Of a stretch of 64,000 nucleotides of DNA, positions 1-64,000 are shown piece after piece. A program made the translations under genes and the position numbers. Every line of letters starts with the position of its first letter. Positions within the stretch are counted from its first letter, which is position 1. The notes below the pieces were generated by a model. It was not told the origin of the DNA. It saw only the letters and a list, made by a program, of their open reading frames with translations, and did not search any database. Origin of the DNA: a virus; the IMG/VR virus record IMGVR_UViG_3300046787_000390, positions 62,001 through 126,000 of that record; one strand, 5' to 3'.

Positions 1-1
1 T

Positions 2-1507
2 CAAAATACTGGTGTAATGCTGCATATCACCGGACAGGATGCAGATCCTAGCAGAATTTATAACGACGGCAATAGTGCCTATGCAACATACATTGGGCGC
101 AGATTTAACGGAACAGTAGCTAGTCCAACTCAAGTCCTTGATAGTGAAGTAATTTCTAGAATTGGCTCTACGCCTTATACTAACACAGGTTGGCCGTTAA
201 GCAGTACTGCAAGAATTAATTTTGTAGCTCACGGCGACCAAAGCTCGTCGAATTACGGAGCTAACATAGAATTCTGGACCACTCCGTTAAATTCGACTAC
301 ACTTACTCGTGCTGCATATATTAACGGTGATACTTTATATTCTAATAATCTAACTACTTTAGGTAATGTAACTATTAAGTCTACTGGCAATGTATCAAAT
401 ATTGGTGTTTTACAAGTTACTAACAATAGTAATGGCAATGTTCGGTATCCTGTGTTAGCAAATGTTTTGGCACAATTTACTGGTAAAGACAACACAACTC
501 CATATATTGTGTTTGATGGATACGGCAATGTAAATTCATCAGCTACTAGCGGACAATTTGTATTTCGCAGCGGACGTGGCAATCTTGCTACGCCGGCAGC
601 AGTTCAAAATAATGATTCACTGGGAGCAATTGGCGCTGCTGGGTGGGGAGACACTGGCTACGGCGGCGTGTATGCATCTAGCATTGAATTTAAAGCAGCA
701 GGCACCTTTACTGATTCTAGCCGCCCTGGCAAAATAGTATTATCAGCAGTGCCGGCGTTATCAGCCTCGCCTAGCACAATAGTTACATTTACACCTAATC
801 AAACAACATTTGCTGATAACCATTTGGTAGCCAATGCCTGGATTAACGTTCCTGCAGGCACAACCGCCCAGGCACCACTGCAATTTGCTCCGGGCGTGTT
901 GCCCACAGTATCAACCCCGGGTGCGTTGGATTACAACGGCACAGCATTTTATGGTGTGCCAACTGGTTTACAAATTGGCGTTATTCCAACACAACAACAG
1001 TTTGTTCTTAATGGGACCCACAATCTCACACAAGGTTCTACTGCCTTGCAAAGCGTGTTTGGTAAGAGTGTAGGTATTAGTGCTGATACAAGATACTACT
1101 ATAAAATCACATTAAAGATTGCCAAACAAGGCCCTCAAGCTAGTGTAATTTATTATGCTCTGGGTCTAAGCAACGGGTTAACGCTAACTAATCACAGGTA
1201 TCGTGTGGATAGTTCCGTGACTAACGCTGATACTGGAGTTAGCGCAACTTACAGCACTAGCCAATACAAAACAACTAACTTTAGCGTAGCCGCGGCTGTT
1301 ACTCCGGCGATGACTACTAGTAATCCTGACTATGCTATGGTTACAATCGAAGGCTATATCGGCACAGGAGTTGCAGGAACGCTAACACCTCAAATTTCGT
1401 TTGATCCAGCACCTGTAACTAGCATATCTATTCAGCCACTAAGTAGTATGTGGATTTACCCAGTTGCTAGTGCAACTGGGAACGTATCAATTGGAACATG
1501 GGCCTAA
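2..1507 (+). CDS. Tail-fibre-like structural protein (5' end outside window)
   Basis: The frame is open from the first complete codon of the window, so the gene starts upstream. About 501 residues are visible. The protein is rich in Gly, Asn, Thr and Ser, with short beta-strand-like repeats such as NLTTLGNVTIKSTGNVSNIGV, which is typical of phage fibre or appendage proteins. It has no signal peptide, Cys cluster or catalytic motif. The next gene follows after one base. Function is inferred from composition only; an internal ATG at 17 is possible but not needed. Confidence 0.6.
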   Translation, partial: QNTGVMLHITGQDADPSRIYNDGNSAYATYIGRRFNGTVASPTQVLDSEVISRIGSTPYTNTGWPLSSTARINFVAHGDQSSSNYGANIEFWTTPLNSTTLTRAAYINGDTLYSNNLTTLGNVTIKSTGNVSNIGVLQVTNNSNGNVRYPVLANVLAQFTGKDNTTPYIVFDGYGNVNSSATSGQFVFRSGRGNLATPAAVQNNDSLGAIGAAGWGDTGYGGVYASSIEFKAAGTFTDSSRPGKIVLSAVPALSASPSTIVTFTPNQTTFADNHLVANAWINVPAGTTAQAPLQFAPGVLPTVSTPGALDYNGTAFYGVPTGLQIGVIPTQQQFVLNGTHNLTQGSTALQSVFGKSVGISADTRYYYKITLKIAKQGPQASVIYYALGLSNGLTLTNHRYRVDSSVTNADTGVSATYSTSQYKTTNFSVAAAVTPAMTTSNPDYAMVTIEGYIGTGVAGTLTPQISFDPAPVTSISIQPLSSMWIYPVASATGNVSIGTWA

Positions 1508-1508
1508 T

Positions 1509-2216
1509 ATGAAAAAACTAATCTTACTCTTATTGATCGCACCAACATTTGCACTTGCGCAGATTGCACAACTGTGTCCGCAATTCTTGCCTAACGGTCC
1601 GGTAGCATATCAAGCTCAACCGGGCGACCAGGAACTGTGTAAAACAAACTATGCAGTGATTCATCGTTGTTCAGTTAAGGCACCTGTTGCTGTGTTTGAA
1701 CACCTAACTCGTGAATCAATGACTGGTCCTGCAAAACGCAAAGACAACTTTAGACCAGACCCACAAGTATTCCAACAGTGTCAGGCCACACTGCAAGACT
1801 ATGCTACAGTTGGCAGAACACATGATCGTGGACACATGGCACCTGCAGGCAACAACACAACTAACGATCAAATCATGTCAGAAAGTTTTTTCTTGAGCAA
1901 CATGGTAGCCCAAGTTGCAAACAACAATCGTGGCATCTGGAAGCAGTTAGAGACATGGGAAAGAGACTGGGCTTCCAAAGGTGGGGACTTTTATATTTTT
2001 TCCGGTGGTATTTTTGATCAAGGCCATCCTGTAACAGGCAATGGCTTAGGCATCCCAACTAGACTATACAAGATCATCTACGAAAAGAATTCCAAGCAAG
2101 CAATGGCATACTTAATGCCAAATGCCCCACTACCTGTTGCAGACTTGCCAAAGTATCAAGTTTCTGTAGAAACAGTAGAGCAAGCTACAGGCATTCGCTT
2201 TAACGTTGGCAAATGA
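1509..2216 (+). CDS. Exported DNA/RNA non-specific endonuclease (NucA/Serratia type)
   Basis: The 235-residue product has the DRGH catalytic motif at residues 106-109, followed by HMAPAGNN and an SNMVAQ..N.G.W.Q.E stretch. This is the conserved core of the endonuclease NS family (His general base, Asn metal ligand). Residues 1-17 (MKKLILLLLIAPTFALA) form a signal peptide, so the enzyme probably acts in the periplasm or outside the cell. The ATG at 1509 is preferred over the upstream frame start because it exposes the signal peptide. Its stop overlaps the next ATG (ATGA). Degradation of host or competitor DNA is an inference. Confidence 0.88.
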   Translation: MKKLILLLLIAPTFALAQIAQLCPQFLPNGPVAYQAQPGDQELCKTNYAVIHRCSVKAPVAVFEHLTRESMTGPAKRKDNFRPDPQVFQQCQATLQDYATVGRTHDRGHMAPAGNNTTNDQIMSESFFLSNMVAQVANNNRGIWKQLETWERDWASKGGDFYIFSGGIFDQGHPVTGNGLGIPTRLYKIIYEKNSKQAMAYLMPNAPLPVADLPKYQVSVETVEQATGIRFNVGK

Positions 2217-2479
2217 CAGAACACATTCGTTTCTCCACTGCTAACTTACAATACACAAACTCTAACGAGGATTGCTACTTAGACCCCAGCGATCCTCTTT
2301 TTGCTTTGCAAGGACAGGGTACGTTGGGCACACTAACTCCTGCTTCAGTAACAGCAGCATACGATGCACACAAGCGGCAACAAATAGCCAACCAACATTT
2401 CCAACTTAGGGACGAGGCAAAACGTCTAGGTATCCGCCCTGGCACACCTGCGTGGCATGCCCTTAACCAATCTAAATAA
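2213..2479 (+). CDS. Small conserved-type protein before terminase
   Basis: This 88-residue protein overlaps the nuclease stop by ATGA and ends 28 bases before the terminase gene. It has no recognisable domain. The C-terminal half is charged and helical (YDAHKRQQIANQHFQLRDEAKRL). Its place ahead of the large terminase would fit a small terminase or packaging accessory, but no DNA-binding motif is visible, so the function is unknown. Confidence 0.6.
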   Translation: MTEHIRFSTANLQYTNSNEDCYLDPSDPLFALQGQGTLGTLTPASVTAAYDAHKRQQIANQHFQLRDEAKRLGIRPGTPAWHALNQSK

Positions 2480-2494
2480 CACTGGTTAATTACC

Positions 2495-2502
2495 GTTAAA
2501 TA
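2495..2502 (+). promoter_or_regulatory. Late-type promoter GTTAAATA before terminase
   Basis: GTTAAATA resembles the T4 late consensus TATAAATA. Only five bases separate it from the ATG at 2508. With T4 spacing, transcription would start at or next to the A of the ATG, giving a leaderless mRNA. A second TAAATA lies at 2473-2478 across the previous stop codon. Confidence 0.55.
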
Positions 2503-2507
2503 CAGCC

Positions 2508-4076
2508 ATGAGCACATTAGAAGGCGTATTAGTCAAGACCCCACACAAGAAACAAGTTTTCACAGATCAACAACTTGAAGAATTCGTACTGGCTGCAGAT
2601 CCTGTAACAGGTCCGGACTATTTCTTAGACAACTATTTTTATATCCAGCACCCCACACGTGGCAAGATGCTGTATCATCCCTACGAATATCAAAAGAAAC
2701 TGATACACACATACCATCACTATCGTTATAGTATCTCGATGATGCCACGACAAACTGGTAAGTCGACTAGTGCCGCAGGATATCTATTATGGTACGCTAT
2801 GTTTGTGCCTGACTCTACTATTCTTATTGCAGCGCACAAGTACACAGGCTCACAAGAAATTATGCAACGTATTCGCTTTGCATATGAGCTATGCCCAGAT
2901 CATATTCGAGCAGGTGTAACAAGCTATAACAAAGGATCAATTGACTTTGACAACGGCTCACGTATTGTGTCAGCTACAACTACTGAAAATACCGGTCGTG
3001 GTATGAGTATCTCGCTCCTATACGCTGACGAATTTGCATTCGTTAGACCTACTATTGCGCAAGAGTTCTGGACTTCTATTTCACCTACACTAGCAACTGG
3101 TGGTAAAGCAATCATCACATCAACACCCAACTCAGACGAAGATCAGTTTGCGTTGATCTGGAAGATGGCTAACAAGATGGAAGACGAATACGGTAACCCA
3201 ACTGAAGTTGGTACCAACGGATTCCGCGCTTATCGCAGTTACTGGCAAGAACATCCAGACCGCGATGAAAAGTGGGGCAAGGACATGGAAGCCCAACTAG
3301 GAGTAGATCGTTTCCGTCGAGAGATTGGATGCGAGTTTATTATTAACGACGAAACGTTGATTGCTCCTATTAAACTTCTAGACTTAAAGGGCGAAGAGCC
3401 ACTTTACAAAACAGGGCAAGTACGATGGTACAAACGTCCACAAGCTGGTAGACTTTATGTAGTGGCGCTTGACCCTAGCTTGGGCACAGGCGGTGATCCG
3501 GCAGCTATACAAATTTTTGAAGCCAATACTACTGAGCAAATTGGCGAGTGGCGCCATAATAAAACTGACATTCCTACACAAATACGTATTCTAGCAGACA
3601 TTGTTAAACACATCAACGAGTATGTTAGAGACCAAAATTCTATCTATTACTCTGTGGAGAATAATACCATTGGTGAAGCAGCACTTATTAGTATTGCTGA
3701 ATACGGGGAAGAAAATATTCCAGGATACTTTCTAAGCGATGGCACAGTAACTGGATCTAGTAACCGCAGATTCCGCAAAGGATTTAATACCACTAACAAG
3801 TCTAAACTAACAGCCTGCGCCAAGCTCAAAGTAATGGTAGAGTCGGGCAAGATGAAAATCAAAAGCTCCCCATTAGTTTCTGAGCTAAAAACGTTTGTGG
3901 CATTTGGTACTAGTTATGCTGCCAAGCCCGGCGAAACAGACGACTTGGTAATGAGCACATTGCTAGCAGTTCGTATGATGCAGCAGTTGCAAAGCTATCA
4001 TACTGAAATGGACAATCAAATGAGAGACCACGGCGACGTCATGATAGAGCCCATGCCTTTCATTGTAATGCGATAA
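2508..4076 (+). CDS. terL: Terminase large subunit (gp17-like)
   Basis: The 522-residue protein has an N-terminal packaging ATPase with Walker A MMPRQTGKST at residues 79-88 and Walker B LLYADEFA with the DE pair near 174-175. A coupling motif STPNS lies at about 205-209. The C-terminal RNase H-like nuclease starts with VVALDPSLGTGGD (Asp at about 322) and continues with EN (about 385) and DDLVMSTLLA near the end. This is the normal gp17 order, slightly shorter than T4 gp17 (610 residues). It cuts and pumps DNA into the prohead. Confidence 0.95.
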   Translation: MSTLEGVLVKTPHKKQVFTDQQLEEFVLAADPVTGPDYFLDNYFYIQHPTRGKMLYHPYEYQKKLIHTYHHYRYSISMMPRQTGKSTSAAGYLLWYAMFVPDSTILIAAHKYTGSQEIMQRIRFAYELCPDHIRAGVTSYNKGSIDFDNGSRIVSATTTENTGRGMSISLLYADEFAFVRPTIAQEFWTSISPTLATGGKAIITSTPNSDEDQFALIWKMANKMEDEYGNPTEVGTNGFRAYRSYWQEHPDRDEKWGKDMEAQLGVDRFRREIGCEFIINDETLIAPIKLLDLKGEEPLYKTGQVRWYKRPQAGRLYVVALDPSLGTGGDPAAIQIFEANTTEQIGEWRHNKTDIPTQIRILADIVKHINEYVRDQNSIYYSVENNTIGEAALISIAEYGEENIPGYFLSDGTVTGSSNRRFRKGFNTTNKSKLTACAKLKVMVESGKMKIKSSPLVSELKTFVAFGTSYAAKPGETDDLVMSTLLAVRMMQQLQSYHTEMDNQMRDHGDVMIEPMPFIVMR

Positions 4077-4079
4077 ATA
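4072..4079 (+). promoter_or_regulatory. Late-type promoter GATAAATA
   Basis: GATAAATA overlaps the terminase stop and ends seven bases before the ATG at 4087. The expected start site leaves a leader of only about two bases. Confidence 0.55.
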
Positions 4080-4086
4080 TAACACT

Positions 4087-5973
4087 ATGGCACAAAATAC
4101 AGCAAACCAACAACTTTACGATCTCTTGGTTACCAAGAACTTTGAAATACAAGCACTAGACGGCCAAACTGGCCGTGGCCCTGTTGACGAAGACGGTAAT
4201 CCTGATATTTCTAAAGCGGATGAATTTAGATTCGACTTTGTTCCTGAATCGGGTAAAAATTACGGATCTGTAGTCATATTCCTTGGCGACAACAAAGAGC
4301 TATCAATATTCTTTGGGGACAACATCGGCAAGTCAATGGAAACCGAAGACAAAACTGAATGGTTCGAATTGCTACAACAGCTCAAACGTTTTGCTACTAA
4401 AAACTTTATGAGTTTTACCCCGCAAAACATTACCAAATTAAAATACACCAAGCAAGGCCAAGCTGCAATCAAAGAAGGCCTGTTTGAATCTTGGCAAGGC
4501 AAAGGCAACATTAGCTGGAACGGCCAACCTACTGAAGCACGCCTTGTAATCAAACACAAAAAATCTCTAAACGAAGACGAAGCACGTTTCCGTTATATCG
4601 AAAGCATCTATGTTGAAACGGCCGAAGGTGAACGATTTAAACTAAAGAGTCGTAGCTTGACTGCTGGCAAAGCAATGCTAGAACATGTGCGCCAGGGCGG
4701 TAACCCTTACGATGTCCGCGCACAACACATCAACGAAATTGTAGAAGAACTATCTGTACTAAGTCGTTTTCGCAGAGCTAATGCTGGCAAAGTGTTAGAA
4801 GGCGATACCAAGAACCTAGTTGAACAAACTGAATCATATTACAAAAACATGCACTCTGTGCTAAAGCACTTGGGCTCTCAAAGAGGATATAGTGCATATT
4901 TTGAATCGTGGACGCCTTCGGTTAACGAGGGTAATCTAGTAGTAGAAGACCTCAAGGGGTTGTTTGTCGAACAAACAATCGATCACAGAATCGAAGAAGC
5001 GTTGCCATTGCTGGCTCGCATCACACAGGAAGCAAATGCAATGAAAGAAGCACAAATTTTTGAATCGTGGGTTAATAACTTGGTTGAAGGCACATGGGCT
5101 ATTCCAGAAACACCAGAACAAAAACAAACATTGGTTGATTTAATGAGCAAAGAACTGCCAGTTGGTGCAGATGCAACCAATGCAACGGAACAGCTTTATG
5201 ATGTATTTGGCGACGATATGTTGTTTGATCAATTGCAAGAACTTGCAGATGCAAATGCAAATGCTGATGCTCGCAGCGTTATCCTAACTCGCATGGAAGA
5301 ACTAGCCAGCGAAAGCCCCGACGTTGAAGCAGTATTGGGTCAACTGCAAACAACTAATCCTGGTAGCCCAGAACTTGATGCACAACCTGATGCAGAAGAA
5401 TTAGGACAAGAAGTTGCAGGCGATGAAACATTGCCACAAGAAGTCGAGGAAAGCCAACTAAATGAATATTTGGTTAAGGCCGGCATGCCAGTTAAGGATG
5501 TGCTGGCACTAAACCTATTCCAGGACTTTGATCCAGTGGAAGGTGCTGCTGCACAGTTCCCAGAGTTTGCGGAAGAGCCTATGTGGCAACAGGTTGTGCG
5601 CAAGTATGCACCTATTGCTAACATGCTGAAGAAAAAGCTACTGGCACAAAAGCGTCGACTAACCGATGCCGAAGCAGAAGCAGTCGACGAAACATGGTAT
5701 GACGGTTCAGATGCTTACGACGACGTAGAAATTGAATATCTAGTGGGCATTTACAATCAACAGATCGACACACTAGAAGCATTGCTAGCAGGTAATTTAA
5801 CTGATGAAGAATTTAGCGAAGCCCAATGCAATATGACCGAAGCAGGTGAATACTGCCCACAGCACAAACTCGAAGAGTGCGGCATTATGGAATATAGCGG
5901 AAACTGGACCAACTTTGGTTTGGAAGAAAGCGATTCATTAAGTCAACTCAAGAAGTTAGCGCATGGTAAGTAA
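4087..5973 (+). CDS. Large conserved-type phage protein, probably virion- or late-associated
   Basis: This 628-residue, strongly acidic protein contains no domain I can name. The N-terminal 200 residues look like a mixed alpha/beta domain. The middle (about residues 210-480) is helical and rich in Glu and Ala. The C terminus carries three cysteines in a short region (CNMTEAGEYCPQHKLEECG), possibly a metal site. It sits between terminase and glycosyltransferase-like genes behind a late-type promoter, which suggests late expression. It does not resemble portal, protease or capsid proteins. Confidence 0.6.
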   Translation: MAQNTANQQLYDLLVTKNFEIQALDGQTGRGPVDEDGNPDISKADEFRFDFVPESGKNYGSVVIFLGDNKELSIFFGDNIGKSMETEDKTEWFELLQQLKRFATKNFMSFTPQNITKLKYTKQGQAAIKEGLFESWQGKGNISWNGQPTEARLVIKHKKSLNEDEARFRYIESIYVETAEGERFKLKSRSLTAGKAMLEHVRQGGNPYDVRAQHINEIVEELSVLSRFRRANAGKVLEGDTKNLVEQTESYYKNMHSVLKHLGSQRGYSAYFESWTPSVNEGNLVVEDLKGLFVEQTIDHRIEEALPLLARITQEANAMKEAQIFESWVNNLVEGTWAIPETPEQKQTLVDLMSKELPVGADATNATEQLYDVFGDDMLFDQLQELADANANADARSVILTRMEELASESPDVEAVLGQLQTTNPGSPELDAQPDAEELGQEVAGDETLPQEVEESQLNEYLVKAGMPVKDVLALNLFQDFDPVEGAAAQFPEFAEEPMWQQVVRKYAPIANMLKKKLLAQKRRLTDAEAEAVDETWYDGSDAYDDVEIEYLVGIYNQQIDTLEALLAGNLTDEEFSEAQCNMTEAGEYCPQHKLEECGIMEYSGNWTNFGLEESDSLSQLKKLAHGK

Positions 5974-5976
5974 TGC

Positions 5977-6816
5977 GTGAACTTTGAACGCATTGTATTA
6001 ACAACTTTCCCTGGTTATTTTTATTCCCAAATAAACTGCCTGCGTAGCATACAAAAATATGCCGCAGGCTTTCCTATTGATATTATTATCGACGACTTTG
6101 ATATAAAGCATTGGCCCACATACGTAGAAGATAGTCAGCAGTACATAAAATTTAACTTTCCCGAAGTTGATATTACATTTCGCAGATTCAGTGATTTTCC
6201 AGGAATGGAACGTGTTCAAACAGGCGGCTGGTTTAGACAACAATTGGTAAAGTTATACCTGGATAAATTTGTCACAGGCAATAGTTGGTTACTTGTTGAT
6301 GCTGATGTTGAGTTTGTTGAACCAATTAGATTAGATACAATAAGTGCAACAGTTTCAACACACCCAGATCCTATTAACATTGGCAACCGACTATATGTTA
6401 AATTCATGCTTGGTACAAATACACCCTGGGTAGTAAATGAACACGAGTATTGGTGCATGAGTTCTGTGCCATTTAGATATTTACAACGTGATTTACTTAC
6501 AGGGATTAGAGACCGAGTTGAAACATTGCATAACAAATCTTTATTTGACTTGCATCTTGAGTTGTTTGAACAGGATAAATTAGTAGCGTTTGATCCCACT
6601 AGCACTACAATGATTATGAGTGAATTTCAACTAATTGAATTATTTAGACATAGTTACTATCACGATCCTTTGCCTATTGCTAAATTTGCGGCTAGCAACT
6701 TTAAACATTCGTCAATTAAGGACTGGAACAATTCTCGTAACGAGATTGAGCAATATGCTGTAGTCATTGATCCGCATTGGGACTGCTTGCAAAATTTTGG
6801 AAAACACCATGTCTAG
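5977..6816 (+). CDS. Glycosyltransferase-like protein with DxD motif
   Basis: The 279-residue protein has a GT-A-like layout: an N-terminal beta strand (RIVLTTFPGYF), LVDADVEFV with a DxD at about residue 110, and WWxRQQ-type sequence before it. It resembles DUF6492-like or stealth-type sugar transferases. No in-frame ATG exists near the 5' end, so a GTG at 5977 is used, three bases after the preceding stop. Substrate unknown. Confidence 0.6.
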   Translation: MNFERIVLTTFPGYFYSQINCLRSIQKYAAGFPIDIIIDDFDIKHWPTYVEDSQQYIKFNFPEVDITFRRFSDFPGMERVQTGGWFRQQLVKLYLDKFVTGNSWLLVDADVEFVEPIRLDTISATVSTHPDPINIGNRLYVKFMLGTNTPWVVNEHEYWCMSSVPFRYLQRDLLTGIRDRVETLHNKSLFDLHLELFEQDKLVAFDPTSTTMIMSEFQLIELFRHSYYHDPLPIAKFAASNFKHSSIKDWNNSRNEIEQYAVVIDPHWDCLQNFGKHHV

Positions 6817-7573
6817 ACTTTTTACAATTGGATGCAGCTTTACACAATATTGGCGCTGGCCTACCTGGGCAGATGCGTTGGGACAAGAGTTTGATCACTT
6901 TGAAAACTGGGGACTTTGTGGCGCAGGTAACAGCTACATACTCTGGAGTTTGGTAGAGTGTAATCAACGTAATAAATTAACTGCCGACGATGAGGTTTGG
7001 ATCATGTGGACAAATACTAGCCGTGAGGATAGGCATGTTAACGGTCGTTGGCTAGAAGGTGGAAATGTGTATTGGTCTGCCGGAAGCACATTGCCAGCTG
7101 AATATGTAAAAAAGTTTGCTGACGAACGTGGATACCTAATTAGAGATCTGGCAAATATAGCCGCAGCAAAGCAAATACTTGATCAGACTGGTTGCAAGTA
7201 TAAATTCTTGAGTATGGTATCTCTAGCTAAAACAAACAAGGACACTGGCCACGGCGACAATCCCAGTAATACCAATACAAACATACAAGATGTGCTAGAT
7301 TTTTACAAAGACACTATTAGTACACTAGGACCTAGTGTACAAGATACACTGTTTAATGGTGACTGGTGGACAACACGCCCGGGTATTCCAGACAATTACG
7401 ATCCGAAACAACGAGACTTTCATCCTACTCCCTTAGAACACATTGAGTATCTTGAGTTAGTTGCACCGGGTAGATTAACACAGTCATCCAAAGATTGGAT
7501 GACACAATGGCACTGGCACGTAACTGATAAAACGCTAAAATGGCAAGAGCCAAACAGACCAAGGAGATTATGA
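6809..7573 (+). CDS. SGNH-like hydrolase
   Basis: The N terminus LFTIGCSFTQYW matches SGNH block I (G-C/D-S nucleophile Ser). The C-terminal part has DFHPTPLEH, a DxxH block V holding the catalytic Asp and His. The length is 254 residues. The ATG at 6809 overlaps the previous gene by 8 bases and places block I directly at the N terminus. These enzymes deacylate sugars or lipids, and this one lies next to glycosyltransferase and methyltransferase genes. A second SGNH gene lies at 30856. Confidence 0.7.
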   Translation: MSRLFTIGCSFTQYWRWPTWADALGQEFDHFENWGLCGAGNSYILWSLVECNQRNKLTADDEVWIMWTNTSREDRHVNGRWLEGGNVYWSAGSTLPAEYVKKFADERGYLIRDLANIAAAKQILDQTGCKYKFLSMVSLAKTNKDTGHGDNPSNTNTNIQDVLDFYKDTISTLGPSVQDTLFNGDWWTTRPGIPDNYDPKQRDFHPTPLEHIEYLELVAPGRLTQSSKDWMTQWHWHVTDKTLKWQEPNRPRRL

Positions 7574-8211
7574 TGGATTTTATTACTACAGGACCGAACC
7601 GATATTGTGTTCATTATGACAGTTGGATGGACGGTGGCGGAACCTGGTTTGGGCAAGAGTACATAGATGTTATAGAACAACAATATCCAGGTCGGGTGTT
7701 TGACAAGTGTTACGAATGGTGCGCAGGACCGGCATACATTGGGTTTGGATTGTTAGACCACGGGATTTGTAAGTCTCTGTGTGCAAGCGACATATATTCT
7801 GATGCTATTCTAGCAGTTGAGCAAACAATTAAACAAAATCGATTAACTGACGTTACTGCCTATGCAACAGGGACAGTGGCAGGATTACCAGAACATGAAA
7901 AATTTGATTTGGTTGTTTCTAATCCTCCGCACTTCCTTGAATGCCCGGGTGACGACAACTATCAGCGCATTGCTGTAGATCAAAATTGGGCAGCGCACCA
8001 GGAGTTCTTTGCCAACATAGGGCAGCACCTGTTGCCTAATGGAGTTATCCTGTTACAAGAAAATCAAGCAGGGTCGTTAAACAGAGAAAAAGATTTTGAA
8101 CAGTACATTAATGCAGCTGGCCTCAAAATAACAAATGTGTTTGACAGCCCAAAACACTATACACCAGACCACTACACGCAGATCTACTACATAGAAATTA
8201 AGCAAAAATAA
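7570..8211 (+). CDS. Class I SAM-dependent methyltransferase (NPPH motif)
   Basis: EWCAGPAYIGFGLL (about residues 45-58) is a SAM-binding motif I, and DLVVSNPPHF is the NPP[YFH] motif of HemK/PrmC-type and nucleic-acid amino-methyltransferases. The length is 213 residues. AAGGAG at 7561-7566 precedes two candidate ATGs at 7570 and 7573, and 7573 has the better spacing. The start overlaps the previous stop. The target could be a protein glutamine or an exocyclic amine; it cannot be decided here. Confidence 0.75.
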   Translation: MMDFITTGPNRYCVHYDSWMDGGGTWFGQEYIDVIEQQYPGRVFDKCYEWCAGPAYIGFGLLDHGICKSLCASDIYSDAILAVEQTIKQNRLTDVTAYATGTVAGLPEHEKFDLVVSNPPHFLECPGDDNYQRIAVDQNWAAHQEFFANIGQHLLPNGVILLQENQAGSLNREKDFEQYINAAGLKITNVFDSPKHYTPDHYTQIYYIEIKQK

Positions 8212-8224
8212 GTTGCCTTTTGTC

Positions 8225-8253
8225 TTGCGATGCTAAATAAACTAGTATACAAT
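8225..8253 (+). promoter_or_regulatory. Candidate overlapping sigma70 and late promoters for gp32
   Basis: TTGCGA at 8225-8230 and TACAAT at 8248-8253 are 17 bases apart. A late-type CTAAATA lies between them at 8233-8239. Together they could give early/middle and late expression of the single-strand binding protein. Confidence 0.45.
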
Positions 8254-8277
8254 ACAACTTGTATGCACAGGCAACAC

Positions 8278-8291
8278 ATCTAAATTTAGAT
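8278..8291. promoter_or_regulatory. Perfect 14-bp palindrome in the gp32 leader
   Basis: ATCTAAATTTAGAT is a perfect palindrome 40 bases before the gp32 start. It is flanked by two copies of AGGCAACA (8269 and 8307 regions). T4 gp32 represses its own translation by binding its leader, so an operator role is plausible but unproven. Confidence 0.4.
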
Positions 8292-8331
8292 AACAAGCAT
8301 ATACATAGGCAACATTTATAGGAGATTAACT

Positions 8332-9330
8332 ATGGCATCATTAGCAGAAATTCGCGCACGTTTACAGGCAGCAGACAACAAACAAGGTGGTAATCAAACA
8401 GGCGGTGATCGCAGCATCTACCCGCACTGGAATATGGAAGAAGGCCAATCAGCTACATTACGCTTCCTCCCCGATGGTAACAACAAAAACACATTTTTCT
8501 GGGTAGAACGCCAGATGATTCGTTTGCCATTCGCTGGCATTAAAGGCGAGATGGATTCGAAACAAGTCATGGTGCAAGTACCATGCGTTGAAATGTGGGA
8601 ACCAAACTCATGCCCAATCTTGGCAGAAGTCCGCACCTGGTTCAAGGACAAGAGCCTTGAAGAAATGGGTCGCAAGTACTGGAAAAAGCGTTCATACATC
8701 ATGCAAGGTTTCGTTCGTGAAAACCCAATTGGTGATGACACTACACCGGACAATCCGATCCGCAAGTTTATCATTGGCCCACAGTTGTTCGCAACTATCA
8801 AGGCTGTGTTGATGGACCCAGAAACAGAAGAATTGCCAACAGACGCATTGCGTGGATTGGACTTCCGTATCAGCAAAACACAAAAAGGTGGATATGCTGA
8901 CTATTCTACTTCAAAGTGGAGCCGTAAGGAATCCGCACTTAATGAAGTTGAAGCAGCAGCAATTGAAGCACATGGATTGTTTGACTTGAACACATTCTTG
9001 CCAAAGCGCCCAGGCGATGTTGAGCTGCGTGTAATGAAGGAAATGTTTGAAGCATCAGTTGATGGTCAACCTTACGACACAGAGCGTTGGGGTCAATACT
9101 TCCGTCCAGCAGGTGTTAATGCACCTAGCGGTACCGGTGATGCAGAAGCAGCACCAGCGCCTGCTCCAGCAGCTCGTCCAGCAGCACCTGCTCCAGTAGC
9201 AGAAACTCCTGGTTGGGAAGATGAGCCAGCAGAAGCAACAGCACCAGTTGTTGTTAAGCCAGCGCCAGCCGCAGGCGGACAAAATGCTCAAGACATCTTG
9301 GCTATGATTCGTAGCCGTCAAGCTAAGTAA
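8332..9330 (+). CDS. gp32: Single-stranded DNA-binding protein, gp32-like
   Basis: The 332-residue protein matches the T4-type gp32 layout. It has a short helical N terminus (SLAEIRARLQ) for cooperative contacts, then a core with TLRFLPDG, FFWVERQ, VPCVEMWE and CPILAEVR (Cys 85 and 94), and KYWKKRSYIMQGFV. An Ala/Pro-rich linker (about 265-315) follows. The C terminus ends DILAMIRSRQAK and lacks a strongly acidic tip. The start follows AGGAG with good spacing. It coats ssDNA during replication and recombination together with UvsX and UvsY downstream. Confidence 0.9.
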   Translation: MASLAEIRARLQAADNKQGGNQTGGDRSIYPHWNMEEGQSATLRFLPDGNNKNTFFWVERQMIRLPFAGIKGEMDSKQVMVQVPCVEMWEPNSCPILAEVRTWFKDKSLEEMGRKYWKKRSYIMQGFVRENPIGDDTTPDNPIRKFIIGPQLFATIKAVLMDPETEELPTDALRGLDFRISKTQKGGYADYSTSKWSRKESALNEVEAAAIEAHGLFDLNTFLPKRPGDVELRVMKEMFEASVDGQPYDTERWGQYFRPAGVNAPSGTGDAEAAPAPAPAARPAAPAPVAETPGWEDEPAEATAPVVVKPAPAAGGQNAQDILAMIRSRQAK

Positions 9331-9339
9331 TCAGCAAAC

Positions 9340-9363
9340 ACACACAGGGGAAACTCTGTGTGT
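9340..9363 (+). terminator. Hairpin after gp32
   Basis: ACACACAG (9340-9347) pairs perfectly with CTGTGTGT (9356-9363) over an 8-base loop. The following TCTTCTCTCT is only partly T-rich, so it may attenuate rather than fully stop transcription into uvsX. Confidence 0.6.
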
Positions 9364-9386
9364 TCTTCTCTCTATACAGGTGATAT

Positions 9387-10442
9387 ATGGGCAAACCATT
9401 TGACGTAAGCAAATTTCGAAAAGAAATTACAAAAAGCATTGACGGCCTAAGCATTGGCTTCAACGATCCAACAGATTGGATCTCAACAGGCAACTTTGCC
9501 TTAAACTATTTGATCAGCGGCGACTGGAATCGCGGTATTCCACTAGGCAAAGTTACAGTATTTGCTGGCGACTCGGGCGCAGGCAAATCATACATTTGTT
9601 CTGGTAACATTATCAAGAACGCACAAGAGCAAGGCATCTTTGTTGTGCTAGTTGACTCCGAAAACGCTCTTGACGAAGACTGGCTCAAAGCACTTGGGGT
9701 TGATACTAGTGAAAGCAAGTTGCTAAAACTTAGCATGGCCATGATTGATGACGTGGCCAAAACAATCTCTACATTCATGAGTGACTACAAAGCATTACCG
9801 GACGGTGATCGTCCAAAGGTGTTGTTTGTTATTGACTCGTTAGGTATGTTGTTGACTCCGACCGACGTTAACCAGTTCGAAGCTGGTGACATGAAAGGTG
9901 ACTTGGGTCGCAAGCCTAAAGCACTTACTGCATTGGTTCGTAACTGTGTAAACATGTTTGGTGCATACGGCGTTGGTTTGGTTTGTACTAACCACACATA
10001 CGCAAGCCAAGACATGTTTGACCCAGACGACAAGATCTCCGGTGGGCAAGGCTTTATCTACGCTAGCTCAATTGTTGTTGCTATGAAGAAGATGAAGTTG
10101 AAAGAAGACGAAGACGGCAACAAAGTTTCTGATGTAAACGGTATTCGTGCCGGCTGTAAAGTTATGAAAACACGTTATGCCAAACCGTTTGAAGGCGTAC
10201 AAGTCAAGATTCCGTACACAACAGGTATGAGCCCATACTCTGGTCTTACTGACTTGATTGAAAAGAAGGGCTTGCTCAAGCGTGAGGGCAACAGCCTGGT
10301 GTTTACTACTTCAGATGGTGAGATTATCAAGAAGTTCCGCAAGGCTTGGGAAAAGAACGATGACGGTTGCCTCGATAAAGTAATGGCAGACTTTGGAAAT
10401 CAGAAGGAAGAGGTAAGTACCATTGAGGAGGATTCCGAATAA
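9387..10442 (+). CDS. uvsX: UvsX recombinase (RecA/RAD51 family)
   Basis: The 351-residue protein has Walker A GDSGAGKS at residues 61-68, a Walker B strand VLFVIDSLGML, and the SGGQGFIYASSIVV region, as in T4 UvsX. The C terminus is acidic (EEVSTIEEDSE). It forms presynaptic filaments on gp32-coated ssDNA and drives strand invasion. Its stop overlaps the next start (TAATG), and it lies in one run with gp32 and UvsY. Confidence 0.95.
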   Translation: MGKPFDVSKFRKEITKSIDGLSIGFNDPTDWISTGNFALNYLISGDWNRGIPLGKVTVFAGDSGAGKSYICSGNIIKNAQEQGIFVVLVDSENALDEDWLKALGVDTSESKLLKLSMAMIDDVAKTISTFMSDYKALPDGDRPKVLFVIDSLGMLLTPTDVNQFEAGDMKGDLGRKPKALTALVRNCVNMFGAYGVGLVCTNHTYASQDMFDPDDKISGGQGFIYASSIVVAMKKMKLKEDEDGNKVSDVNGIRAGCKVMKTRYAKPFEGVQVKIPYTTGMSPYSGLTDLIEKKGLLKREGNSLVFTTSDGEIIKKFRKAWEKNDDGCLDKVMADFGNQKEEVSTIEEDSE

Positions 10443-10687
10443 TGGAACAATTATCAAGTGTAATTTGGGATGAACTAAAACGTTATATCAACGTAGTAGA
10501 TCGTGCTGAAGCAGCAGAGAATCTTGTTAGTGTATTAGTTGACAACGACTGCGATCCTGAAGAAATTAAATCAGCGTTTGCAGGAGACCTTCAGATTAAA
10601 AACGCACTAGCAGCATATATCAATGCCGACGAAGAAGAGTATGTTGACGATGATGAGGATGACACCGAATCTGAGTGGGAGGACTGA
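10442..10687 (+). CDS. Small acidic protein between UvsX and UvsY
   Basis: The 81-residue protein has a predicted helical N-terminal part and ends in an extremely acidic tail (YVDDDEDDTESEWED). It overlaps uvsX and uvsY by TAATG and TGATG, so the three are translationally coupled. I do not recognise a family. An acidic tail beside ssDNA-binding proteins could bind their basic surfaces (inference). Confidence 0.7.
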   Translation: MEQLSSVIWDELKRYINVVDRAEAAENLVSVLVDNDCDPEEIKSAFAGDLQIKNALAAYINADEEEYVDDDEDDTESEWED

Positions 10688-11139
10688 TGTGGTATAGTCG
10701 TGTAGTCGCTGACTTAGGCGCCATTCCTGATTTTATTGCTCACTATGAGAAAGAAATAGTGTCAGCTAAAAACGAATGTCGCATTGGCGGCCTTGTTGAA
10801 AAAAACATCAAGGAACTACCGGGTACCACAGAGCATCGCTTTAATCAGCTTCAAGAAATTGAAGCTGTTTTAAACCTCTTAAACATACAGTTGCGTAAGA
10901 TTCGCCGTAAGCATTTTCAAAAGTACCTCGAAGGTTATGCTCGCGCACTGACAAGTCGGGATGCTGAAAAATATGTTGACGGCGAAGACGAAGTGATTGA
11001 CTTTGAAACAATTATTAACGAAGTGGCATTACTTCGTAATAAGTGGCTTGGAATTTTAAAAGGCTTAGAAACTAAGCAATGGCAAATGGGTCATATTGTA
11101 CGTTTACACACAGCCGGCATGGAAGACATCACAGTTTAA
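10687..11139 (+). CDS. uvsY: UvsY-like recombination mediator
   Basis: The 150-residue basic protein has the UvsY pattern: charged helices (LNIQLRKIRRKHFQKYLEGYARALTSRDAEKYV is the central basic stretch, seen here in segments) followed by KWLGILKGLETKQWQMGHIV near the C terminus, like the WGILL...IKSRGFAIKHI end of T4 UvsY. It helps UvsX displace gp32 from ssDNA. GGGAGG lies just before the chosen ATG at 10687. Position after uvsX supports the call. Confidence 0.8.
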   Translation: MWYSRVVADLGAIPDFIAHYEKEIVSAKNECRIGGLVEKNIKELPGTTEHRFNQLQEIEAVLNLLNIQLRKIRRKHFQKYLEGYARALTSRDAEKYVDGEDEVIDFETIINEVALLRNKWLGILKGLETKQWQMGHIVRLHTAGMEDITV

Positions 11140-11894
11140 TGTTTTTTAGAAACCCTGAAGAAAGTCATGCTCACAGTTTAGAAACATTAAACTGGTTATA
11201 CGAGCATGACGATTTCATGATGAGTGTGAGTACACTTATTGACATAGGCTGCGGCGCTGGCCTAGATTTAGAATGGTGGGCAACACGTACTACTCGAGAT
11301 GAAAACCCCGAGCCACTAAACATTAAATGTGTAGGCTTAGACTTAGTAAACACTCCGACAGTGGCTAAGCAGTACGCTAACATTACATATCAACGTAATG
11401 ACTTTGAAACACAAATACATACACCTAAAAAAGAAAAGTATGATGTACTATGGTGTCACGACAGTTTTCAGTATGCACTAAATCCACTCAGTACATTAAA
11501 ACTCTGGCATTCTGTGGCCGCACCTAATGCAATGCTAGCATTGATAGTTCCGCAGACAACAAACATTGAATACCGGAAACTATCATTTACGCAGCCATCT
11601 GGCTGCTACTATCATTACACCCTTGTTAATCTCATGCACATGTTAGCCGTTAGTGGTTGGGATTGCAATGCCGGATTCTTTAAGAAATCTGCTAACGATC
11701 CTTGGTTGCATGTTGTGGTATACAAAAGCGATCAAGAACCAATGGATCCAAAAACATCCTGGTACCAATTGGCAGACACTGGGCTGCTACCGAAGTCTGC
11801 AATGGATAGTATAAATCGATACGGGTTTATAAATCAAAACGACCTTGTATTGCCATGGCTAGATAAAAGTTTAACTTGGTATGGGCAGCAATGA
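11139..11894 (+). CDS. Class I SAM-dependent methyltransferase
   Basis: LIDIGCGAGLDLEWW at about residues 27-41 is SAM motif I. VGLDLV and YDVLWCHDSFQYALNP follow as motifs II and IV. It has 251 residues and starts by TAATG overlap with uvsY. It is the first gene of the sugar island and its last bases overlap the first GT-B-like paralogue, which suggests small-molecule or glycan methylation. No NPPY motif is present, so DNA amino-methylation is less likely. Confidence 0.75.
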   Translation: MFFRNPEESHAHSLETLNWLYEHDDFMMSVSTLIDIGCGAGLDLEWWATRTTRDENPEPLNIKCVGLDLVNTPTVAKQYANITYQRNDFETQIHTPKKEKYDVLWCHDSFQYALNPLSTLKLWHSVAAPNAMLALIVPQTTNIEYRKLSFTQPSGCYYHYTLVNLMHMLAVSGWDCNAGFFKKSANDPWLHVVVYKSDQEPMDPKTSWYQLADTGLLPKSAMDSINRYGFINQNDLVLPWLDKSLTWYGQQ

Positions 11895-12673
11895 AATACG
11901 CTTATGCTCGTGACATGCCAGGGGAGCATACTAAGTGGTCGCTTACTCCCTGGCTGAAAAAGGGTTTAAAGGTATTTGATACAGTTAGACAAATACCCGA
12001 CAGCTACATTTTAATTGCAAGTCATTATGCACCATGGTGGTCCCCGTTAAAAGAATACATTGCTGAACTCCGTCCTTACATTGAGATTGAATACGGATAC
12101 TGGGGACCAGATACTCCTCGACGAGAAACTCGTAGGGTAACTTATAATGGACATCATAATATGGACATGTGCCCAGTTCCATATAGCAGGGCACATTTGT
12201 TTCCTACTCCAACTCACAATACTTGGCGAACTACTCCAGGTGAGTATGTGTTGGCAATCCAGCCAGTTGAATCTGTACTCACTGAACGTACTGGCGAGAG
12301 TATGGAACAATTCAGACAGCGTATTACTAACTGTATTAGTCCCTATTGGAACGGACCTATCAAGTGGCGCAAAAAAACAGGCGCAAAGTTTGCTAGATTT
12401 GAGTCATTCCAAGAGCAAGTTGCTAACGCTTACGCAGTAGTCGGTGAGCGAACTATGGCATGTGTAGAGTCATGTTTACTGGGTGTTCCTGCATACACAG
12501 TAGACAAATCAATGACATCATTATTAATGGGTGATGTTAGTAATCTGGCTAACCCGCAACGCCCTGATCGTGCAGCATGGTGGGAACATATCTGTTGGAG
12601 TCAGTTTAACAGAGTAGAATTTAATACCACTGCTCCTGCAGATTTAGTAGAACAGTATCAAATTCACCGATAA
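11891..12673 (+). CDS. GT-B-like family protein, paralogue 1 (most diverged)
   Basis: The 260-residue protein shares the C-terminal plan of five other genes here: AVVGERTMACVESCLLGVPAYTVD, then WWEHICWSQFN near the end. This S-x-x-x-x-E-x-x-x-x-G-x-P pattern resembles the nucleotide-sugar-binding domain of GT-B and KpsC/KpsS-type capsule transferases. In place of the VRPHP segment of other copies it has WRKKTG, so activity may differ. ATGA overlap couples it to the methyltransferase. Confidence 0.6.
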   Translation: MKYAYARDMPGEHTKWSLTPWLKKGLKVFDTVRQIPDSYILIASHYAPWWSPLKEYIAELRPYIEIEYGYWGPDTPRRETRRVTYNGHHNMDMCPVPYSRAHLFPTPTHNTWRTTPGEYVLAIQPVESVLTERTGESMEQFRQRITNCISPYWNGPIKWRKKTGAKFARFESFQEQVANAYAVVGERTMACVESCLLGVPAYTVDKSMTSLLMGDVSNLANPQRPDRAAWWEHICWSQFNRVEFNTTAPADLVEQYQIHR

Positions 12674-12676
12674 ATA
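12669..12676 (+). promoter_or_regulatory. Late-type promoter GATAAATA
   Basis: GATAAATA spans the upstream stop codon and ends five bases before the ATG at 12682. The predicted transcript would begin at the start codon itself. Confidence 0.55.
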
Positions 12677-12681
12677 TCGGC

Positions 12682-13437
12682 ATGAAGATTGTTATAGTTA
12701 CTGGGGGATTTGATCCCTTGCATTCTGGCCACCTGGCATATTTCAAAGCAGCAAAAGCACTAGGCGACAAATTAATTGTTGGCGTAAATTCTGATGAATG
12801 GTTGACCCGTAAAAAAGGTCGCCCGTTTATGCCAATGCACGAGAGAGTTGCATTAGTTAGTGCAATTGGGATAGTAGACGAAGTTGTTACTTATAATGAC
12901 GATGATGGATCTAGCTGTGATGCAATTCGTGTAGTTAAATCTCAATACCCAACTGCACACATTATCTTTGCCAACGGCGGAGATAGAACAAAAGAAAACA
13001 TTCCCGAGATGGTGTTTGATGATGTAGAATTTGCATTTGGGATTGGCGGTTTTAACAAAGCTAACTCTAGTTCATGGATTTTACAAGAATGGAAATCGCC
13101 CAAGACAGAACGTGCATGGGGCTATTATCGTGTGCTACATGAAGTAGGTTCTTGCACAAAATTAAAAGAACTCACGGTCGAGCCGGGCAAGAGCTTGAGT
13201 ATGCAACAGCATCATAAAAGAAGTGAATTCTGGTTTGTGGCCTCAGGAGAAGCAACAGTTTATACATTAGCTTCATCGGGTAAACAAAATCTAATAGGAA
13301 AATTTAGCAAGCATCAGAGTGTTTGGATTAGTAGAACACAATGGCACATGCTACAAAACGATACAGAGCAGCCATTGAAGCTGATCGAAATACAATATGG
13401 CGATCAATGTGTAGAAGAGGACATTGAACGAAAATGA
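12682..13437 (+). CDS. Cytidylyltransferase-like domain fused to a cupin
   Basis: Residues 1-135 form a nucleotidyltransferase of the RfaE2/TagD type, with GGFDPLHSGH (HxGH motif) at residues 8-17 and VNSDEWLTRKKGRP. Residues about 150-250 form a cupin with VEPGKSLSMQQHHKRSEFWF (metal-type HH..E) and a second strand block QWHMLQN. The fusion fits activation of a sugar phosphate to an NDP-sugar with the cupin acting as isomerase, epimerase or sensor, feeding the neighbouring transferases. The exact sugar is unknown. Confidence 0.8.
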   Translation: MKIVIVTGGFDPLHSGHLAYFKAAKALGDKLIVGVNSDEWLTRKKGRPFMPMHERVALVSAIGIVDEVVTYNDDDGSSCDAIRVVKSQYPTAHIIFANGGDRTKENIPEMVFDDVEFAFGIGGFNKANSSSWILQEWKSPKTERAWGYYRVLHEVGSCTKLKELTVEPGKSLSMQQHHKRSEFWFVASGEATVYTLASSGKQNLIGKFSKHQSVWISRTQWHMLQNDTEQPLKLIEIQYGDQCVEEDIERK

Positions 13438-14126
13438 AACCAATCCCAATTTTTATCGGATACGATCCAAGAGAAGCAGTGGCGTATCATACATGCGCTA
13501 ACTCAATCATTAGACATGCATCAAAACCTGTTGCTATTATTCCCCTAGCACTTAACTTGTTTGAAGATTACAAAGAAACACACACTGACGGTAGCAATCA
13601 GTTTATCTATAGTCGTTTCCTTGTACCTCACTTGATGGAATACACAGGCAAAGCAATCTTTATCGACGGCGACATGATTGTAAGAGATGACATTGTAAAG
13701 CTATGGAATCTAACCGAAGGCCAAACTCACTGGGACGTTGCAGTAGTTAAACATGATTACAAGACTCGAATGACTGAAAAGTATCTTGGGTCAAAGAATG
13801 AAAACTACCCACGCAAGAACTGGTCGAGTGTTATTGTTTGGAACTGCTACACACACCCTAATCGCAAGTTAACACCTGAGTTTATTGAAAAATCTACAGG
13901 TGCAGAACTGCATCGTTTTACCTGGATCGACGATGATAGAATTATTGAGTTACCGATAGAGTGGAACTGGTTGCCTGATGAATTTGGGCCAAATTTAGAT
14001 GCCAAGTTATTGCATTACACATTGGGCACGCCGTGCTTTCATGAGTTTGCTGATACTCCGCAAGGCGACGAGTGGCATCGCGAACACATGCTTGCAGACT
14101 ATTGTGTACAGAGATCTACGTCATGA
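13434..14126 (+). CDS. Glycosyltransferase (GT8-like, DxD)
   Basis: The N terminus IPIFIGYDPREAVAYHTC and AIFIDGDMIV (DxD near residue 79) match GT-A, GT8-like transferases. LLHYTLGTPCFHEF near the C terminus resembles the second metal-binding His segment. The length is 230 residues. ATGA overlap with the cytidylyltransferase gene indicates coupled translation and a shared pathway. Confidence 0.75.
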   Translation: MKPIPIFIGYDPREAVAYHTCANSIIRHASKPVAIIPLALNLFEDYKETHTDGSNQFIYSRFLVPHLMEYTGKAIFIDGDMIVRDDIVKLWNLTEGQTHWDVAVVKHDYKTRMTEKYLGSKNENYPRKNWSSVIVWNCYTHPNRKLTPEFIEKSTGAELHRFTWIDDDRIIELPIEWNWLPDEFGPNLDAKLLHYTLGTPCFHEFADTPQGDEWHREHMLADYCVQRSTS

Positions 14127-14917
14127 CAGTTCATTGTATTGATCGCAAAGGTAATAACATGGAGGTCAAAGACCGCCAATCTGCATTTACTCATAGATTT
14201 GCTCAGGGATGCAACGGAATTAACACAAGTCTTCAGTCAGCAATGCTAGCCCCACTGAGTGAACCGTGGTGTATCAGAGGAATGAAATTTGCCGCAGCAG
14301 TACAACAGTGTTGGGAAAACGGCAGAACATTCTATTACATTGACAATGGTTATTTTGGTAATGTAACAGGAAAGAAGTGGTTTAGAATTATTAAAAATCA
14401 CAGCCACGATATACGATCTATTATTGCTAGAGATCGCAAAAGACTTGACCAATGCACAATAACATTGAAACCTGTGACTAAAGGTAAGACCATACTGATT
14501 GCCCCGCCTAGTCTGAAAAGTCTAAGTCTATGGAACATGGATCCTGAACAATGGGTAAGCGAAACAATAGCAGAAATTAAAAAACACACAGATCGTCCAA
14601 TTGAAATTAGATTAAAACGCCCCAGAACTGACCGTCTCAAAGAAGATACAATGGAAGAAGCACTGGATAGAAATGTTCATTGCTTAGTAACATATAATAG
14701 TGTGGCAGCAGTAGAAGCAGTGATGCTTGGCAAGCCCGCTATTTGTCTTGGTCCTAATGCAGCCGGTGTAGTAAGTTCAACTTCACTAAGTGAAATTGAG
14801 AATCCAAAATATCCCGATGCCGATCTAAGAGAAGCTTGGTTGAGACATTTGAGTTATAGTCAATTTACATTCGACGAAATGAGCAACGGAACAGCCTGGG
14901 GAATACTCAATGGCTAA
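14123..14917 (+). CDS. GT-B-like family protein, paralogue 2
   Basis: This 264-residue copy has FYYIDNGYFG, then TILIAPP, TDRPIEIRLKRP, VTYNSVAAVEAVMLGKPAICLGP and WLRHLSYSQFTFDEM in the order shared by the family. The segment NSxAAxEAxxxGxP is the presumed donor-nucleotide loop. The start at 14123 overlaps the previous stop by ATGA. Glycosyl or glycerophosphate transfer is inferred from resemblance to capsule-type GT-B proteins. Confidence 0.65.
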   Translation: MTVHCIDRKGNNMEVKDRQSAFTHRFAQGCNGINTSLQSAMLAPLSEPWCIRGMKFAAAVQQCWENGRTFYYIDNGYFGNVTGKKWFRIIKNHSHDIRSIIARDRKRLDQCTITLKPVTKGKTILIAPPSLKSLSLWNMDPEQWVSETIAEIKKHTDRPIEIRLKRPRTDRLKEDTMEEALDRNVHCLVTYNSVAAVEAVMLGKPAICLGPNAAGVVSSTSLSEIENPKYPDADLREAWLRHLSYSQFTFDEMSNGTAWGILNG

Positions 14918-15704
14918 TAATCCTACAATGTTAGGATATGCCAAGAAGGACAAATGGGTCGGATCGTTTGTTGAACATTTAGGCGGGCGCATGGCCACAA
15001 TGGAAGAAATATATGCCAACAGCACAATTCCAATGGCATTTTCTGGTATTAGTAAATCTGCTGCCAAGACCCAAGCTGAAAAACATAATTTAGATTACTG
15101 GTATATTGATACAGGATATCTAGGTAATGGCAGATTTAAAACTTGGTTTAGAATTACTAAAAATGGATTCCAAGTAACTGCACCTATACAAGAAAAACCC
15201 AATGATAGATTAACTAAACTAAGGATCAATAGAAAGCAAATTCGTCGCGGCAGTAAAATAATGGTTGTTCCTATTGATCCCAAGGTTGCAAGTGGCTATC
15301 AAATATCAGACCCCGACACTTGGCTACATCAAACCATTGCTACAATTAAAACTTACACAGACAGGGAAATTGTTGTTCGTCACCGTCCTGCCAGTAGAGA
15401 AGTTCGTGTTACTACAGATACTTTTGTAGATGCATTACACCAGGATATTAGTGCAGTAGTAACTTGGGCAAGCAACTGCGGAGTAGAAGCAGTGCAGCAT
15501 GGTATTCCTGTTGTTAGCTTAGGACCTAGTGCATGTATCCAAGTCAGTGGAAAGATAGAACAGATAGACGATCTGCCGGCGTTGGACTTGGATCGCAGCG
15601 AGGCCTGGTTACGTTGGCTAAGTTACAATCAGTTTACGCAACTAGAAATCGAAACTGGTATCGCCTGGAATATATTACAAGAAAATTATGAACGTATTAA
15701 TTAA
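14910..15704 (+). CDS. GT-B-like family protein, paralogue 3
   Basis: The 264-residue copy has WYIDTGYLG, KIMVVPID, YTDREIVVRHRP, VTWASNCGVEAVQHGIPVVSLGP and WLRWLSYNQFTQLEIETG. It keeps VRHRP and the E-x-x-x-x-G-x-P loop and looks intact. It overlaps the previous gene by 8 bases and the next by 17, so the copies are packed as one transcription unit. Confidence 0.65.
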   Translation: MANNPTMLGYAKKDKWVGSFVEHLGGRMATMEEIYANSTIPMAFSGISKSAAKTQAEKHNLDYWYIDTGYLGNGRFKTWFRITKNGFQVTAPIQEKPNDRLTKLRINRKQIRRGSKIMVVPIDPKVASGYQISDPDTWLHQTIATIKTYTDREIVVRHRPASREVRVTTDTFVDALHQDISAVVTWASNCGVEAVQHGIPVVSLGPSACIQVSGKIEQIDDLPALDLDRSEAWLRWLSYNQFTQLEIETGIAWNILQENYERIN

Positions 15705-16776
15705 TGCCGACGAATGGATGGCCCCGTGGCACAAGCAGTTTGTCATTGAATATTTAAAACAACAACCATGGGAAGTTAACTGGTTTGAAACTAACAAGTA
15801 TATTCGTGACTGCAAACAAGAATATAAAAACTCAGGGTTGATAACAGTTGATTTTAATCGTGTAAATTATTTGTTAAAGCAAGATCTTGCAGAATTTAGA
15901 AACGACATAAACACTGCGTACAAGAAAACATTCCAAACACAAAAAGCAACTACTATAGATAGAATTTCTCAACTTGGATTGAGCAATCATGAGATTATTA
16001 CTACCTACCTTGATAACAAAGAACCCGGCTTTGCTAAATCACTAGCATATCAGTTGAGCAGCACAGTGAAGTGGATAATAGATTCCAAGGACGCAGAAAG
16101 CAATCGGCCGTTCTTTATTAGAAACACACTTAACAACGAAGACCTTCTTAAAAAATGTTTAGAGGAACAAACAAAATTTTGGTTTGTTGATACAGGGTAC
16201 ACAAACTTTCTCGAAGATAAAAACAAAAAGTGGCACAGACTAGTGAAAGATCATATTCACCACGGCGCTCAAACAAAGAACTTTCCAACTGATCGCTTGG
16301 ACTTATTTCCTAAACTGCCAAAGGGCTGGCGAAGAAAAGGATCCACTATACTTGTAATAGAAGGTAGCCCCACACATTATCAAATGAGGGGCACTACACT
16401 AGAAGCATGGCGGGAACATATCACACAGGAAATCCGCAAGTATAGCGATCGAGAAATTGAGTTCCGTCCCAAGGAACTTAGTCGAAAGAATCGTGTGTCA
16501 GTTTACGAAACACTACGAGGAACTAAAGAGTATTATTGTGTTGTGAGCGATTCGAGTGCCGCAGCAGTTGAAGCCATTTGGACAGGTACTCCGGTTATCA
16601 CATTAGAACGACATATTACTAATTCTGTGTCTAGAAATACGCTAGCAGACATTGACAATTTGTTTCGGTCAGATATAGAACGCTGGCTAACAATGTTGTC
16701 TTATAGTCAATACACGTTTGATGAGTTATGCAACGGTACAGCAGTTGGAATAGTCAAGGAGTATTTTGATGCATGA
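15688..16776 (+). CDS. GT-B-like family protein, paralogue 4 (long form)
   Basis: At 362 residues this is the longest copy. The first 130 residues are an extra N-terminal region (INADEWMAPWHKQF...), followed by FWFVDTGYTN, TILVIEGSP, YSDREIEFRPKE, VSDSSAAAVEAIWTGTPVITLE and WLTMLSYSQYTFDEL. The extra region may be an acceptor-binding half that shorter copies lack or have minimised. Confidence 0.65.
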   Translation: MNVLINADEWMAPWHKQFVIEYLKQQPWEVNWFETNKYIRDCKQEYKNSGLITVDFNRVNYLLKQDLAEFRNDINTAYKKTFQTQKATTIDRISQLGLSNHEIITTYLDNKEPGFAKSLAYQLSSTVKWIIDSKDAESNRPFFIRNTLNNEDLLKKCLEEQTKFWFVDTGYTNFLEDKNKKWHRLVKDHIHHGAQTKNFPTDRLDLFPKLPKGWRRKGSTILVIEGSPTHYQMRGTTLEAWREHITQEIRKYSDREIEFRPKELSRKNRVSVYETLRGTKEYYCVVSDSSAAAVEAIWTGTPVITLERHITNSVSRNTLADIDNLFRSDIERWLTMLSYSQYTFDELCNGTAVGIVKEYFDA

Positions 16777-17656
16777 CGTAGTTGTTTACCTTAGCAGCTT
16801 GCCACGCATTGCTGATCGTGATCGCAAAGTAGAAGTGTTAAAAGCATTTGCTAACGGGGGTAATCACTTGGGATTAAAAACTTTGCTACAAGATAGAACA
16901 CAAGTTGTGCCTGCTAGGTTGGGCGTTATATTAGGATGGGTTGGCCAAAGTATCAAAGGACCGCACATACAGTTGCGCAAGGATGTTATTAACACACAAA
17001 AGGTAATGAGCATTGACGGTAGTTGTTTCAAGTTTGCAGATCCAACAAGTATTTTTCTGCGTTATAGTTTAGATGGCGTGTATTACAATACAAACGAATA
17101 CGCAAACAAGAACAGCAGTCCGGATAAATGGAATCAGGTAAAGCAACGTTTAAATCTTGAACTGAAGCCTTGGCGTAGCAACGGTAATCATATACTGGTA
17201 TGCGGGCAACGCGATGGCGGCTGGTCAATGAAAGGCGTTGACATGAACCAATGGGTACTAGAAACAGTTCAACAGATTAGAAAAGCTACTGACAGGCCTA
17301 TTGTAGTACGAGCACACCCAAAGAACCCAGTTAATGCCAAGTTGTTTAGACAATTTGTTAACGTTCAGATGAGTACCAATCAATCACTACAGCAAGATTT
17401 GTCTAATGCCTGGGCTAGTGTGTTTTTTAATAGCTCAAGTTGTGTAGCTAGTGTGTTATTGGGCGTTCCTGTGTTTGCAACAGACTCTGATTGTGTTGCT
17501 TGGCAGATAGCAACCCAGGATATAACACAAATAGAAAAGCCACTGACTCCTGTTAGGGAACAATGGCTTTGGGATTTATCAGCAGCCCACTGGACTGACG
17601 AAGAAAGCAGAGCTGGGTTAATTTACAACAAGTTTAAACTGTTGTTACCAACCTAA
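16769..17656 (+). CDS. GT-B-like family protein, paralogue 5
   Basis: This 295-residue copy has HILVCGQRDGGW, ATDRPIVVRAHPKNP, VFFNSSSCVASVLLGVPVFATD and WLWDLSAAHWTDEES. VRAHP is the best match to the capsule-type xRPHP motif. AAGGAGT precedes ATG 16769 by five bases. The 3' end overlaps the convergent FkbM gene by 12 bases. Confidence 0.65.
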   Translation: MHDVVVYLSSLPRIADRDRKVEVLKAFANGGNHLGLKTLLQDRTQVVPARLGVILGWVGQSIKGPHIQLRKDVINTQKVMSIDGSCFKFADPTSIFLRYSLDGVYYNTNEYANKNSSPDKWNQVKQRLNLELKPWRSNGNHILVCGQRDGGWSMKGVDMNQWVLETVQQIRKATDRPIVVRAHPKNPVNAKLFRQFVNVQMSTNQSLQQDLSNAWASVFFNSSSCVASVLLGVPVFATDSDCVAWQIATQDITQIEKPLTPVREQWLWDLSAAHWTDEESRAGLIYNKFKLLLPT

Positions 17657-18289
17657 CACGTAGTCATTCTTAACTGACGTTAAGATCTTTGCGCCCCAAC
17701 TTACTAATGTATCTAGAGCTTGCGCAGTGTCAGTATGTCCCACGTCCTTGTGCTTTTTGTGTTCTACAACCATGATAGGTTTATACTTTAAGATTGTTTC
17801 TTTAGCGCCACGCAGGATAGTATTTTCGTAACCTTCACAGTCAATCTTGATGTAATTAATTTGTGGTAAATTCAACCCGTCTAATCTATACATTGGGATA
17901 GAGCCTGCGCCAATACTTGAAGTATCAACGTGACTGTGTCCTGTATTTTCAGCAGTGATAATCATGTTAATTTGCGTATCACTTTCTCCTAATGCACAAG
18001 CACGAACTTCAAAGTTAGATGCAACTACATTTTTAAGCAAACAATCTCTAAAGTCTGCAACTGGTTCAAACGCAATCACTTGATCAAATGATTCGCATAG
18101 ATCCTTGCTCCAGAGCCCAACGTTGGCGCCAATATCTAGTGCAAGTCCTTTACGATCGCAAAGCCCTATGCTAATTTTACGAACAGGTTCTTGATAAACT
18201 GGGCCACCGCCCTTTTTAATATTCTTTTCTAACATTCCTGCGAAATGTGTGTCTTGGTCCGGGAACCACCATCCATGTGCTTGATACAT
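17645..18289 (-). CDS. FkbM-family methyltransferase
   Basis: The 214-residue protein has LALDIGANVGLWS (motif I), AFEPV and INYIKIDCEGYENTILRGA, the signature of FkbM O-methyltransferases that cap sugars. It is on the minus strand, follows the next gene by a TAATG overlap, and converges with GT-B paralogue 5. Sugar O-methylation is likely from family and context. Confidence 0.85.
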   Translation of the reverse strand: MYQAHGWWFPDQDTHFAGMLEKNIKKGGGPVYQEPVRKISIGLCDRKGLALDIGANVGLWSKDLCESFDQVIAFEPVADFRDCLLKNVVASNFEVRACALGESDTQINMIITAENTGHSHVDTSSIGAGSIPMYRLDGLNLPQINYIKIDCEGYENTILRGAKETILKYKPIMVVEHKKHKDVGHTDTAQALDTLVSWGAKILTSVKNDYVLGW

Positions 18290-19113
18290 TATTTGCGTCC
18301 TTTGCTTAATACTTTTTGCCAGTACGGGTGGTCTTGATGTAGAACAACTTCTTTTGGCTTTGAATGACCTTGCACTTTGCGATCACCTTTAACATGATCC
18401 ATATACTTGCCTAACTCTGAATTAATAAACGGATGCCCTGCAAGTCCTTTGTCTTCCCAGCTAGGATTTAAGTTATGGAACTTGCATCGGCTTTGAATTT
18501 GTTTTCTTAACACATCAAAAATATAGCTATCGTGCCATTCACGTTCTTGAAAAATTGCATCGTTGTTATACATGTTTACAAAGTCACGAATGAACTGTCT
18601 ACATTCAGGCGAATCTAAATTGTAAGCGACCCAGCCGCACTCTGAATGATATTTTTCTCCACGGCCTAAAAAGCTGACCATAGTGTTTGAAGGACAAACT
18701 GTGCCTAGTGCTTGCATGGTCACTGGGGTATGTGTAACTGAATCGGCATCAATCCATATCATCCATCCAGAATCAATCATGTCTGCTGCTACAGACTTAG
18801 CAAATACTTTGTAGCAAAAACGAACAGCGTCCCAGCGGAATTGCTTTTTAGGATTAAACACATCGGGTGGTCCTGCCTTGCCGTGCGCGAGAGGATTGTC
18901 CTTGTGGCGCTCAACAAATGCTCGAAGATCTGGGCTAGCAGCTAATATATCAACAACCTTTGTGTTTGGTCTTGTGGTTCGGGGTGTGCAGTTTTCTGCT
19001 AGCACAATTAAGTCGACTTCTGCTGGCCAGAATTGCTCGAATGTGTCAATCATGCGTTGGCCATATTGTTCTAACCCGGCCTGGTGAAATGTGGTAATTA
19101 CTGTATATTTCAT
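18289..19113 (-). CDS. Glycosyltransferase-like protein (DxD)
   Basis: The 274-residue protein starts MKYTVITTFHQAGLEQYG and has GWMIWIDADSVTH (DxD), WVAYNLDSPE, and HDSYIFDVL, matching GT-A-like phage and bacterial transferases that work with FkbM partners. It is the first gene of a two-gene minus-strand unit inside the glycan island. Confidence 0.7.
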   Translation of the reverse strand: MKYTVITTFHQAGLEQYGQRMIDTFEQFWPAEVDLIVLAENCTPRTTRPNTKVVDILAASPDLRAFVERHKDNPLAHGKAGPPDVFNPKKQFRWDAVRFCYKVFAKSVAADMIDSGWMIWIDADSVTHTPVTMQALGTVCPSNTMVSFLGRGEKYHSECGWVAYNLDSPECRQFIRDFVNMYNNDAIFQEREWHDSYIFDVLRKQIQSRCKFHNLNPSWEDKGLAGHPFINSELGKYMDHVKGDRKVQGHSKPKEVVLHQDHPYWQKVLSKGRK

Positions 19114-19119
19114 GTGAGA

Positions 19120-19125
19120 TATTTA
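19120..19125 (-). promoter_or_regulatory. Late-type promoter (minus) CTAAATA
   Basis: Reading the minus strand, CTAAATATCTCAC runs straight into the ATG at 19113. Six bases separate the motif and the start codon, so the transcript would be leaderless. Confidence 0.5.
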
Positions 19126-19128
19126 GTA

Positions 19129-19926
19129 ATGAAAACAGTGACCTATTTTCCTTTGCAGTGTGCCCTAAACTCAGGGCCTGTTATTTCTGCGGTTATGGAA
19201 TCCTTGCAACACGCCGGATTCCAAATTGAGACCAGCAGTTACGATGCCGATGTGGCGGTAATCTGGTCAGTGCTTTGGAATGGTCGCATGATTGCCAATC
19301 GAGATGTATATCAGTATTACCGCAGCAAAGGACGTCCTGTTGTGTGTATCGAAGTTGGTGCGCTAGATCGAGGACGTACCTGGAAGCTAGCACTCAATCA
19401 TGTTAACGCATTGGGTTACTATGGGCATCAAACTAATTTAGATTTTGATCGTCCCAAAAAATTAGGAATTTCGTTAAAAACTAACTCACTTGGGCACAAT
19501 AGGATTCTTGTAGCAGGGCAACACAATCGTAGTTTGCAACTGGAAGGAGTGGATCAAGAAGCCTGGTATGTGCAAAAAATAAATGAAGTTGCTGCTGGCA
19601 AACAAGTTGTAGTAAGACCACATCCTAGGTGCCCGATGGACCGTACCCGTTTTCCAAAAAATGTTGTATGGGAACAACCACGTAAGCTAGCAGACACATA
19701 TGATAGCTTTGATATGCACTGGGACTTTGATGCAGTCATAAATTATAATTCAGGGCCGGGAATACAAGCAACAATTGCAGGTGTGCTAGCAGTTGTCGAC
19801 ACTTCTAGCTTGGCATACAATGTAGTAGATAGAGAGCAGTGGTTAATTGAAATATGCCACACTGAATACACACTAGAAGAAATAGGACAAGGAACATGGG
19901 TAAGAAGGATAGGCTTAGAGCCTTAG
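19129..19926 (+). CDS. GT-B-like family protein, paralogue 6
   Basis: The 265-residue copy starts at the ATG at 19129, giving MKTVTYFPLQ, 15 bases from the divergent minus-strand start. It has VCIEVGALDRG, RILVAGQHN, KQVVVRPHPRCP, VINYNSGPGIQATIAGVLAVVD and WLIEICHTEYTLEEI. VRPHP is canonical for capsule-type GT-B proteins. The usual E-x-x-x-x-G-x-P has become Q-A-T-I-A-G-V-L, so it may be diverged in donor binding. Confidence 0.65.
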   Translation: MKTVTYFPLQCALNSGPVISAVMESLQHAGFQIETSSYDADVAVIWSVLWNGRMIANRDVYQYYRSKGRPVVCIEVGALDRGRTWKLALNHVNALGYYGHQTNLDFDRPKKLGISLKTNSLGHNRILVAGQHNRSLQLEGVDQEAWYVQKINEVAAGKQVVVRPHPRCPMDRTRFPKNVVWEQPRKLADTYDSFDMHWDFDAVINYNSGPGIQATIAGVLAVVDTSSLAYNVVDREQWLIEICHTEYTLEEIGQGTWVRRIGLEP

Positions 19927-20657
19927 CAGAAGCAGCCGGGCAACCGCCGCAAGGTCCGGTTCAGTGTGCTTGTTTAATACACGGCACTGCCTACTCATGG
20001 GATTACGTAGATCGCTTGTATAACATGCTGAGTCGTAATCTATCCCGTGGTATACAATTGCATGTTTATACAGAACCAGACAGAAAAGTTCCTGCTCATA
20101 TGGTCAAGCATGAATTAAAGGACCTTGGCGTATCGGGACCTAAAAAGGCCTGGTGGTACAAATTGCAACTGTTTAATCACAAGCATTATCAAGGCCCGTT
20201 GCTGTATCTTGACTTAGACACAGTAATTACTGATAATATAGATTGGATTACACATCAGCCGTTGGAATATTTCTGGGCACCTCGGGATTTTAAACGACTT
20301 TGGCGCCCTAACCATACTGGTATTAATAGTAGTGTAATGTGGTGGGACACATCAAAATTCAATGACGTATGGCAAACATTCCGCAATCAAGAGTTTCCAT
20401 TGCTACAACGCAGGTACCCGGGCGACCAGGACTTTTTAAGTGATGTAATAACACAAGATAGGCGTAGATTTCTCGACGAACGTTTGATACGTAGTTGGAA
20501 ATGGGAATGTTTAGATGGCGGCTGGGACTTTAAACACAGAAAACATTACGAACCCGATACAGGGACACGACTTGGCGGTGCAGGAGTCCTTGTTTTTCAC
20601 GGTAAACCAAACCCATGTCAAGTACAAGATCCAGTGATTTTACAGCATTGGAAATAA
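19896..20657 (+). CDS. Glycosyltransferase (DxD, GT8-like)
   Basis: GPLLYLDLDTVITDN (DxD near residue 103) and VLVFHGKPNPCQV near the C terminus are hallmarks of GT-A, GT8-like enzymes: DxD plus the His-containing loop. The length is 253 residues. It overlaps paralogue 6 by 31 bases and closes the sugar island. Confidence 0.75.
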   Translation: MGKKDRLRALAEAAGQPPQGPVQCACLIHGTAYSWDYVDRLYNMLSRNLSRGIQLHVYTEPDRKVPAHMVKHELKDLGVSGPKKAWWYKLQLFNHKHYQGPLLYLDLDTVITDNIDWITHQPLEYFWAPRDFKRLWRPNHTGINSSVMWWDTSKFNDVWQTFRNQEFPLLQRRYPGDQDFLSDVITQDRRRFLDERLIRSWKWECLDGGWDFKHRKHYEPDTGTRLGGAGVLVFHGKPNPCQVQDPVILQHWK

Positions 20658-20666
20658 TTTTATAGG

Positions 20667-20674
20667 CATAAATA
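20667..20674 (+). promoter_or_regulatory. Late-type promoter CATAAATA
   Basis: CATAAATA lies 24 bases before ATG 20699. CGGAGATT in the leader is a ribosome-binding site, so this transcript has a normal leader. Confidence 0.55.
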
Positions 20675-20698
20675 TCTTTAATCGGAGATTACACATAT

Positions 20699-21163
20699 AT
20701 GACTACTAGAACATTTAAACAGAATGGCATTGCATTTGGGCCAACACCTGTAAATATTACTGCAAAAATTGATAATGTTGTAGTATATGAAGGCACAGTT
20801 GAGACTTTGGATGAGTCTTTGCCAGTCTTGCCAAACCCAGCGTATACTGTAACTAATACACTATTTTCGTGGACTACTGACGTGGCATTTTCAGGTAATG
20901 CTGTTCTTGAAATAACAACAGACGGCAATGTGTTACTAGCCTCTACTTCTTCGAATTATACTCCGTTTACAGAAAACGGAAATATTTATTCATCGGGCGC
21001 AAATAATTTTATTGCATTTACCTCTGGACAGTTTGGTAATACTTACATCAATGATTCACTGCAAACAGTTTCCCATGGCGACCTACCGGGCATGTGGTGG
21101 TGGCAATTACAACCTAGCGATACCTTTGTAGAAAATATAACAATAAATCCTGGGCTTGAATAA
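20699..21163 (+). CDS. Small virion-like protein
   Basis: This 154-residue protein is predicted to be almost all beta. It is rich in Thr, Asn and Gly and has no Cys. MTTRTFKQNGIAFGPTPVNITAKIDNVVVYEG reads like a beta-sandwich structural protein. It has its own late-type promoter and a strong terminator, which suggests high late expression as a decoration or fibre protein. No family recognised. Confidence 0.6.
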   Translation: MTTRTFKQNGIAFGPTPVNITAKIDNVVVYEGTVETLDESLPVLPNPAYTVTNTLFSWTTDVAFSGNAVLEITTDGNVLLASTSSNYTPFTENGNIYSSGANNFIAFTSGQFGNTYINDSLQTVSHGDLPGMWWWQLQPSDTFVENITINPGLE

Positions 21164-21180
21164 AAGTTTATTTTAAATAA

Positions 21181-21203
21181 CCCTGCTAACAGCAGGGTTT
21201 TTG
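21181..21203 (+). terminator. Rho-independent terminator
   Basis: CCCTGCT (21181-21187), loop AAC and AGCAGGG (21191-21197) are followed by TTTTTGTTT. It ends two bases before the next -35 box, forming a terminator-promoter cassette. Confidence 0.9.
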
Positions 21204-21204
21204 T

Positions 21205-21233
21205 TTGACCAAATATTACAATTTGAGTATAAT
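21205..21233 (+). promoter_or_regulatory. Early sigma70 promoter
   Basis: TTGACC (21205-21210), a 17-base spacer and TATAAT (21228-21233). The ATG at 21241 is only seven bases after the -10 box, so the mRNA would be leaderless or nearly so. Confidence 0.85.
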
Positions 21234-21240
21234 ACAGGTT

Positions 21241-21402
21241 ATGAAAAAAGAACTACTATCTTTCACAGTTAAACAGCCTAAGCACCGGGCTCATCGTGTT
21301 CTTTTCTGCGAGGATACACCCTTTAAGCCCAAAGTAGTAGAGAGCAAAAAGGGTGTTTACAAGCGCCGCGACAAGCACCAAAAACCCTACACAGAAAAGT
21401 AA
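21241..21402 (+). CDS. Small basic early protein
   Basis: The 53-residue protein is very rich in Lys and Arg (KHRAHRVLFCEDTPFKPKVVES). The ATG at 21241 is chosen because longer forms would include the promoter. A short, basic, early-promoter-driven product suits nucleic-acid or host-protein binding, but no family is assigned. Confidence 0.65.
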   Translation: MKKELLSFTVKQPKHRAHRVLFCEDTPFKPKVVESKKGVYKRRDKHQKPYTEK

Positions 21403-21416
21403 TACTTTTGTAACAC

Positions 21417-21445
21417 TTGACCAAAAATTCCCGATTTGCTATAAT
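21417..21445 (+). promoter_or_regulatory. Early sigma70 promoter (conserved spacer)
   Basis: TTGACC and TATAAT are 17 bases apart. The spacer ends CCCGATTTGC, shared with several other early promoters here. Confidence 0.85.
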
Positions 21446-21472
21446 AATGGCATAGTAAGCAAAAAGGGAAAC

Positions 21473-21622
21473 ATGAAATACACTCTGATTACACGTAACG
21501 GTAAAGTATTAACTTTTTTCTTGAAGGTAGTAGCAGAGCAGTTTCAAACAGCATACGGCGGTGTTGTAATCACGCAACAAGTGCTAGAAACACAAGAAAC
21601 CGCAGAAACGGTTGACCAATAA
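21473..21622 (+). CDS. Small early protein
   Basis: The 49-residue protein (MKYTLITRNGKVLTFFLK...) starts after AAAGGGAA. Its last codons (ETVDQ) are encoded by the -35 region of the next promoter. Function unknown. Confidence 0.6.
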   Translation: MKYTLITRNGKVLTFFLKVVAEQFQTAYGGVVITQQVLETQETAETVDQ

Positions 21623-21640
21623 TGCCCAATTTGCTATAAT
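21612..21640 (+). promoter_or_regulatory. Early sigma70 promoter overlapping a stop codon
   Basis: TTGACC (21612-21617) lies inside the last codons of the upstream gene. TATAAT is at 21635-21640 after a 17-base spacer. The initial transcribed region reads ATACACATAC. Confidence 0.85.
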
Positions 21641-21670
21641 ATACACATACAGAAACAAAAAGGAATACAG

Positions 21671-21919
21671 ATGGACGCTATCCAGAAAACAGCAATCAAA
21701 GAAACAGCAAAAGTAGTTGGTGCTATTACCGGCCTGGTAATTGTAGTATCGGTAGTTATTTCCTTGCTTTCATTGGGCGCTATCGCTGGTATCGTTATGG
21801 TGTATTGCTTGTTCATGGGCGTCAAGATGATCTACGATGCTAACCTTGCCCAAGCGAAAGCAGACGCCTATACCAAACAAGCAGAAATCGACGCAGAAAT
21901 TGATCGTTTGCACAAGTAA
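21671..21919 (+). CDS. Small inner-membrane-type protein
   Basis: The 82-residue protein has a long hydrophobic stretch (about residues 15-55: VVGAITGLVIVVSVVISLLS then GAIAGIVMVYCLFM), probably two membrane helices, followed by a charged coiled-coil-like tail rich in Ala, Lys and Asp. It is driven by its own early promoter. Function unknown. Confidence 0.7.
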   Translation: MDAIQKTAIKETAKVVGAITGLVIVVSVVISLLSLGAIAGIVMVYCLFMGVKMIYDANLAQAKADAYTKQAEIDAEIDRLHK

Positions 21920-21924
21920 AACGG

Positions 21925-21953
21925 TTGACCAATAATTGCCCTTTTGCTATAAT
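21925..21953 (+). promoter_or_regulatory. Early sigma70 promoter (AAACGG-TTGACC type)
   Basis: TTGACC (21925-21930), a 17-base spacer ending TTTTGC and TATAAT (21948-21953), followed by ATACACATAA. Confidence 0.85.
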
Positions 21954-21998
21954 ATACACATAACAACAAAACATCAACAACAACTTTTTGGAGCTAAA

Positions 21999-23021
21999 AT
22001 GAGTTCAGTTCGTATTGTGCGTGGCGAGTATCGCAACAAAGTTATTTCTAATCAAGTGTTTGCTCTTGTGTCAGGCTTTCAAACAGGTGCCAAAGGTAAC
22101 TTCGTTACTGTCGAAAACAATGGTGCCTTTCCTAACTGTCCTGATTCGATTCGTGTGCGTGTTGACAGCATCGACGATGTAGAGTATACTACAGCAATGG
22201 CACATGACAATGTAATTAAACTTGAGCAACCAGCTCGTACCCAAGAAACAGACGAAGATGCAATGTCGCGTATTCGTGAGCGTTTTGAAATCCTGCATGA
22301 AATGACAAAAGCCACTGTGGCTGGCGACATTCGTGCTATGATTGTGTCAGGCCCCCCGGGTGTTGGCAAATCGTTTGGTGTGGAGAAAGAAATTGACAAA
22401 GCAACTATGTTTGATAAGCTCGCCGGGAAACGCCTTCGTGCTGAAGTTGTCAAAGGCAGTGCAACACCTATCGGTCTTTATCAAACTCTCTACAAATACT
22501 CAGATACAAATTGTGTGGTGGTGTTCGACGATTGCGACTCTATTTTACTCGACGACGTATCGCTTAACTTACTCAAAGGGGCGTTGGATTCCGGCAAGAA
22601 GCGTAAAATCTCCTGGTTGTCAGAGTCCAGCACACTGCGCCGTGAAGGCATTCCTGACAGCTTTGAGTTCAAAGGTTCCGTCATCTTTATCACCAACTTG
22701 AAGTTTGATGGCATGAAGAGCCAAAAGTTGCGTGATCACTTGGATGCACTGCAATCTCGTTGTCACTATCTTGACTTGACTCTTAACACCATGCGCGATC
22801 GTTTGTTGCGTATCCGTCAAATTGCCGCAGACGGCGAGTTGTTTGCAGACTACGATTTTGACAAGTGTGTGCAAGACGAGATTATCGAGTTTATGGACAC
22901 CAACAAAGATCGCTTGCGTGAAGTATCATTGCGTATGGCAATCAAGATTGCAGACTTGCGCAAGATGTCAGTTACTAACTGGAAGCGTTTGACAGAAACT
23001 ACTTGTATGAAGGCAGCTTAA
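21999..23021 (+). CDS. AAA+ family ATPase
   Basis: The 340-residue protein has Walker A GPPGVGKS at residues 118-125, Walker B VVVFDDCDS at about 173-181, and a sensor-1-like VIFITNLKF. The ATG at 21999 follows TTGGAG. An N-terminal beta domain (1-80) may bind partner or substrate. It does not show the gp44 clamp-loader SRC motif. Similar AAA+ proteins are common in T4-type phages without a settled role. Confidence 0.8.
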   Translation: MSSVRIVRGEYRNKVISNQVFALVSGFQTGAKGNFVTVENNGAFPNCPDSIRVRVDSIDDVEYTTAMAHDNVIKLEQPARTQETDEDAMSRIRERFEILHEMTKATVAGDIRAMIVSGPPGVGKSFGVEKEIDKATMFDKLAGKRLRAEVVKGSATPIGLYQTLYKYSDTNCVVVFDDCDSILLDDVSLNLLKGALDSGKKRKISWLSESSTLRREGIPDSFEFKGSVIFITNLKFDGMKSQKLRDHLDALQSRCHYLDLTLNTMRDRLLRIRQIAADGELFADYDFDKCVQDEIIEFMDTNKDRLREVSLRMAIKIADLRKMSVTNWKRLTETTCMKAA

Positions 23022-23022
23022 T

Positions 23023-23241
23023 ATGGAAAAACTTATCGCAATTGTTAGTGCTATTGCACTTGCACTAGCAGGTGTTATGTTCATCAGCTTCTTGATGTCA
23101 TGGCCAGTGATGATGTTGTGGAATGAATGCTTGGTAGGCGCAGTAGCAGGTGTTAACAAAGTTACTTGGTTGCAAGCATGGGGCATTTCAATCCTAACAG
23201 GTATCTTGTTCAAAGAAACTTCTGTAAAGTTTAGCAAATAA
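23023..23241 (+). CDS. Small membrane protein
   Basis: The 72-residue protein has an N-terminal hydrophobic helix (LIAIVSAIALALAGVMFISF) and a second one around WGISILTGILF. The pattern W.V..LWN..V.G...VT..QAWG.S.L.G.LFK is common among small phage proteins of unknown function. It starts two bases after the AAA+ stop. Confidence 0.7.
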   Translation: MEKLIAIVSAIALALAGVMFISFLMSWPVMMLWNECLVGAVAGVNKVTWLQAWGISILTGILFKETSVKFSK

Positions 23242-23250
23242 GGAAACGCT

Positions 23251-23367
23251 ATGTTTGAAATTTGGGAAGGCGACTTGTATTTGTATAGTGTGGACACACG
23301 TTACGAGGCCGATGAACAAGAGGAAGCCGGCTTTACTGTAAAATCTCTGGAGTACTACGGTGCGTGA
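23251..23367 (+). CDS. Very small acidic protein
   Basis: A 38-residue frame (MFEIWEGDLYLYSVDTRYEA...) preceded by AAGGAAA. It overlaps the next frame by 8 bases. Real because of its RBS and tight packing; function unknown. Confidence 0.5.
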   Translation: MFEIWEGDLYLYSVDTRYEADEQEEAGFTVKSLEYYGA

Positions 23368-23518
23368 ACTAGTTATTACACGAATCCAAGAGTGTGCTTG
23401 TGGCGAGCCTGTAATCGAGGATGCTAATGGCGACGAGCATGTGGTATCAGAACTGGACTTGATGAGCGACGAAGACTTACTGATCTTGTTTGAAGAATTA
23501 ATTGGCTTTAACGGATAA
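23360..23518 (+). CDS. Small protein, GTG start
   Basis: A 52-residue acidic product with an early CAC (residues 12-14) and a C-terminal leucine-rich acidic helix (DEDLLILFEELIGF). GTG at 23360 is the only start that covers the frame. Unknown function. Confidence 0.45.
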   Translation: MRELVITRIQECACGEPVIEDANGDEHVVSELDLMSDEDLLILFEELIGFNG

Positions 23519-23522
23519 CAAC

Positions 23523-23672
23523 ATGGACAAATATGAACAAATAAAAAAGCTGGCTCAAGCGGCCATGCTGATTCAAGAAGTAATCAATTCAGGCGATTGC
23601 CCGTATACTTTCGAGCTTGAAGAGATCAACGAAACGATTGCTGATTTAGCAGACGAAATCGAGGAAGCATAA
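23523..23672 (+). CDS. Small helical acidic protein
   Basis: A 49-residue protein (MDKYEQIKKLAQAAMLIQEV...) that is almost all helix with an acidic end (ETIADLADEIEEA). It starts five bases after the previous gene. Unknown. Confidence 0.5.
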   Translation: MDKYEQIKKLAQAAMLIQEVINSGDCPYTFELEEINETIADLADEIEEA

Positions 23673-23727
23673 CCCCGCAGTGTGCGTAGGGGCAATGTCA
23701 ATAAGACCTCTCCGATAAGGAAATATT

Positions 23728-23832
23728 ATGGGCTCAGATAAAGCATTTTTCGGAACTATCCTTGCATTGTTTGCATTGATGACAGGTAACCCAGGTACTG
23801 CCTTGATTATTTTTATTATTGCGGTGATGTAA
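23728..23832 (+). CDS. Very small hydrophobic protein
   Basis: 34 residues, nearly all hydrophobic (AFFGTILALFALM... ALIIFIIAVM). It is probably one membrane helix, preceded by AAGGAAA and coupled by TAATG to the next gene. Confidence 0.45.
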   Translation: MGSDKAFFGTILALFALMTGNPGTALIIFIIAVM

Positions 23833-23975
23833 TGATACTGATTAATATTTTCTTTGCGTGGTGGATGTGGGACGTAGCATCGACTCATTTTGAAAAAGGC
23901 AACAACACATTAGGATGGGTCGGTATTGCACTTAGCGCAGCAAACGCAGCAACAGCACTTGCTCATTTGATTTAG
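23832..23975 (+). CDS. Small membrane-type protein
   Basis: 47 residues (MILINIFFAWWMWDVASTHF...). Aromatic N terminus and Ala-rich C terminus suggest a membrane-associated peptide. It closes the operon just before a strong terminator. Confidence 0.45.
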   Translation: MILINIFFAWWMWDVASTHFEKGNNTLGWVGIALSAANAATALAHLI

Positions 23976-24009
23976 TTAGCTCCTGGATCGTGAAAACGGT
24001 TCATTTACA

Positions 24010-24035
24010 ACAGGCTCTTCGGGGCCTGTTTTTTT
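24010..24035 (+). terminator. Rho-independent terminator with UUCG loop
   Basis: ACAGGCTC pairs with GGGCCTGT around a TTCG tetraloop and is followed by seven T residues, which also form the start of the next -35 box. Confidence 0.92.
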
Positions 24036-24062
24036 GACTTTATGCAGCGATAAGTATATACT
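24034..24062 (+). promoter_or_regulatory. Sigma70 promoter, probably leaderless
   Basis: TTGACT (24034-24039), a 17-base spacer and TATACT (24057-24062). The ATG is at 24069, where transcription should start. Confidence 0.7.
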
Positions 24063-24068
24063 ACTACG

Positions 24069-24923
24069 ATGCTTTCTATTACTTTAGGAACCGCAAATCC
24101 TTTAACACTACAATTCCAAATACGAAATACACCTGTTGCAGCCTTATGGCGAGACCGTATGCAAAACAGGAACTCCTGGCCACTTGATCATCCGGATCGA
24201 TTTTACGGTTTTAACACACTTGAGCAAGAACAACTCCGAGCACAGGAATTCGTTCAGCAATGCATTGATACAATAAACAGTCACAGGCCGTTAATTAATA
24301 GGCCATTTGATTGGACACAAGATTGTTTAAATTATTTGCACAACATATTTGAAATACATCACGGGTTATTAGATCAGCAAACATCAGAATACTGGCTAAC
24401 TGCCGACGATACTGCCAGGCGTGCAATAGGGGAATTAAACATAGCAGTACATCGATGCGAAACTGCAATGCGAAACCCAGCGCCGCGAGTTGTTTGTACC
24501 TGGTACGGTATGCCTAAAACACACAGGCTATCTGAAGAATTGCAAAGCACGTATGGCACTTGGCAAATTAACTTTGGTACAGTTTATTTGAACTATTGCG
24601 AGATAGGAAAAACTGTTGAGGATTTAGAACACGACAATGACAAGTATATTGCAGACGAAGCGTTTCAACCGTTTAGTCACTACAGCGCAGACTTCAATAT
24701 TCAATTTCACGATCGGAACCTAAGTGAGAAATACGGAAGAATACAACGCTACATTGATCAACACCGAGAGTTTTTCCTTGCAAAAAATATCACTAGTGTG
24801 TATAATGTAAAGGCACGGCCCTTGAGATTTCCAGTAGCGGATTTAATTTACACAGGCGCCAAAGAAGATCTATTAGTAGAAATTGCAAAACGACAATGGA
24901 TTAGCCAGATAGAAATAGAATGA
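24069..24923 (+). CDS. Unknown protein upstream of uvsW
   Basis: A 284-residue protein with many His, Trp and Tyr residues (FDWTQDCLNYLHNIFEIHHG, GTVYLNYCEIGKT). I recognise no family or catalytic motif. The His-rich segments could bind metal. It overlaps uvsW by ATGA. The start sits at the predicted transcription start, so it is probably translated as a leaderless message. Confidence 0.6.
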   Translation: MLSITLGTANPLTLQFQIRNTPVAALWRDRMQNRNSWPLDHPDRFYGFNTLEQEQLRAQEFVQQCIDTINSHRPLINRPFDWTQDCLNYLHNIFEIHHGLLDQQTSEYWLTADDTARRAIGELNIAVHRCETAMRNPAPRVVCTWYGMPKTHRLSEELQSTYGTWQINFGTVYLNYCEIGKTVEDLEHDNDKYIADEAFQPFSHYSADFNIQFHDRNLSEKYGRIQRYIDQHREFFLAKNITSVYNVKARPLRFPVADLIYTGAKEDLLVEIAKRQWISQIEIE

Positions 24924-26389
24924 AAACAGCATCAATTATAATCAAAGACGAAGTTAACATCAAAATCGAAGGATTAGAGTTAGACGTTCGCAAGGCACTA
25001 GTTAATGCCTTTAAGTATGAGAACCCCGCAGCACGTTATATGCCAGCAGTTCGACTTGGACGTTGGGACGGCAAGGTAGCATACTTCCAACTTGGTGGTA
25101 GCACTTATACAAACTTGCTGCCAGAGATTGTGCCCATACTGGAAAAATTCAATTACGACATTGAACTAGATGATCAGCGCACTTACTCAAACACATTCCA
25201 GTTTGATACAATGCTGGAAGATACATTCTCTACAATTACATGGCCCAAGGGTCACCCAATGGTAGGACAACCAATTGGGTTACGTGATTATCAAGTTGAG
25301 ATCGTTAATAACTTTCTAGCAAATCCACAGTGTATCCAGGAAGTTGCTACAGGTGCAGGCAAAACAATTATGACTGCATCGCTTAGTTGGAACGTTCAGA
25401 AATATGGGCGAAGCATTGTTATTGTTCCAAACAAGAGTCTAGTTACACAAACAGAAAAAGACTACATTAACTTGGGACTAGATGTTGGTGTATACTTTGG
25501 TGATCGCAAGGATTACAACAAGACACATACAATTTGCACTTGGCAGAGTCTAAACAATCTGCTCAAAGAAACTAATTCGGGCACTGCTCACTTTACAATA
25601 CAAGACTTTTTAGAAGATGTTGTGTGCGTGATAGTAGACGAAGTGCATATGGCCAAGGCAGAGGCACTTAAAACTCTGCTCACAGGTGTTATGGCACATA
25701 TTCCTATTCGCTGGGGACTAACAGGCACAGTGCCTAAAGAAAAGTTTGAAAGCCAGGCATTGCTAGTGAGCCTGGGCCCAGTCATTGGTAAGCTGTCAGC
25801 TAACGAATTGCAACAGCAAGGTGTGCTAGCACAATGTCATGTAAACATTGTGCAACTAGTGGACCACGTAGAATACAAAGACTATCAAAGCGAACTAAAA
25901 TACTTGCTTGAAGAGTCAGGGCGATTAGATACAATGGCAGATCTTGTGAACAAAGTTAACGAAACAGGTAACACTCTGGTGCTAGTTGATCGTACCGAGT
26001 GCGGCAGACAGCTAGTGGCACGTCTTGGCGAACGAGCAGTATTTGTATCAGGTGCAACTAAAGGAACAAAGAGACAGGAAGAATATGATGCAGTGGCTGA
26101 TGCAACGGACAAAATTATTGTGGCCACCTACGGCGTGGCTGCGGTTGGTATTAACATTCCTAGAATTTTTAACTTGGTGCTCATTGAGCCTGGTAAAAGT
26201 TTCGTTAGGGTTATCCAATCGATTGGTCGTGGCATCCGCAAAGCTGAGGATAAGGATCATGTTGAGATCTGGGACGTTACCTCAACGTGTAAGTTTGCAA
26301 AACGACACTTGACCAAGCGCAAGGCATTTTATAAAGAAGCTAACTATCCTTTCTCGGCAGAAAAGCTAGAATGGATGAAAATTAAATAA
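24920..26389 (+). CDS. uvsW: UvsW helicase
   Basis: The 489-residue SF2 helicase has the UvsW N-terminal domain (VRLGRWDGKVAYFQLG), Walker A ATGAGKT near residue 143-149, DEVH box VDEVHMAKA, LTGTVPKE, and QSIGRGIRK (motif VI). T4 UvsW unwinds R-loops and branch-migrates recombination forks, switching replication from origin- to recombination-driven start. Confidence 0.95.
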   Translation: MKTASIIIKDEVNIKIEGLELDVRKALVNAFKYENPAARYMPAVRLGRWDGKVAYFQLGGSTYTNLLPEIVPILEKFNYDIELDDQRTYSNTFQFDTMLEDTFSTITWPKGHPMVGQPIGLRDYQVEIVNNFLANPQCIQEVATGAGKTIMTASLSWNVQKYGRSIVIVPNKSLVTQTEKDYINLGLDVGVYFGDRKDYNKTHTICTWQSLNNLLKETNSGTAHFTIQDFLEDVVCVIVDEVHMAKAEALKTLLTGVMAHIPIRWGLTGTVPKEKFESQALLVSLGPVIGKLSANELQQQGVLAQCHVNIVQLVDHVEYKDYQSELKYLLEESGRLDTMADLVNKVNETGNTLVLVDRTECGRQLVARLGERAVFVSGATKGTKRQEEYDAVADATDKIIVATYGVAAVGINIPRIFNLVLIEPGKSFVRVIQSIGRGIRKAEDKDHVEIWDVTSTCKFAKRHLTKRKAFYKEANYPFSAEKLEWMKIK

Positions 26390-26391
26390 AT

Positions 26392-26420
26392 TTGACTTTC
26401 AGACTCAAATATAGTAAACT
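26392..26420 (+). promoter_or_regulatory. Sigma70-like promoter, probably leaderless
   Basis: TTGACT (26392-26397), a 17-base spacer and TAAACT (26415-26420), with ATG at 26427. A late-type ATTAAATA overlaps at 26381-26388. Confidence 0.55.
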
Positions 26421-26426
26421 ACTAAC

Positions 26427-26927
26427 ATGCGAATCCTTACATTAGACAACAACAGTTTTGATCTAGATCACTTGCCCGAAGAAGTAGATGATATGCGCTT
26501 TGCTATCCTCGATAATTCTACGCCAGTAGATCCTGATTACCAATATATCCCACTTATCTTTTTAGAAAGTTTTACAGCCCCTGCTCTTGTATTGCAAATA
26601 GGACAACATCGAATCAAGATGCCCATGGACTGGCAAATATTAATCGGGGAGCCAGACTTGGGCGATCTCGAAATGCTACCACTAACATCAATTAACGATC
26701 GCGGTTTCAAAGTATTTGAGTTTAACCCACTAACAAGTTTCCGACCTAGTTTCCCGTCAATTGAGATTGTAGACGTGTATCAAGAAGTCACGTGGTATGC
26801 CCCTAAACTTAAAAACGGGCAGATGCTATGTGTACCGATTACAGAAGGTGCAAAGCCACAATGTGTTTATTTTGTTAAAGACATTAGCCGCAACTGTGAA
26901 ATTGTAGACTATAATAAAGCGTGGTAA
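26427..26927 (+). CDS. Conserved-type protein downstream of uvsW
   Basis: A 166-residue acidic protein with mixed strands (RILTLDNNSFDLDHLPEE). No motif recognised. Its position behind uvsW and before small replication-type genes suggests a DNA-metabolism accessory, but this is only context. Confidence 0.6.
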   Translation: MRILTLDNNSFDLDHLPEEVDDMRFAILDNSTPVDPDYQYIPLIFLESFTAPALVLQIGQHRIKMPMDWQILIGEPDLGDLEMLPLTSINDRGFKVFEFNPLTSFRPSFPSIEIVDVYQEVTWYAPKLKNGQMLCVPITEGAKPQCVYFVKDISRNCEIVDYNKAW

Positions 26928-26928
26928 T

Positions 26929-27075
26929 ATGACATATTCCGAACCAGAATTAATCGATTTAATGAAACGCATGGTAGCAATCTACTTAGAAAGCTATCCA
27001 GCTGACGAAGAAGAACTTCGACGTTTCCAAACTTGGGTACTGCGTCAATGGGGCTACAGAGATGGGCAGTCTTAA
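26929..27075 (+). CDS. Small unknown protein
   Basis: A 48-residue product (MTYSEPELIDLMKRMVAIYL...) that begins two bases after the preceding stop. It overlaps the next gene by 14 bases. Tight packing supports it; function unknown. Confidence 0.5.
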   Translation: MTYSEPELIDLMKRMVAIYLESYPADEEELRRFQTWVLRQWGYRDGQS

Positions 27076-27313
27076 ACCGGGCGCTACTTACATCTATGAA
27101 CGAGCAGGTGCTGTCATCTATGCTCGCGAGTTTGGCGAAACCAAACGCCGTGTAGTTGGATACGAAGGTAACGACGAAACTATTTCTGCATCTAGCAAAC
27201 GTCTATTGTCTGAAATGAACGACGTTGTTAAAATGTGTGAAACTGATCCGGCAATGAAAGCCATGTTAGAACAGCTATTTGTAATGTATAATCTAAAGAA
27301 AAATCATGAGTGA
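27062..27313 (+). CDS. Small conserved-type phage protein
   Basis: An 83-residue protein with a beta N-terminal half (GATYIYERAGAVIYAREFGE) and a helical C-terminal half (MNDVVKMCETDPAMKAMLEQL). It overlaps the next gene by 8 bases. Unknown function. Confidence 0.65.
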   Translation: MGSLKPGATYIYERAGAVIYAREFGETKRRVVGYEGNDETISASSKRLLSEMNDVVKMCETDPAMKAMLEQLFVMYNLKKNHE

Positions 27314-27749
27314 TAAACTAAACATTGCTAATGAGATGCGAGTGTTTGATCAGAAGGATCGAACTTTCTATGACAATTTAACAGACGAAGAGCGCAAGAA
27401 GTTTTCTACTTACCTGATGATTCGTTGGGGCAGTTCTGTGCAAGGCAGTAGAGATTTGCAAGAGTTTTATGTTATTGCAACCAATGAGAGACTCAACAAA
27501 CATTTCTTTAACGTGGGCAAGCATCCTAAACTTCAATGGTTGTTGGCAACAACTGTGAGCCCGGACCTGGGTGCGTTTAGACATCAATGGATTGCTCCTA
27601 AGAAAAAAGAACCAGGTGCAGGTAGCTTAAAGAAACAACTAGCAGAATTGTTTCCTGCATACAAAGATGACGAGATTGAAGTGCTGGCTGCAATTACTAC
27701 TAAAAAAGAACTAGACGCTTATATCAAGCAACACGGCAGAGAAAAATGA
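27306..27749 (+). CDS. Possible gp62-like clamp-loader small subunit
   Basis: The 147-residue protein has FSTYLMIRWGSSV...FYVIATNERLN...HPKLQWLLATTV, a pattern like the MVNR.LS....NEMN.......QYDFLL core of phage gp62 proteins, and a C-terminal helix pair (DDEIEVLAAITTKKELDAYI). The usual partner gp44 is not next to it, so the call rests on this faint likeness. An unrelated phage-specific function is the alternative. Confidence 0.45.
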   Translation: MSDKLNIANEMRVFDQKDRTFYDNLTDEERKKFSTYLMIRWGSSVQGSRDLQEFYVIATNERLNKHFFNVGKHPKLQWLLATTVSPDLGAFRHQWIAPKKKEPGAGSLKKQLAELFPAYKDDEIEVLAAITTKKELDAYIKQHGREK

Positions 27750-28420
27750 CATTCACTTGCAATTTTTGTAAGAAGAGTTTTGCAAAAGAATCCACACTTG
27801 AGGTTCACATGTGTGAGCCTAAACGTCGTCACTTGAACAAGGATGAACCGGGTGTGCGACTTGGGTTTATGGCATACATCAAGTTCTACGAAATGATGCA
27901 AGGCTCGGCAAAGTTAAAAACCTATGAGCACTTTGCAGAAAGCAGTTACTATCTTGCGTTTGTAAAGTTTGGTCGTTATTGTGTTGATATTCGAGCAATT
28001 AACCCAACACAGTTCATGAACTGGTTGCTCAAGAACCAAAAAAAGATTGACAAGTGGACCAGTGATCGATTTTATACAGAATACTTGTTGTGGTACTTGC
28101 CAATTGAAGCAGTGGATGATGCGCTAGCTAGAGCAATGGAATATTCAATTGATTGGGAAGAAAAACAAGGAAACCCAAGTCAGGATTGTGTGCGTTACGG
28201 TAATCACAATGCTATTTGTTATGCTATCACTTCAGGCAGACTAAGTCCTTGGGTAATTTATAATTCAGAGTCTGGGCAAAAGTTTTTAACTGAGTGCAAT
28301 CAAGAACAAATAGCAATGATTTGGGCATACATTAACTCGGATGTATGGCATAAGAAATTTTCAGACTATCCGGCAGACCAGGAGTATGCTAAGGATATTT
28401 TAAAGAAAGCAGGTTGGTAA
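27746..28420 (+). CDS. Protein with N-terminal C2H2-like zinc finger
   Basis: The first 25 residues, TCNFCKKSFAKESTLEVHMC, form a C-x2-C...H-x-C zinc-finger-like unit. The remaining 195 residues are helical with many aromatics (SDRFYTEYLLWYLP). The 224-residue protein is coupled by ATGA to the preceding gene. Nucleic-acid binding is likely for the finger; the rest is unknown. Confidence 0.6.
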   Translation: MTFTCNFCKKSFAKESTLEVHMCEPKRRHLNKDEPGVRLGFMAYIKFYEMMQGSAKLKTYEHFAESSYYLAFVKFGRYCVDIRAINPTQFMNWLLKNQKKIDKWTSDRFYTEYLLWYLPIEAVDDALARAMEYSIDWEEKQGNPSQDCVRYGNHNAICYAITSGRLSPWVIYNSESGQKFLTECNQEQIAMIWAYINSDVWHKKFSDYPADQEYAKDILKKAGW

Positions 28421-28761
28421 TGATCAACAATATAATGCCCGGACCGGGAATCAACATTATTGGTAGTGGCACAGGAGCCCCGTGGATTGACATGAATCGT
28501 CCTAGCGCAGGTCTTATTCGATTCAACAATGGGTTTGAAGTATATAACGGTTCTGACTGGATTAGAATGGCAGGGGCATATCCTACAGTAGAGCTCGATC
28601 TCGGTGCCCAGGCAGCAATTCGCTGGGCAAATGAAAAGATAGCGGAAGAAGAGCGGCTGAAAGAGTTAGCTGCAAAAAATCCCACAGTAGCAGATGCAGT
28701 GGAAGCAGTTAAACGAGCTAATGAACAACTTAAAATTGTAGCAGCATTGGTGCAAGAATGA
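28420..28761 (+). CDS. Small protein with fibre-like N terminus and helical C terminus
   Basis: The 113-residue protein begins with a Gly/Pro-rich stretch (NNIMPGPGINIIGSGTG) and FNNGFEVYNGSDWIRM, which resembles short fibre segments, then a charged coiled coil. It starts by TAATG overlap and ends by ATGA overlap with the polymerase-like gene. Role unknown. Confidence 0.6.
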   Translation: MINNIMPGPGINIIGSGTGAPWIDMNRPSAGLIRFNNGFEVYNGSDWIRMAGAYPTVELDLGAQAAIRWANEKIAEEERLKELAAKNPTVADAVEAVKRANEQLKIVAALVQE

Positions 28762-29336
28762 GCGCAGACATTGACCTAGACTTTGCAGAAAGAGAACAAG
28801 TGTTGAAGTTGATTCAGCACGTTCCTGCACGACAATCGGTAGACGGCAAAGTTAGACGTCATAATTCAGGTGTGTATGTAACAGACATTCCCTGGGACCC
28901 AGTTAACGAATGTGCTGCTATTGATTACAAGGATGCAGAGGATCGTGGATACTTTAAGATTGACTTTTTGAACATGCATGTTTACAAGTTGGTACAAAGC
29001 CCGGCGCACTATGAACAAATGCTTGCTACTACTCCGCCTTGGCAACGTTTGTGGAATGATCCCGAGTGGGCAAGCCAACTAGTTCACGTTGGTAACTATA
29101 CAGCATTGCTCAAAGAAATGAAGCCAGATTCTATTCAGCGTATGGCTGCGTTTATTAGTATAATCCGCCCGGGCAAAGCACATTTGCAGCACAAGGACTG
29201 GAAGACGGTGTTTGATTCAGTGTGGGACGGCGACGATAACAGAGGCTATACATTCAAGAAAGCACATGCTATCAGTTATGCAGCATTAGTGGCACTGCAT
29301 ATGAACTTGGTTAATCAAGTTTCCTTACCAGCGTAA
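28758..29336 (+). CDS. Miniature C-family DNA polymerase palm-like protein
   Basis: The 192-residue protein follows the order of DnaE/PolC motifs. ADIDLDF at residues 3-9 matches PD.D.DF (catalytic Asp pair, here D6 and D8). HNSGV at 35-39 matches HAGGV. FKIDFLNM at 67-73 matches VKFDFLGL (third catalytic Asp, D69). MAAFISIIRPG at 129-139 matches LIALxxLxRPG, and YTFKKAHAISYAA at 164-176 matches YGFNKSHSAAYA. The thumb and most of the fingers are missing, so it is about one sixth of a real DnaE. The seen order is strong evidence of descent; activity is untested. Confidence 0.75.
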   Translation: MSADIDLDFAEREQVLKLIQHVPARQSVDGKVRRHNSGVYVTDIPWDPVNECAAIDYKDAEDRGYFKIDFLNMHVYKLVQSPAHYEQMLATTPPWQRLWNDPEWASQLVHVGNYTALLKEMKPDSIQRMAAFISIIRPGKAHLQHKDWKTVFDSVWDGDDNRGYTFKKAHAISYAALVALHMNLVNQVSLPA

Positions 29337-29688
29337 TACTCTTACGTTTGGACTTTTTGCGGGCCATTTCGTTGAGACTGCACACAGGTCCGTGTAGTAT
29401 TTCTAGGTCCTTGTTTGCAAAGGTGCGCAAATAAGGGCGGAACGGTTCCCAATCTTCCTTGAGAAATATGTTGATAGGGATGCTACGGTTAGATTCCCAC
29501 CACCAAACATTGGCAAATTCTAGGAATTGTCGTTTTAATTCTGGGTGCGTTATACTACCAAAATCGTAGATGGTGGTGATTGCATCGTCACGATTTTGTA
29601 CGATTCCTAAATATTCATTACTGGCGTAAACACACAAGGTGATAAACGGGTATTTTTCTGCTAATTTATTAAAGATATCACTTCCCAT
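29311..29688 (-). CDS. Conserved-type protein, minus strand
   Basis: A 125-residue protein with many Trp and Phe (FANVWWWESNRSIPINIFLKE) and a very basic C terminus (ARKKSKRKSITLVRK). It converges with and overlaps the polymerase-like gene by 26 bases, and it has its own perfect TATAAATA promoter. The function is unknown; the basic tail suggests nucleic-acid contact. Confidence 0.65.
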   Translation of the reverse strand: MGSDIFNKLAEKYPFITLCVYASNEYLGIVQNRDDAITTIYDFGSITHPELKRQFLEFANVWWWESNRSIPINIFLKEDWEPFRPYLRTFANKDLEILHGPVCSLNEMARKKSKRKSITLVRKLD

Positions 29689-29707
29689 GTATTTGTAGTC
29701 TCTAGGT

Positions 29708-29715
29708 TATTTATA
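29708..29715 (-). promoter_or_regulatory. Late promoter TATAAATA (minus)
   Basis: Exact T4 late consensus TATAAATA on the minus strand, 19 bases before the start codon at 29688. Confidence 0.8.
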
Positions 29716-29729
29716 TAAAGTATTTTTTG

Positions 29730-29736
29730 GTAAATA
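29730..29736 (+). promoter_or_regulatory. Late-type promoter GTAAATA (plus)
   Basis: GTAAATA lies seven bases before ATG 29744, back to back with the minus-strand TATAAATA. The plus transcript would have a leader of about two bases. Confidence 0.55.
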
Positions 29737-29743
29737 TTAGATT

Positions 29744-30856
29744 ATGTATAGCACCACTGCCTATCTCTATCAGCAAAAAACCCAAGTACTCTTGATCGAC
29801 ACCAGTGGTGGATATTTCACAATGAGGTATAACCCTGTGTACGCAAAAAAACTAACAATTAACAAAGGTGTTGACAACGTTATTCTATTTGAGTTTATTA
29901 ACCAAGATGAAAAGCCCGTTAACATTACTGGAAGCACATTTACGTTCCGTTTAATTGACCAAGAAGGTCAAGCACTAATGAACGAAACTGAAATGACGAT
30001 ACTTAATGCACAATATGGACGTGCAAAAGTTACATTGCCTGCGGGTGTATTAGATGCGATCCGCGCACAACCGGGGTCTTACTCTATTACACGTTACTCG
30101 GGTAATTTAACTGAAGCAGTGTTTGTAGATGCACAAGCAGGTGCCAGGGCAGATGTTGATATCACAGATAGTGTTTATCCAGAATTTTTACCTAGCGCAG
30201 CAGTTACACTTCCAACAACAAACTTGTCTGCACAAGCAGGGTCAGCAGGCGGCGGAGCTCCGGCAACATATCCAGACTGGGCACTAACACCCGGTGCTCC
30301 TATTAACACATACAGCGGGATAATGAACACAGAATTTTATAGTTCGTTTATCGAGCCCACTGGATCAGTGACTAGTATTCAAATGGACTTGACTGGATAT
30401 ACTGGTTCTATCAAAGTGCAAGCTGCTGAAAACTATCAAAGCATGTGGTATAATGTTAGTGAAAGCGAACAGTACCTAAACAAAACTGGCACAGTGCATC
30501 ATCATGTGATTGGATATTACCCAATACTTAGATTATGTTTTAACAATTCTGTGTTTACAACAGGACTCAATGGTTCATTTGGACAAGCAGCACAGGCCAC
30601 AGCACTGGTTACAAACGGTGTGGTAACTGGCATCAATGTAACTTACCCAGGCCTAGGATACCTTGCACCACCGTTGGTTGAGATCTTTGGCGATGGTGCA
30701 GGCGCAACTGCTACAGCAACTATTGGCGCACAAGGTACAATTAATACTATTACTGTTACAAACGGTGGATCAGGATACCGTCCGATTCCCCCAACTAATA
30801 CACAAGCAACCGTCATGATTTCTACGGGCAAGGTAGAAAATATACTATATAGGTAA
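29744..30856 (+). CDS. Virion protein with BppU-like N terminus and GGSGY repeats
   Basis: The 370-residue protein has an immunoglobulin-like N-terminal domain (VYAKKLTINKGVDNVILF, ITGSTFTFRLIDQEGQ) like phage baseplate upper proteins. A beta-rich middle follows. The C terminus has two GLGYLAPPLVEIFGDG and GGSGYRPIP repeats typical of phage structural repeats. It sits next to an SGNH hydrolase, so a receptor-binding or baseplate role is likely. Confidence 0.65.
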   Translation: MYSTTAYLYQQKTQVLLIDTSGGYFTMRYNPVYAKKLTINKGVDNVILFEFINQDEKPVNITGSTFTFRLIDQEGQALMNETEMTILNAQYGRAKVTLPAGVLDAIRAQPGSYSITRYSGNLTEAVFVDAQAGARADVDITDSVYPEFLPSAAVTLPTTNLSAQAGSAGGGAPATYPDWALTPGAPINTYSGIMNTEFYSSFIEPTGSVTSIQMDLTGYTGSIKVQAAENYQSMWYNVSESEQYLNKTGTVHHHVIGYYPILRLCFNNSVFTTGLNGSFGQAAQATALVTNGVVTGINVTYPGLGYLAPPLVEIFGDGAGATATATIGAQGTINTITVTNGGSGYRPIPPTNTQATVMISTGKVENILYR

Positions 30857-31587
30857 TGCAGTTTAAAAAAATAGTGGGGTTCGGTGATTCGTGGATGTTC
30901 GGCGATGAACTTATGGACCCGGCATATTTGGCCAAGGCGCCAAACGGACATTACAGCGATGAACAGAATTCTTCTTACAGACTAAAACATTGTTTTTTAG
31001 GACTACTGGGAGAACATTACAATGCACCAATTGAAAATTTTGGCATACCAGGTGGCAGCTTAACTAGCACTCAATGGACATTCCAGTGGTGGCTAGATCA
31101 TGAAACTTTGCCACTAGACGAATGTTTAGTGTTAGTTGCACTAACCAATTCAGATAGAATTACTCATTACAATCCCAATCATACGCACTATTCGAACGAT
31201 CCTTTGTGGAATAAATTCGTGCATAGTACATGGGTAAACTTTGGTAGCTCTGTTGTACCAGATGATTTTGCTACTATGATGAAATATCAGATGACATTAA
31301 CAGATTGTCCAGCCTTGAGTAAATTAAACTATCAACATGCAGTCTTGTTCTTTGATGGTATAGCTGCTCGGAACAGTCTTAACTTACTACAGTTCAATAT
31401 CATGCCAGCTGAACGTCCTGTGCCGAATGCGCCAACATTGGCCGAACCAGGGTTTAGTTGGACTATGTTCTTTAGGGACCACCCAGGAAATCGAAACCGT
31501 GAATTAATTTGTGCCGATGGACATCCTAATGAAATAGGACATACTATTATCCGAGATCACTTGATTTCTCTCATTGAATCATGTTAA
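30856..31587 (+). CDS. SGNH hydrolase
   Basis: The 243-residue protein has FGDSWMFG (block I; catalytic Ser) at residues 8-15 and DGHPNEIGH (block V DxxH; catalytic Asp and His) near the C terminus. TAATG overlap joins it to the virion protein before it. Deacylation of host-surface or phage glycans is inferred. It is a second copy of the family, but only distantly similar to the one at 6809. Confidence 0.85.
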   Translation: MQFKKIVGFGDSWMFGDELMDPAYLAKAPNGHYSDEQNSSYRLKHCFLGLLGEHYNAPIENFGIPGGSLTSTQWTFQWWLDHETLPLDECLVLVALTNSDRITHYNPNHTHYSNDPLWNKFVHSTWVNFGSSVVPDDFATMMKYQMTLTDCPALSKLNYQHAVLFFDGIAARNSLNLLQFNIMPAERPVPNAPTLAEPGFSWTMFFRDHPGNRNRELICADGHPNEIGHTIIRDHLISLIESC

Positions 31588-31596
31588 ACTAGCACG

Positions 31597-32568
31597 ATGC
31601 TAGATATCCTTAGTTACTTACCCAACAAGCGCAAACAAACGCCATCTGGCTGGATAAGTTTTAATGCACCTTGTTGTGCTGACAAACGCGGCAGAGGTGG
31701 CTTAAAAGTAAACGAACAAGGATGGAGCTATCATTGTTTTAACTGCAACAAAACTGCTGGGTTTGTATTAGGCAAACCGCTTGGGTACAAAGCAAAAAGT
31801 TTACTAACATTACTTGGCGTATCCGAATCAGAAATCAATGCAGTAAACTTAGAAAGTCTACGACACCGTAGTATACATGGTATACTTGATGATCGTGCTA
31901 AAATTGCTAATGCACTATCAGATATTACATTTGAAGAATTTGATGACTTTCCTCCAGCAAGCGAACTAGTAACTGAAGAGCATCCGTTTTATTGGAAATA
32001 TCTACGTGATCGACATGTGCCCGAAGACTTTCCGGCAATGACTACTATACGCACAGACGGCATCCATTGGGTTAGGCCTCATGTGACAATTCCGTTTACT
32101 TACGATGGGAAGATAGTAGGTTGGACTGCTAGGTTCTTGGATGACAAACAACCTAGGTATATCAATCACATGCAACCCGGTTACGTGTTTGGTACAGAGT
32201 TCCAGCACACAGATTGGCAGTATGCTATTGTGGTAGAAGGTATTTTTGATGCATTGTGCATTGATGGTCTTGCTGTAATGCACAACACTGTAAATGATAC
32301 ACAGGCTAGACTGATACGAAACTTGGGAAAAGAAGTTATTGTTGTGCCTGACCAAGACGCTGCTGGACTAGAGTTAATTGATCGTGCTGTAGAACTTGGG
32401 TGGGCAGTGAGTATTCCTAACTGGCCAGATCATATCAAGGATGTGAATGATGCAGTAAAGGAATATGGAAAACTAGCCACCTTGATAACTATACTGCAAT
32501 CAAAAGAAACAAGCAAAATTAAAATCGAATTAAGGAAGAAACATCTTGTTAAAAGAATACAACGTTGA
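31597..32568 (+). CDS. gp61: DNA primase, gp61-like
   Basis: The 323-residue protein has an N-terminal zinc site (APCC at 25-27, YHCFNC at 45-50) and a TOPRIM core with VVEGIFDAL and VPDQDAAGLELID. This is the DnaG/gp61 plan. It makes RNA primers for lagging-strand synthesis with gp41, whose gene overlaps its 3' end by 23 bases. Confidence 0.93.
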   Translation: MLDILSYLPNKRKQTPSGWISFNAPCCADKRGRGGLKVNEQGWSYHCFNCNKTAGFVLGKPLGYKAKSLLTLLGVSESEINAVNLESLRHRSIHGILDDRAKIANALSDITFEEFDDFPPASELVTEEHPFYWKYLRDRHVPEDFPAMTTIRTDGIHWVRPHVTIPFTYDGKIVGWTARFLDDKQPRYINHMQPGYVFGTEFQHTDWQYAIVVEGIFDALCIDGLAVMHNTVNDTQARLIRNLGKEVIVVPDQDAAGLELIDRAVELGWAVSIPNWPDHIKDVNDAVKEYGKLATLITILQSKETSKIKIELRKKHLVKRIQR

Positions 32569-34003
32569 AGTTCAAAAACTGTTTTTAGAAATGATGCTTG
32601 AGGATGCGCAAAGTTATGTGCGTGTTCAGAACATCTACAATCCGGAAAACTTTGACAAGAGTCTAAGAAAGGCAGCTGAGTTTATCAAAGAACACTCTGC
32701 CAAATATAATACACTCCCAGACAAAACACAAATTTCGGCAGCGTGTGGTGTAACATTATCTCATGTGCCAGAATTAACCGAAGGACACTTCGAATGGTTC
32801 ATGACTGAGTTTGAATCGTTTACTAAACGTCAAGAACTAGAACGTGCAATTTTAAAATCAGCAGACTTGTTAGAAAAAGGCGAGTTTGAACCAGTAGAAA
32901 AATTAATCAAAGATGCAGTACAGATATCACTTACTAAAGACATGGGCACGGACTACTTTGCTGATCCTAAGGCTCGCATTGAAAAATACTTTAACTCGGG
33001 CGGCCAAGTAAGCACAGGTTGGCCACAACTGGATAGATTGTTGTACGGAGGCTTCAGTCGTGGTGAACTAAACATCTTTGCAGGTGGCTCAGGATCTGGT
33101 AAGTCACTGGTTATGATGAACATTGCGCTGAACTGGTTACAGCAAGGCCTAAGCGGTGTTTACATTACACTAGAACTTTCCGAAGAACTTACATCTCTAA
33201 GAACTGATGCTATGTTAACAAACATGAGCACCAAGGACATTAGACGTGACATGGATACTACTGAACTCAAGGTCAAGATGGTTGGCAAGAAGTCTGGACA
33301 GTATCGTGTTAAAGGATTACCGGCACAATCAAACGTTAACGACATTCGTGCTTACTTGAAAGAAGTTCAAATCCAAACAGGCATCAAAGTCGACTTTGTG
33401 ATGGTTGACTACTTAGACTTGGTCATGCCAGTGAGTGCTAAAGTTAGCCCCAACGACTTGTTTGTCAAGGACAAGTATGTGTCGGAAGAATTGCGTAACT
33501 TAGCTAAAGAGCTTGGCGTGTTGCTTGTAACAGCATCGCAGTTGAACAGAAGTGCTGTTGAAGAAATCGAGTTTGACCATAGTCATATCTCGGGTGGTAT
33601 TTCGAAGATTAACACTGCTGACAACGTGTTTGGTATCTTTACATCACGTGCTATGAAAGAGCGCGGCAAGTATCAAATCCAATGTATGAAGTCACGTAGC
33701 TCAACAGGTGTTGGACAAAAGATTGATCTTGAATACAACATGGATACTATGCGTATTACAGATGCAGGTGGCGACGAAGGCGAAAACAGTTTTAGTAAAA
33801 AGCCCACAAGCTCGTTTATGGATCAGATCAAGGCAAAGTCTAATGTTGGTAATGCGTCAGCTGATGAGTCGACTGCTCCTAAATTTGAACGTGCTACAGG
33901 CACACCTGCTTGGGAAAAAGGTCCGCAAGATTCGGGCAAAGTAACTGCTGATGTGCAAAGTGCAAAGTTGAAACAACTACTAGGACAGATTAAACAATCA
34001 TAA
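32546..34003 (+). CDS. gp41: Replicative helicase, gp41-like (DnaB family)
   Basis: The 485-residue protein has a DnaB-like N domain (KAAEFIKEHSAKYNTLPDK) and Walker A GGSGSGKS at residues 180-187. VDFVMVDYLDLV is Walker B and TASQLNRSAVEE follows. No ATG fits; TTG at 32546 follows AAGGAAGA by six bases and preserves the N domain. It unwinds DNA ahead of the fork and partners with gp61. Confidence 0.93.
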   Translation: MLKEYNVEVQKLFLEMMLEDAQSYVRVQNIYNPENFDKSLRKAAEFIKEHSAKYNTLPDKTQISAACGVTLSHVPELTEGHFEWFMTEFESFTKRQELERAILKSADLLEKGEFEPVEKLIKDAVQISLTKDMGTDYFADPKARIEKYFNSGGQVSTGWPQLDRLLYGGFSRGELNIFAGGSGSGKSLVMMNIALNWLQQGLSGVYITLELSEELTSLRTDAMLTNMSTKDIRRDMDTTELKVKMVGKKSGQYRVKGLPAQSNVNDIRAYLKEVQIQTGIKVDFVMVDYLDLVMPVSAKVSPNDLFVKDKYVSEELRNLAKELGVLLVTASQLNRSAVEEIEFDHSHISGGISKINTADNVFGIFTSRAMKERGKYQIQCMKSRSSTGVGQKIDLEYNMDTMRITDAGGDEGENSFSKKPTSSFMDQIKAKSNVGNASADESTAPKFERATGTPAWEKGPQDSGKVTADVQSAKLKQLLGQIKQS

Positions 34004-34756
34004 CTGATATTGAGTCTGGATATCTAATAGAAACTGTTTGTCTATAGGTTTGTCAATCAAGTTGATGCTCCAGAGACGCTGGGATTCAGACAGATAGTTG
34101 TTAGTTTCGTATTTAAAAATGCAATAAGACGCAAACCACGGAGACTCTAGGAATGCCGAATCAGGAAGTGCTGCTACAATATCATTCATTGTGTGTTGGC
34201 TTCCGGATATATCATATTGTAACTGAAGTTCCTTGTAAGTAGTTACGATGCGCTCCATGTTCTTAGACACTGGCCGGTTATAATAGCGTTTGAATATTTC
34301 TTCAATGTAATCAAGCTCTAGCATACGATCGAACTCAATAACATTGCTAATTGTATTGTTGGCTAAATCTTGCTTGTATAAGTGATAGTATTCTTTTATG
34401 TTGTAAAATGTTATGTCGTACCAAGTCACTAAATCAGAATGCCAATTTTTAAATTTATCAGTTAGGCTAGGGTTTTCAACTAAAAACTTTTTGTAAAAGT
34501 TATTGTAAGTTGCCTGGTATATTTTGTCGCTAACTTGTATTGTTAAGATTAGATCGTTGGGTGTTATAATTTTTTTGTAGTTGGACGGGTGTTTGTGAAT
34601 ACAGATACAGTTGTCGCTATTAAAGGTTGCAGGAGGCTCGCTAATACTTGGATTCCATCTATCTACCCTGAACTTGATTTCGTCTGTACAATCAGTTACC
34701 AACGATTTTAAATAATTGCCACTTAACCCTTCTCGGAAAAAAATCAAAGTTTTCAT
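33998..34756 (-). CDS. Unknown protein, minus-strand cluster (possible sulfotransferase-like)
   Basis: A 252-residue protein that starts TLIFFREGLSGNYLKSL and has CICIHKHPSNYKKI and VIEFDRMLELDYIEEIF. The N-terminal strand-loop and RMLELD helix faintly resemble phage sulfotransferase-like proteins, but the canonical PAPS loop is not clear. It overlaps the convergent gp41 gene by six bases. The DNA is visibly more A+T-rich than its neighbours. Confidence 0.5.
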   Translation of the reverse strand: MKTLIFFREGLSGNYLKSLVTDCTDEIKFRVDRWNPSISEPPATFNSDNCICIHKHPSNYKKIITPNDLILTIQVSDKIYQATYNNFYKKFLVENPSLTDKFKNWHSDLVTWYDITFYNIKEYYHLYKQDLANNTISNVIEFDRMLELDYIEEIFKRYYNRPVSKNMERIVTTYKELQLQYDISGSQHTMNDIVAALPDSAFLESPWFASYCIFKYETNNYLSESQRLWSINLIDKPIDKQFLLDIQTQYQL

Positions 34757-35316
34757 ACAGACTCAATAGAAAAAAGTAAATTGAAATTTTGTTGATTGAT
34801 AATACGAAGCTGCTTGTTCTGCAATGAGTTGGATACAATGTTCACAAGATCAAATTTGAGATAGTTGAATTTAACTTTGGTAGGATCTAATCCTACTATC
34901 ACTTTTGAATGACTGTTGGACCAAATCTTGCAAAACGTTAAAAACTCATCTAACTCACTGTATTTAAAATAAGTGCTATAATACGCTAACACAGTCAGAT
35001 CAGGAAGATATGTAGGATGCCATGTTAGATAATCATATTCAAAGTGTATATCGTTCCAATACTTAGAACTTTGCGGCATAAGCTCAATTGCTGTGCAATG
35101 TCTTTGTTGATCAGCAAAAAACCAACCGGCGCAATCGATTGCTATAAAATCTGAAGTTAACTCGTTATTGATTAATTCTACATCAGGTGGCACAGTAATC
35201 TGTCGACCCCTTCTCTTTTTTGCCCACAAAGACAACAAAGGTCTTCCTTGTAGATATAGTCGAGTGGATTGTAGGTTGCTTACCGTAAGTTGGTCGTAGT
35301 GTTTAATTATTTTCAT
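34753..35316 (-). CDS. Unknown protein, possibly methyltransferase-like
   Basis: The ATG at 35316 is chosen because it overlaps the upstream stop region closely. The 187-residue protein has DFIAIDCAGWFFADQ followed by CTAIELMP, which faintly recalls SAM-binding motifs I and II. No acceptor motif is present. It is coupled to its neighbours by overlaps (ATGA downstream). Confidence 0.45.
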   Translation of the reverse strand: MKIIKHYDQLTVSNLQSTRLYLQGRPLLSLWAKKRRGRQITVPPDVELINNELTSDFIAIDCAGWFFADQQRHCTAIELMPQSSKYWNDIHFEYDYLTWHPTYLPDLTVLAYYSTYFKYSELDEFLTFCKIWSNSHSKVIVGLDPTKVKFNYLKFDLVNIVSNSLQNKQLRIINQQNFNLLFSIESV

Positions 35317-35773
35317 ATACAAAAACATCCAGCCCATGCACTCCGACAAAATGTTTCCCATCAACAACGCCAGGTTCGTATAAACGTCGAAACTTTGGAT
35401 TGCATTTAGATGCAATTAACTCAATGGAGTCATCTATACTATCAGGAAAGCAAATATCAGTATTATTAGTAACTAAAAATTCGTAACGATTAACCGCCAT
35501 ATAAGCAACGCGAATGTCGTTGCGGACAATTGCACTAATCATTTTAATAAAGCTGTTGACTGAAATTTTTGTAGGGCTGTTTATTATTACCACACCGTTA
35601 CCGGTTGTGTCGATGTTAATCTTGGTTTTGCAAACATCAAAAAAATGTCCACGTGGTCCGTACCATTGCCAAGTGATATCTGGATGTTTTTTTAAAAAGT
35701 CTAGACATTGAATTTCCTGGTATAACAAATTGTCATGTAGTTGTTTGTTACGCCACTGATGGTTAATATTCAT
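35303..35773 (-). CDS. Unknown protein, first gene of minus-strand cluster
   Basis: A 156-residue protein (MNINHQWRNKQLHDNLLYQE...) with mixed alpha/beta composition and no motif I recognise. A late-type promoter lies upstream on the minus strand. The cluster of three sits beside a divergent radical SAM gene, so they may share a pathway (inference). Confidence 0.5.
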   Translation of the reverse strand: MNINHQWRNKQLHDNLLYQEIQCLDFLKKHPDITWQWYGPRGHFFDVCKTKINIDTTGNGVVIINSPTKISVNSFIKMISAIVRNDIRVAYMAVNRYEFLVTNNTDICFPDSIDDSIELIASKCNPKFRRLYEPGVVDGKHFVGVHGLDVFVYENN

Positions 35774-35804
35774 TGAACTGTTTTCATACTTTTATTAGGT
35801 AAAA

Positions 35805-35811
35805 TATTTAT
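35805..35811 (-). promoter_or_regulatory. Late-type promoter AATAAATA (minus)
   Basis: The minus strand reads AATAAATA about 31 bases before the start codon at 35773. Confidence 0.55.
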
Positions 35812-35819
35812 TATAAATA
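35812..35819 (+). promoter_or_regulatory. Late promoter TATAAATA (plus)
   Basis: Exact TATAAATA, directly adjoining the minus-strand motif. The start codon of the radical SAM gene is 73 bases downstream, an unusually long leader for this phage. The rest of 35820-35892 holds no gene. Confidence 0.75.
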
Positions 35820-35892
35820 AAAAACGCAGTTAAATTGTACTTAACCTGCCCGTCACACAGCTTCTAATAGCAATCTAACTAACACTTCACTT

Positions 35893-37182
35893 ATGTCATA
35901 TCAAACATTTCCTGGGAATAAAATTTTCCCAATCAAAACAGATTCAGCGTGTTTGTTAAAATGGAATTGGAGCAGTATCTGGTTAAACACTGGGACCACT
36001 GCAAGTTGCCATAGATGTTGGCATGAGCCAATCGATCCTGATAACTTTGATAATTTTCATAATATGCCGCAAAAAGTACAAGCTAGGGAATTAATGTTAC
36101 AAGGTCAATGGCCCACAAGTGGATGCCAATATTGTAAAAATATAGAAGAATCTGGTGGCACCAGTGATCGTCTTATGCAATTGGAGAGACATCACGGGCT
36201 TGATAAAATTCCTCTAGAATTACTAACTGACCCGACTGCAACTTCTGTTAGCCCTACTATTTTAGAAGTCTGGTTTAATAACACTTGTAATCTGACTTGT
36301 ACATATTGTGATTCACAATTTAGCAGTAAGTGGACAGAAGAACTCAAACGACACGGGGACATCAAGATAAGTGACCACACAGTAACCTACAACAAGAATA
36401 TTAATCCACATTACGATCGTATGGTCAAAGAACTTTGGAATTATCTGGATACTGATAATCGAAGCTCGACCCTCAGACATTTTCAAATTTTAGGCGGCGA
36501 ACCTTTGCTACAAAAAGAGTTTGATCAGACAATTGATTTTTGGCTCGCTCATCCTAACCCTAGTTTAACTATTAATGTAATTAGTAATTTGATGATTCCA
36601 CACGATCGATTCGTAGAGAAAATTCAGAAATTTGAACAACTATACACCACTGAGTCTATCCTTAAATTGCAAATGACTGCTAGCTTAGATGGATGGGGAC
36701 CAGCACAAGAATATGTTCGCCATGGGCTAGCTCTCGAGCTATGGGAGAAAAATTTCCGATATCTGTTAAACAAGCCGTGGTGCCAACCGAGCATTAACAG
36801 TTGTGTAACTAGTTTGAGTATCAAGGACATGGCAGCTCTGGCAGAAAAAATCAATCAATGGAACTTGCTTACTGAAATTCCAATTGATTGGAGCTTCGAA
36901 ATGCCAATCGGTAAAAAACAAAAAGTTACTGGTCAGCATCCTGCTGCGTTTGGGCCAGAGTTTTTTGCTAAAGATTTTGAAAAAGTTCTAAGCGTGATGT
37001 CACAAAATACACCAGACGAACTTGTTTTGTATAAACACATGCAAGGTATTGCAAAAATGCAAGCAGACAGTGAATACCAGTCCGAAACTATTAATAATTT
37101 AAAATATTATCTAGATCAACTTGACGCTCGCCGTGGATTAAACTGGAGAACAGTATTCCCGTGGTTAGATAGAACGTTTTAA
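35893..37182 (+). CDS. Radical SAM protein (twitch-type)
   Basis: The 429-residue protein has CNLTCTYC (CxxxCxxC, [4Fe-4S]/SAM motif) near residue 132-139 and FQILGGEPLL (GGEP) at about 196. An N-terminal cysteine set (SCHRCW, GCQYCKN) may hold a second cluster, as in twitch/SPASM-type radical SAM proteins. It would start radical chemistry on an unknown substrate. The three minus-strand genes lie opposite it. Confidence 0.85.
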   Translation: MSYQTFPGNKIFPIKTDSACLLKWNWSSIWLNTGTTASCHRCWHEPIDPDNFDNFHNMPQKVQARELMLQGQWPTSGCQYCKNIEESGGTSDRLMQLERHHGLDKIPLELLTDPTATSVSPTILEVWFNNTCNLTCTYCDSQFSSKWTEELKRHGDIKISDHTVTYNKNINPHYDRMVKELWNYLDTDNRSSTLRHFQILGGEPLLQKEFDQTIDFWLAHPNPSLTINVISNLMIPHDRFVEKIQKFEQLYTTESILKLQMTASLDGWGPAQEYVRHGLALELWEKNFRYLLNKPWCQPSINSCVTSLSIKDMAALAEKINQWNLLTEIPIDWSFEMPIGKKQKVTGQHPAAFGPEFFAKDFEKVLSVMSQNTPDELVLYKHMQGIAKMQADSEYQSETINNLKYYLDQLDARRGLNWRTVFPWLDRTF

Positions 37183-37194
37183 ACTTAAAAAAGC

Positions 37195-37202
37195 AATAAA
37201 TA
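37195..37202 (+). promoter_or_regulatory. Late-type promoter AATAAATA
   Basis: AATAAATA is 19 bases before ATG 37222. The leader holds AAAAAGG and the perfect palindrome AAAAGGCCTTTT at 37206-37217. Confidence 0.55.
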
Positions 37203-37221
37203 ACAAAAAGGCCTTTTAATC

Positions 37222-37470
37222 ATGCAAAAGAATACTCGCAGTTTGCTAGATGAATTAAACTCCATGTATGTGGAGAAAGATCGTCGTCATGTCATCGAAA
37301 ATCGTGCGAGCAATATTATTGCTAGTGCAATCAGACTCATGGAAGAAATTGATGCAAGCTATACACCTGAGCAATCGGAAAACTTGCAGCGTAAATTACT
37401 GAATGCTATAAAATTGCGTGACCCGGGCAAATTTACAAGAACAGTGAGACGTACCGATGCAAATTCATGA
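37222..37470 (+). CDS. Small conserved-type T4-type phage protein
   Basis: An 82-residue helical protein (TRSLLDELNSMYVEKDRRHVIENRASNIIASAI...). The style is common in T4-type phages of aquatic bacteria, but no function is known to me. It overlaps the next gene by 14 bases. Confidence 0.7.
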   Translation: MQKNTRSLLDELNSMYVEKDRRHVIENRASNIIASAIRLMEEIDASYTPEQSENLQRKLLNAIKLRDPGKFTRTVRRTDANS

Positions 37471-38515
37471 GCTAAACAAAAAGCCCACAAAGATTAACGA
37501 AGAACAAGTAAACGAAGTTGACTTAGTTGGCCCTAACAGTGTTTTTAATGTTGGGCGTGAGCTTGGGAAGCAACTGGTCAAAAACCCTCGTGGAGTAATC
37601 GACCCGACATCAATTGGTATCGCAAAACAAAACGCAGCCGCAGCATCAGCAACAGGTAGCGCAGCTGGTCTTGCAAAACAAGGATACCAAGTAGGAGGTA
37701 GCGCAAAAGAAAAAACAACGCCACAGCAAGAACTCCAAGTAGTTAAAACAACTCCGGCATATCAACAGCAAGTAAAAAATCTTGCAGCACAGTGGAAGTC
37801 TGTTTCCCCAGGAATAGTAGCAACCGTGAAAAAGCGAGCAGCGTCACCTGAACCTGCATTAGCCGAAGATGTTATTGATTTAGCACCGCCAAACACTACT
37901 CAAGACGCAGCAACAAAACAAACACTATCGGGATTGTATGCCCAACGTGCATCGGGCTATGCTCCTGCAAAATACAATGTATCGACTGCTACTGGTCCAG
38001 CTGCTACTCCCAATCCAGAAACATCAAAATATGTCAATGCCGACTTAACTATTATATCTAACGAATTTAAAAAATGGGCCAGCACTAAATTGGCGCAAGT
38101 TGGTGTTAGATTAGACACAATCGCCAGTGACTCCTGGACTAAAACTCAGCTCGAACAACTACTCTTAAAAATTGCAACATTTAGTTTGGCTAATCCTGAT
38201 GGCAGCGAAACAACCAATGCCGCAGTAGAAGAATTTTTTAATGTTGCTATCGCTTCTAACTTGGCAATGAATAAAAATTCTAGCTCTGTTGCAGCCAGAA
38301 CATCAGGGGCTCAGCCAACAGCAACCGCGGCCGGAACACAAGATGATGCTGCCTTGCTTCGCCAAAGTAACATTCCATTAACTCCCACACAGATAGAAAC
38401 AATAGGCAAAGCAATCAGACAAGATCTCAAGGGCAGTAATGTTATTAGAGACACAGGAAGTGAATTATTAAATGCATTGGCCAGATCTGCTGGTCTCCAG
38501 ATAGGAACATCATGA
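37457..38515 (+). CDS. Ala/Thr-rich structural-type protein
   Basis: A 352-residue protein beginning MQIHELNKKP, rich in Ala, Thr, Pro and Gln with helical segments. Low-complexity patches (QNAAAASATGSAAGL) and lack of motifs suggest an internal or assembly protein. Its stop overlaps the nucleotidyltransferase-ligase gene by ATGA. Confidence 0.6.
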   Translation: MQIHELNKKPTKINEEQVNEVDLVGPNSVFNVGRELGKQLVKNPRGVIDPTSIGIAKQNAAAASATGSAAGLAKQGYQVGGSAKEKTTPQQELQVVKTTPAYQQQVKNLAAQWKSVSPGIVATVKKRAASPEPALAEDVIDLAPPNTTQDAATKQTLSGLYAQRASGYAPAKYNVSTATGPAATPNPETSKYVNADLTIISNEFKKWASTKLAQVGVRLDTIASDSWTKTQLEQLLLKIATFSLANPDGSETTNAAVEEFFNVAIASNLAMNKNSSSVAARTSGAQPTATAAGTQDDAALLRQSNIPLTPTQIETIGKAIRQDLKGSNVIRDTGSELLNALARSAGLQIGTS

Positions 38516-40437
38516 AATTATTAGAAGGCGGAAACGTATTCAAGGACGAACAAGGCCAGCCCTTGACACAACGTATTAATCAAGCAGACGTTCCTGCAAC
38601 AGTTCGATGGATTGAAAAAGTAACTGGCATCGAGTTCCCACAAGAGCGTTGGTTAGGTTCAACTGGACGTAAAGCTACCTCGGGAGATTTAGATTTAGGC
38701 GTTGATATCTCAGAGGTTTCAAAAGAAGCACTGGCTGCACATTTAAACGAGTTTGTTACTAGTCAAGGACTTGACCCCAAGGACTTTGTGCGTAAAGGTG
38801 GTGAAGTTCATTTAAAGACTCCTATTGGTGGCAATCCTGCTAACGGATTTGTGCAAACAGACTTTATGTTCTTCCCTAACTTAGACTGGGGCACATTCTT
38901 TTATGGAGGCGCAGAAGGCAGCTCATACAAGGGAATGAACCGAAATGTATTGATGTCAAGTATTGCTAAAAGTTTAGGACTCAAAGTCGGTGCCAACGGT
39001 ATGTTTAGCCGCACTAGTAATCAATTGGTACCAAATGGGCAAGATCCTGACTATGTTGCTCAAGTATTACTAGGCCCAACTGCAACTAAAGAAAATTTAA
39101 AGAACGTTGAGAGCATTTTCTCTGCATTAGCCAACGATCAACAGAAAGACGCTAAACTAGCTGACTTCCGTGAATACCTAAAGCGTGAAGGCCTAAGCGA
39201 GCCAGACCTTAAAGAAGATGATGCCGGGTTCCTGGGACGTCTGCGTGATAGAATTGTCAACCAGGGCATGTATGCACTAATTGAAGCTGAAGAAAAGCAA
39301 CATCTAGTAGAAGCAAAGAACCCACGTATTCCATATATCGAAGACTTGGTTTTACAAAAAGGTGTTACCGGTGCTCGCGAAGCACTAGACATCATTAAAC
39401 ATACTGCTGAAGATACCAAGCAGTATGCTACAATCAAATGGGATGGGTCACCTGCTGTTATCTTTGGTCGCGACAATAACGGAAACTTTGTGTTAACTGA
39501 CAAAGCTGGTGCAACCGCAGTTGGCTACAATGGACTTGCTACAAGTCCTCAAATGATGGATCAGATCCTAAAGCAACGCGATGCTTCTGCTGCTGCAAAA
39601 GGCAAAGCGTCAGATCGTTCTCAACTGAGTAAAATTTATCAAGACATTTGGCCTTATTTTGAAGCTGCTGTTCCAAAGAACTTCCGTGGCTACATGAAGG
39701 GAGATTTGTTGTATTTCCCCGAACGTCCGTATGTAGAAGAAGCAGGTAACTTGGTATTCCAGCCTAACACACATGGCGGGATTCAATATCGTATTCCTGT
39801 GTCTAGCCCACTAGGTCAACGCATTGCTAAAAGTCAAGTTGGCATCGCTGTGCATACTTACATGGAAGACCCACATGCTGCTGAACAGTTTATTGGTGAC
39901 CCCGAATCTAAATTAAAAAATGTTCCTGGGTTGATGCTCACAGGTGCTACAGTTAAAGATCTGCAAAACTTAAAACTCAACAGAAACATCATGAGTGAGT
40001 TAAGCAGTTACGCTCGTGGACCTAATGCACAAGCCCTACAAGGATTATTAAATCCTGCTGAACTTAGAGCAGCACAGATTACTGATCTCCCTGCACTAAT
40101 GGAAAAGTTTATTCACAGCCTTAAGGGTACTGACTATTCAACTGCTACACCGGAAAACTTTGGTGCGTGGTTGCAGGCCAATGTAACACCTAGAAAGTAC
40201 AACAACATAGTTGAATACTTGCAAAGCCCGCGTTCTAATGTGTTAGGTATGAGTGTTGCTTTTGCTATTTGGAACAAGTTGCACGAACTTAAAATTGATC
40301 TGCAAAGACAGTTGGATGTACAACAGCCCGGACAAGAAGGATGGGTGTTTAGTACCCCTGCAGGCCGTGCTAAAGTAGTTAGTAGAACCGCTGGCGGCTT
40401 TGCTGATCCGGCCAGAAAAGCTCAGGCTAAACCTTAA
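38512..40437 (+). CDS. Pol-beta-like nucleotidyltransferase fused to a KxDG ligase-like domain
   Basis: Residues 40-120 match the Pol-beta superfamily: LGSTGRKATSGDLDLGVD (GS at 49-50, Asp at 59 and 61) and VQTDFMFF (third Asp at 117). Residues 300-500 resemble covalent nucleotidyltransferase ligases: IKWDGSPAVIFGRD holds the K309-x-D-G motif I, then GYMKGDLLYFPE and VGIAVHTYM follow as later motifs. The 641-residue fusion suits RNA end repair or tRNA modification. I believe the C-terminal half is a T4-type family of unknown function (DUF6267-like). Activity is untested. Confidence 0.7.
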   Translation: MKLLEGGNVFKDEQGQPLTQRINQADVPATVRWIEKVTGIEFPQERWLGSTGRKATSGDLDLGVDISEVSKEALAAHLNEFVTSQGLDPKDFVRKGGEVHLKTPIGGNPANGFVQTDFMFFPNLDWGTFFYGGAEGSSYKGMNRNVLMSSIAKSLGLKVGANGMFSRTSNQLVPNGQDPDYVAQVLLGPTATKENLKNVESIFSALANDQQKDAKLADFREYLKREGLSEPDLKEDDAGFLGRLRDRIVNQGMYALIEAEEKQHLVEAKNPRIPYIEDLVLQKGVTGAREALDIIKHTAEDTKQYATIKWDGSPAVIFGRDNNGNFVLTDKAGATAVGYNGLATSPQMMDQILKQRDASAAAKGKASDRSQLSKIYQDIWPYFEAAVPKNFRGYMKGDLLYFPERPYVEEAGNLVFQPNTHGGIQYRIPVSSPLGQRIAKSQVGIAVHTYMEDPHAAEQFIGDPESKLKNVPGLMLTGATVKDLQNLKLNRNIMSELSSYARGPNAQALQGLLNPAELRAAQITDLPALMEKFIHSLKGTDYSTATPENFGAWLQANVTPRKYNNIVEYLQSPRSNVLGMSVAFAIWNKLHELKIDLQRQLDVQQPGQEGWVFSTPAGRAKVVSRTAGGFADPARKAQAKP

Positions 40438-40452
40438 TTTTTTGCCAAAAGA

Positions 40453-40459
40453 CTAAATA
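40453..40459 (+). promoter_or_regulatory. Late-type promoter CTAAATA
   Basis: CTAAATA is 41 bases before ATG 40501. The leader has TTAGGAGAAAC, a strong ribosome-binding site, fitting high late expression. Confidence 0.6.
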
Positions 40460-40500
40460 AAAGTAGAGTTGCTATACTCATATATTTAGGAGAAACAAAA

Positions 40501-40884
40501 ATGGCATATTTCGCAAGAGTTAATGGTGATGCACAACCAGTATTTGCATTAGACACCCAAAACGGTCCAGTAGCACCAGCTACATCTTTGGCTGGTGCTC
40601 CAGTCCAACCAGCAGGTCCAAAACTAGACTTTTTCCGTGCAGTTGCTAACACTAGCATCAACGGTGAAGGTGGAGTTAACGAATACGTTTCTAACGTTAT
40701 TCAAGCGATCCAACAAACTAGCACTGTTGCTATGTACCAAGTTGACGGCACTGCATTAAGCATTGCTGTTTACCCAACTGGCGCATTTGCTAACGCTGCA
40801 ACTTTCTTGGCTGCTGCTAACATCACCGCTACTGGTTTCCAACTAGACAGCGCAACAGCAAACGGCTTCAAGCTAGCTGCTTAA
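40501..40884 (+). CDS. Small virion-type protein, probably highly expressed
   Basis: The 127-residue protein is Ala/Thr/Asn-rich, with no Cys, and predicted beta and loop content. A late-type promoter, strong RBS and strong terminator frame it as a one-gene unit. This looks like an abundant capsid or tail accessory. No family recognised. Confidence 0.6.
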   Translation: MAYFARVNGDAQPVFALDTQNGPVAPATSLAGAPVQPAGPKLDFFRAVANTSINGEGGVNEYVSNVIQAIQQTSTVAMYQVDGTALSIAVYPTGAFANAATFLAAANITATGFQLDSATANGFKLAA

Positions 40885-40906
40885 TCAAATTTAATTTGAT
40901 CACTAA

Positions 40907-40930
40907 CCCCGGAAATATCCGGGGTTTTTT
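40907..40930 (+). terminator. Rho-independent terminator
   Basis: CCCCGGA (40907-40913), loop AATA, TCCGGGG (40918-40924), then six T. Upstream ATCAAAT and ATTTGAT (40884-40900) form a second palindrome. Confidence 0.93.
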
Positions 40931-40937
40931 ATTGGCC

Positions 40938-40945
40938 GTTAAATA
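40938..40945 (+). promoter_or_regulatory. Late-type promoter GTTAAATA
   Basis: GTTAAATA ends nine bases before ATG 40955. The predicted leader is about four bases. Confidence 0.55.
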
Positions 40946-40954
40946 ACCCATAAT

Positions 40955-41374
40955 ATGAAAATACGTTGCCTTACACTTTTTGACATCACTGAGACTGGGA
41001 TCACCGGGCACTTTAGACCGACACAAATTCCATTTACTAACCGAGTGGGCAACACAATCTCTAACATAACTGACTGGAACAGATCAAGAAACCAGCAAAG
41101 GAATTTTGAAACTATCACCCAGGTCCTGCAACTACGAACACAGATTTTTGATGTTACCTCGCCTATCAAGAATGGCAAGTGGGAATTTGAATTTGATGTA
41201 GAAGCTAACGAAATTTATCAACTTGATCAAGATACGTTTGGTATACTAAAACAAGATTGCGAAGATGTTCCAATGATTGTCGGACTCGACGATGAGTATG
41301 TATTAACTCCTTCGCTAGTTACGTCAGGATCGCAGCAGAACATCTGGTTTGAATTAATTTTGGTAAATAATTAA
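40955..41374 (+). CDS. Conserved-type phage protein
   Basis: A 139-residue protein (IRCLTLFDITETGITGHFRP...) with a mixed beta layout. It is commonly found near structural genes in T4-type phages, but I cannot name its job. Its stop codon region carries the next late-type promoter. Confidence 0.6.
   Translation: MKIRCLTLFDITETGITGHFRPTQIPFTNRVGNTISNITDWNRSRNQQRNFETITQVLQLRTQIFDVTSPIKNGKWEFEFDVEANEIYQLDQDTFGILKQDCEDVPMIVGLDDEYVLTPSLVTSGSQQNIWFELILVNN
41363..41369 (+). promoter_or_regulatory. Late-type promoter GTAAATA inside the upstream gene end
   Basis: GTAAATA overlaps the end of the upstream gene and is seven bases before ATG 41377. A leader of about two bases is predicted. Confidence 0.5.
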
Positions 41375-41376
41375 TC

Positions 41377-41634
41377 ATGACAGACACTACAGCACTTGAA
41401 AAGAAAAGCCTAGAAGCACACGTTGACCTATGCGCTCAACGTTATCGATTTTTAGAAGAAAAAATAGGCGGTATGGACGAAAAAATTGATGCTGTTGTTG
41501 ATACCGTTGCAGGTGTTAAATCATCAGTTGACAAAATGGCAGAAAAAAACAATGATCGTCTTGTTAATTGGGGTGTTGGTATTATTGTATTCCTTGTTGG
41601 CATAATTGGATACTTACTTAAAGTTCAAGCCTAA
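41377..41634 (+). CDS. Coiled-coil protein with C-terminal membrane anchor (XhlA-like)
   Basis: The 85-residue protein has a long helix (LEKKSLEAHVDLCAQRYRFL...) and a hydrophobic C terminus (WGVGIIVFLVGIIGYLLKV). This layout matches XhlA-type lysis-associated proteins, which help form or support holes in the membrane. The call is from layout, not from a specific motif. Confidence 0.5.
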   Translation: MTDTTALEKKSLEAHVDLCAQRYRFLEEKIGGMDEKIDAVVDTVAGVKSSVDKMAEKNNDRLVNWGVGIIVFLVGIIGYLLKVQA

Positions 41635-42140
41635 TGGATAAAGATGCACAACTTGAGCGTTTGCTCCGTGAAGAATTCAAAACTGTATTACCATTCCTTA
41701 TTTGGCAAAACAACGACGGCGAATACGAAGCATTTGACAAGTACAAGATAGTACCTGAACATCCAGGTTATACAGTGTACATTAATGAAGATTGTCAGGG
41801 ATTTTTTAACAGCACACGCACAGCAATTAGCTGGTGTGTTGCTGACAAATTCCAACGCTTTAACTTAGCCAGAGACTTATTAACATACGATAATATGTTA
41901 GCAAATATCAGCAACGACATTTTTGTCAGAGCTGGTGTAGCAAACAAAACCCAGGACTATACTCTTAAAGAGAGTATAGAAATTAAATTAGAGCCAAAAA
42001 TTATACAGAAACGAGAGATTGAAACTCATCTCAATAAATGTGTAAATTGGGCTAAATACCTACAGCAAAAAGGATTCGAAAATGAAACTGCAAGATTTGG
42101 CTCAGCCACAACAATCAAAACAAACCGCTCGAGTGTTTGA
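41634..42140 (+). CDS. Conserved-type phage protein
   Basis: A 168-residue protein (KDAQLERLLREEFKTVLPFLIWQNNDG...). The middle is mixed alpha/beta, the C terminus helical and basic. It overlaps the next gene by 59 bases. No family or role recognised. Confidence 0.6.
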   Translation: MDKDAQLERLLREEFKTVLPFLIWQNNDGEYEAFDKYKIVPEHPGYTVYINEDCQGFFNSTRTAISWCVADKFQRFNLARDLLTYDNMLANISNDIFVRAGVANKTQDYTLKESIEIKLEPKIIQKREIETHLNKCVNWAKYLQQKGFENETARFGSATTIKTNRSSV

Positions 42141-42786
42141 AAGTTATTTTGGACAAAGTGCAAACTTTGACCAGTTGACCCACCCTCAAGCTCGTAACAT
42201 GTTAACCCGTGTTCGTAACTTAATTCGCGAACACCGCGCACACCCTAGTTTTCACCGCAGTGAACAGAACCCAACTTACTTGAAGTTGGTTGTAATGGAG
42301 CAAGGACTTGCAGAACGTATGCGCGAAACTCTTCGTGAAGCTAGTGAAGTTCAACAAGCTCAAGTAGTTCTTGCTGCCCAAGACATGGTAGACAAGATGC
42401 AAAAAATGTTGGAAGAAATTACTGCATTGCAGTTCAAGGACTTGCCTGCATTGGTTGATTCAATCAAGAACGAAGTTGGCGCACAACAAGCTACTCAATT
42501 CAACGCTGATGCTACTGCTGCTCTAAGCGGGTTAGTGCAAAACCTACAAGCTGGCAAGCAACAAATGGAAGCTGCACTTGGTGTAGTTACAGGTGAAGGC
42601 GCTGCTCCAATGGACGCCGGAATGGGTGCTGCTCCAATGGATGCTAGCATGGGTGCTGATTTAGGTGCTGCTGGTGCAGACTTAGAAGCAGGTGCAGCTG
42701 ATCTAGAAGCAGGTGCAGAAGTAGCTGCTGACGATCTAGAAGCACCAGCCGGTAGCGCTGCTGATTTAGGCCGTGGTCGCAGATAA
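42082..42786 (+). CDS. Helical protein with Ala/Asp repeat tail, possibly scaffold-like
   Basis: The first 165 residues are helical (SYFGQSANFDQLTHPQARNM). The last 70 residues are a low-complexity repeat with units like APMDAGMGA, APMDASMGA and DLEAGAADLEAGA. Such helical proteins with acidic Ala-rich tails are often internal or scaffold proteins, though nothing proves it. Start 42082 is preceded by AAAAAGGATT. Confidence 0.55.
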   Translation: MKLQDLAQPQQSKQTARVFESYFGQSANFDQLTHPQARNMLTRVRNLIREHRAHPSFHRSEQNPTYLKLVVMEQGLAERMRETLREASEVQQAQVVLAAQDMVDKMQKMLEEITALQFKDLPALVDSIKNEVGAQQATQFNADATAALSGLVQNLQAGKQQMEAALGVVTGEGAAPMDAGMGAAPMDASMGADLGAAGADLEAGAADLEAGAEVAADDLEAPAGSAADLGRGRR

Positions 42787-43133
42787 TGCTAATCCGTGAA
42801 TTCCAAGAAGGTGCAGTTAACACACAAAAATTAGCTGCTCTTATTGATTTCTTAGCAGGTCGTGCCGAGGATCAAAACGCCAAAAAACAAATTAGCAAGG
42901 CTGCGTTAATCAATGCTGCTAAAAATTTAGGCGTTAATATCAACGATCAAATTTTGGCTGAACTAGTTCTCAAGGAACCGTTGAAAAACATCCTTGAACC
43001 AATTGAACCTAACTCAGATGTTATTCGCTACAAAGGCAATGACGAAGTTGACACTGCAATGAGTGTCGATCAGTCTCAAGACATTGTGGACAAGAACGCC
43101 AAAGCGGCCATGCGTCGCGGTATGAACAAATAA
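42786..43133 (+). CDS. Small conserved-type protein
   Basis: A 115-residue helical protein (REFQEGAVNTQKLAALIDFL...) started by TAATG overlap. No motif recognised. It ends just before the sigma70-type promoter at 43155. Confidence 0.6.
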   Translation: MLIREFQEGAVNTQKLAALIDFLAGRAEDQNAKKQISKAALINAAKNLGVNINDQILAELVLKEPLKNILEPIEPNSDVIRYKGNDEVDTAMSVDQSQDIVDKNAKAAMRRGMNK

Positions 43134-43141
43134 TCAAAACG

Positions 43142-43160
43142 GGTCAACGTAAGGTTGACC
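43142..43160. repeat. Inverted repeat over a -35 box
   Basis: GGTCAAC (43142-43148) is the reverse complement of GTTGACC (43154-43160) with a 5-base gap. The right arm holds the -35 box, so the repeat may be an operator or a terminator remnant. Confidence 0.55.
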
Positions 43161-43183
43161 TTTGGCGTTAAGTATAGTATACT
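43155..43183 (+). promoter_or_regulatory. Sigma70 promoter inside the late region
   Basis: TTGACC (43155-43160), a 17-base spacer and TATACT (43178-43183). It is unusual to find this early type in the middle of the late-type block. Confidence 0.75.
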
Positions 43184-43200
43184 TTACTGTAGGAAAAGCC

Positions 43201-43482
43201 ATGAAATATCTAATCTCAATCATCTTATCGGTGTTAGCATTAACGGCTAATGCTCAACCTCACCGTCCTTATCCACATCACGGCCATGGTGGCGCACGTG
43301 GGTGGGGCTGGGTGGCACCTGCTATCATTGGTGGCGCGATTGTGTATGGAGCAACAAGACCATCTGCCCCGCCACCTGTAGTGTATCAACCCACACTACC
43401 ACCACCGCCTTACGGCTACCACTACGAACAAATCCTGGACGCTAACTGCAATTGTTATCGTTGGGTCTTGGTACAAGGATAA
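43201..43482 (+). CDS. Small exported His/Pro/Gly-rich protein
   Basis: The ATG at 43201 gives a signal peptide ([18 protein letters not shown], residues 1-18). A His/Pro/Gly-rich region and a Gly-rich hydrophobic segment ([17 protein letters not shown]) follow, then a Cys pair (DANCNCYRW). The mature part is likely periplasmic or cell-surface. Such proteins are found in bacteria as small secreted proteins; in phages the role is unknown. It is driven by its own sigma70 promoter. Confidence 0.65.
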
Positions 43483-43484
43483 AC

Positions 43485-43808
43485 ATGATTGAAATTACTG
43501 ATTCTGCAATGACAAAAATCTCGGAAATATTAGCCGAGGAAAATAACCCTAAAGTTAAATTACGAACATTTGTACAAGGCGGTGGCTGTTCAGGATTCAG
43601 TTATGGTTTCACCCTTGACGAAGAACAAAACGAAGATGATTTCTTAATTGAAAAATCTGGAACAAACATACTGGTTGATTCAATGAGCATGCAATATCTG
43701 CAAGGCTCTACAATTGATTACAAAGATGAACTAATGGGTGCAAGTTTTGTAATCAACAATCCCAACGCTACTACCACTTGCGGTTGCGGCAGCAGCTTTA
43801 GTATATGA
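43485..43808 (+). CDS. A-type iron-sulfur carrier (IscA/ErpA family)
   Basis: The 107-residue protein has [11 protein letters not shown] (first Cys ligand) and TTCGCGSS (C-x-C pair), the three-cysteine signature of the IscA/ErpA/HesB family. The start at 43485 follows directly after the exported gene. It would carry or insert Fe-S clusters in host or phage enzymes, such as the radical SAM protein in this window. It is an auxiliary metabolic gene seen in some aquatic T4-type phages. Confidence 0.9.
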
Positions 43809-44389
43809 AAATACAACACGCCGACGTTACAGCATTAGCTGATTACGCTAACCATCTCAAGGGACTAACTGAAACAGATAGATATACTCGATTCTGTTAT
43901 AATATCAAAGACGACAACATTGATAGTTTCATCTTGAGTATTCTTTACAACGCCGACGACCATCATTTGTTTACTGCTACCCGGAATGATAAAATTGTTG
44001 GGTTCGGACACCTTGCTCGTGAAGGCGAGGACTGGGAGTTAGCAGTAAGTGTTGATAGCGACTGTCAGGGCCAAGGTGTTGCTGATCGATTAATAGACTT
44101 TATGATTGACTGGGGCACTACCCGAGGTGTGCATAGTGTATTCATGCACTGTATTACACAAAACGCCAAGATACAACACCTGGCTCGCAAACATGGCTTG
44201 CGCATGGTAGAGCGTGATGGATCAGAAGTCACTAGCAAAGTTGATTTGCCTAACCCTACGCCAATGGATTACACTGCTGACTTTATGCGTGAGCAAAGAG
44301 ACTTACTGGAACAAATGACAGATATTCAACGCCGCTTGTTGGCAAACTTAAACCCATTGACTTACGTCAAAGAACACTCGTTAGATTAA
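43805..44389 (+). CDS. GNAT-family acetyltransferase
   Basis: The 194-residue protein has [21 protein letters not shown], the acetyl-CoA-binding motif A of GNAT proteins (QGxGxA), and the preceding strand DWELAV. The last 40 residues are an extra helical tail. It starts by ATGA overlap with the IscA-like gene. The acceptor is unknown; it could modify a host protein. Confidence 0.8.
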
Positions 44390-45102
44390 TGCTTATTCAA
44401 AAATACAACTACGCTCCCCTTAATAGAGAAACAATTGAGGGCAAACGACATTACTGTTTACCCGATGGATCCAAAGTTCCATCTGTTACAACAATCCTAG
44501 ATAAAACAAAACCTGCTGAACAACGAGAAGCACTTGCTAACTGGAAAAAAGCAGTGGGAGAGCAAAAAGCACAACAAATTACCACTGAAGCAGCTAATCG
44601 TGGAACTCGCATGCATGCATATCTAGAACATTATGTGTTGCAAGCAGACATGAAAGATTTGCCCAACAACCCGTTTGCACACCCGAGCTGGTTTATGGCT
44701 GCTGAAGTTATTATGCAAGGCTTGCAACCCAATGTTACTGAGTTTTGGGGCACAGAAGTTCCTGTATATTACTCAGGTCTATATGCAGGAACTACTGACT
44801 GTTTGGGCTTGTGGAAGGGTAAACCTGCTATTATGGACTTTAAGCAAAGCAACAAGGTTAAAAAGCGTGAGTACATTTCAGACTACTTTATTCAGCTCGC
44901 AGCCTATGCAGCAGCACACAATGAAACACACGGTACAGACATCAATACCGGTGTTATTTTAATGGCTGTACAGCCTAAAGCTCAAGCAGACGGAACCTAC
45001 GATAAACCCCAGTATTTAGAGTTTGTTATTGATGGTGACGAGTTTAATCACTGGACAAACGAGTGGATGAAACGAGTTGAGCTCTACTACTTAACACGCT
45101 AA
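44389..45102 (+). CDS. RecB-like PD-(D/E)XK exonuclease
   Basis: The 237-residue protein has GTTDCLGLWKGKPAIMDFKQSNK with the catalytic D...DxK pattern (about 129-151), and IQLAAYAAAHNE as the QxxxY motif of RecB-type nucleases. This family occurs in T4-type phages and probably processes DNA ends in recombination or packaging. TAATG overlap at the start. Confidence 0.85.
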   Translation: MLIQKYNYAPLNRETIEGKRHYCLPDGSKVPSVTTILDKTKPAEQREALANWKKAVGEQKAQQITTEAANRGTRMHAYLEHYVLQADMKDLPNNPFAHPSWFMAAEVIMQGLQPNVTEFWGTEVPVYYSGLYAGTTDCLGLWKGKPAIMDFKQSNKVKKREYISDYFIQLAAYAAAHNETHGTDINTGVILMAVQPKAQADGTYDKPQYLEFVIDGDEFNHWTNEWMKRVELYYLTR

Positions 45103-45105
45103 ATA
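45099..45105 (+). promoter_or_regulatory. Late-type promoter CTAAATA
   Basis: CTAAATA overlaps the exonuclease stop codon, 24 bases before the GTG at 45130. The leader has CAAGGATT as RBS. Confidence 0.55.
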
Positions 45106-45129
45106 TGTGATAGACCAAGGATTATCACA

Positions 45130-46719
45130 GTGGCAATTGTTCAAATATCAAGAATTACAAACCGAAAAGGTTTACAAGTAGAATTACCTCAACTTGCAGG
45201 TGCTGAATTAGGCTGGAGTATCGACGAACGTAGATTGTTCATCGGCAACGGCACGATTGCAGAAGGTGCTCCAGTAGTTGGAAATACAGAAATATTAACT
45301 GAGTTTTCTGATATTTTAGCATTCCAAACTACCTACACTTACAAAGGAGACGCCGCAGGGTATACTGTGCAAACTGGCGCAAGTGCAGGCGCACCGGTGA
45401 GCCAAAGTCTACAAAGTTGGCTGGACCAATGGGCTAGTGTAAAAGACTTTGGTGCAGTAGGCGACGGAGTTACTGACGACACTGATGCGATCAATCGTGC
45501 ATTGTATCAATTATATTGCCGTGAAGTTAACCCGCAAGTTCGTAGAAGTTTATTTTTCCCAGCCGGTGTTTACTTAATTAACGAGACTATCGTAATTCCA
45601 TCATTTGCTACTATATACGGCGAAGGCAAAGACAATTCAGTTATCAAGATGGCTGCTGGCGACGACAGCGCTCTTCGTGCTTATGTAGCAAGAACAGGCG
45701 ACAGTTTACAACAAACTGGAAATAACATTGGCAGCAACGGAGCAATCACTCCTAGATATATTACAGTAAAAGATATTGGCTTTGAAACAGCTGACAATTA
45801 TGGCGATGTACTATTAGTTCAAGATGCCGAGAATTGCTCTTTTGATAGAGTAAATTTTATGGGCTCCCTGACAACAGCCGATCTAACCACTGATGCAGAC
45901 AACATGTCGGGTGTGAGATTTGCAAGTTCTGCATCCTTGGTATGCCGTGCAATTACATTTGATAATTGTACATTCACTGGCACAACATACGGCGTTAACA
46001 CAGACCAACAAGTTGAAGGCATTACTGTATGCAACAGCAAATTTGACACACTCTATCAAGGTGTTGTACTAGGCGAAGGCACTCCTGTGTTAGGAGGCCC
46101 AACTGGATTTAGAGTTGTTAACAACTTCTTTGACAATATCTACGCTGAGGGCATAGTCTTTGGAGATGTTGCACTTAACGCAACCGCTAACAATATTTTT
46201 TATGGAGTTGGCAATCATTTCAACGGCACAACAAGTCCTGCTACAGCAGTAATATTATTTAGAACATCTAACAATATCAGTGTTGGCGACATGTTTGAAC
46301 GAGCACCTGCTTACTCAACTACATATCTGCGTATTGATATATCAAATCAAGCTAGCATTGGTTTTGTTGGCGGCGAGATTCTTAAAATAGGTCCAGTGGA
46401 ACTTAATGCAAGAGCAGCAACTACCCTAACTAATAACACTACCGCTGAGCCGATTTATGTATTTGATGAACTGACAATCCGATCGGTAACTATGAACTAC
46501 AGTATCACTCGTGATACTAGTGTCCGCACTGGAACATTTACAGTTGCGCCAGCAGGCGGCGGTACCTTGACTTATAGTGATGATTATACCGAAAACAGCC
46601 CTACTGGTGTTACATTTACAGCGTCTCAGGTAGGCGATGAGATAACTATTGAATATACTACAACTAATACTGGTGTAGATGGATCTATTGCTTTTACAAT
46701 CACTGACTTCCGCGTTTAA
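45130..46719 (+). CDS. Tail fibre or tailspike with beta-helix
   Basis: The 529-residue protein begins with a phage adaptor-like N-terminal domain (AIVQISRITNRKGLQVELPQ and LGWSIDERRLFIGNG). It then has SVKDFGAVGDGVTDDTDAIN, the classic pectate-lyase/GH28 beta-helix entry. Repeated strand segments (FDNCTFTGTTYGV, FRVVNNFFDNIYAEG) continue to about residue 440. It starts with GTG. It binds and may cut host-surface polysaccharide. Confidence 0.85.
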   Translation: MAIVQISRITNRKGLQVELPQLAGAELGWSIDERRLFIGNGTIAEGAPVVGNTEILTEFSDILAFQTTYTYKGDAAGYTVQTGASAGAPVSQSLQSWLDQWASVKDFGAVGDGVTDDTDAINRALYQLYCREVNPQVRRSLFFPAGVYLINETIVIPSFATIYGEGKDNSVIKMAAGDDSALRAYVARTGDSLQQTGNNIGSNGAITPRYITVKDIGFETADNYGDVLLVQDAENCSFDRVNFMGSLTTADLTTDADNMSGVRFASSASLVCRAITFDNCTFTGTTYGVNTDQQVEGITVCNSKFDTLYQGVVLGEGTPVLGGPTGFRVVNNFFDNIYAEGIVFGDVALNATANNIFYGVGNHFNGTTSPATAVILFRTSNNISVGDMFERAPAYSTTYLRIDISNQASIGFVGGEILKIGPVELNARAATTLTNNTTAEPIYVFDELTIRSVTMNYSITRDTSVRTGTFTVAPAGGGTLTYSDDYTENSPTGVTFTASQVGDEITIEYTTTNTGVDGSIAFTITDFRV

Positions 46720-47144
46720 TGTGGCCAAAAACCTTTCAGCTCAGGCTCGATGCCTGGGCTAGTCTACGACAACAAATCCAAAAAGAAAGTGCTGAACAAG
46801 CACTGACTACTATTAACCAATGGTGGTTTCAAACTCCCTGGCGTGCATACCATTTGCATTGGGACGACCAAGAAACTTGGCCTGATCCCTGGGAACTTTT
46901 GAGCGACAATCTCTACTGCGATGTTGCAAGAGGGCTAGGAATCATGTATACTATTAGTTTGCTAGACCATGCAGATTTAACGGATGCAGAGCTGGTTTTA
47001 ACGGATGAGGGTCACAATTTAGTCCTAGTCGACAAAAGAAAATATATACTGAATTGGGATGCAGAGAACATCGTAAATACCAACCATAACACAAGAATTA
47101 AAAAGATCCTGACCCAAAGTCAGGTACAGCAAAAATACAATTAA
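46719..47144 (+). CDS. Conserved-type protein upstream of nrdA
   Basis: A 141-residue Trp-rich protein (RLDAWASLRQQIQ... WWFQTPWRAYHLHWDDQ). It starts by TAATG overlap and precedes nrdA by 11 bases. No family recognised. Confidence 0.65.
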   Translation: MWPKTFQLRLDAWASLRQQIQKESAEQALTTINQWWFQTPWRAYHLHWDDQETWPDPWELLSDNLYCDVARGLGIMYTISLLDHADLTDAELVLTDEGHNLVLVDKRKYILNWDAENIVNTNHNTRIKKILTQSQVQQKYN

Positions 47145-47155
47145 TAGAGTAGAGA

Positions 47156-49474
47156 ATGACACAAATTACAGTAGTAAAACGAAGTGGACGTAAAGAGCCA
47201 CTACACATTGAAAAATGGCAATCCCAAGTTGCTAAAATTTGTCAAGGTATAGCTGATGTAAGTCAGTCAATGATTGAGATCAAAGCGCAGTTGCACTTTT
47301 ACGATGGAATTACAACACACGAAATTGACGGTATCACACTTCGTGCTATTGTTGACTTGATTGATGTTGAATCAAACCCAGATGTAGGCCACACTAACTA
47401 CCAATACGTAGCAGGCAAGCAACGTTTGAGCATGTTACGCAAAGACGTATATGGTAGCTACGAAGTTCCGAACTTGTACGAGATCGTAAAGACAAACGTA
47501 GCAACTGGTTTGTACACTAGTGAACTGCTAGAGTGGTATACTGAAGAAGACTGGAACCGAATGAATGACATGTTGGATCATTCTAAAGATGAACAATATT
47601 CTTATGCAGCCATTGAGCAGTTGATTGAAAAATATCTAGTTAAGAATCGTAGTACAAAGCAAACATATGAAACTCCACAGATCAGATACATGGTCGCTGC
47701 GGCGACGGTATTCCACAAAGAAGAACCAAACAGTGCCCGCATGCGTTACATTAAGGAATACTACAATGCCGCCTCGGACGGCCTTTTCACTCTCGCTACT
47801 CCTGTGCTTGCTGGTTTGGGGACTCCTACTAAACAGTTCAGTAGCTGTGTTCTTATCCGTTCTGATGATGATCTTGATAGTATTTTCGCATCTGGGGAAA
47901 TGATGGCCAAGTATGCTAGCAAGAGAGCTGGCATTGGTTTGGAAATTGGTCGTCTACGCTCATTGGGTTCACCGATTCGCGGCGGTGAGATTCAACACAC
48001 AGGTATGATTCCCTTCTTGAAGAAGTGGTTTGGAGATTTACGTTCATGTTCACAAGGCGGTATCCGTAATGCAAGTGCCACTGTTTTTTATCCCATCTGG
48101 CATCATCAATTCGATGATCTTATTGTGCTCAAGAACAATCAAGGAACCGAAGAAACCCGTGTCCGACACATGGACTATGGGGTGGTGCTTTCTGCTTTTT
48201 TCTGGCGTAGATTTAAACACAAACAAGATATCACGTTCTTTGACCCTAACGAAGTACCGGATCTTTACGAAGCATTCTATCGGGACACTAAGTTATTTGA
48301 AGAACTTTATGTCAAATATGAAGCTAGATCTGACCTCCGGAAAAAGACTATGTCTGCAGAAGAAGTATTCAAATCTGGTATTCTTAAGGAAAGAACAGAC
48401 ACTGGTCGCATATATCTAGTGTTCATTGACAACGTGATGAACCAAGGTCCATTTGACCCTGAGTATCACGCCATTTACCAGAGTAACCTTTGTTGTGAAA
48501 TTCTCCTTCCTACAAAACCTTTCAAACGCTTGGATGACGCCGAGGGTCGCATTGCTTTATGCACACTGGGCTCAATCAACTGGGGTGCTTTCCGCCATCC
48601 TGAGGACATGCGCCGTGCTTGCCGTATTTTGCAACGCTCGCTCTGTAACATCCTTGACTATCAGGACTTCCTCTCAATCCAAAGTCAGTTGTCCAATGAT
48701 GAGATTCAGCCACTTGGTATCGGTATTACAAACCTTGCTTACTGGCACGCCAAACGTAGCTTTAGCTATGGAGACTCAGACGCCTTGGCCGAGGTTAAGT
48801 CCTGGATGGAACACCAGGCTTACTATCTTACTGAAGCAACCGTGGAGCTTGCTAAAGAACGCGGCCGTTGTAAGGATAGCGACAAGACGTGGTATGGAAG
48901 AGGCGTGTTCCCATGGGAACGCCGTGCTGTGGGTGTCAATGAGCTTACAAATTTTGATCCTGAATTAAACTGGGAAGGCTTACGTGCTGAGATGAGAGCA
49001 TGGGGTGTGCGTAATGCAACACTAATGGCAGTGGCCCCGGTTGAGTCTAGCTCAGTTGTTATCAACTCAACAAACGGTATTGAAATGCCAATGAGCTTGA
49101 TCACTGTTAAAGAATCTAAAGCAGGTTCGCTAACACAAGTTGTGCCAGAGTATCACAAGTTGAAGAACAAATATCAACTGATGTGGGCACAAAAGGACTG
49201 TGACGGTTACTTAAAAACTGCGTCTGTTATTGCAGCGTATGTTGATCAGTCAATCTCAACAAACACATTCTATAATCCTGCACATTTTGAAGGACGCAAA
49301 GTTCCGACTACATTGATTGCCAAGAACTTGATGCAGGCACATCATTGGGGATTAAAAACATTCTACTATAGTTTGATCAACAAACAAGGTAGCAAACAAA
49401 AAGACGACGCATTGGTGGATTTACCACACAACATTGAATTAGTCGAGGACGACTGCGAGGCATGTAAATTATGA
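47156..49474 (+). CDS. nrdA: Class I ribonucleotide reductase alpha subunit
   Basis: The 772-residue protein has a short ATP-cone N terminus (TVVKRSGRKEPLHIEKW), FSSCVLI with the first redox Cys, ALCTLGSINWG with the active-site Cys, ESSSVVINSTNGIE, and a C-terminal Cys pair (DCEACKL) for reduction by glutaredoxin. The length matches E. coli NrdA (761). It makes dNTP precursors for phage DNA and is coupled by ATGA to nrdB. Confidence 0.96.
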   Translation: MTQITVVKRSGRKEPLHIEKWQSQVAKICQGIADVSQSMIEIKAQLHFYDGITTHEIDGITLRAIVDLIDVESNPDVGHTNYQYVAGKQRLSMLRKDVYGSYEVPNLYEIVKTNVATGLYTSELLEWYTEEDWNRMNDMLDHSKDEQYSYAAIEQLIEKYLVKNRSTKQTYETPQIRYMVAAATVFHKEEPNSARMRYIKEYYNAASDGLFTLATPVLAGLGTPTKQFSSCVLIRSDDDLDSIFASGEMMAKYASKRAGIGLEIGRLRSLGSPIRGGEIQHTGMIPFLKKWFGDLRSCSQGGIRNASATVFYPIWHHQFDDLIVLKNNQGTEETRVRHMDYGVVLSAFFWRRFKHKQDITFFDPNEVPDLYEAFYRDTKLFEELYVKYEARSDLRKKTMSAEEVFKSGILKERTDTGRIYLVFIDNVMNQGPFDPEYHAIYQSNLCCEILLPTKPFKRLDDAEGRIALCTLGSINWGAFRHPEDMRRACRILQRSLCNILDYQDFLSIQSQLSNDEIQPLGIGITNLAYWHAKRSFSYGDSDALAEVKSWMEHQAYYLTEATVELAKERGRCKDSDKTWYGRGVFPWERRAVGVNELTNFDPELNWEGLRAEMRAWGVRNATLMAVAPVESSSVVINSTNGIEMPMSLITVKESKAGSLTQVVPEYHKLKNKYQLMWAQKDCDGYLKTASVIAAYVDQSISTNTFYNPAHFEGRKVPTTLIAKNLMQAHHWGLKTFYYSLINKQGSKQKDDALVDLPHNIELVEDDCEACKL

Positions 49475-50571
49475 GCAAACAACAATACAATCTAAACACC
49501 AAGACAGACTACTTGAATCGCAAGATGTTTCTGGATCCAGCAGGGCCAGTTACCATTCAACGTTTCGAGGAAGTCAAGTACAACAAGCTGGCCAAGTTCG
49601 AACAAGAGGCTCGTGGCTTCTTTTGGGTCCCTGAAGAAGTGAGTCTAACAAAGGACTCGCAAGACTTTAAAGATGCAAGTGACACAGTAAGACATATTTT
49701 TACCAGTAACTTGTTGCGCCAAACAGCATTGGATAGTTTGCAAGGCCGTGCGCCGACCCAAGTGTTTACACCTGTGTGTTCTATTCCTGAACTAGAAGCA
49801 TTGATGTATAACTGGGGATTCTTTGAAACTAACATTCATAGTCGCAGTTACAGCCATATCATTCGTAACATCTACAACGTGCCAAAGGATGTGTTTAACA
49901 CAATCCACGACACACAAGAGATTGTTGATATGGCAAGCTCGGTTGGTAACTATTACGATGCATTGCATATTATCAATTCCCGAAAGGAAGTTGGCGAAGC
50001 TGTAAACGAAACAGAACATATCAAAGCAATTTACATGGCACTGCATGCAAGTTATGCATTGGAAGCATTCCGTTTCATGGTATCGTTTGCTACTTCATTA
50101 GCTATGGTAGAGAATCGTATCTTTATCGGCAACGGTAACATCATTGGATTGATTCTGCAAGATGAAATTCTACACAAGGACTGGACTGCTTGGTTGATCA
50201 ATCAGGTTGTTAAAGAGGATGCAAGATTTGCTGCTATTAAATCAGAATGCGAAGCTGAAGTATATCAGTTATACATGGATGTTATCAGAGAAGAAAAAGC
50301 ATGGGCAGACTATCTGTTCAAACACGGACCAGTGATTGGGTTGAATGCAAATATTCTAAAAGACTTTGTAGACTACACAGCAGTCGGTGCATTGAAAGAA
50401 ATTGGTATCAAGTATCAGACACCGTCTCCAAAGTCAACTCCGATTCCATGGTTCAACAAACACGTGAACACAAGCAAGAAACAAACTGCACTCCAAGAAA
50501 ACGAATCGACTAACTATGTTATTGGCGTAATGAGCGACCAACTTGACTACGAGGAACTACCGGATCTATGA
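49471..50571 (+). CDS. nrdB: Class I ribonucleotide reductase beta subunit
   Basis: The 366-residue protein keeps the iron ligands and radical Tyr: ALDSLQGR (Asp), FFETNIHSRSY (Glu, His and Tyr), LEAFRFMVSF (Glu) and LQDEILHKD (Glu and His). One residue is inserted between the Glu and His of the second motif (ExxxH instead of ExxH in E. coli and T4). The C-terminal tail LDYEELPDL fits NrdA docking. Confidence 0.95.
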   Translation: MSKQQYNLNTKTDYLNRKMFLDPAGPVTIQRFEEVKYNKLAKFEQEARGFFWVPEEVSLTKDSQDFKDASDTVRHIFTSNLLRQTALDSLQGRAPTQVFTPVCSIPELEALMYNWGFFETNIHSRSYSHIIRNIYNVPKDVFNTIHDTQEIVDMASSVGNYYDALHIINSRKEVGEAVNETEHIKAIYMALHASYALEAFRFMVSFATSLAMVENRIFIGNGNIIGLILQDEILHKDWTAWLINQVVKEDARFAAIKSECEAEVYQLYMDVIREEKAWADYLFKHGPVIGLNANILKDFVDYTAVGALKEIGIKYQTPSPKSTPIPWFNKHVNTSKKQTALQENESTNYVIGVMSDQLDYEELPDL

Positions 50572-51002
50572 GACACTTAATTAACAAAGTAACTGAATCA
50601 ATCACTGATGACTGGTTTAATACTGGCGCATTTAAGTGTGCTAAAGATTCGACTGCACGTGAGAAGTTTGAAATTGCGACCACGCCTGGCACGTTAGAAA
50701 CACTAGAAGGTCCTGTAAAGTACGAAGCAGGCTTTTACATTCTTACAGGACCAAAGGGCGAACAATATCCTATGTCACCTGAGACTTTCCGCAAGTTAAA
50801 AAAGGACAACGGGGATGGCACAGCAACTCCTGTTGCTATTCCTAAAATAGCAAAGATAGCAGACCACTCAGGCACTGTAAACACAAGTTGGGGCGAGCCT
50901 TTACATTACACTCCGGGCGAAGATATTATTGTGCGCCATGGTCCAAACGACTACGGCGTTGTAAAGAAAGACATCTTTGCACAAACATACAAAAGATTAT
51001 AA
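50568..51002 (+). CDS. Conserved-type protein after nrdB
   Basis: The 144-residue protein has a C-terminal block HYTPGEDIIVRHGPNDYGVV common in phages, in which a PGDYIV-like segment follows a beta region (YPMSPETFRKLKK). It starts by ATGA overlap with nrdB and lies before glutaredoxin. Role unknown. Confidence 0.65.
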   Translation: MRHLINKVTESITDDWFNTGAFKCAKDSTAREKFEIATTPGTLETLEGPVKYEAGFYILTGPKGEQYPMSPETFRKLKKDNGDGTATPVAIPKIAKIADHSGTVNTSWGEPLHYTPGEDIIVRHGPNDYGVVKKDIFAQTYKRL

Positions 51003-51013
51003 GGAAAAACAAA

Positions 51014-51268
51014 ATGATTAAAGTATATTCAAAACCCAACTGCCCTTATTGCGATATGGCAAAGCAGTTACTTGAAAGCAAAGGCGTTGCATTTGAAGCA
51101 GTTGACATTTCAGTAGATGCCGACGCACGACAAATGCTTATGGATGCAGGATTCCGTTCTGTGCCACAGATTTATAATGGAACACATCATATCCCTGGTG
51201 GCTATCAAGGCTTAGCAGGAATGACAGCGGAAGAGTTCGCTGATAAAGTAGCAAACACAAAGGGATAA
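51014..51268 (+). CDS. Glutaredoxin
   Basis: The 84-residue protein has the CPYC active site (KPNCPYCDMAK) at residues 10-13, the cis-Pro SVPQIY and the GGYQGL motif. The ATG at 51014 is preceded by AAGGAAA. It reduces the NrdA C-terminal Cys pair, matching its place in the nrd operon. Confidence 0.95.
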   Translation: MIKVYSKPNCPYCDMAKQLLESKGVAFEAVDISVDADARQMLMDAGFRSVPQIYNGTHHIPGGYQGLAGMTAEEFADKVANTKG

Positions 51269-51269
51269 C

Positions 51270-51569
51270 ATGTTAGAAGTAGGAAAAGTTTACACATTCA
51301 AATTCAACTCAGGCGAAGAAGTTGTTGCAAAATATTCAGCTGAAGTAGTGGGCGACTTTATTGCAGTTACTAGTCCTGTAAGTATTGCACCAGGACCACA
51401 AGGTATGGGTCTAGTGCCCAGTATGTTTACTGCTGATCCCGAGCAATCTGTGACAATAAATACTAACAGTATTGCAATGTATGCCGAGACTGATGAATCA
51501 GTTAAAGCCAAATACATTGAGGCAACAACTGGTATCACAATACCGGACAAAAAAATTATAATGGGATAA
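51270..51569 (+). CDS. Sm-like phage protein
   Basis: The 99-residue protein (GKVYTFKFNSGEEVVAKYSAE... ITVTSPVSI-like strands) has the Sm1/Sm2-style beta layout of phage LSm-like proteins (inference from strand pattern: KFNSGEEVVAKY, DFIAVTSPVSI, INTNSIAMY). It lies directly after glutaredoxin. Its role in phages is not established. Confidence 0.5.
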   Translation: MLEVGKVYTFKFNSGEEVVAKYSAEVVGDFIAVTSPVSIAPGPQGMGLVPSMFTADPEQSVTINTNSIAMYAETDESVKAKYIEATTGITIPDKKIIMG

Positions 51570-51576
51570 GAACTTA

Positions 51577-51909
51577 ATGGATTATGTAGGAACGGCGTCG
51601 AAGTTTCTTGGTAGTGGCGGTGGTGTTCAGCGAGTAGGTGACATCAGTTCAGGTGGCGGCATTATTGTTGGTCCAGGCCACGACGATATACTTGTTAACG
51701 GTCGCCCGGCTTCTAAACCACTTGACCTTGTTACTCCTCATTGGGGGTGCAGTCCTCAGAAATGGTGGCACTGTATTACATTCACTACTGGGTATCCTGG
51801 TGCAAAAGGTGTAAAAGCTAATGGACAACCGTTAGTTATGGATGGCGATAAAGATACTTGTTTTGAACATAGTAGAATATACGGAAGTAACAATGTTAAG
51901 GCGAGATAA
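51577..51909 (+). CDS. PAAR-like spike tip protein
   Basis: The 110-residue protein has GGGIIVGPGHDDILVNGRPASKPLD followed in pieces by TPHWGCSPQ, HCITFTTGYPG and CFEHSR. The repeated Gly/His/Cys spacing is typical of the PAAR cone that binds a metal and caps the baseplate spike. Its TAATG overlap with the next gene suggests the two act together in the baseplate. Confidence 0.75.
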   Translation: MDYVGTASKFLGSGGGVQRVGDISSGGGIIVGPGHDDILVNGRPASKPLDLVTPHWGCSPQKWWHCITFTTGYPGAKGVKANGQPLVMDGDKDTCFEHSRIYGSNNVKAR

Positions 51910-53906
51910 TGGTCATCGGACAACTAAGTTCAGTTAATTTAATTGCAGCAGCAGGTATACTTGGCAACATAGGCGGTTATCCACTTGGGCCCAATGCAGT
52001 GATGACAGCAAATATTGCAACATATGATGATATTAATGTTATTGCCCAGTTTACTAATGTCAAAATAAGTGGTAATATTTTATCTAACACTACTGCAATC
52101 TCACTTGACAATTTAGCTAGTAATATTTTTCCAGTATTAACAAACGCGATACCCGTCGATTATATTAGCTCACTCGGTAACACACCGGCTACAGGATTTA
52201 CTACCGGTGTGTTAGTGCCACATGTTAACTACATAATGGGCAACGGCGACCCGGGCATTTTTGAACAAGTGTTGGCATTGTCTGATTCATATGTTGTTAC
52301 AAATAATCTAATGATCAACACTGCACGTAACGCAAACAATTTATCTGCGGTTACAACTTATCAATCCCAAGACGTAACTGTAACCGGGGGATTGAGTCAA
52401 ATTACGCAGGCATTCCCAGAGTTCGGTGCTGATTTTGCATCGCTGGGGTTCGCAATTAATTTTGAAAAATTATCGAACCTCGGAAGTCCTCAAGCTCTGC
52501 TAGAGCAAATTTATTCTCGTGGTAGCGGCAAGTCTGAACTCAATACAGCTCTGCTTAATGCAGGGATACCTCAAAGTGTGCTAGATAATCTTGGCAATAT
52601 AAACATGACGCCGGAGCAACAAAAGATTGCATTTGATGTTATGACCAAGATTACCGGTTCTGCACTATTGCAAGTTCTTAGTTTACTAAAGGTTATAACT
52701 CGTGGAATAACCAATCTTGCTGATTTGCTGAACCCTGTTAAAGCATTTCCTAGAAGCTACAACACATTAACTGCACCGACATCTAACGGCGTTCGTGGAA
52801 TATATGTTAACAGTTCCGGAGCAGTGAATACCAATTTAGAAACAATATTGCCAAGAAATGTATTGGTGCCAATAAACGGCTACCAAAACGTGCAGAATAC
52901 ATATTCTCAATTAAAAAATATTATACCGCCAGACTGGGCATTGGCCAACAAAGCATTACAAGCAGGGCTTGAGCAAGCTACTACTATTTTTAATTCAAAC
53001 GGACCATTGTTTGGTGCCGCAACAAACGGACTAGAAAGTAACAAAGGACTTGATTTAATTAATGCACTCACTTCTCCGTTGCCGGCAGAAGTCAGCAGCT
53101 ATTTTGATAGCACTTTGTCCTCTGGTTCTGGAATCAATGGAACCTTCATACTTGCAGATTTAGTTGGCACGGCAGGCGGCTGGATAGTTAACGATAATTT
53201 ACCTATTGCAGTTTCGACGTTGGCTAATATGTCAAGCAACGGAAATTTAATTACATTGACCAATGGCACCAACGGTGTGTTTACAGTAATGCAAAATGCA
53301 CTCGACGGCGACTATACTATTGAAATTCCAGGAATACTTCCTGACCCTTCGACTTATTATGTAGAAATCCCATCTGGGTTGCCGGGTGCCGGAACGTACG
53401 GTGTCTCTGGCTCGCCGGGCGGCGCAATCAGTAATGCATTCGATGGCCCAGGAACGCCGGGCATTGGGTTGATACCTGCGGCATACTCATTAATCGGTAA
53501 TATCGTTGCTAATGCTACTGGCAATGTAACTATTGCAAATTCAGCGTGGTCTAACATCGCAGCACAAATAGCGTTTGAAAACTCTTCACAGACCCAAGCA
53601 AATATTGTTCCATCTAGTTTGATTGGTGGCACCAAGCCCACAACGCTGGCATTGAATATTGCGTCTTATGGCAAAGAAACCACAGTTGGCGGCGCAGCCT
53701 GGTTCTTGGAATCTGTTGCAAACACCTCAACACTTGGTGGTCAAGCTATTGTATCGACCATGCGAGAAGTTCGCAATCAAGGTAGATTACAAGAAGCTGG
53801 CATTCAACCTGATATTATTGTTAGTAGCGAAGGGGTTGAACCTCAACAAACTTTCTCTGCCGGTCAGTACACAGTAGCAGAAGCAGTAGCACAAAAAATC
53901 ATCTAA
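51909..53906 (+). CDS. Large virion-type protein after PAAR
   Basis: The 665-residue protein is rich in Asn, Gly, Ala and Ile with few charged residues, and has many short strands (TANIATYDDINVIAQFTNVK). A Gly/Pro-rich stretch occurs near residue 490-520 (PSGLPGAGTYGVSG). Placement after PAAR suggests a baseplate hub or spike-associated role. No specific family recognised. Confidence 0.6.
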   Translation: MVIGQLSSVNLIAAAGILGNIGGYPLGPNAVMTANIATYDDINVIAQFTNVKISGNILSNTTAISLDNLASNIFPVLTNAIPVDYISSLGNTPATGFTTGVLVPHVNYIMGNGDPGIFEQVLALSDSYVVTNNLMINTARNANNLSAVTTYQSQDVTVTGGLSQITQAFPEFGADFASLGFAINFEKLSNLGSPQALLEQIYSRGSGKSELNTALLNAGIPQSVLDNLGNINMTPEQQKIAFDVMTKITGSALLQVLSLLKVITRGITNLADLLNPVKAFPRSYNTLTAPTSNGVRGIYVNSSGAVNTNLETILPRNVLVPINGYQNVQNTYSQLKNIIPPDWALANKALQAGLEQATTIFNSNGPLFGAATNGLESNKGLDLINALTSPLPAEVSSYFDSTLSSGSGINGTFILADLVGTAGGWIVNDNLPIAVSTLANMSSNGNLITLTNGTNGVFTVMQNALDGDYTIEIPGILPDPSTYYVEIPSGLPGAGTYGVSGSPGGAISNAFDGPGTPGIGLIPAAYSLIGNIVANATGNVTIANSAWSNIAAQIAFENSSQTQANIVPSSLIGGTKPTTLALNIASYGKETTVGGAAWFLESVANTSTLGGQAIVSTMREVRNQGRLQEAGIQPDIIVSSEGVEPQQTFSAGQYTVAEAVAQKII

Positions 53907-53911
53907 AACGG

Positions 53912-53940
53912 TTGACCAAAAACTCCTGATCTCTTATACT
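53912..53940 (+). promoter_or_regulatory. Early sigma70 promoter
   Basis: AAAACGG leads into TTGACC (53912-53917), a 17-base spacer and TATACT (53935-53940). It opens the early region. Confidence 0.85.
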
Positions 53941-53967
53941 ATAACTGTAGTAAGAAAGGAGCCCAAA

Positions 53968-54162
53968 ATGGCAGAAGTTAAACTCGCAGGACTGTATAAA
54001 GTCACAGTTACTGAATATGAGTCAGGTTGGGGGCAACGTACTGATCCTGAGGACACTAAATTCTTTACAACCTACGAAGAAGCTGTTGCATACAAAAAGC
54101 ACTGGGAAACGGGCGGTACACCAGAGTACTACTTCCGTGCTAGTATTGAACAAGTAGTGTAA
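53968..54162 (+). CDS. Small early protein
   Basis: A 64-residue protein (AEVKLAGLYKVTVTEYESGWGQ) preceded by AAGGAG. Tyr-rich, mixed charge, no motif. Early promoter suggests a host-interaction role. Confidence 0.65.
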   Translation: MAEVKLAGLYKVTVTEYESGWGQRTDPEDTKFFTTYEEAVAYKKHWETGGTPEYYFRASIEQVV

Positions 54163-54182
54163 AGTATACATTTTTCCATCCT

Positions 54183-54213
54183 AAAAAGTAGTACTTTTGT
54201 AGTATTACTTTTT
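54183..54213 (+). terminator. Hairpin with T tail
   Basis: AAAAAGTAGTAC (54183-54194) pairs with GTATTACTTTTT (54202-54213) with one G-T wobble. The T run is part of the stem and precedes the next -35 box by two bases. Confidence 0.8.
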
Positions 54214-54215
54214 GG

Positions 54216-54244
54216 TTGACCAAATACTCTATTTCGGTTATAAT
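54216..54244 (+). promoter_or_regulatory. Early sigma70 promoter, probably leaderless
   Basis: TTGACC (54216-54221), a 17-base spacer and TATAAT (54239-54244). The ATG is at 54251, seven bases from the -10 box, so the mRNA should start at or next to the ATG. Confidence 0.85.
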
Positions 54245-54250
54245 ACATGT

Positions 54251-54577
54251 ATGGAAATTAAAAAGCAATCACGTAAACGCCGTCAAGATACCAAGCATGC
54301 TGTCTACTGCATCACTAACACGGTGACAGGTGAACAGTATGTGGGTATCACAGTTTGCGGCCAGCAAGTTCGCAAAGCACTCAAGGTGCGTATCCAAAAG
54401 CACGTTCGCCGCGCAGTTACAGAAAACAAGACCTGGGCACTTTGCGAGTCGATCCGCACTTACGGTGCAGAATCGTTTACTTACGGCGTGCTTGAATTGG
54501 TACGTGGTCGCAAGCCAGCTCACGCTCGTGAACGTGAACTGATCCGTGAATTTGCACCAGCTCTGAACACCCACTAA
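54251..54577 (+). CDS. Small GIY-YIG nuclease
   Basis: The 108-residue protein has AVYCITNTVTGEQYVGIT, a GIY-YIG-type pair of strands, then KVRIQKHVRRA (catalytic-type Arg region), TYGAESFTYGVLE, and the Glu-Asn end ERELIREFAPALN. All conserved positions are present. The N terminus is strongly basic (KKQSRKRRQ). It may be a free-standing homing-type or host-DNA nuclease. It is likely translated without a leader. Confidence 0.75.
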   Translation: MEIKKQSRKRRQDTKHAVYCITNTVTGEQYVGITVCGQQVRKALKVRIQKHVRRAVTENKTWALCESIRTYGAESFTYGVLELVRGRKPAHARERELIREFAPALNTH

Positions 54578-54582
54578 AACGG

Positions 54583-54611
54583 TTGACCAAAATTTACCGA
54601 TTTGCTATAAT
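54583..54611 (+). promoter_or_regulatory. Early sigma70 promoter (conserved spacer)
   Basis: TTGACC (54583-54588), spacer ending ACCGATTTGC, and TATAAT (54606-54611), followed by ATACACATAAAG. Confidence 0.87.
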
Positions 54612-54641
54612 ATACACATAAAGAAACAAAAGGTGCTCAAG

Positions 54642-54788
54642 ATGAAAGTAAAAGAATTGATAGAGCTGTTGTCCAAGTTTGATGGTGAGTCCGAGTTGCG
54701 TGGCTCTTACAACGGCGGCGAGTATGAGTCCGTTTTGGACTTTTTAAAAGTAGAAGAAGTTGACGGCAAGGTTTGGTTGTTGGACTAA
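54642..54788 (+). CDS. Small early protein
   Basis: A 48-residue acidic product (MKVKELIELLSKFDGESELR...). The first helix followed by a GGE/beta hairpin resembles other small phage early proteins. Unknown. Confidence 0.6.
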   Translation: MKVKELIELLSKFDGESELRGSYNGGEYESVLDFLKVEEVDGKVWLLD

Positions 54789-54798
54789 GGAGTAATGT

Positions 54799-55038
54799 AT
54801 GTCTAAGATTACACTTGAAAAAGGTTCGTGGGGCGACTATACTGCCTACATTGACGGTGTAGAAGTCAAATGTGAATCGGGTAGCATTAAACTTGATCGT
54901 GCCGATTTGCTCGAAGAAGTTCTTGCACAAATGGGCATCGAAGTTGAAACTCGATTCCACTATTATGTGACCCGCGAAGTGGACGGCAAGGAACGTGGTG
55001 TGCGTGTGGACCGTGTTGAATCTAACATGAAAGCCTAA
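54799..55038 (+). CDS. Small early protein
   Basis: A 79-residue protein (SKITLEKGSWGDYTAYIDGV...) started after AAGGAG (54787-54792). It ends ESNMKA, encoded by a 21-base repeat that recurs in the next gene. Unknown. Confidence 0.65.
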   Translation: MSKITLEKGSWGDYTAYIDGVEVKCESGSIKLDRADLLEEVLAQMGIEVETRFHYYVTREVDGKERGVRVDRVESNMKA

Positions 55039-55043
55039 CATGA
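55023..55043. repeat. Direct repeat, copy 1 (gene junction)
   Basis: A 21-base sequence beginning TAACATGAAAGCC is identical at 55213-55233. Each copy covers the end of one gene and the start of the next. Confidence 0.85.
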
Positions 55044-55228
55044 TTCCCGATAACTTAGTAGAACAAGCAAAACAACTCATTCAACGTAATCCCGGAACGA
55101 GACTCGATTGGGCACATGCTAACACAGAAGCTCGCACGTTGATGCTGATGCAAAAAGTTTATGACATCGGGTTTGACAATGGTTATGAACACCGCAAAAA
55201 AGTTGAAGCTAGTAACATGAAAGCCTAA
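55040..55228 (+). CDS. Small early protein
   Basis: A 62-residue helical product (IPDNLVEQAKQLIQRNPGTR...) ending in ASNMKA, the same repeat-encoded tail as its upstream neighbour. Unknown. Confidence 0.65.
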   Translation: MIPDNLVEQAKQLIQRNPGTRLDWAHANTEARTLMLMQKVYDIGFDNGYEHRKKVEASNMKA

Positions 55229-55233
55229 CATGA
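55213..55233. repeat. Direct repeat, copy 2 (gene junction)
   Basis: Identical to the copy at 55023-55043. The two copies bracket one small gene. Confidence 0.85.
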
Positions 55234-55505
55234 ATTTCAAACTCAAAGTTGGTGATGTTTGTAAACTGAATGAAGTGATTCCCGGCATTCATAAGTGCGA
55301 CGACTGGAAGACAGGTTTATATCGTGTAACAAACATCTGGGCTCTAGGCTGTGTTGGCAAAGATCGAGAAGACCCACGCCGCCAAAGCTATAAGTTTGAG
55401 AAAATCAAAAAAGACGGTACAGTTTACAAAAGTTTCAACAACGGATATCGTTGCCAAGCATGGGATAAAATGATTGACGAAGGTCGAGTGGAGATTGTAA
55501 AATGA
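55230..55505 (+). CDS. Small early protein
   Basis: A 91-residue protein (NFKLKVGDVCKLNEVIPGIH...) with three Cys and a basic middle. VGDV...GLYRVTNIW and the C-terminal EGRVEIVK give a beta-barrel look. Unknown. Confidence 0.65.
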   Translation: MNFKLKVGDVCKLNEVIPGIHKCDDWKTGLYRVTNIWALGCVGKDREDPRRQSYKFEKIKKDGTVYKSFNNGYRCQAWDKMIDEGRVEIVK

Positions 55506-55633
55506 AAGTCTGGCTCGTTTTTCGCAATGAAAAAATTGAATCTGTGTTTTACACAAAAGAAACAGCAGAGATTTTTGTTAAAGCATACGGCGGTTGGAAC
55601 ACTTGGAAGATTGTTGAAAAGGATGTGATATGA
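55502..55633 (+). CDS. Small early protein
   Basis: A 43-residue protein (MKVWLVFRNEKIESVFYTKE...). ATGA overlap on both sides. It resembles very short phage proteins with a beta-beta-alpha hairpin plan. Unknown. Confidence 0.55.
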   Translation: MKVWLVFRNEKIESVFYTKETAEIFVKAYGGWNTWKIVEKDVI

Positions 55634-55767
55634 AAACATTTACAATCAAAGGTTATGTCAACGGTGTATTGATGGCAGAGGAATGTTCAGTAGAAGAATC
55701 TGAAGTGCAAGAAGTTGTTGATGAACTTGAGTCAGAAGGTTTTGTTTGCGAAGTAGAGGAGAGTTAA
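55630..55767 (+). CDS. Small acidic early protein
   Basis: A 45-residue protein (MKTFTIKGYVNGVLMAEECS...), with an acidic C terminus. ATGA overlap with the previous gene. Unknown. Confidence 0.55.
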   Translation: MKTFTIKGYVNGVLMAEECSVEESEVQEVVDELESEGFVCEVEES

Positions 55768-55768
55768 A

Positions 55769-55912
55769 ATGTTTATGCTCGAAGTGTCGAACAATGGGCA
55801 TTGGGAAACCATTGCAGAGTTTTTTGAATCTGCGGAAGACGCAGAACTTTATTACCAGCACCAACTCGGTGGCTTTGAGAGCTATCGTGTGGTTGAAGCA
55901 GAAGAGGTGTAA
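55769..55912 (+). CDS. Small acidic early protein
   Basis: A 47-residue protein (MFMLEVSNNGHWETIAEFFE...) starting one base after the previous stop. It resembles the preceding two in size and charge, so they may be diverged duplicates. Unknown. Confidence 0.55.
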   Translation: MFMLEVSNNGHWETIAEFFESAEDAELYYQHQLGGFESYRVVEAEEV

Positions 55913-55913
55913 T

Positions 55914-56222
55914 ATGAAAGTCATTGCACAAATTAACGAAAACACAGTATTGTGTGAGGTAGCAGTTAATGAGATTGGTCGCTTGCATGGCGTATCTGGC
56001 CGCTATGACAGTGCCTGGAACAAGGTATGGGTCTCGGTTGGTGCCGAGCACGACATGACATCAGCATTTGCTGCGGTAGATACTTTGCGTGGATTTGATG
56101 CAGCACAATTTCGCTATGTCAAACAACGTATAGATGAAATGTCCGATCAATTTGAAAAGGTTAAAACAGCTTACGAAAAGTTAACCTTGTTTGACAAGTT
56201 ATCCGAAGACTCGATCAAATAA
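55914..56222 (+). CDS. Small early protein
   Basis: A 102-residue protein starting at ATG 55914 (MKVIAQINENTVLCEVAVNE). It has a beta N-terminal half (WNKVWVSVGAEH) and a helical, charged C terminus (SDQFEKVKTAYEKLTLFDKL). Unknown. Confidence 0.65.
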   Translation: MKVIAQINENTVLCEVAVNEIGRLHGVSGRYDSAWNKVWVSVGAEHDMTSAFAAVDTLRGFDAAQFRYVKQRIDEMSDQFEKVKTAYEKLTLFDKLSEDSIK

Positions 56223-56233
56223 TACCAAACCGC

Positions 56234-56262
56234 TTGGCACAAAATATAGGTTCTGCTATAAT
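56234..56262 (+). promoter_or_regulatory. Early sigma70 promoter
   Basis: TTGGCA (56234-56239), a 17-base spacer and TATAAT (56257-56262). It differs in the -35 from the family, so it may be weaker. Confidence 0.75.
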
Positions 56263-56285
56263 ATTGCATATCAACAAGGATACCA

Positions 56286-56558
56286 ATGATGAACAAAGAA
56301 ATTGAACTAGTACCTGGTGGTGGCAACTACTACATGGCAATGGCATTCCACTGGGCATTTGTTGCCGTCTTTATTGCGCCAGTGGCTGTTGCGATCCTGC
56401 TTGCAATCGTTAACCCGCTTTGGTTCCGCGATGACTTTTTCCGTTGGATCGAAAACGGAGTAAACAAGTTGAGCCGTTGGCGCAACTACAAAAAGTATCA
56501 CATCTACTTGGGCACAGACCCTAAAATGTGGCACACACTCAAAGGTGATCTAAAGTAA
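56286..56558 (+). CDS. Small membrane protein
   Basis: A 90-residue protein with one long hydrophobic segment (HWAFVAVFIAPVAVAILLAIV) and a basic C-terminal half (WRNYKKYHIYLG). It is probably an inner-membrane protein. ATG 56286 and 56289 are both possible. Unknown role. Confidence 0.65.
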   Translation: MMNKEIELVPGGGNYYMAMAFHWAFVAVFIAPVAVAILLAIVNPLWFRDDFFRWIENGVNKLSRWRNYKKYHIYLGTDPKMWHTLKGDLK

Positions 56559-56572
56559 TACTCAAGTATTAC
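56555..56572 (+). terminator. Hairpin at gene end
   Basis: GTAATACT and AGTATTAC form an 8-bp stem with a 2-base gap (so a practical loop of four) over the stop codon. The tail ATTTTG is weakly T-rich. Confidence 0.5.
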
Positions 56573-56588
56573 ATTTTGTAACCCTAGA

Positions 56589-56613
56589 AACCCGCTTGAT
56601 TGGCGGGTTTTTG
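56589..56613 (+). terminator. Rho-independent terminator
   Basis: AACCCGC (56589-56595) pairs with GCGGGTT (56603-56609) and is followed by TTTG. It ends two bases before the next -35 box. Confidence 0.85.
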
Positions 56614-56614
56614 T

Positions 56615-56643
56615 TTGACCAAAAATGCCCGATTTGCTATAAT
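56615..56643 (+). promoter_or_regulatory. Early sigma70 promoter (conserved spacer)
   Basis: TTGACC (56615-56620), spacer AAAAATGCCCGATTTGC, TATAAT (56638-56643), then ATACACATAC. Confidence 0.87.
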
Positions 56644-56673
56644 ATACACATACAAAGCAAAAAGGAGTTTGAT

Positions 56674-57039
56674 ATGGCCCGTGAAACAAAAGCACAACGC
56701 GAAGAACGTCTGGAACTAGAAGCGGCGCAACGACTCGAAGTTGCTAAGGCTACTTATGTTGAACGCATGATGGCAATCCTACGCCGTGCTTCTAAACAGA
56801 ACTTTGAACTGGACGTTTCAGAGTCAATGCGATTCCTGGTCACTGATCGAGACGGCCGCGAAGACTACTTTTATGTAAGTCCTGCATGGAACCAATCAGC
56901 TGATATGGAGCTTGTTGAGCTTGAGCAATCTGTAGAGTGGAAAGAGGAACGTGCCGCAGAAGCAGAGCGTCAATATAACTTGCGTAAAAATGCCCTGGCT
57001 AAGCTCACTGACGAAGAACGCAAAGCATTGAGTTTGTAA
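56674..57039 (+). CDS. Coiled-coil early protein with conserved C-terminal motif
   Basis: A 121-residue charged protein with a long helix (ARETKAQREERLELEAAQRL), a small beta segment (DFYFYVSPAWN-like) and a C-terminal ALAKLTDEERKALSL. The same kind of ending is found at 57529. AAGGAG precedes ATG 56674. Unknown. Confidence 0.65.
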   Translation: MARETKAQREERLELEAAQRLEVAKATYVERMMAILRRASKQNFELDVSESMRFLVTDRDGREDYFYVSPAWNQSADMELVELEQSVEWKEERAAEAERQYNLRKNALAKLTDEERKALSL

Positions 57040-57043
57040 ACGG

Positions 57044-57072
57044 TTGACCAGAATTTACCGATTTGCTATAAT
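57044..57072 (+). promoter_or_regulatory. Early sigma70 promoter (conserved spacer)
   Basis: AAACGG then TTGACC (57044-57049), spacer AGAATTTACCGATTTGC and TATAAT (57067-57072), then ATACACATAAAG. Confidence 0.87.
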
Positions 57073-57102
57073 ATACACATAAAGAAACAAAAGGAACTTG
57101 AT

Positions 57103-57525
57103 ATGACAATGCCCGCAGGACGATATTATGTTGGTGATCTGTGCTATGTTATGCACCCTGAATGGGACGAAGTTTGTAATTTGTTCTTCCCGGCTAATCA
57201 TCCACCACGTGGTGTTGAAGGTGAGTTCACTCTCAAAGACGGTCGCCGCTTTGCTAGTTTTGCCACAGCATATGGTGACGGTGGTTACCGTAGCAACATT
57301 GGTACTAGCCATTCAGTGGACGCTGGGATTATTGGTTGCATCCTTGTTGAAGACATTCGCGACGATGAAGCCAACGACATGGAAACGCTGGGTGCTATTG
57401 TAGAGTTCACAAAGCCTTTTGAAGTGTCGTCAGATGGACGTGTGCTAGTGTTTGGACATGTTGAAATTGACACTGGCTTCGACGATGACGAAGAAGAACA
57501 CGATTGTTTTGATGACGAGGAGTAA
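57103..57525 (+). CDS. Conserved-type early protein, acidic tail
   Basis: The 140-residue protein (PAGRYYVGDLCYVMHPEWDE..., then GEFTLKDGRRFASFATAYGD) resembles a small beta-sandwich family common in phages. It ends in a very acidic tail (DDDEEEHDCFDDEE). Unknown role. Confidence 0.7.
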   Translation: MTMPAGRYYVGDLCYVMHPEWDEVCNLFFPANHPPRGVEGEFTLKDGRRFASFATAYGDGGYRSNIGTSHSVDAGIIGCILVEDIRDDEANDMETLGAIVEFTKPFEVSSDGRVLVFGHVEIDTGFDDDEEEHDCFDDEE

Positions 57526-57528
57526 ATT

Positions 57529-57903
57529 ATGCCCTGCCAAAGTTATGATTCAAGTTGGGATGACGGTAGCGATGCTCGTAAAATTCGCGAGCTGAAAAAG
57601 CAAGCTGACATGCTGGCACGTATTGCCTGCAAGGCGCTAACTGAGCTCGAAGCTAACAAGATTGAAGACATGCTGTTGCTCCGCGACGACGAAGTTCGAG
57701 TGTGGTGGAAAAAGCACAAAGAAGATGACGCACGTGAGCAGGCTCAGCTTGCAGAAAAAGCTCGTCGTGAAAAAGCAAAGAAGGATGCACTAGCAAAACT
57801 TTCACCCGAAGAAAAGGAATTGTTGGGCTTGGGGTCCAAGTCGACTGCCAAACGCGGCTCAAAAGTTGCGTGGCCAACGATTGCTTGGAAAGAAGATGAA
57901 TAA
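57529..57903 (+). CDS. Coiled-coil early protein
   Basis: A 124-residue protein with a charged helix (REQAQLAEKARREKAKKDALAKL) and ending LSPEEKELLGLGS before a basic tail. The ALAKLS.EEK.LLGL motif matches the end of the 56674 protein. Unknown. Confidence 0.65.
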   Translation: MPCQSYDSSWDDGSDARKIRELKKQADMLARIACKALTELEANKIEDMLLLRDDEVRVWWKKHKEDDAREQAQLAEKARREKAKKDALAKLSPEEKELLGLGSKSTAKRGSKVAWPTIAWKEDE

Positions 57904-58629
57904 ATGATTATCACAGCATACAAATCAGAAGCAGACGGTAAGATCTTTGAGGACAAGAAGAAGTACCAGAACCACCTGCGTACACTTGCACGTCATCGTC
58001 TGTCCCAACGTAAACTGCAAATAGCAGAAGCAGAGAAAGATGCACTCTGGGCAGAACTCTACGAGCGTGAGCAAAGCATTGATGACTGGTGCCAAATGGT
58101 TATTGACAACCAGCACTTGTTCTGGGCAGAAGCTGCTCAAAGTGATTGGCGTGATTGGGATTGTGTTGGGAAGAAAAGTGGCCGGGGCAAAAATGCAATG
58201 GTTATCCCAATGCCAAAAGTTCTAAAAATCAATCACCGACTTCAATGGAACGACTCTGTTAGTAATAGCCACTCGAGTCCTGTAGGCGGCGTCACATGCT
58301 GGAGCAGTCACGAAGCCAAGGATGGTCGCCCACAAGGCTACCCAGGTTGGACTGGACACATTGAATGGCTTGTTGAATGGCCCAAGGAACTCGAAGGTAT
58401 GTATCTTGGTAGCGACTTGTTCTCTAAAGGCACATTCCGCACAGGTCGTCAACGTGCTAACACTGGCACAGGTGGCGGTGGCGGTGGACACTTCAACAAA
58501 GAGTTCAACACCTGGTGCCAGAATCCCAGCTACGACTTCAAGTTGTTTGCCGCAGACTGGCCCGGACTTGCTCGCTACTACGAAAAGCGTAAAATGTGGA
58601 AAACACTGAGCGACAAGGAATACGCATGA
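57904..58629 (+). CDS. Early protein with helical N terminus and Gly-rich loop
   Basis: The 241-residue protein starts at the base after the previous stop. It has a long charged helix (KKYQNHLRTLARHRLSQRKLQIAE), then a beta region with NTGTGGGGGGHFN, a glycine loop, and a final aromatic segment (WPGLARYYEKRKMWKTL). No family recognised. Confidence 0.65.
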   Translation: MIITAYKSEADGKIFEDKKKYQNHLRTLARHRLSQRKLQIAEAEKDALWAELYEREQSIDDWCQMVIDNQHLFWAEAAQSDWRDWDCVGKKSGRGKNAMVIPMPKVLKINHRLQWNDSVSNSHSSPVGGVTCWSSHEAKDGRPQGYPGWTGHIEWLVEWPKELEGMYLGSDLFSKGTFRTGRQRANTGTGGGGGGHFNKEFNTWCQNPSYDFKLFAADWPGLARYYEKRKMWKTLSDKEYA

Positions 58630-59039
58630 TCCCTGAAGATCACAAAACCGCAGTGATCAGTAATGGCATACACTTTATGCGAAGCATTACTGAAGCCTAC
58701 GGTGCCGATGAAGGGTTAAAGCTGTGGGATACCATTGCCAACACTCTTGACCCAGATGTCAAGGGACAGATCTTCATGGCCATGATTACTGGCAACTACA
58801 ACGATCGCATTCATCTGAAGAGTTTGTATCCTTCGGGACAATCTAATGCAGTAAGTTGTATCAAAACAATTCGTGAATGGGACAAGCGTGGGCTGGGCTT
58901 GAAAGAAGCCAAAGACATGTATGATCGTGTAAACTCTCGCACTGCTCGTCACGAGATCAGCAACGAATTCTTGCACATTCAACATGAAAAGTATCATCTT
59001 GCTTTGGCTGCATTGCGTAACACAGGATTTAATGTATGA
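58626..59039 (+). CDS. Protein with L7/L12 C-terminal-like segment
   Basis: A 137-residue protein. SCIKTIREWDKRGLGLKEAKD at about residues 82-102 matches the helix-turn of bacterial ribosomal protein L7/L12 (the KxIRE..GLGLKEAKD pattern). Phage proteins with this segment are known, with unclear role. Coupled at both ends by ATGA-type overlaps. Confidence 0.65.
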   Translation: MIPEDHKTAVISNGIHFMRSITEAYGADEGLKLWDTIANTLDPDVKGQIFMAMITGNYNDRIHLKSLYPSGQSNAVSCIKTIREWDKRGLGLKEAKDMYDRVNSRTARHEISNEFLHIQHEKYHLALAALRNTGFNV

Positions 59040-59344
59040 ACCGAGTTGTTAGAGACGGAATGGTTGCGGTGTTGTATTCGCCGGGTTATGGTGCTGGTTG
59101 GTTCTCTTGGAATACCAGTCGCCCGGAAATTTTGTTTGATCCTGCTATAGTTGAGTTAGTGGAACAGGAAAAGTGGGACGAGTTACAGGCATTTGTCACA
59201 CTCAAATATCCGGAGATCTACGCCGGCGGTTTGCGCGATTTGCAAATTTGGTGGCTCAAAGAAGGCACACAGTTTCAAGTAAACGAATACGATGGTAACG
59301 AACATATCGAAACTCGAGATACTGTGGATTGGATAACAGCATGA
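59036..59344 (+). CDS. Conserved-type phage protein
   Basis: The 102-residue protein (NRVVRDGMVAVLYSPGYGAGW...FDPAIVELVEQEKWDE) belongs to a wide group of small phage proteins with V.VLYSPG.GAGW. Function unknown. Confidence 0.75.
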   Translation: MNRVVRDGMVAVLYSPGYGAGWFSWNTSRPEILFDPAIVELVEQEKWDELQAFVTLKYPEIYAGGLRDLQIWWLKEGTQFQVNEYDGNEHIETRDTVDWITA

Positions 59345-59619
59345 AAGCAAAGTTTACTATTGTTGAACGAGATACTGAGAACAACATTGTGTTCTTGCAC
59401 GACAATGCATATGGGCACCATATGACCATCACCAACGATGCTGAACATGTTGTGGATTATTGTCGCTCACTATATGGCAATCGTGTTCGTGTTGTTTATC
59501 TAGACACCGATAACGAATGGTGGGAACTTGTGTGGACAATCGGACGCACTCACACGTATGTTGCTTTTAAACCCTGGCACGGTTTGGTGTGGGACAAACT
59601 AACAAAGGCAGAAGCATGA
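59341..59619 (+). CDS. Small early protein
   Basis: A 92-residue protein (MKAKFTIVERDTENNIVFLH...). Predicted mixed beta. ATGA overlap on both ends. No motif recognised. Confidence 0.65.
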   Translation: MKAKFTIVERDTENNIVFLHDNAYGHHMTITNDAEHVVDYCRSLYGNRVRVVYLDTDNEWWELVWTIGRTHTYVAFKPWHGLVWDKLTKAEA

Positions 59620-59942
59620 ACTGGCACGAAGCGATTGATGAGATGTATAAGGGTAATGTGGTCCGATACATTGGCACAGAAAACGGTCCTGTATGGACCG
59701 ATAAGGGCTGGTCATTTTGTATGTGCCGTGGTGTGATATTTCGTTATAGAGATAGCAAGCCGGCATATCGTTCAGATGGTGCTATGGTATATGATCCAGA
59801 CTTTAGATACGAACTAACAGGCGAAACTGTGGATACAAGGTATTGGCCCACAAAGCCAACGATTGTAAAAACACCTAGAGTGTTAGACAAAGAAACTGTG
59901 GCCAAGTTAGGCTACAGTCGTATAGGAAGGAACAATGTATGA
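59616..59942 (+). CDS. Small early protein
   Basis: A 108-residue protein (MNWHEAIDEMYKGNVVRYIG...) with PDFRYELTGETVDTRYW and a basic end. The N-terminal helix-strand (EAI..M..G..VR..G) recalls DUF2829 (Tad2-like) small phage proteins, but the rest is too different for a firm call. Unknown. Confidence 0.6.
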   Translation: MNWHEAIDEMYKGNVVRYIGTENGPVWTDKGWSFCMCRGVIFRYRDSKPAYRSDGAMVYDPDFRYELTGETVDTRYWPTKPTIVKTPRVLDKETVAKLGYSRIGRNNV

Positions 59943-60157
59943 ACAGACGATTAAAAGAACTTGCCGCAGATGCCGGATATCCAGATTATATGACATATGG
60001 TCAAGACAAGGTCCTAGAAAAGTTCGCCGAGTTGATCATTCAGGAATGTGCTGGCATCTGTGACCATCAAGGCCGTGCAGGATGGAATGATGACCGTAAG
60101 GCTCAAGCACGCCTGGATCGTGATTTAATTAAACAACATTTCGGAGTTGAAGAATGA
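59939..60157 (+). CDS. EKFAELI-family small protein, copy 1
   Basis: A 72-residue protein (NRRLKELAADAGYPDYM...). LEKFAELIIQECAGICDHQ (helix with two Cys), and the end DLIKQHFGVEE, are repeated in the gene at 60493 and in part at 61246. The family is widespread in T4-type phages and of unknown function. Confidence 0.7.
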   Translation: MNRRLKELAADAGYPDYMTYGQDKVLEKFAELIIQECAGICDHQGRAGWNDDRKAQARLDRDLIKQHFGVEE

Positions 60158-60483
60158 GACTCATGCTAGGCACTAAAGAACGTCCAAGTTTGCTTGTCAA
60201 TGTTGAGCAAGAGTATAGTCCCACACACTTTGACTTTTGGGTAGTCAACGGTGCCTGGGATGGCACCTACTACAATGGTTACGTCACTGTGCATCATCCT
60301 TATAACCCACATTCCAGTCTTGACAAAGTAGAGATTTTGTGCAATAATCAAGACCGACTGCGGTCAAGCGACTGGTCGGGTGGCTACCAAGAAGTGTTCA
60401 ACAACTTCCATGACGAAAACTATGTAGCACCTAAGCCTAAGCCAGTAGTATATGACGATATGGACGATGATATCCCGTTTTAA
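60154..60483 (+). CDS. Small protein with bacterial SSB-like C-terminal tip
   Basis: A 109-residue protein with a small beta domain (WVVNGAWDGTYYNGYVTVHHP) and a C-terminal linker KPKPVVYDDMDDDIPF. The last six residues DDDIPF are identical to the tip of proteobacterial SSB, which docks many host DNA-repair and replication proteins. The phage's gp32 lacks this tip, so this may be a decoy or recruiter. It does not contain a visible OB-fold. Confidence 0.75.
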   Translation: MRLMLGTKERPSLLVNVEQEYSPTHFDFWVVNGAWDGTYYNGYVTVHHPYNPHSSLDKVEILCNNQDRLRSSDWSGGYQEVFNNFHDENYVAPKPKPVVYDDMDDDIPF

Positions 60484-60492
60484 GGAAACAAA

Positions 60493-60756
60493 ATGAAAAA
60501 ACAATTATTAAAATTATTCAACGAGGCTGGGTTCCATCGGCCTGAAATAGAACGACTGAGCGTTGAACACAAGTTTGAAAAATTCGCTGAGTTGATTGTT
60601 GCTGAATGTATGTCAATGTGCGAAGAAACACAAGCTGGCTATTTTAAGCATCGCAAGGCCGCAGATGATTTTCAAGACAAGAATATCTATGCCGAAGGTG
60701 AAGCAGCATGTGATGTTATCAAATACAAGATGAAGAAACATTTTGGAGTTGAATGA
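60493..60756 (+). CDS. EKFAELI-family small protein, copy 2
   Basis: An 87-residue protein (KKQLLKLFNEAGFHRPEIER...). FEKFAELIVAECMSMCEE aligns with copy 1 and the end MKKHFGVE matches IKQHFGVEE. Tandem duplication with divergence is evident. AAGGAAA precedes the ATG. Confidence 0.7.
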   Translation: MKKQLLKLFNEAGFHRPEIERLSVEHKFEKFAELIVAECMSMCEETQAGYFKHRKAADDFQDKNIYAEGEAACDVIKYKMKKHFGVE

Positions 60757-61052
60757 TGAAAACAGTAGGATGGATTGATAATGGCGAAGTGCGTTGGCTG
60801 GGACAAGATCAACCTGCCGAAGGAACCACGCTGTTTGTGGAAGTGCCAAAAGTAGAGGAAGATCCAGGCGATCCCATTGGCTACACGCTGGAACCAATTT
60901 ACGCTACCAAGCGCGGTTATGTTACTACACAGGCTTTTATCTTGTGTTCCAGTTGTGGCGGTGCTATTTCTAGCAACGGTGGTCCTAAGTACAACTCATT
61001 ATGTTTAAAGTGTATTGAACAACTAGACTTGATCAACAAGTTAAAAGCATGA
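60753..61052 (+). CDS. Small zinc-ribbon-like protein
   Basis: A 99-residue protein. FILCSSCGGAISSN (about residues 68-81) with LCLKCIEQL further on gives C-x2-C...C-x2-C, a zinc-ribbon arrangement. The N-terminal part is beta (GWIDNGEVRWLGQDQ). ATG at 60753 or 60756. Nucleic-acid or protein binding possible. Confidence 0.65.
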   Translation: MMKTVGWIDNGEVRWLGQDQPAEGTTLFVEVPKVEEDPGDPIGYTLEPIYATKRGYVTTQAFILCSSCGGAISSNGGPKYNSLCLKCIEQLDLINKLKA

Positions 61053-61249
61053 GCAGAGAAGCAGAAAATACATTCAGAGCACTAAAGGATCAGCCTCCGG
61101 TGGAAACTCGCCCCATTTGGTGTTGGTTTGGATTCCACAAGTGGACAAAATACAGTGATCCTAAACGAAGTGCAGCTAGCATTTATGTTAGACAAGGTCG
61201 ATTCTGTGCAGCCTGCAATCAATACCACGAAAGAAAGTTTCACGAATGA
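61049..61249 (+). CDS. Small Cys/His protein
   Basis: A 66-residue protein with WCWFGFHKWTKY and FCAACNQYHERKFHE. The Cys pair and nearby His residues suggest zinc binding. ATGA overlaps at both ends. Unknown. Confidence 0.65.
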   Translation: MSREAENTFRALKDQPPVETRPIWCWFGFHKWTKYSDPKRSAASIYVRQGRFCAACNQYHERKFHE

Positions 61250-61500
61250 GCAAACGAATCCAAGAACTTGCAGATCAAGCAAAGAAAAATGTTCCACACG
61301 GACTTAGCCCAGACAAGTGGATTGAAGTTTACAACGAAAAGTTTGCCGAGCTGGTTGTAGAAGCAGTATTGGATCAAGTGAAAGAACGTGCGTACTACAC
61401 AGGAGACCGGGACTGGAGTGACGAAGTGGATCGTCCCTGGATTCAGTTAGAATTTGGCTACGGCTCACTAGCCGATGCAAAGAAAGGTATTTTTAAATGA
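61246..61500 (+). CDS. EKFAELI-family small protein, copy 3 (diverged)
   Basis: An 84-residue protein. SKRIQELADQAKK and NEKFAELVVEAVLDQVKE align with copies 1 and 2. The Cys pair and the HFGVE end are lost; instead it ends YGSLADAKKGIFK. Confidence 0.65.
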   Translation: MSKRIQELADQAKKNVPHGLSPDKWIEVYNEKFAELVVEAVLDQVKERAYYTGDRDWSDEVDRPWIQLEFGYGSLADAKKGIFK

Positions 61501-61769
61501 CAACCTTAACCTACTACAAAATTCGCAAGAAGTCTGATCCCACCCTGTTTCGCAAAGCAGATGGTACATGGAACCAATCGGGCAAAGTGTATGACACCTT
61601 GGGTAAACTTCGTGCTACAATTACTAATCACATGAACAGTTACAGCGAGTACCAACGCGAAAAACTAAAGGACTTTGAGATTGTGGAATATGAAGTGCGT
61701 GTGAAAGAAGTTAAACAATTAATTGATGTCATTGACCCTAAGAAGGTCTGGGACTTGTTAAAAAAATGA
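61497..61769 (+). CDS. Small early protein
   Basis: A 90-residue basic protein (TTLTYYKIRKKSDPTLFRKA...). A DGTWNQSGKVYDTLGKLRA segment resembles small phage proteins with a beta-alpha unit. It starts by ATGA overlap. Unknown. Confidence 0.65.
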   Translation: MTTLTYYKIRKKSDPTLFRKADGTWNQSGKVYDTLGKLRATITNHMNSYSEYQREKLKDFEIVEYEVRVKEVKQLIDVIDPKKVWDLLKK

Positions 61770-62101
61770 ATATTCGAATGTACCTAGCATTTTTCAAATG
61801 GTGCTTTATGCGAATCTTCGGCGGTTGTTTCAACCTCGCTGAAACATTCAGATATGAATTGAAGAAGGGGGCTCCTGAATCAATCTTTGCTATCTGCGGA
61901 TTTCTTATTCTTTCAGTGATTACCTTGCTAGTGACACTATTGTTATCTGCTTGGTTGATTGAAGATAAAGCTACCGTTGGTATTATCGGAGCATCCTGCT
62001 TCTGGCTCGCAGTATTTACATTCTTCTACAACATTGTCAAGGCAGCGTTTGAATGTTTCTTGGTCGAGCGTGAACGATTATTTGAAAGGTTAAAACAATG
62101 A
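61766..62101 (+). CDS. Membrane protein, two or three helices
   Basis: A 111-residue protein with a strong hydrophobic segment (ILSVITLLVTLLLSAWLI) and another (VGIIGASCFWLAVFTFFY). Charged ends (KKGAPES, VERERLFERLK). Probably in the inner membrane. Unknown role. Confidence 0.7.
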   Translation: MNIRMYLAFFKWCFMRIFGGCFNLAETFRYELKKGAPESIFAICGFLILSVITLLVTLLLSAWLIEDKATVGIIGASCFWLAVFTFFYNIVKAAFECFLVERERLFERLKQ

Positions 62102-62463
62102 ACGATACACTAATACTCATTGCACTGTTGTTTACAAAACACTTCATTGTAGACTTTCCGCTACAACCACGGTACCAGTATTCTAACAAAGGCACATACG
62201 GTCATCCGGGTGGCTTGCTACACGCATCACTGCATGGTGCAGGCACCTGGTTGTGTTTTGTTTGGTATGCACCGATGGCCGCATTATTTCTAAGTTTGTT
62301 TGATGCAGTGATTCACTATCACATTGACTGGGCAAAGATGAACCTAAATTCTAAGATGGGTTGGGGGCCTACCACACATGAACAGTTTTGGTGGCTGTTG
62401 GGCCTGGATCAATTCCTGCATGCTATGACTTATGTTGGATTAGTTGCATTGGTAACAGTGTAA
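62098..62463 (+). CDS. DUF3307-like membrane protein
   Basis: A 121-residue protein with KHFIVDFPLQPRYQ, GLLHASLHGAGTW, HYHIDWAKM and LDQFLHAMTYVGLV. This His-containing membrane pattern (HF..DF.LQ...H...H, DQ.LH) matches the DUF3307 family found in phages and bacteria. Function unknown. Confidence 0.75.
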   Translation: MNDTLILIALLFTKHFIVDFPLQPRYQYSNKGTYGHPGGLLHASLHGAGTWLCFVWYAPMAALFLSLFDAVIHYHIDWAKMNLNSKMGWGPTTHEQFWWLLGLDQFLHAMTYVGLVALVTV

Positions 62464-62705
62464 TGTCTTACTATGTTGATGGTATAGCATATGACTTCTT
62501 GCTACTGCCTTGTGGTAGCAAAGCATACTTTGACGAAGATTCGGGCATTAGTTATCGTTGCGAATTGTGCGGCGCGGTTGTAGGCTCAATTGGTCAGCCG
62601 CAGGGTTGCAAAGACGAAATGGACAAGTGGGATAACTGGGCAAGGCTTGGCGGCAAAGGCTGGAACTATCAAACAGGAGCACCAAATGACGCTGCCCGAG
62701 TTTGA
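62463..62705 (+). CDS. Small Cys-containing protein
   Basis: An 80-residue protein (SYYVDGIAYDFLLLPCGSKA...). YRCELCGAVVG, with PQGC later, gives a C-x2-C...C zinc-like arrangement. TAATG overlap at the start. Unknown. Confidence 0.6.
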   Translation: MSYYVDGIAYDFLLLPCGSKAYFDEDSGISYRCELCGAVVGSIGQPQGCKDEMDKWDNWARLGGKGWNYQTGAPNDAARV

Positions 62706-63045
62706 ACTAGACCCGACATATCTCACTGACGTGGTTGTTCGACAAACATGGGGCATGTATGATCACAAAAAGCCCGAAGAACTCACACACGACGAAGTTA
62801 TTAAAATCCTCAAAGGCGAAGATCAATGCAGTAGCACAGGCACAAAAGATCATCCAGAGTTCTCAGAACTACGTGAACAATTGGGCACAGATGGATACAT
62901 TGAAATTCAGAGATCCTGGTGGAATGGCGATCGTGTGCTAAAGCCTTTTGTGTTTAACGGAGTTGAGTTTGAAGTAGGTGAAAAGTTTTGCTGTGCCTGC
63001 GCAATGGCAGGCCATTTGAAATTTGCAAAAGAATACAAAAAGTAA
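62686..63045 (+). CDS. Small acidic protein
   Basis: A 119-residue protein starting at 62686 after CAGGAG. KFCCACAMAGHLKFAK near the end contains C-C-x-C. The N-terminal part is acidic (LPEFELDPTYLTD). Its last codons form the 5' arm of the next hairpin. Unknown. Confidence 0.6.
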   Translation: MTLPEFELDPTYLTDVVVRQTWGMYDHKKPEELTHDEVIKILKGEDQCSSTGTKDHPEFSELREQLGTDGYIEIQRSWWNGDRVLKPFVFNGVEFEVGEKFCCACAMAGHLKFAKEYKK

Positions 63046-63064
63046 ACCCAAAGTGTTACTTTTT
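63037..63064 (+). terminator. Hairpin with T tail
   Basis: AAAAAGTAA (63037-63045, including the stop) pairs with TTACTTTTT (63056-63064). It ends six bases before the next -35 box. Confidence 0.75.
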
Positions 63065-63070
63065 AACTGG

Positions 63071-63099
63071 TTGACCAATAATGCCCGATTTGCTATAAT
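63071..63099 (+). promoter_or_regulatory. Early sigma70 promoter (conserved spacer)
   Basis: TTGACC (63071-63076), spacer AATAATGCCCGATTTGC, TATAAT (63094-63099), then ATACACATAAAG. Confidence 0.87.
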
Positions 63100-63130
63100 A
63101 TACACATAAAGCAGCAAAAAGGAGCACCAA

Positions 63131-63397
63131 ATGTTCGTAGTTTACAACTATACCGCCCCCAACTACAAGCCCCGTTACTTTGAAACAGAACGTGGTGCGA
63201 AGATTGCTCGTGGTCGCAACAATAAGAACCCTGACAAAATGGCTTGCGGTGTGCTAACGCTCGAGGCTTTTAACAATACCTATGCAAACAAAAAAGTCCA
63301 AGTTAAAAACTTGATGACTGGTAAAATGATTGAAATTATGGAATCAGATCGCAACACTTGCAACGACCCTTCGCAAGAACGTTTTTGGAGCATGTAA
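63131..63397 (+). CDS. Small basic early protein
   Basis: An 88-residue basic protein (VYNYTAPNYKPRYFETERGA...KIARGRNNKNP). AAGGAG precedes ATG 63131. Tyr- and Asn-rich. A role in host takeover is plausible from the promoter; no motif recognised. Confidence 0.65.
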   Translation: MFVVYNYTAPNYKPRYFETERGAKIARGRNNKNPDKMACGVLTLEAFNNTYANKKVQVKNLMTGKMIEIMESDRNTCNDPSQERFWSM

Positions 63398-63552
63398 TGA
63401 GCTTTCGTCATTGGTGTTATGAAATGTGGAGCGAGCATAAGTTAGAAATGGAATCATACTGCCAAGGACTTCCATATTCTGCAAATGAATACTTTGCCAA
63501 ATACAAATATTGGCTTAAACGTGAATATCGTTACCAACAAGGAGTGAAATAA
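63397..63552 (+). CDS. Small early protein
   Basis: A 51-residue aromatic protein (SFRHWCYEMWSEHKLEMESY...) starting by TAATG overlap and ending by the same type of overlap. Unknown. Confidence 0.6.
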   Translation: MSFRHWCYEMWSEHKLEMESYCQGLPYSANEYFAKYKYWLKREYRYQQGVK

Positions 63553-63977
63553 TGGGACTCGACATGTATGCTTATGTTGCCGCCAACCAAGGCCAAATGA
63601 ACGAGCATTATGAAAATTACGACTACGACAAAGACACTAGCACAGTGACTAAGCCACGTGAGATTGCATACTGGCGCAAGCATCCTAACCTGCATGGTTG
63701 GATGGAAAAGTTGTGGAACGACAAAGGCCGCCCAGGATTTGATGAAAGCACAGCAGACCACGATCCCACATTTAACGGCGTTGAACTAGAACTCACGCAC
63801 GAAGATTTAGACGAGCTCGAACGTGCAGTAACGCATGGTCAGTTGCCTAGCACATCGGGCTTCTTCTTTGGCAACGAAGCAGACGACCACTATCGCGAAA
63901 GTGATCTGACTTTTATCAAGAACGCTCGAGCAGAGTTGTTCTTTGGTTTAAAAGTGTTTTATAATTCTAGCTGGTAA
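63552..63977 (+). CDS. Conserved-type MGLDMYAY protein
   Basis: The 141-residue protein starts MGLDMYAY and has IAYWRKHPNLHGWMEKLW, FNGVELELTHEDLDELE and LPSTSGFFFG. This small family is frequent in phages and bacteria, but no function is assigned. TAATG overlap at the start. Confidence 0.8.
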   Translation: MGLDMYAYVAANQGQMNEHYENYDYDKDTSTVTKPREIAYWRKHPNLHGWMEKLWNDKGRPGFDESTADHDPTFNGVELELTHEDLDELERAVTHGQLPSTSGFFFGNEADDHYRESDLTFIKNARAELFFGLKVFYNSSW

Positions 63978-63989
63978 GAGATTAAATAT

Positions 63990-64000
63990 ATGGATGATAG
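63990..64000 (+). CDS. Possible start of the next gene (cut by window end)
   Basis: ATGGATGATAG follows AAGAG at 63975 and TTAAATA at 63982-63988. Only three codons are visible, so it is only a candidate. Confidence 0.3.

Follow-up and report, generated by a model that had tools for sequence, protein, structure and literature searches.

A small phage protein ending in the C-terminal tip of bacterial SSB as a likely mimic of the host docking tail

A small phage protein whose last six residues, DDDIPF, match the tip at the C-terminus of bacterial SSB is likely to be a free-standing mimic of that tip, docking early on the SSB-interacting proteins of the host. Binding of the tip to the pockets that receive the SSB C-terminus (SSB-Ct) is quite probable, and the retention of the tip in nearly all relatives found makes it likely that the virus captures or redirects host enzymes with it. 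In bacteria, more than 12 proteins of replication and repair dock on the SSB-Ct (PMC5872125), and E. coli does not survive its loss (PMC10164576). A preliminary description of this DNA had proposed that a phage protein other than the gp32-like one carries the docking tip of SSB, and this proposal is strongly supported: the tip is conserved, under purifying selection, present as a single copy per phage, and similar to a common SSB tail of the probable host group. Its further suggestion, that the protein might divert or recruit RecO, RecQ, PriA or exonuclease I, is a candidate role.

The window, that is, the whole stretch of 64,000 nucleotides that was analysed, covers positions 62001-126000 of a virus record of 133,497 bases (IMG/VR IMGVR_UViG_3300046787_000390), and its relevant features are collected in Table 1. 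The C-terminus of the 109-residue protein is VVYDDMDDDIPF, reading YDDMDDDIPF as first described, and the DDDIPF-type tip pattern occurs only once in the entire record. The Pro/Lys linker described with it is correct for the window protein and fails as a family trait, the linker being variable in relatives. A Pfam search of the protein matched no family, including the gp32 core domain (PF08804), a PHROGs search returned only weak matches, which were taken as noise, and no relatives were found in the bacterial genomes searched. An SSB/OB-fold domain (PF00436) was detected neither by Pfam nor by the PDB fold search; the acidic C-terminal tip ending in IPF, a trait of the bacterial SSB family (PF00436), is present.

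Table 1. Positions, in window coordinates, of the tip-protein gene, its parts and the features compared with it.
Feature	Position	Strand	Details
gp32-like ssDNA-binding protein, comparator	8332..9330	+	same phage, ends AMIRSRQAK
Putative sigma-70-type promoter, near-consensus TTGACC-17 nt-TATAAT	57044..57072	+	of the strong intergenic copies upstream, the one nearest to the gene run
Tip-protein gene	60154..60483	+	ATG start, 109 aa, TAA stop at 60481-60483
N-terminal domain, residues 1-85	60154..60408	+	acidic, predicted to have short helices and six beta strands, matches no family
Linker, residues 86-103, HDENYVAPKPKPVVYDDM	60409..60462	+	model confidence drops towards the end; varies among relatives
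SSB-type tip DDDIPF, residues 104-109	60463..60480	+	from translation, relatives and codon comparison

Conservation of the tip was assessed in viral contigs. A full-length query found 33 relatives there, every one of them tipped, and the full-length searches gave 43 relatives; one search pattern overlapped the tip, so the search was repeated with the N-terminal domain only, yielding 67 loci and 58 distinct proteins, of which 57 are complete and one is cut by a contig end. DDDI[P/A]F ends 54 of the 57 complete proteins (49 DDDIPF and five DDDIAF), which thereby keep the features of the SSB-Ct at the extreme C-terminus, namely the Asp run, the Ile and the terminal Phe, with Pro or Ala in the fifth place. 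The remaining three, which belong to the most diverged relatives, end in TDGIAF (L095), YDDIPF (L097) and VWHSFK (L096). Homologues lacking the tip, named beforehand as what would speak against a docking role, are thus absent at identities of at least about 45%; they do occur beyond that range, where these three proteins have a degraded or missing tip and the Acinetobacter-phage relatives are tip-less.

At the nucleotide level, 35 different 18-mers encode the tip across 56 tipped coding sequences, and pairwise comparison of these sequences counted 4318 synonymous against 255 non-synonymous codon differences, all 255 at the Pro/Ala position. The ten codons before the tip gave 1626 synonymous against 11595 non-synonymous differences in an ungapped comparison, in which indels inflate the non-synonymous count and the contrast with the tip nevertheless stays large. 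Judged from these coding sequences, the tip is under strong purifying selection at the amino-acid level, because its DNA spellings are many, nearly all of its change is synonymous and the adjoining linker is variable; by the same kind of evidence, it is not due to chance. The residues preceding the tip fall into tail classes (M, W, W with Ala, E and other), which change 26 times on a tree of the N-terminal domain, with many unresolved forks, which is close to the mean of 29.4 for shuffled labels. In one pair with support of 100/99 (L069, MDDDIPF; L070, WDDDIPF) the tail class differs and the tip is identical.

The tip is also specific to one gene in each phage. The 13 tipped phage records, 101-364 kb long, have exactly one tip site each, on the tip-protein gene, and three records with diverged relatives have none. 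The SSB family PF00436 was undetected in 17 phage records, many of which are fragments, while 10 of 14 control genomes were positive. Nine of the 17 records encode gp32-like proteins, and the seven tails read are all without the tip; the gp32-like protein of the window indeed ends in RSRQAK, as previously described. As a bacterial baseline, DDDIPF followed by a stop was present in 45 of 100 genomes from the order of a Limnohabitans genome, never more than once per genome, and all 32 of the tip copies read in this sample belong to SSB. Among the matches listed for viral contigs, 80 tip sites, a sample picked by the tip that gives no frequency, comprise 22 proteins that match E. coli SSB directly, 35 that cluster with those, and a remainder of non-SSB proteins, including SF2-type helicases. 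Non-SSB phage proteins ending in DDDIPF among the matches listed (L118, L138, L137, L142 and L154) include SF2-type helicases, a clamp-like protein, a gp32-like protein and a DnaB-like C-terminus, types that were read from sequence, with a PHROGs comparison for L142 only.

The residues adjoining the tip bear on the probable host. FDDMDDDIPF is the commonest SSB tail in the Limnohabitans-order sample (11/32) and also ends three relatives (L001, L018 and L036), while the window protein has YDDM. Scanning bacterial genomes for [FY]DDMDDDIPF gave at least 120 matches; the 80 listed are mostly Betaproteobacteria by title, together with some titled Proteobacteria only and one Brevundimonas MAG. SSB was confirmed for 74 of these 80, the others being mostly cut ORFs, and all complete tails among them read FDDM. 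Of 369 genomes of the class, one had a W-type tail (WDDDI[PA]F), and a match to host SSB was therefore rejected for this type. Because W-type tails are nearly absent from the sampled bacteria, likeness to SSB beyond the six-residue core is, as far as these tails tell, limited to part of the family. For the M-type members, one may reasonably suppose a freshwater betaproteobacterium as host.

The N-terminal domain that carries the tail was modelled with AlphaFold2 from 52 sequences (mean pLDDT 84.5 and pTM 0.71 for the whole protein, the last block being less confident), giving six strands plus short helices. Net charge is -6 over residues 1-90 with a pI of 5.1, and the family median is likewise -6; for comparison, the OB region of E. 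coli SSB has a net charge of +1 and a pI of 8.0. Binding of ssDNA by this acidic domain is therefore unlikely on present sequence data. Foldseek comparison of two models with the PDB gave nothing significant, an SH3/Tudor/PWWP-like fold was set aside as the PDB matches to it were weak, and kinship to PDB entries by sequence (best E 0.037) was judged insufficient. Against viral models, Foldseek found one uncultured phage protein, 90% identical, and weak matches in Achromobacter and Alteromonas phages. The uncharacterised protein TaPaz_131 of an Acinetobacter phage (QVW53912) has a homologous N-terminal domain (hhalign probability 96.8), but unlike the window protein it ends right after the domain, without the tip. 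Such distant Acinetobacter-phage relatives, keeping the domain without the tip, imply that the domain has a function of its own and that the tip was gained or lost separately.

The tip gene lies within a series of abutting plus-strand genes downstream of repeated near-consensus sigma-70-type promoters, and early expression is inferred from this run behind such a promoter. The repeated promoters (53912, 54216, 54583, 56234, 56615, 57044 and 63071, all on the plus strand) have a common sequence around TTGACC/TATAAT. No operon partner is conserved across relatives, in which the neighbours vary; the only frequent neighbour is a family of small proteins with a KFAEL[IV] motif, found at 34 loci in relatives and in three copies in the window, which flank the tip gene (59939-60157, 60493-60756 and 61246-61500). 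This setting fits an accessory early gene. The phage terminase is T4-type and closest to those of large Pseudomonas phages such as PA5oct (52% identity), and the same phage encodes a RecA-family protein, a primase, a helicase and recombinase-like proteins. Elsewhere in the window, at 11876-20657, several ORFs with shared C-terminal motifs of the approximate form W...LSYSQFT.E...G.A..I appear to be a cluster of glycan-related paralogues.

In the proposed mechanism, a small folded acidic domain would bear a flexible tail, and the six terminal residues of this tail would enter SSB-Ct pockets, with RecO, RecQ, PriA, exonuclease I, RecG, primase and Pol III chi as candidate partners. Made early, the protein would draw at least one of them off host SSB, and the N-terminal domain probably adds a second contact that chooses the partner. 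Lone SSB-Ct peptides bind weakly, so that a monomeric decoy would need either high expression or a second contact. In the pockets that receive the SSB-Ct, the terminal Phe is buried, its carboxylate is held by basic residues, and the Asp residues make contacts; without the Phe there is no binding, and RecG binds less well when the Pro is replaced by Ser (PMC10164576). The phage tip retains what binding requires: the Asp residues, the terminal Phe and the carboxylate of that Phe (PMC10164576, PMC5872125). Docking on host SSB-interacting proteins would thus be the simplest explanation, because the tip keeps the features that contact the pocket and selection acts on those very residues. Counting against a mimic are the five relatives ending in DDDIAF, altered at the Pro position at which Pro to Ser weakens RecG binding (PMC10164576), and the tip-less relatives, in which the domain must serve some purpose independent of the tip.

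The most serious competing explanation, although one we consider rather unlikely, is that the protein acts as an adaptor, its N-terminal domain binding the phage replication machinery (e.g. the gp32-like or another fork protein) while the tip brings host SSB-interacting proteins to phage DNA and so restores a docking point that gp32-coated DNA lacks. The tip-less tails of the seven gp32-like proteins read, among nine of 17 phage records with such a protein and none with a detected SSB, agree with this explanation, as does the strong conservation of the domain, which suggests a specific partner. However, the gene sits among variable small genes with no conserved neighbour tying it to replication genes, and a tip-less relative in G015 was found beside a gp32-like protein, 61% identical. 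Between capture of host enzymes in competition with SSB and their recruitment to phage DNA, capture is slightly favoured, because replication genes are not linked to the tip gene and the domain does not resemble one that binds DNA.

It is improbable that the partner of the tip is instead encoded by the phage and has an SSB-Ct-type pocket. Sak4 of phage HK620 does require the tail of its phage SSB (PMC5928155), and the present phage encodes a primase, a helicase and recombinase-like proteins, but no candidate partner was identified, and in part of the family the tail is like host SSB tails. Less probable still is that the protein itself binds ssDNA: it has the layout of SSB (domain, linker, tip), and two members have very weak matches (best E 0.21-0.28) to PHROGs annotated as single strand DNA binding protein, yet the domain is acidic, with the family median charge of -6 opposed to +1 in the OB domain of E. 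coli SSB, and sequence and fold searches gave no SSB/OB match; the domain charge and the missing OB match disfavour this reading. Generic acidic tails are common in phage proteins, as in the ORF at 57103-57525, which ends DDDEEEHDCFDDEE, but a chance or generic acidic C-terminus with no SSB-related role is practically negligible as an explanation when the six residues are exact in 54 of 57 relatives, with only synonymous change save Pro/Ala, and occur in one copy per phage.

If docking on host SSB-interacting proteins is correct, one small viral part would reach many host enzymes together, the SSB hub would be a target of phage takeover, and the protein would offer a natural SSB-Ct competitor to study. 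It would also bear on AbpAB and Retron-Eco8, defence systems reported to be triggered by phage SSB. A literature search, which covered few subscription journals, returned no report of a separate phage protein bearing an SSB-Ct tip; phage SSBs with SSB-type tails are already known (PMC5928155).

Several known systems can be set beside the tip protein. Bacterial SSB has the identical DDDIPF on a flexible linker, and the ten residues FDDMDDDIPF are common to some relatives and Burkholderiales SSB, whereas the carrier domain of the tip protein is acidic and has no detectable SSB/OB fold. The SSB of phage HK620, which ends in NDYPPF, is likewise a phage protein, and its tail is needed to bind a recombination protein; there, however, the tail sits on a true SSB and its partner is the phage protein Sak4, whereas here it sits on a small unrelated protein (PMC5928155). 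The RecBCD inhibitors gp5.9 and Abc2 are, according to the abstract describing them, also phage proteins acting against host genome maintenance, but their target is RecBCD, and SSB-tip mimicry is not mentioned in that abstract (PMC9836394). A further parallel is phrog_1811, a 73-residue family of marine phages that is again a small, tipped, non-SSB protein, unrelated in sequence. With a tip-less query, 24 of its 26 distinct proteins end in [DE]DDIPF (14 DDDIPF, 10 EDDIPF) and one in DDSIPF, at loci L395-L446, which include relatives of gp31 of Pelagibacter phage HTVC033P (L451:2501-2722); two cyanophage relatives that were read are without the tip. Selection on this tip is less well shown, because 30 tipped sequences have no more than 4 DNA spellings. 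Tentatively, free-standing SSB-Ct proteins may have arisen repeatedly in phages, on domains unrelated to one another and partly matched to the host group, as a general means of capturing the SSB hub early in infection.
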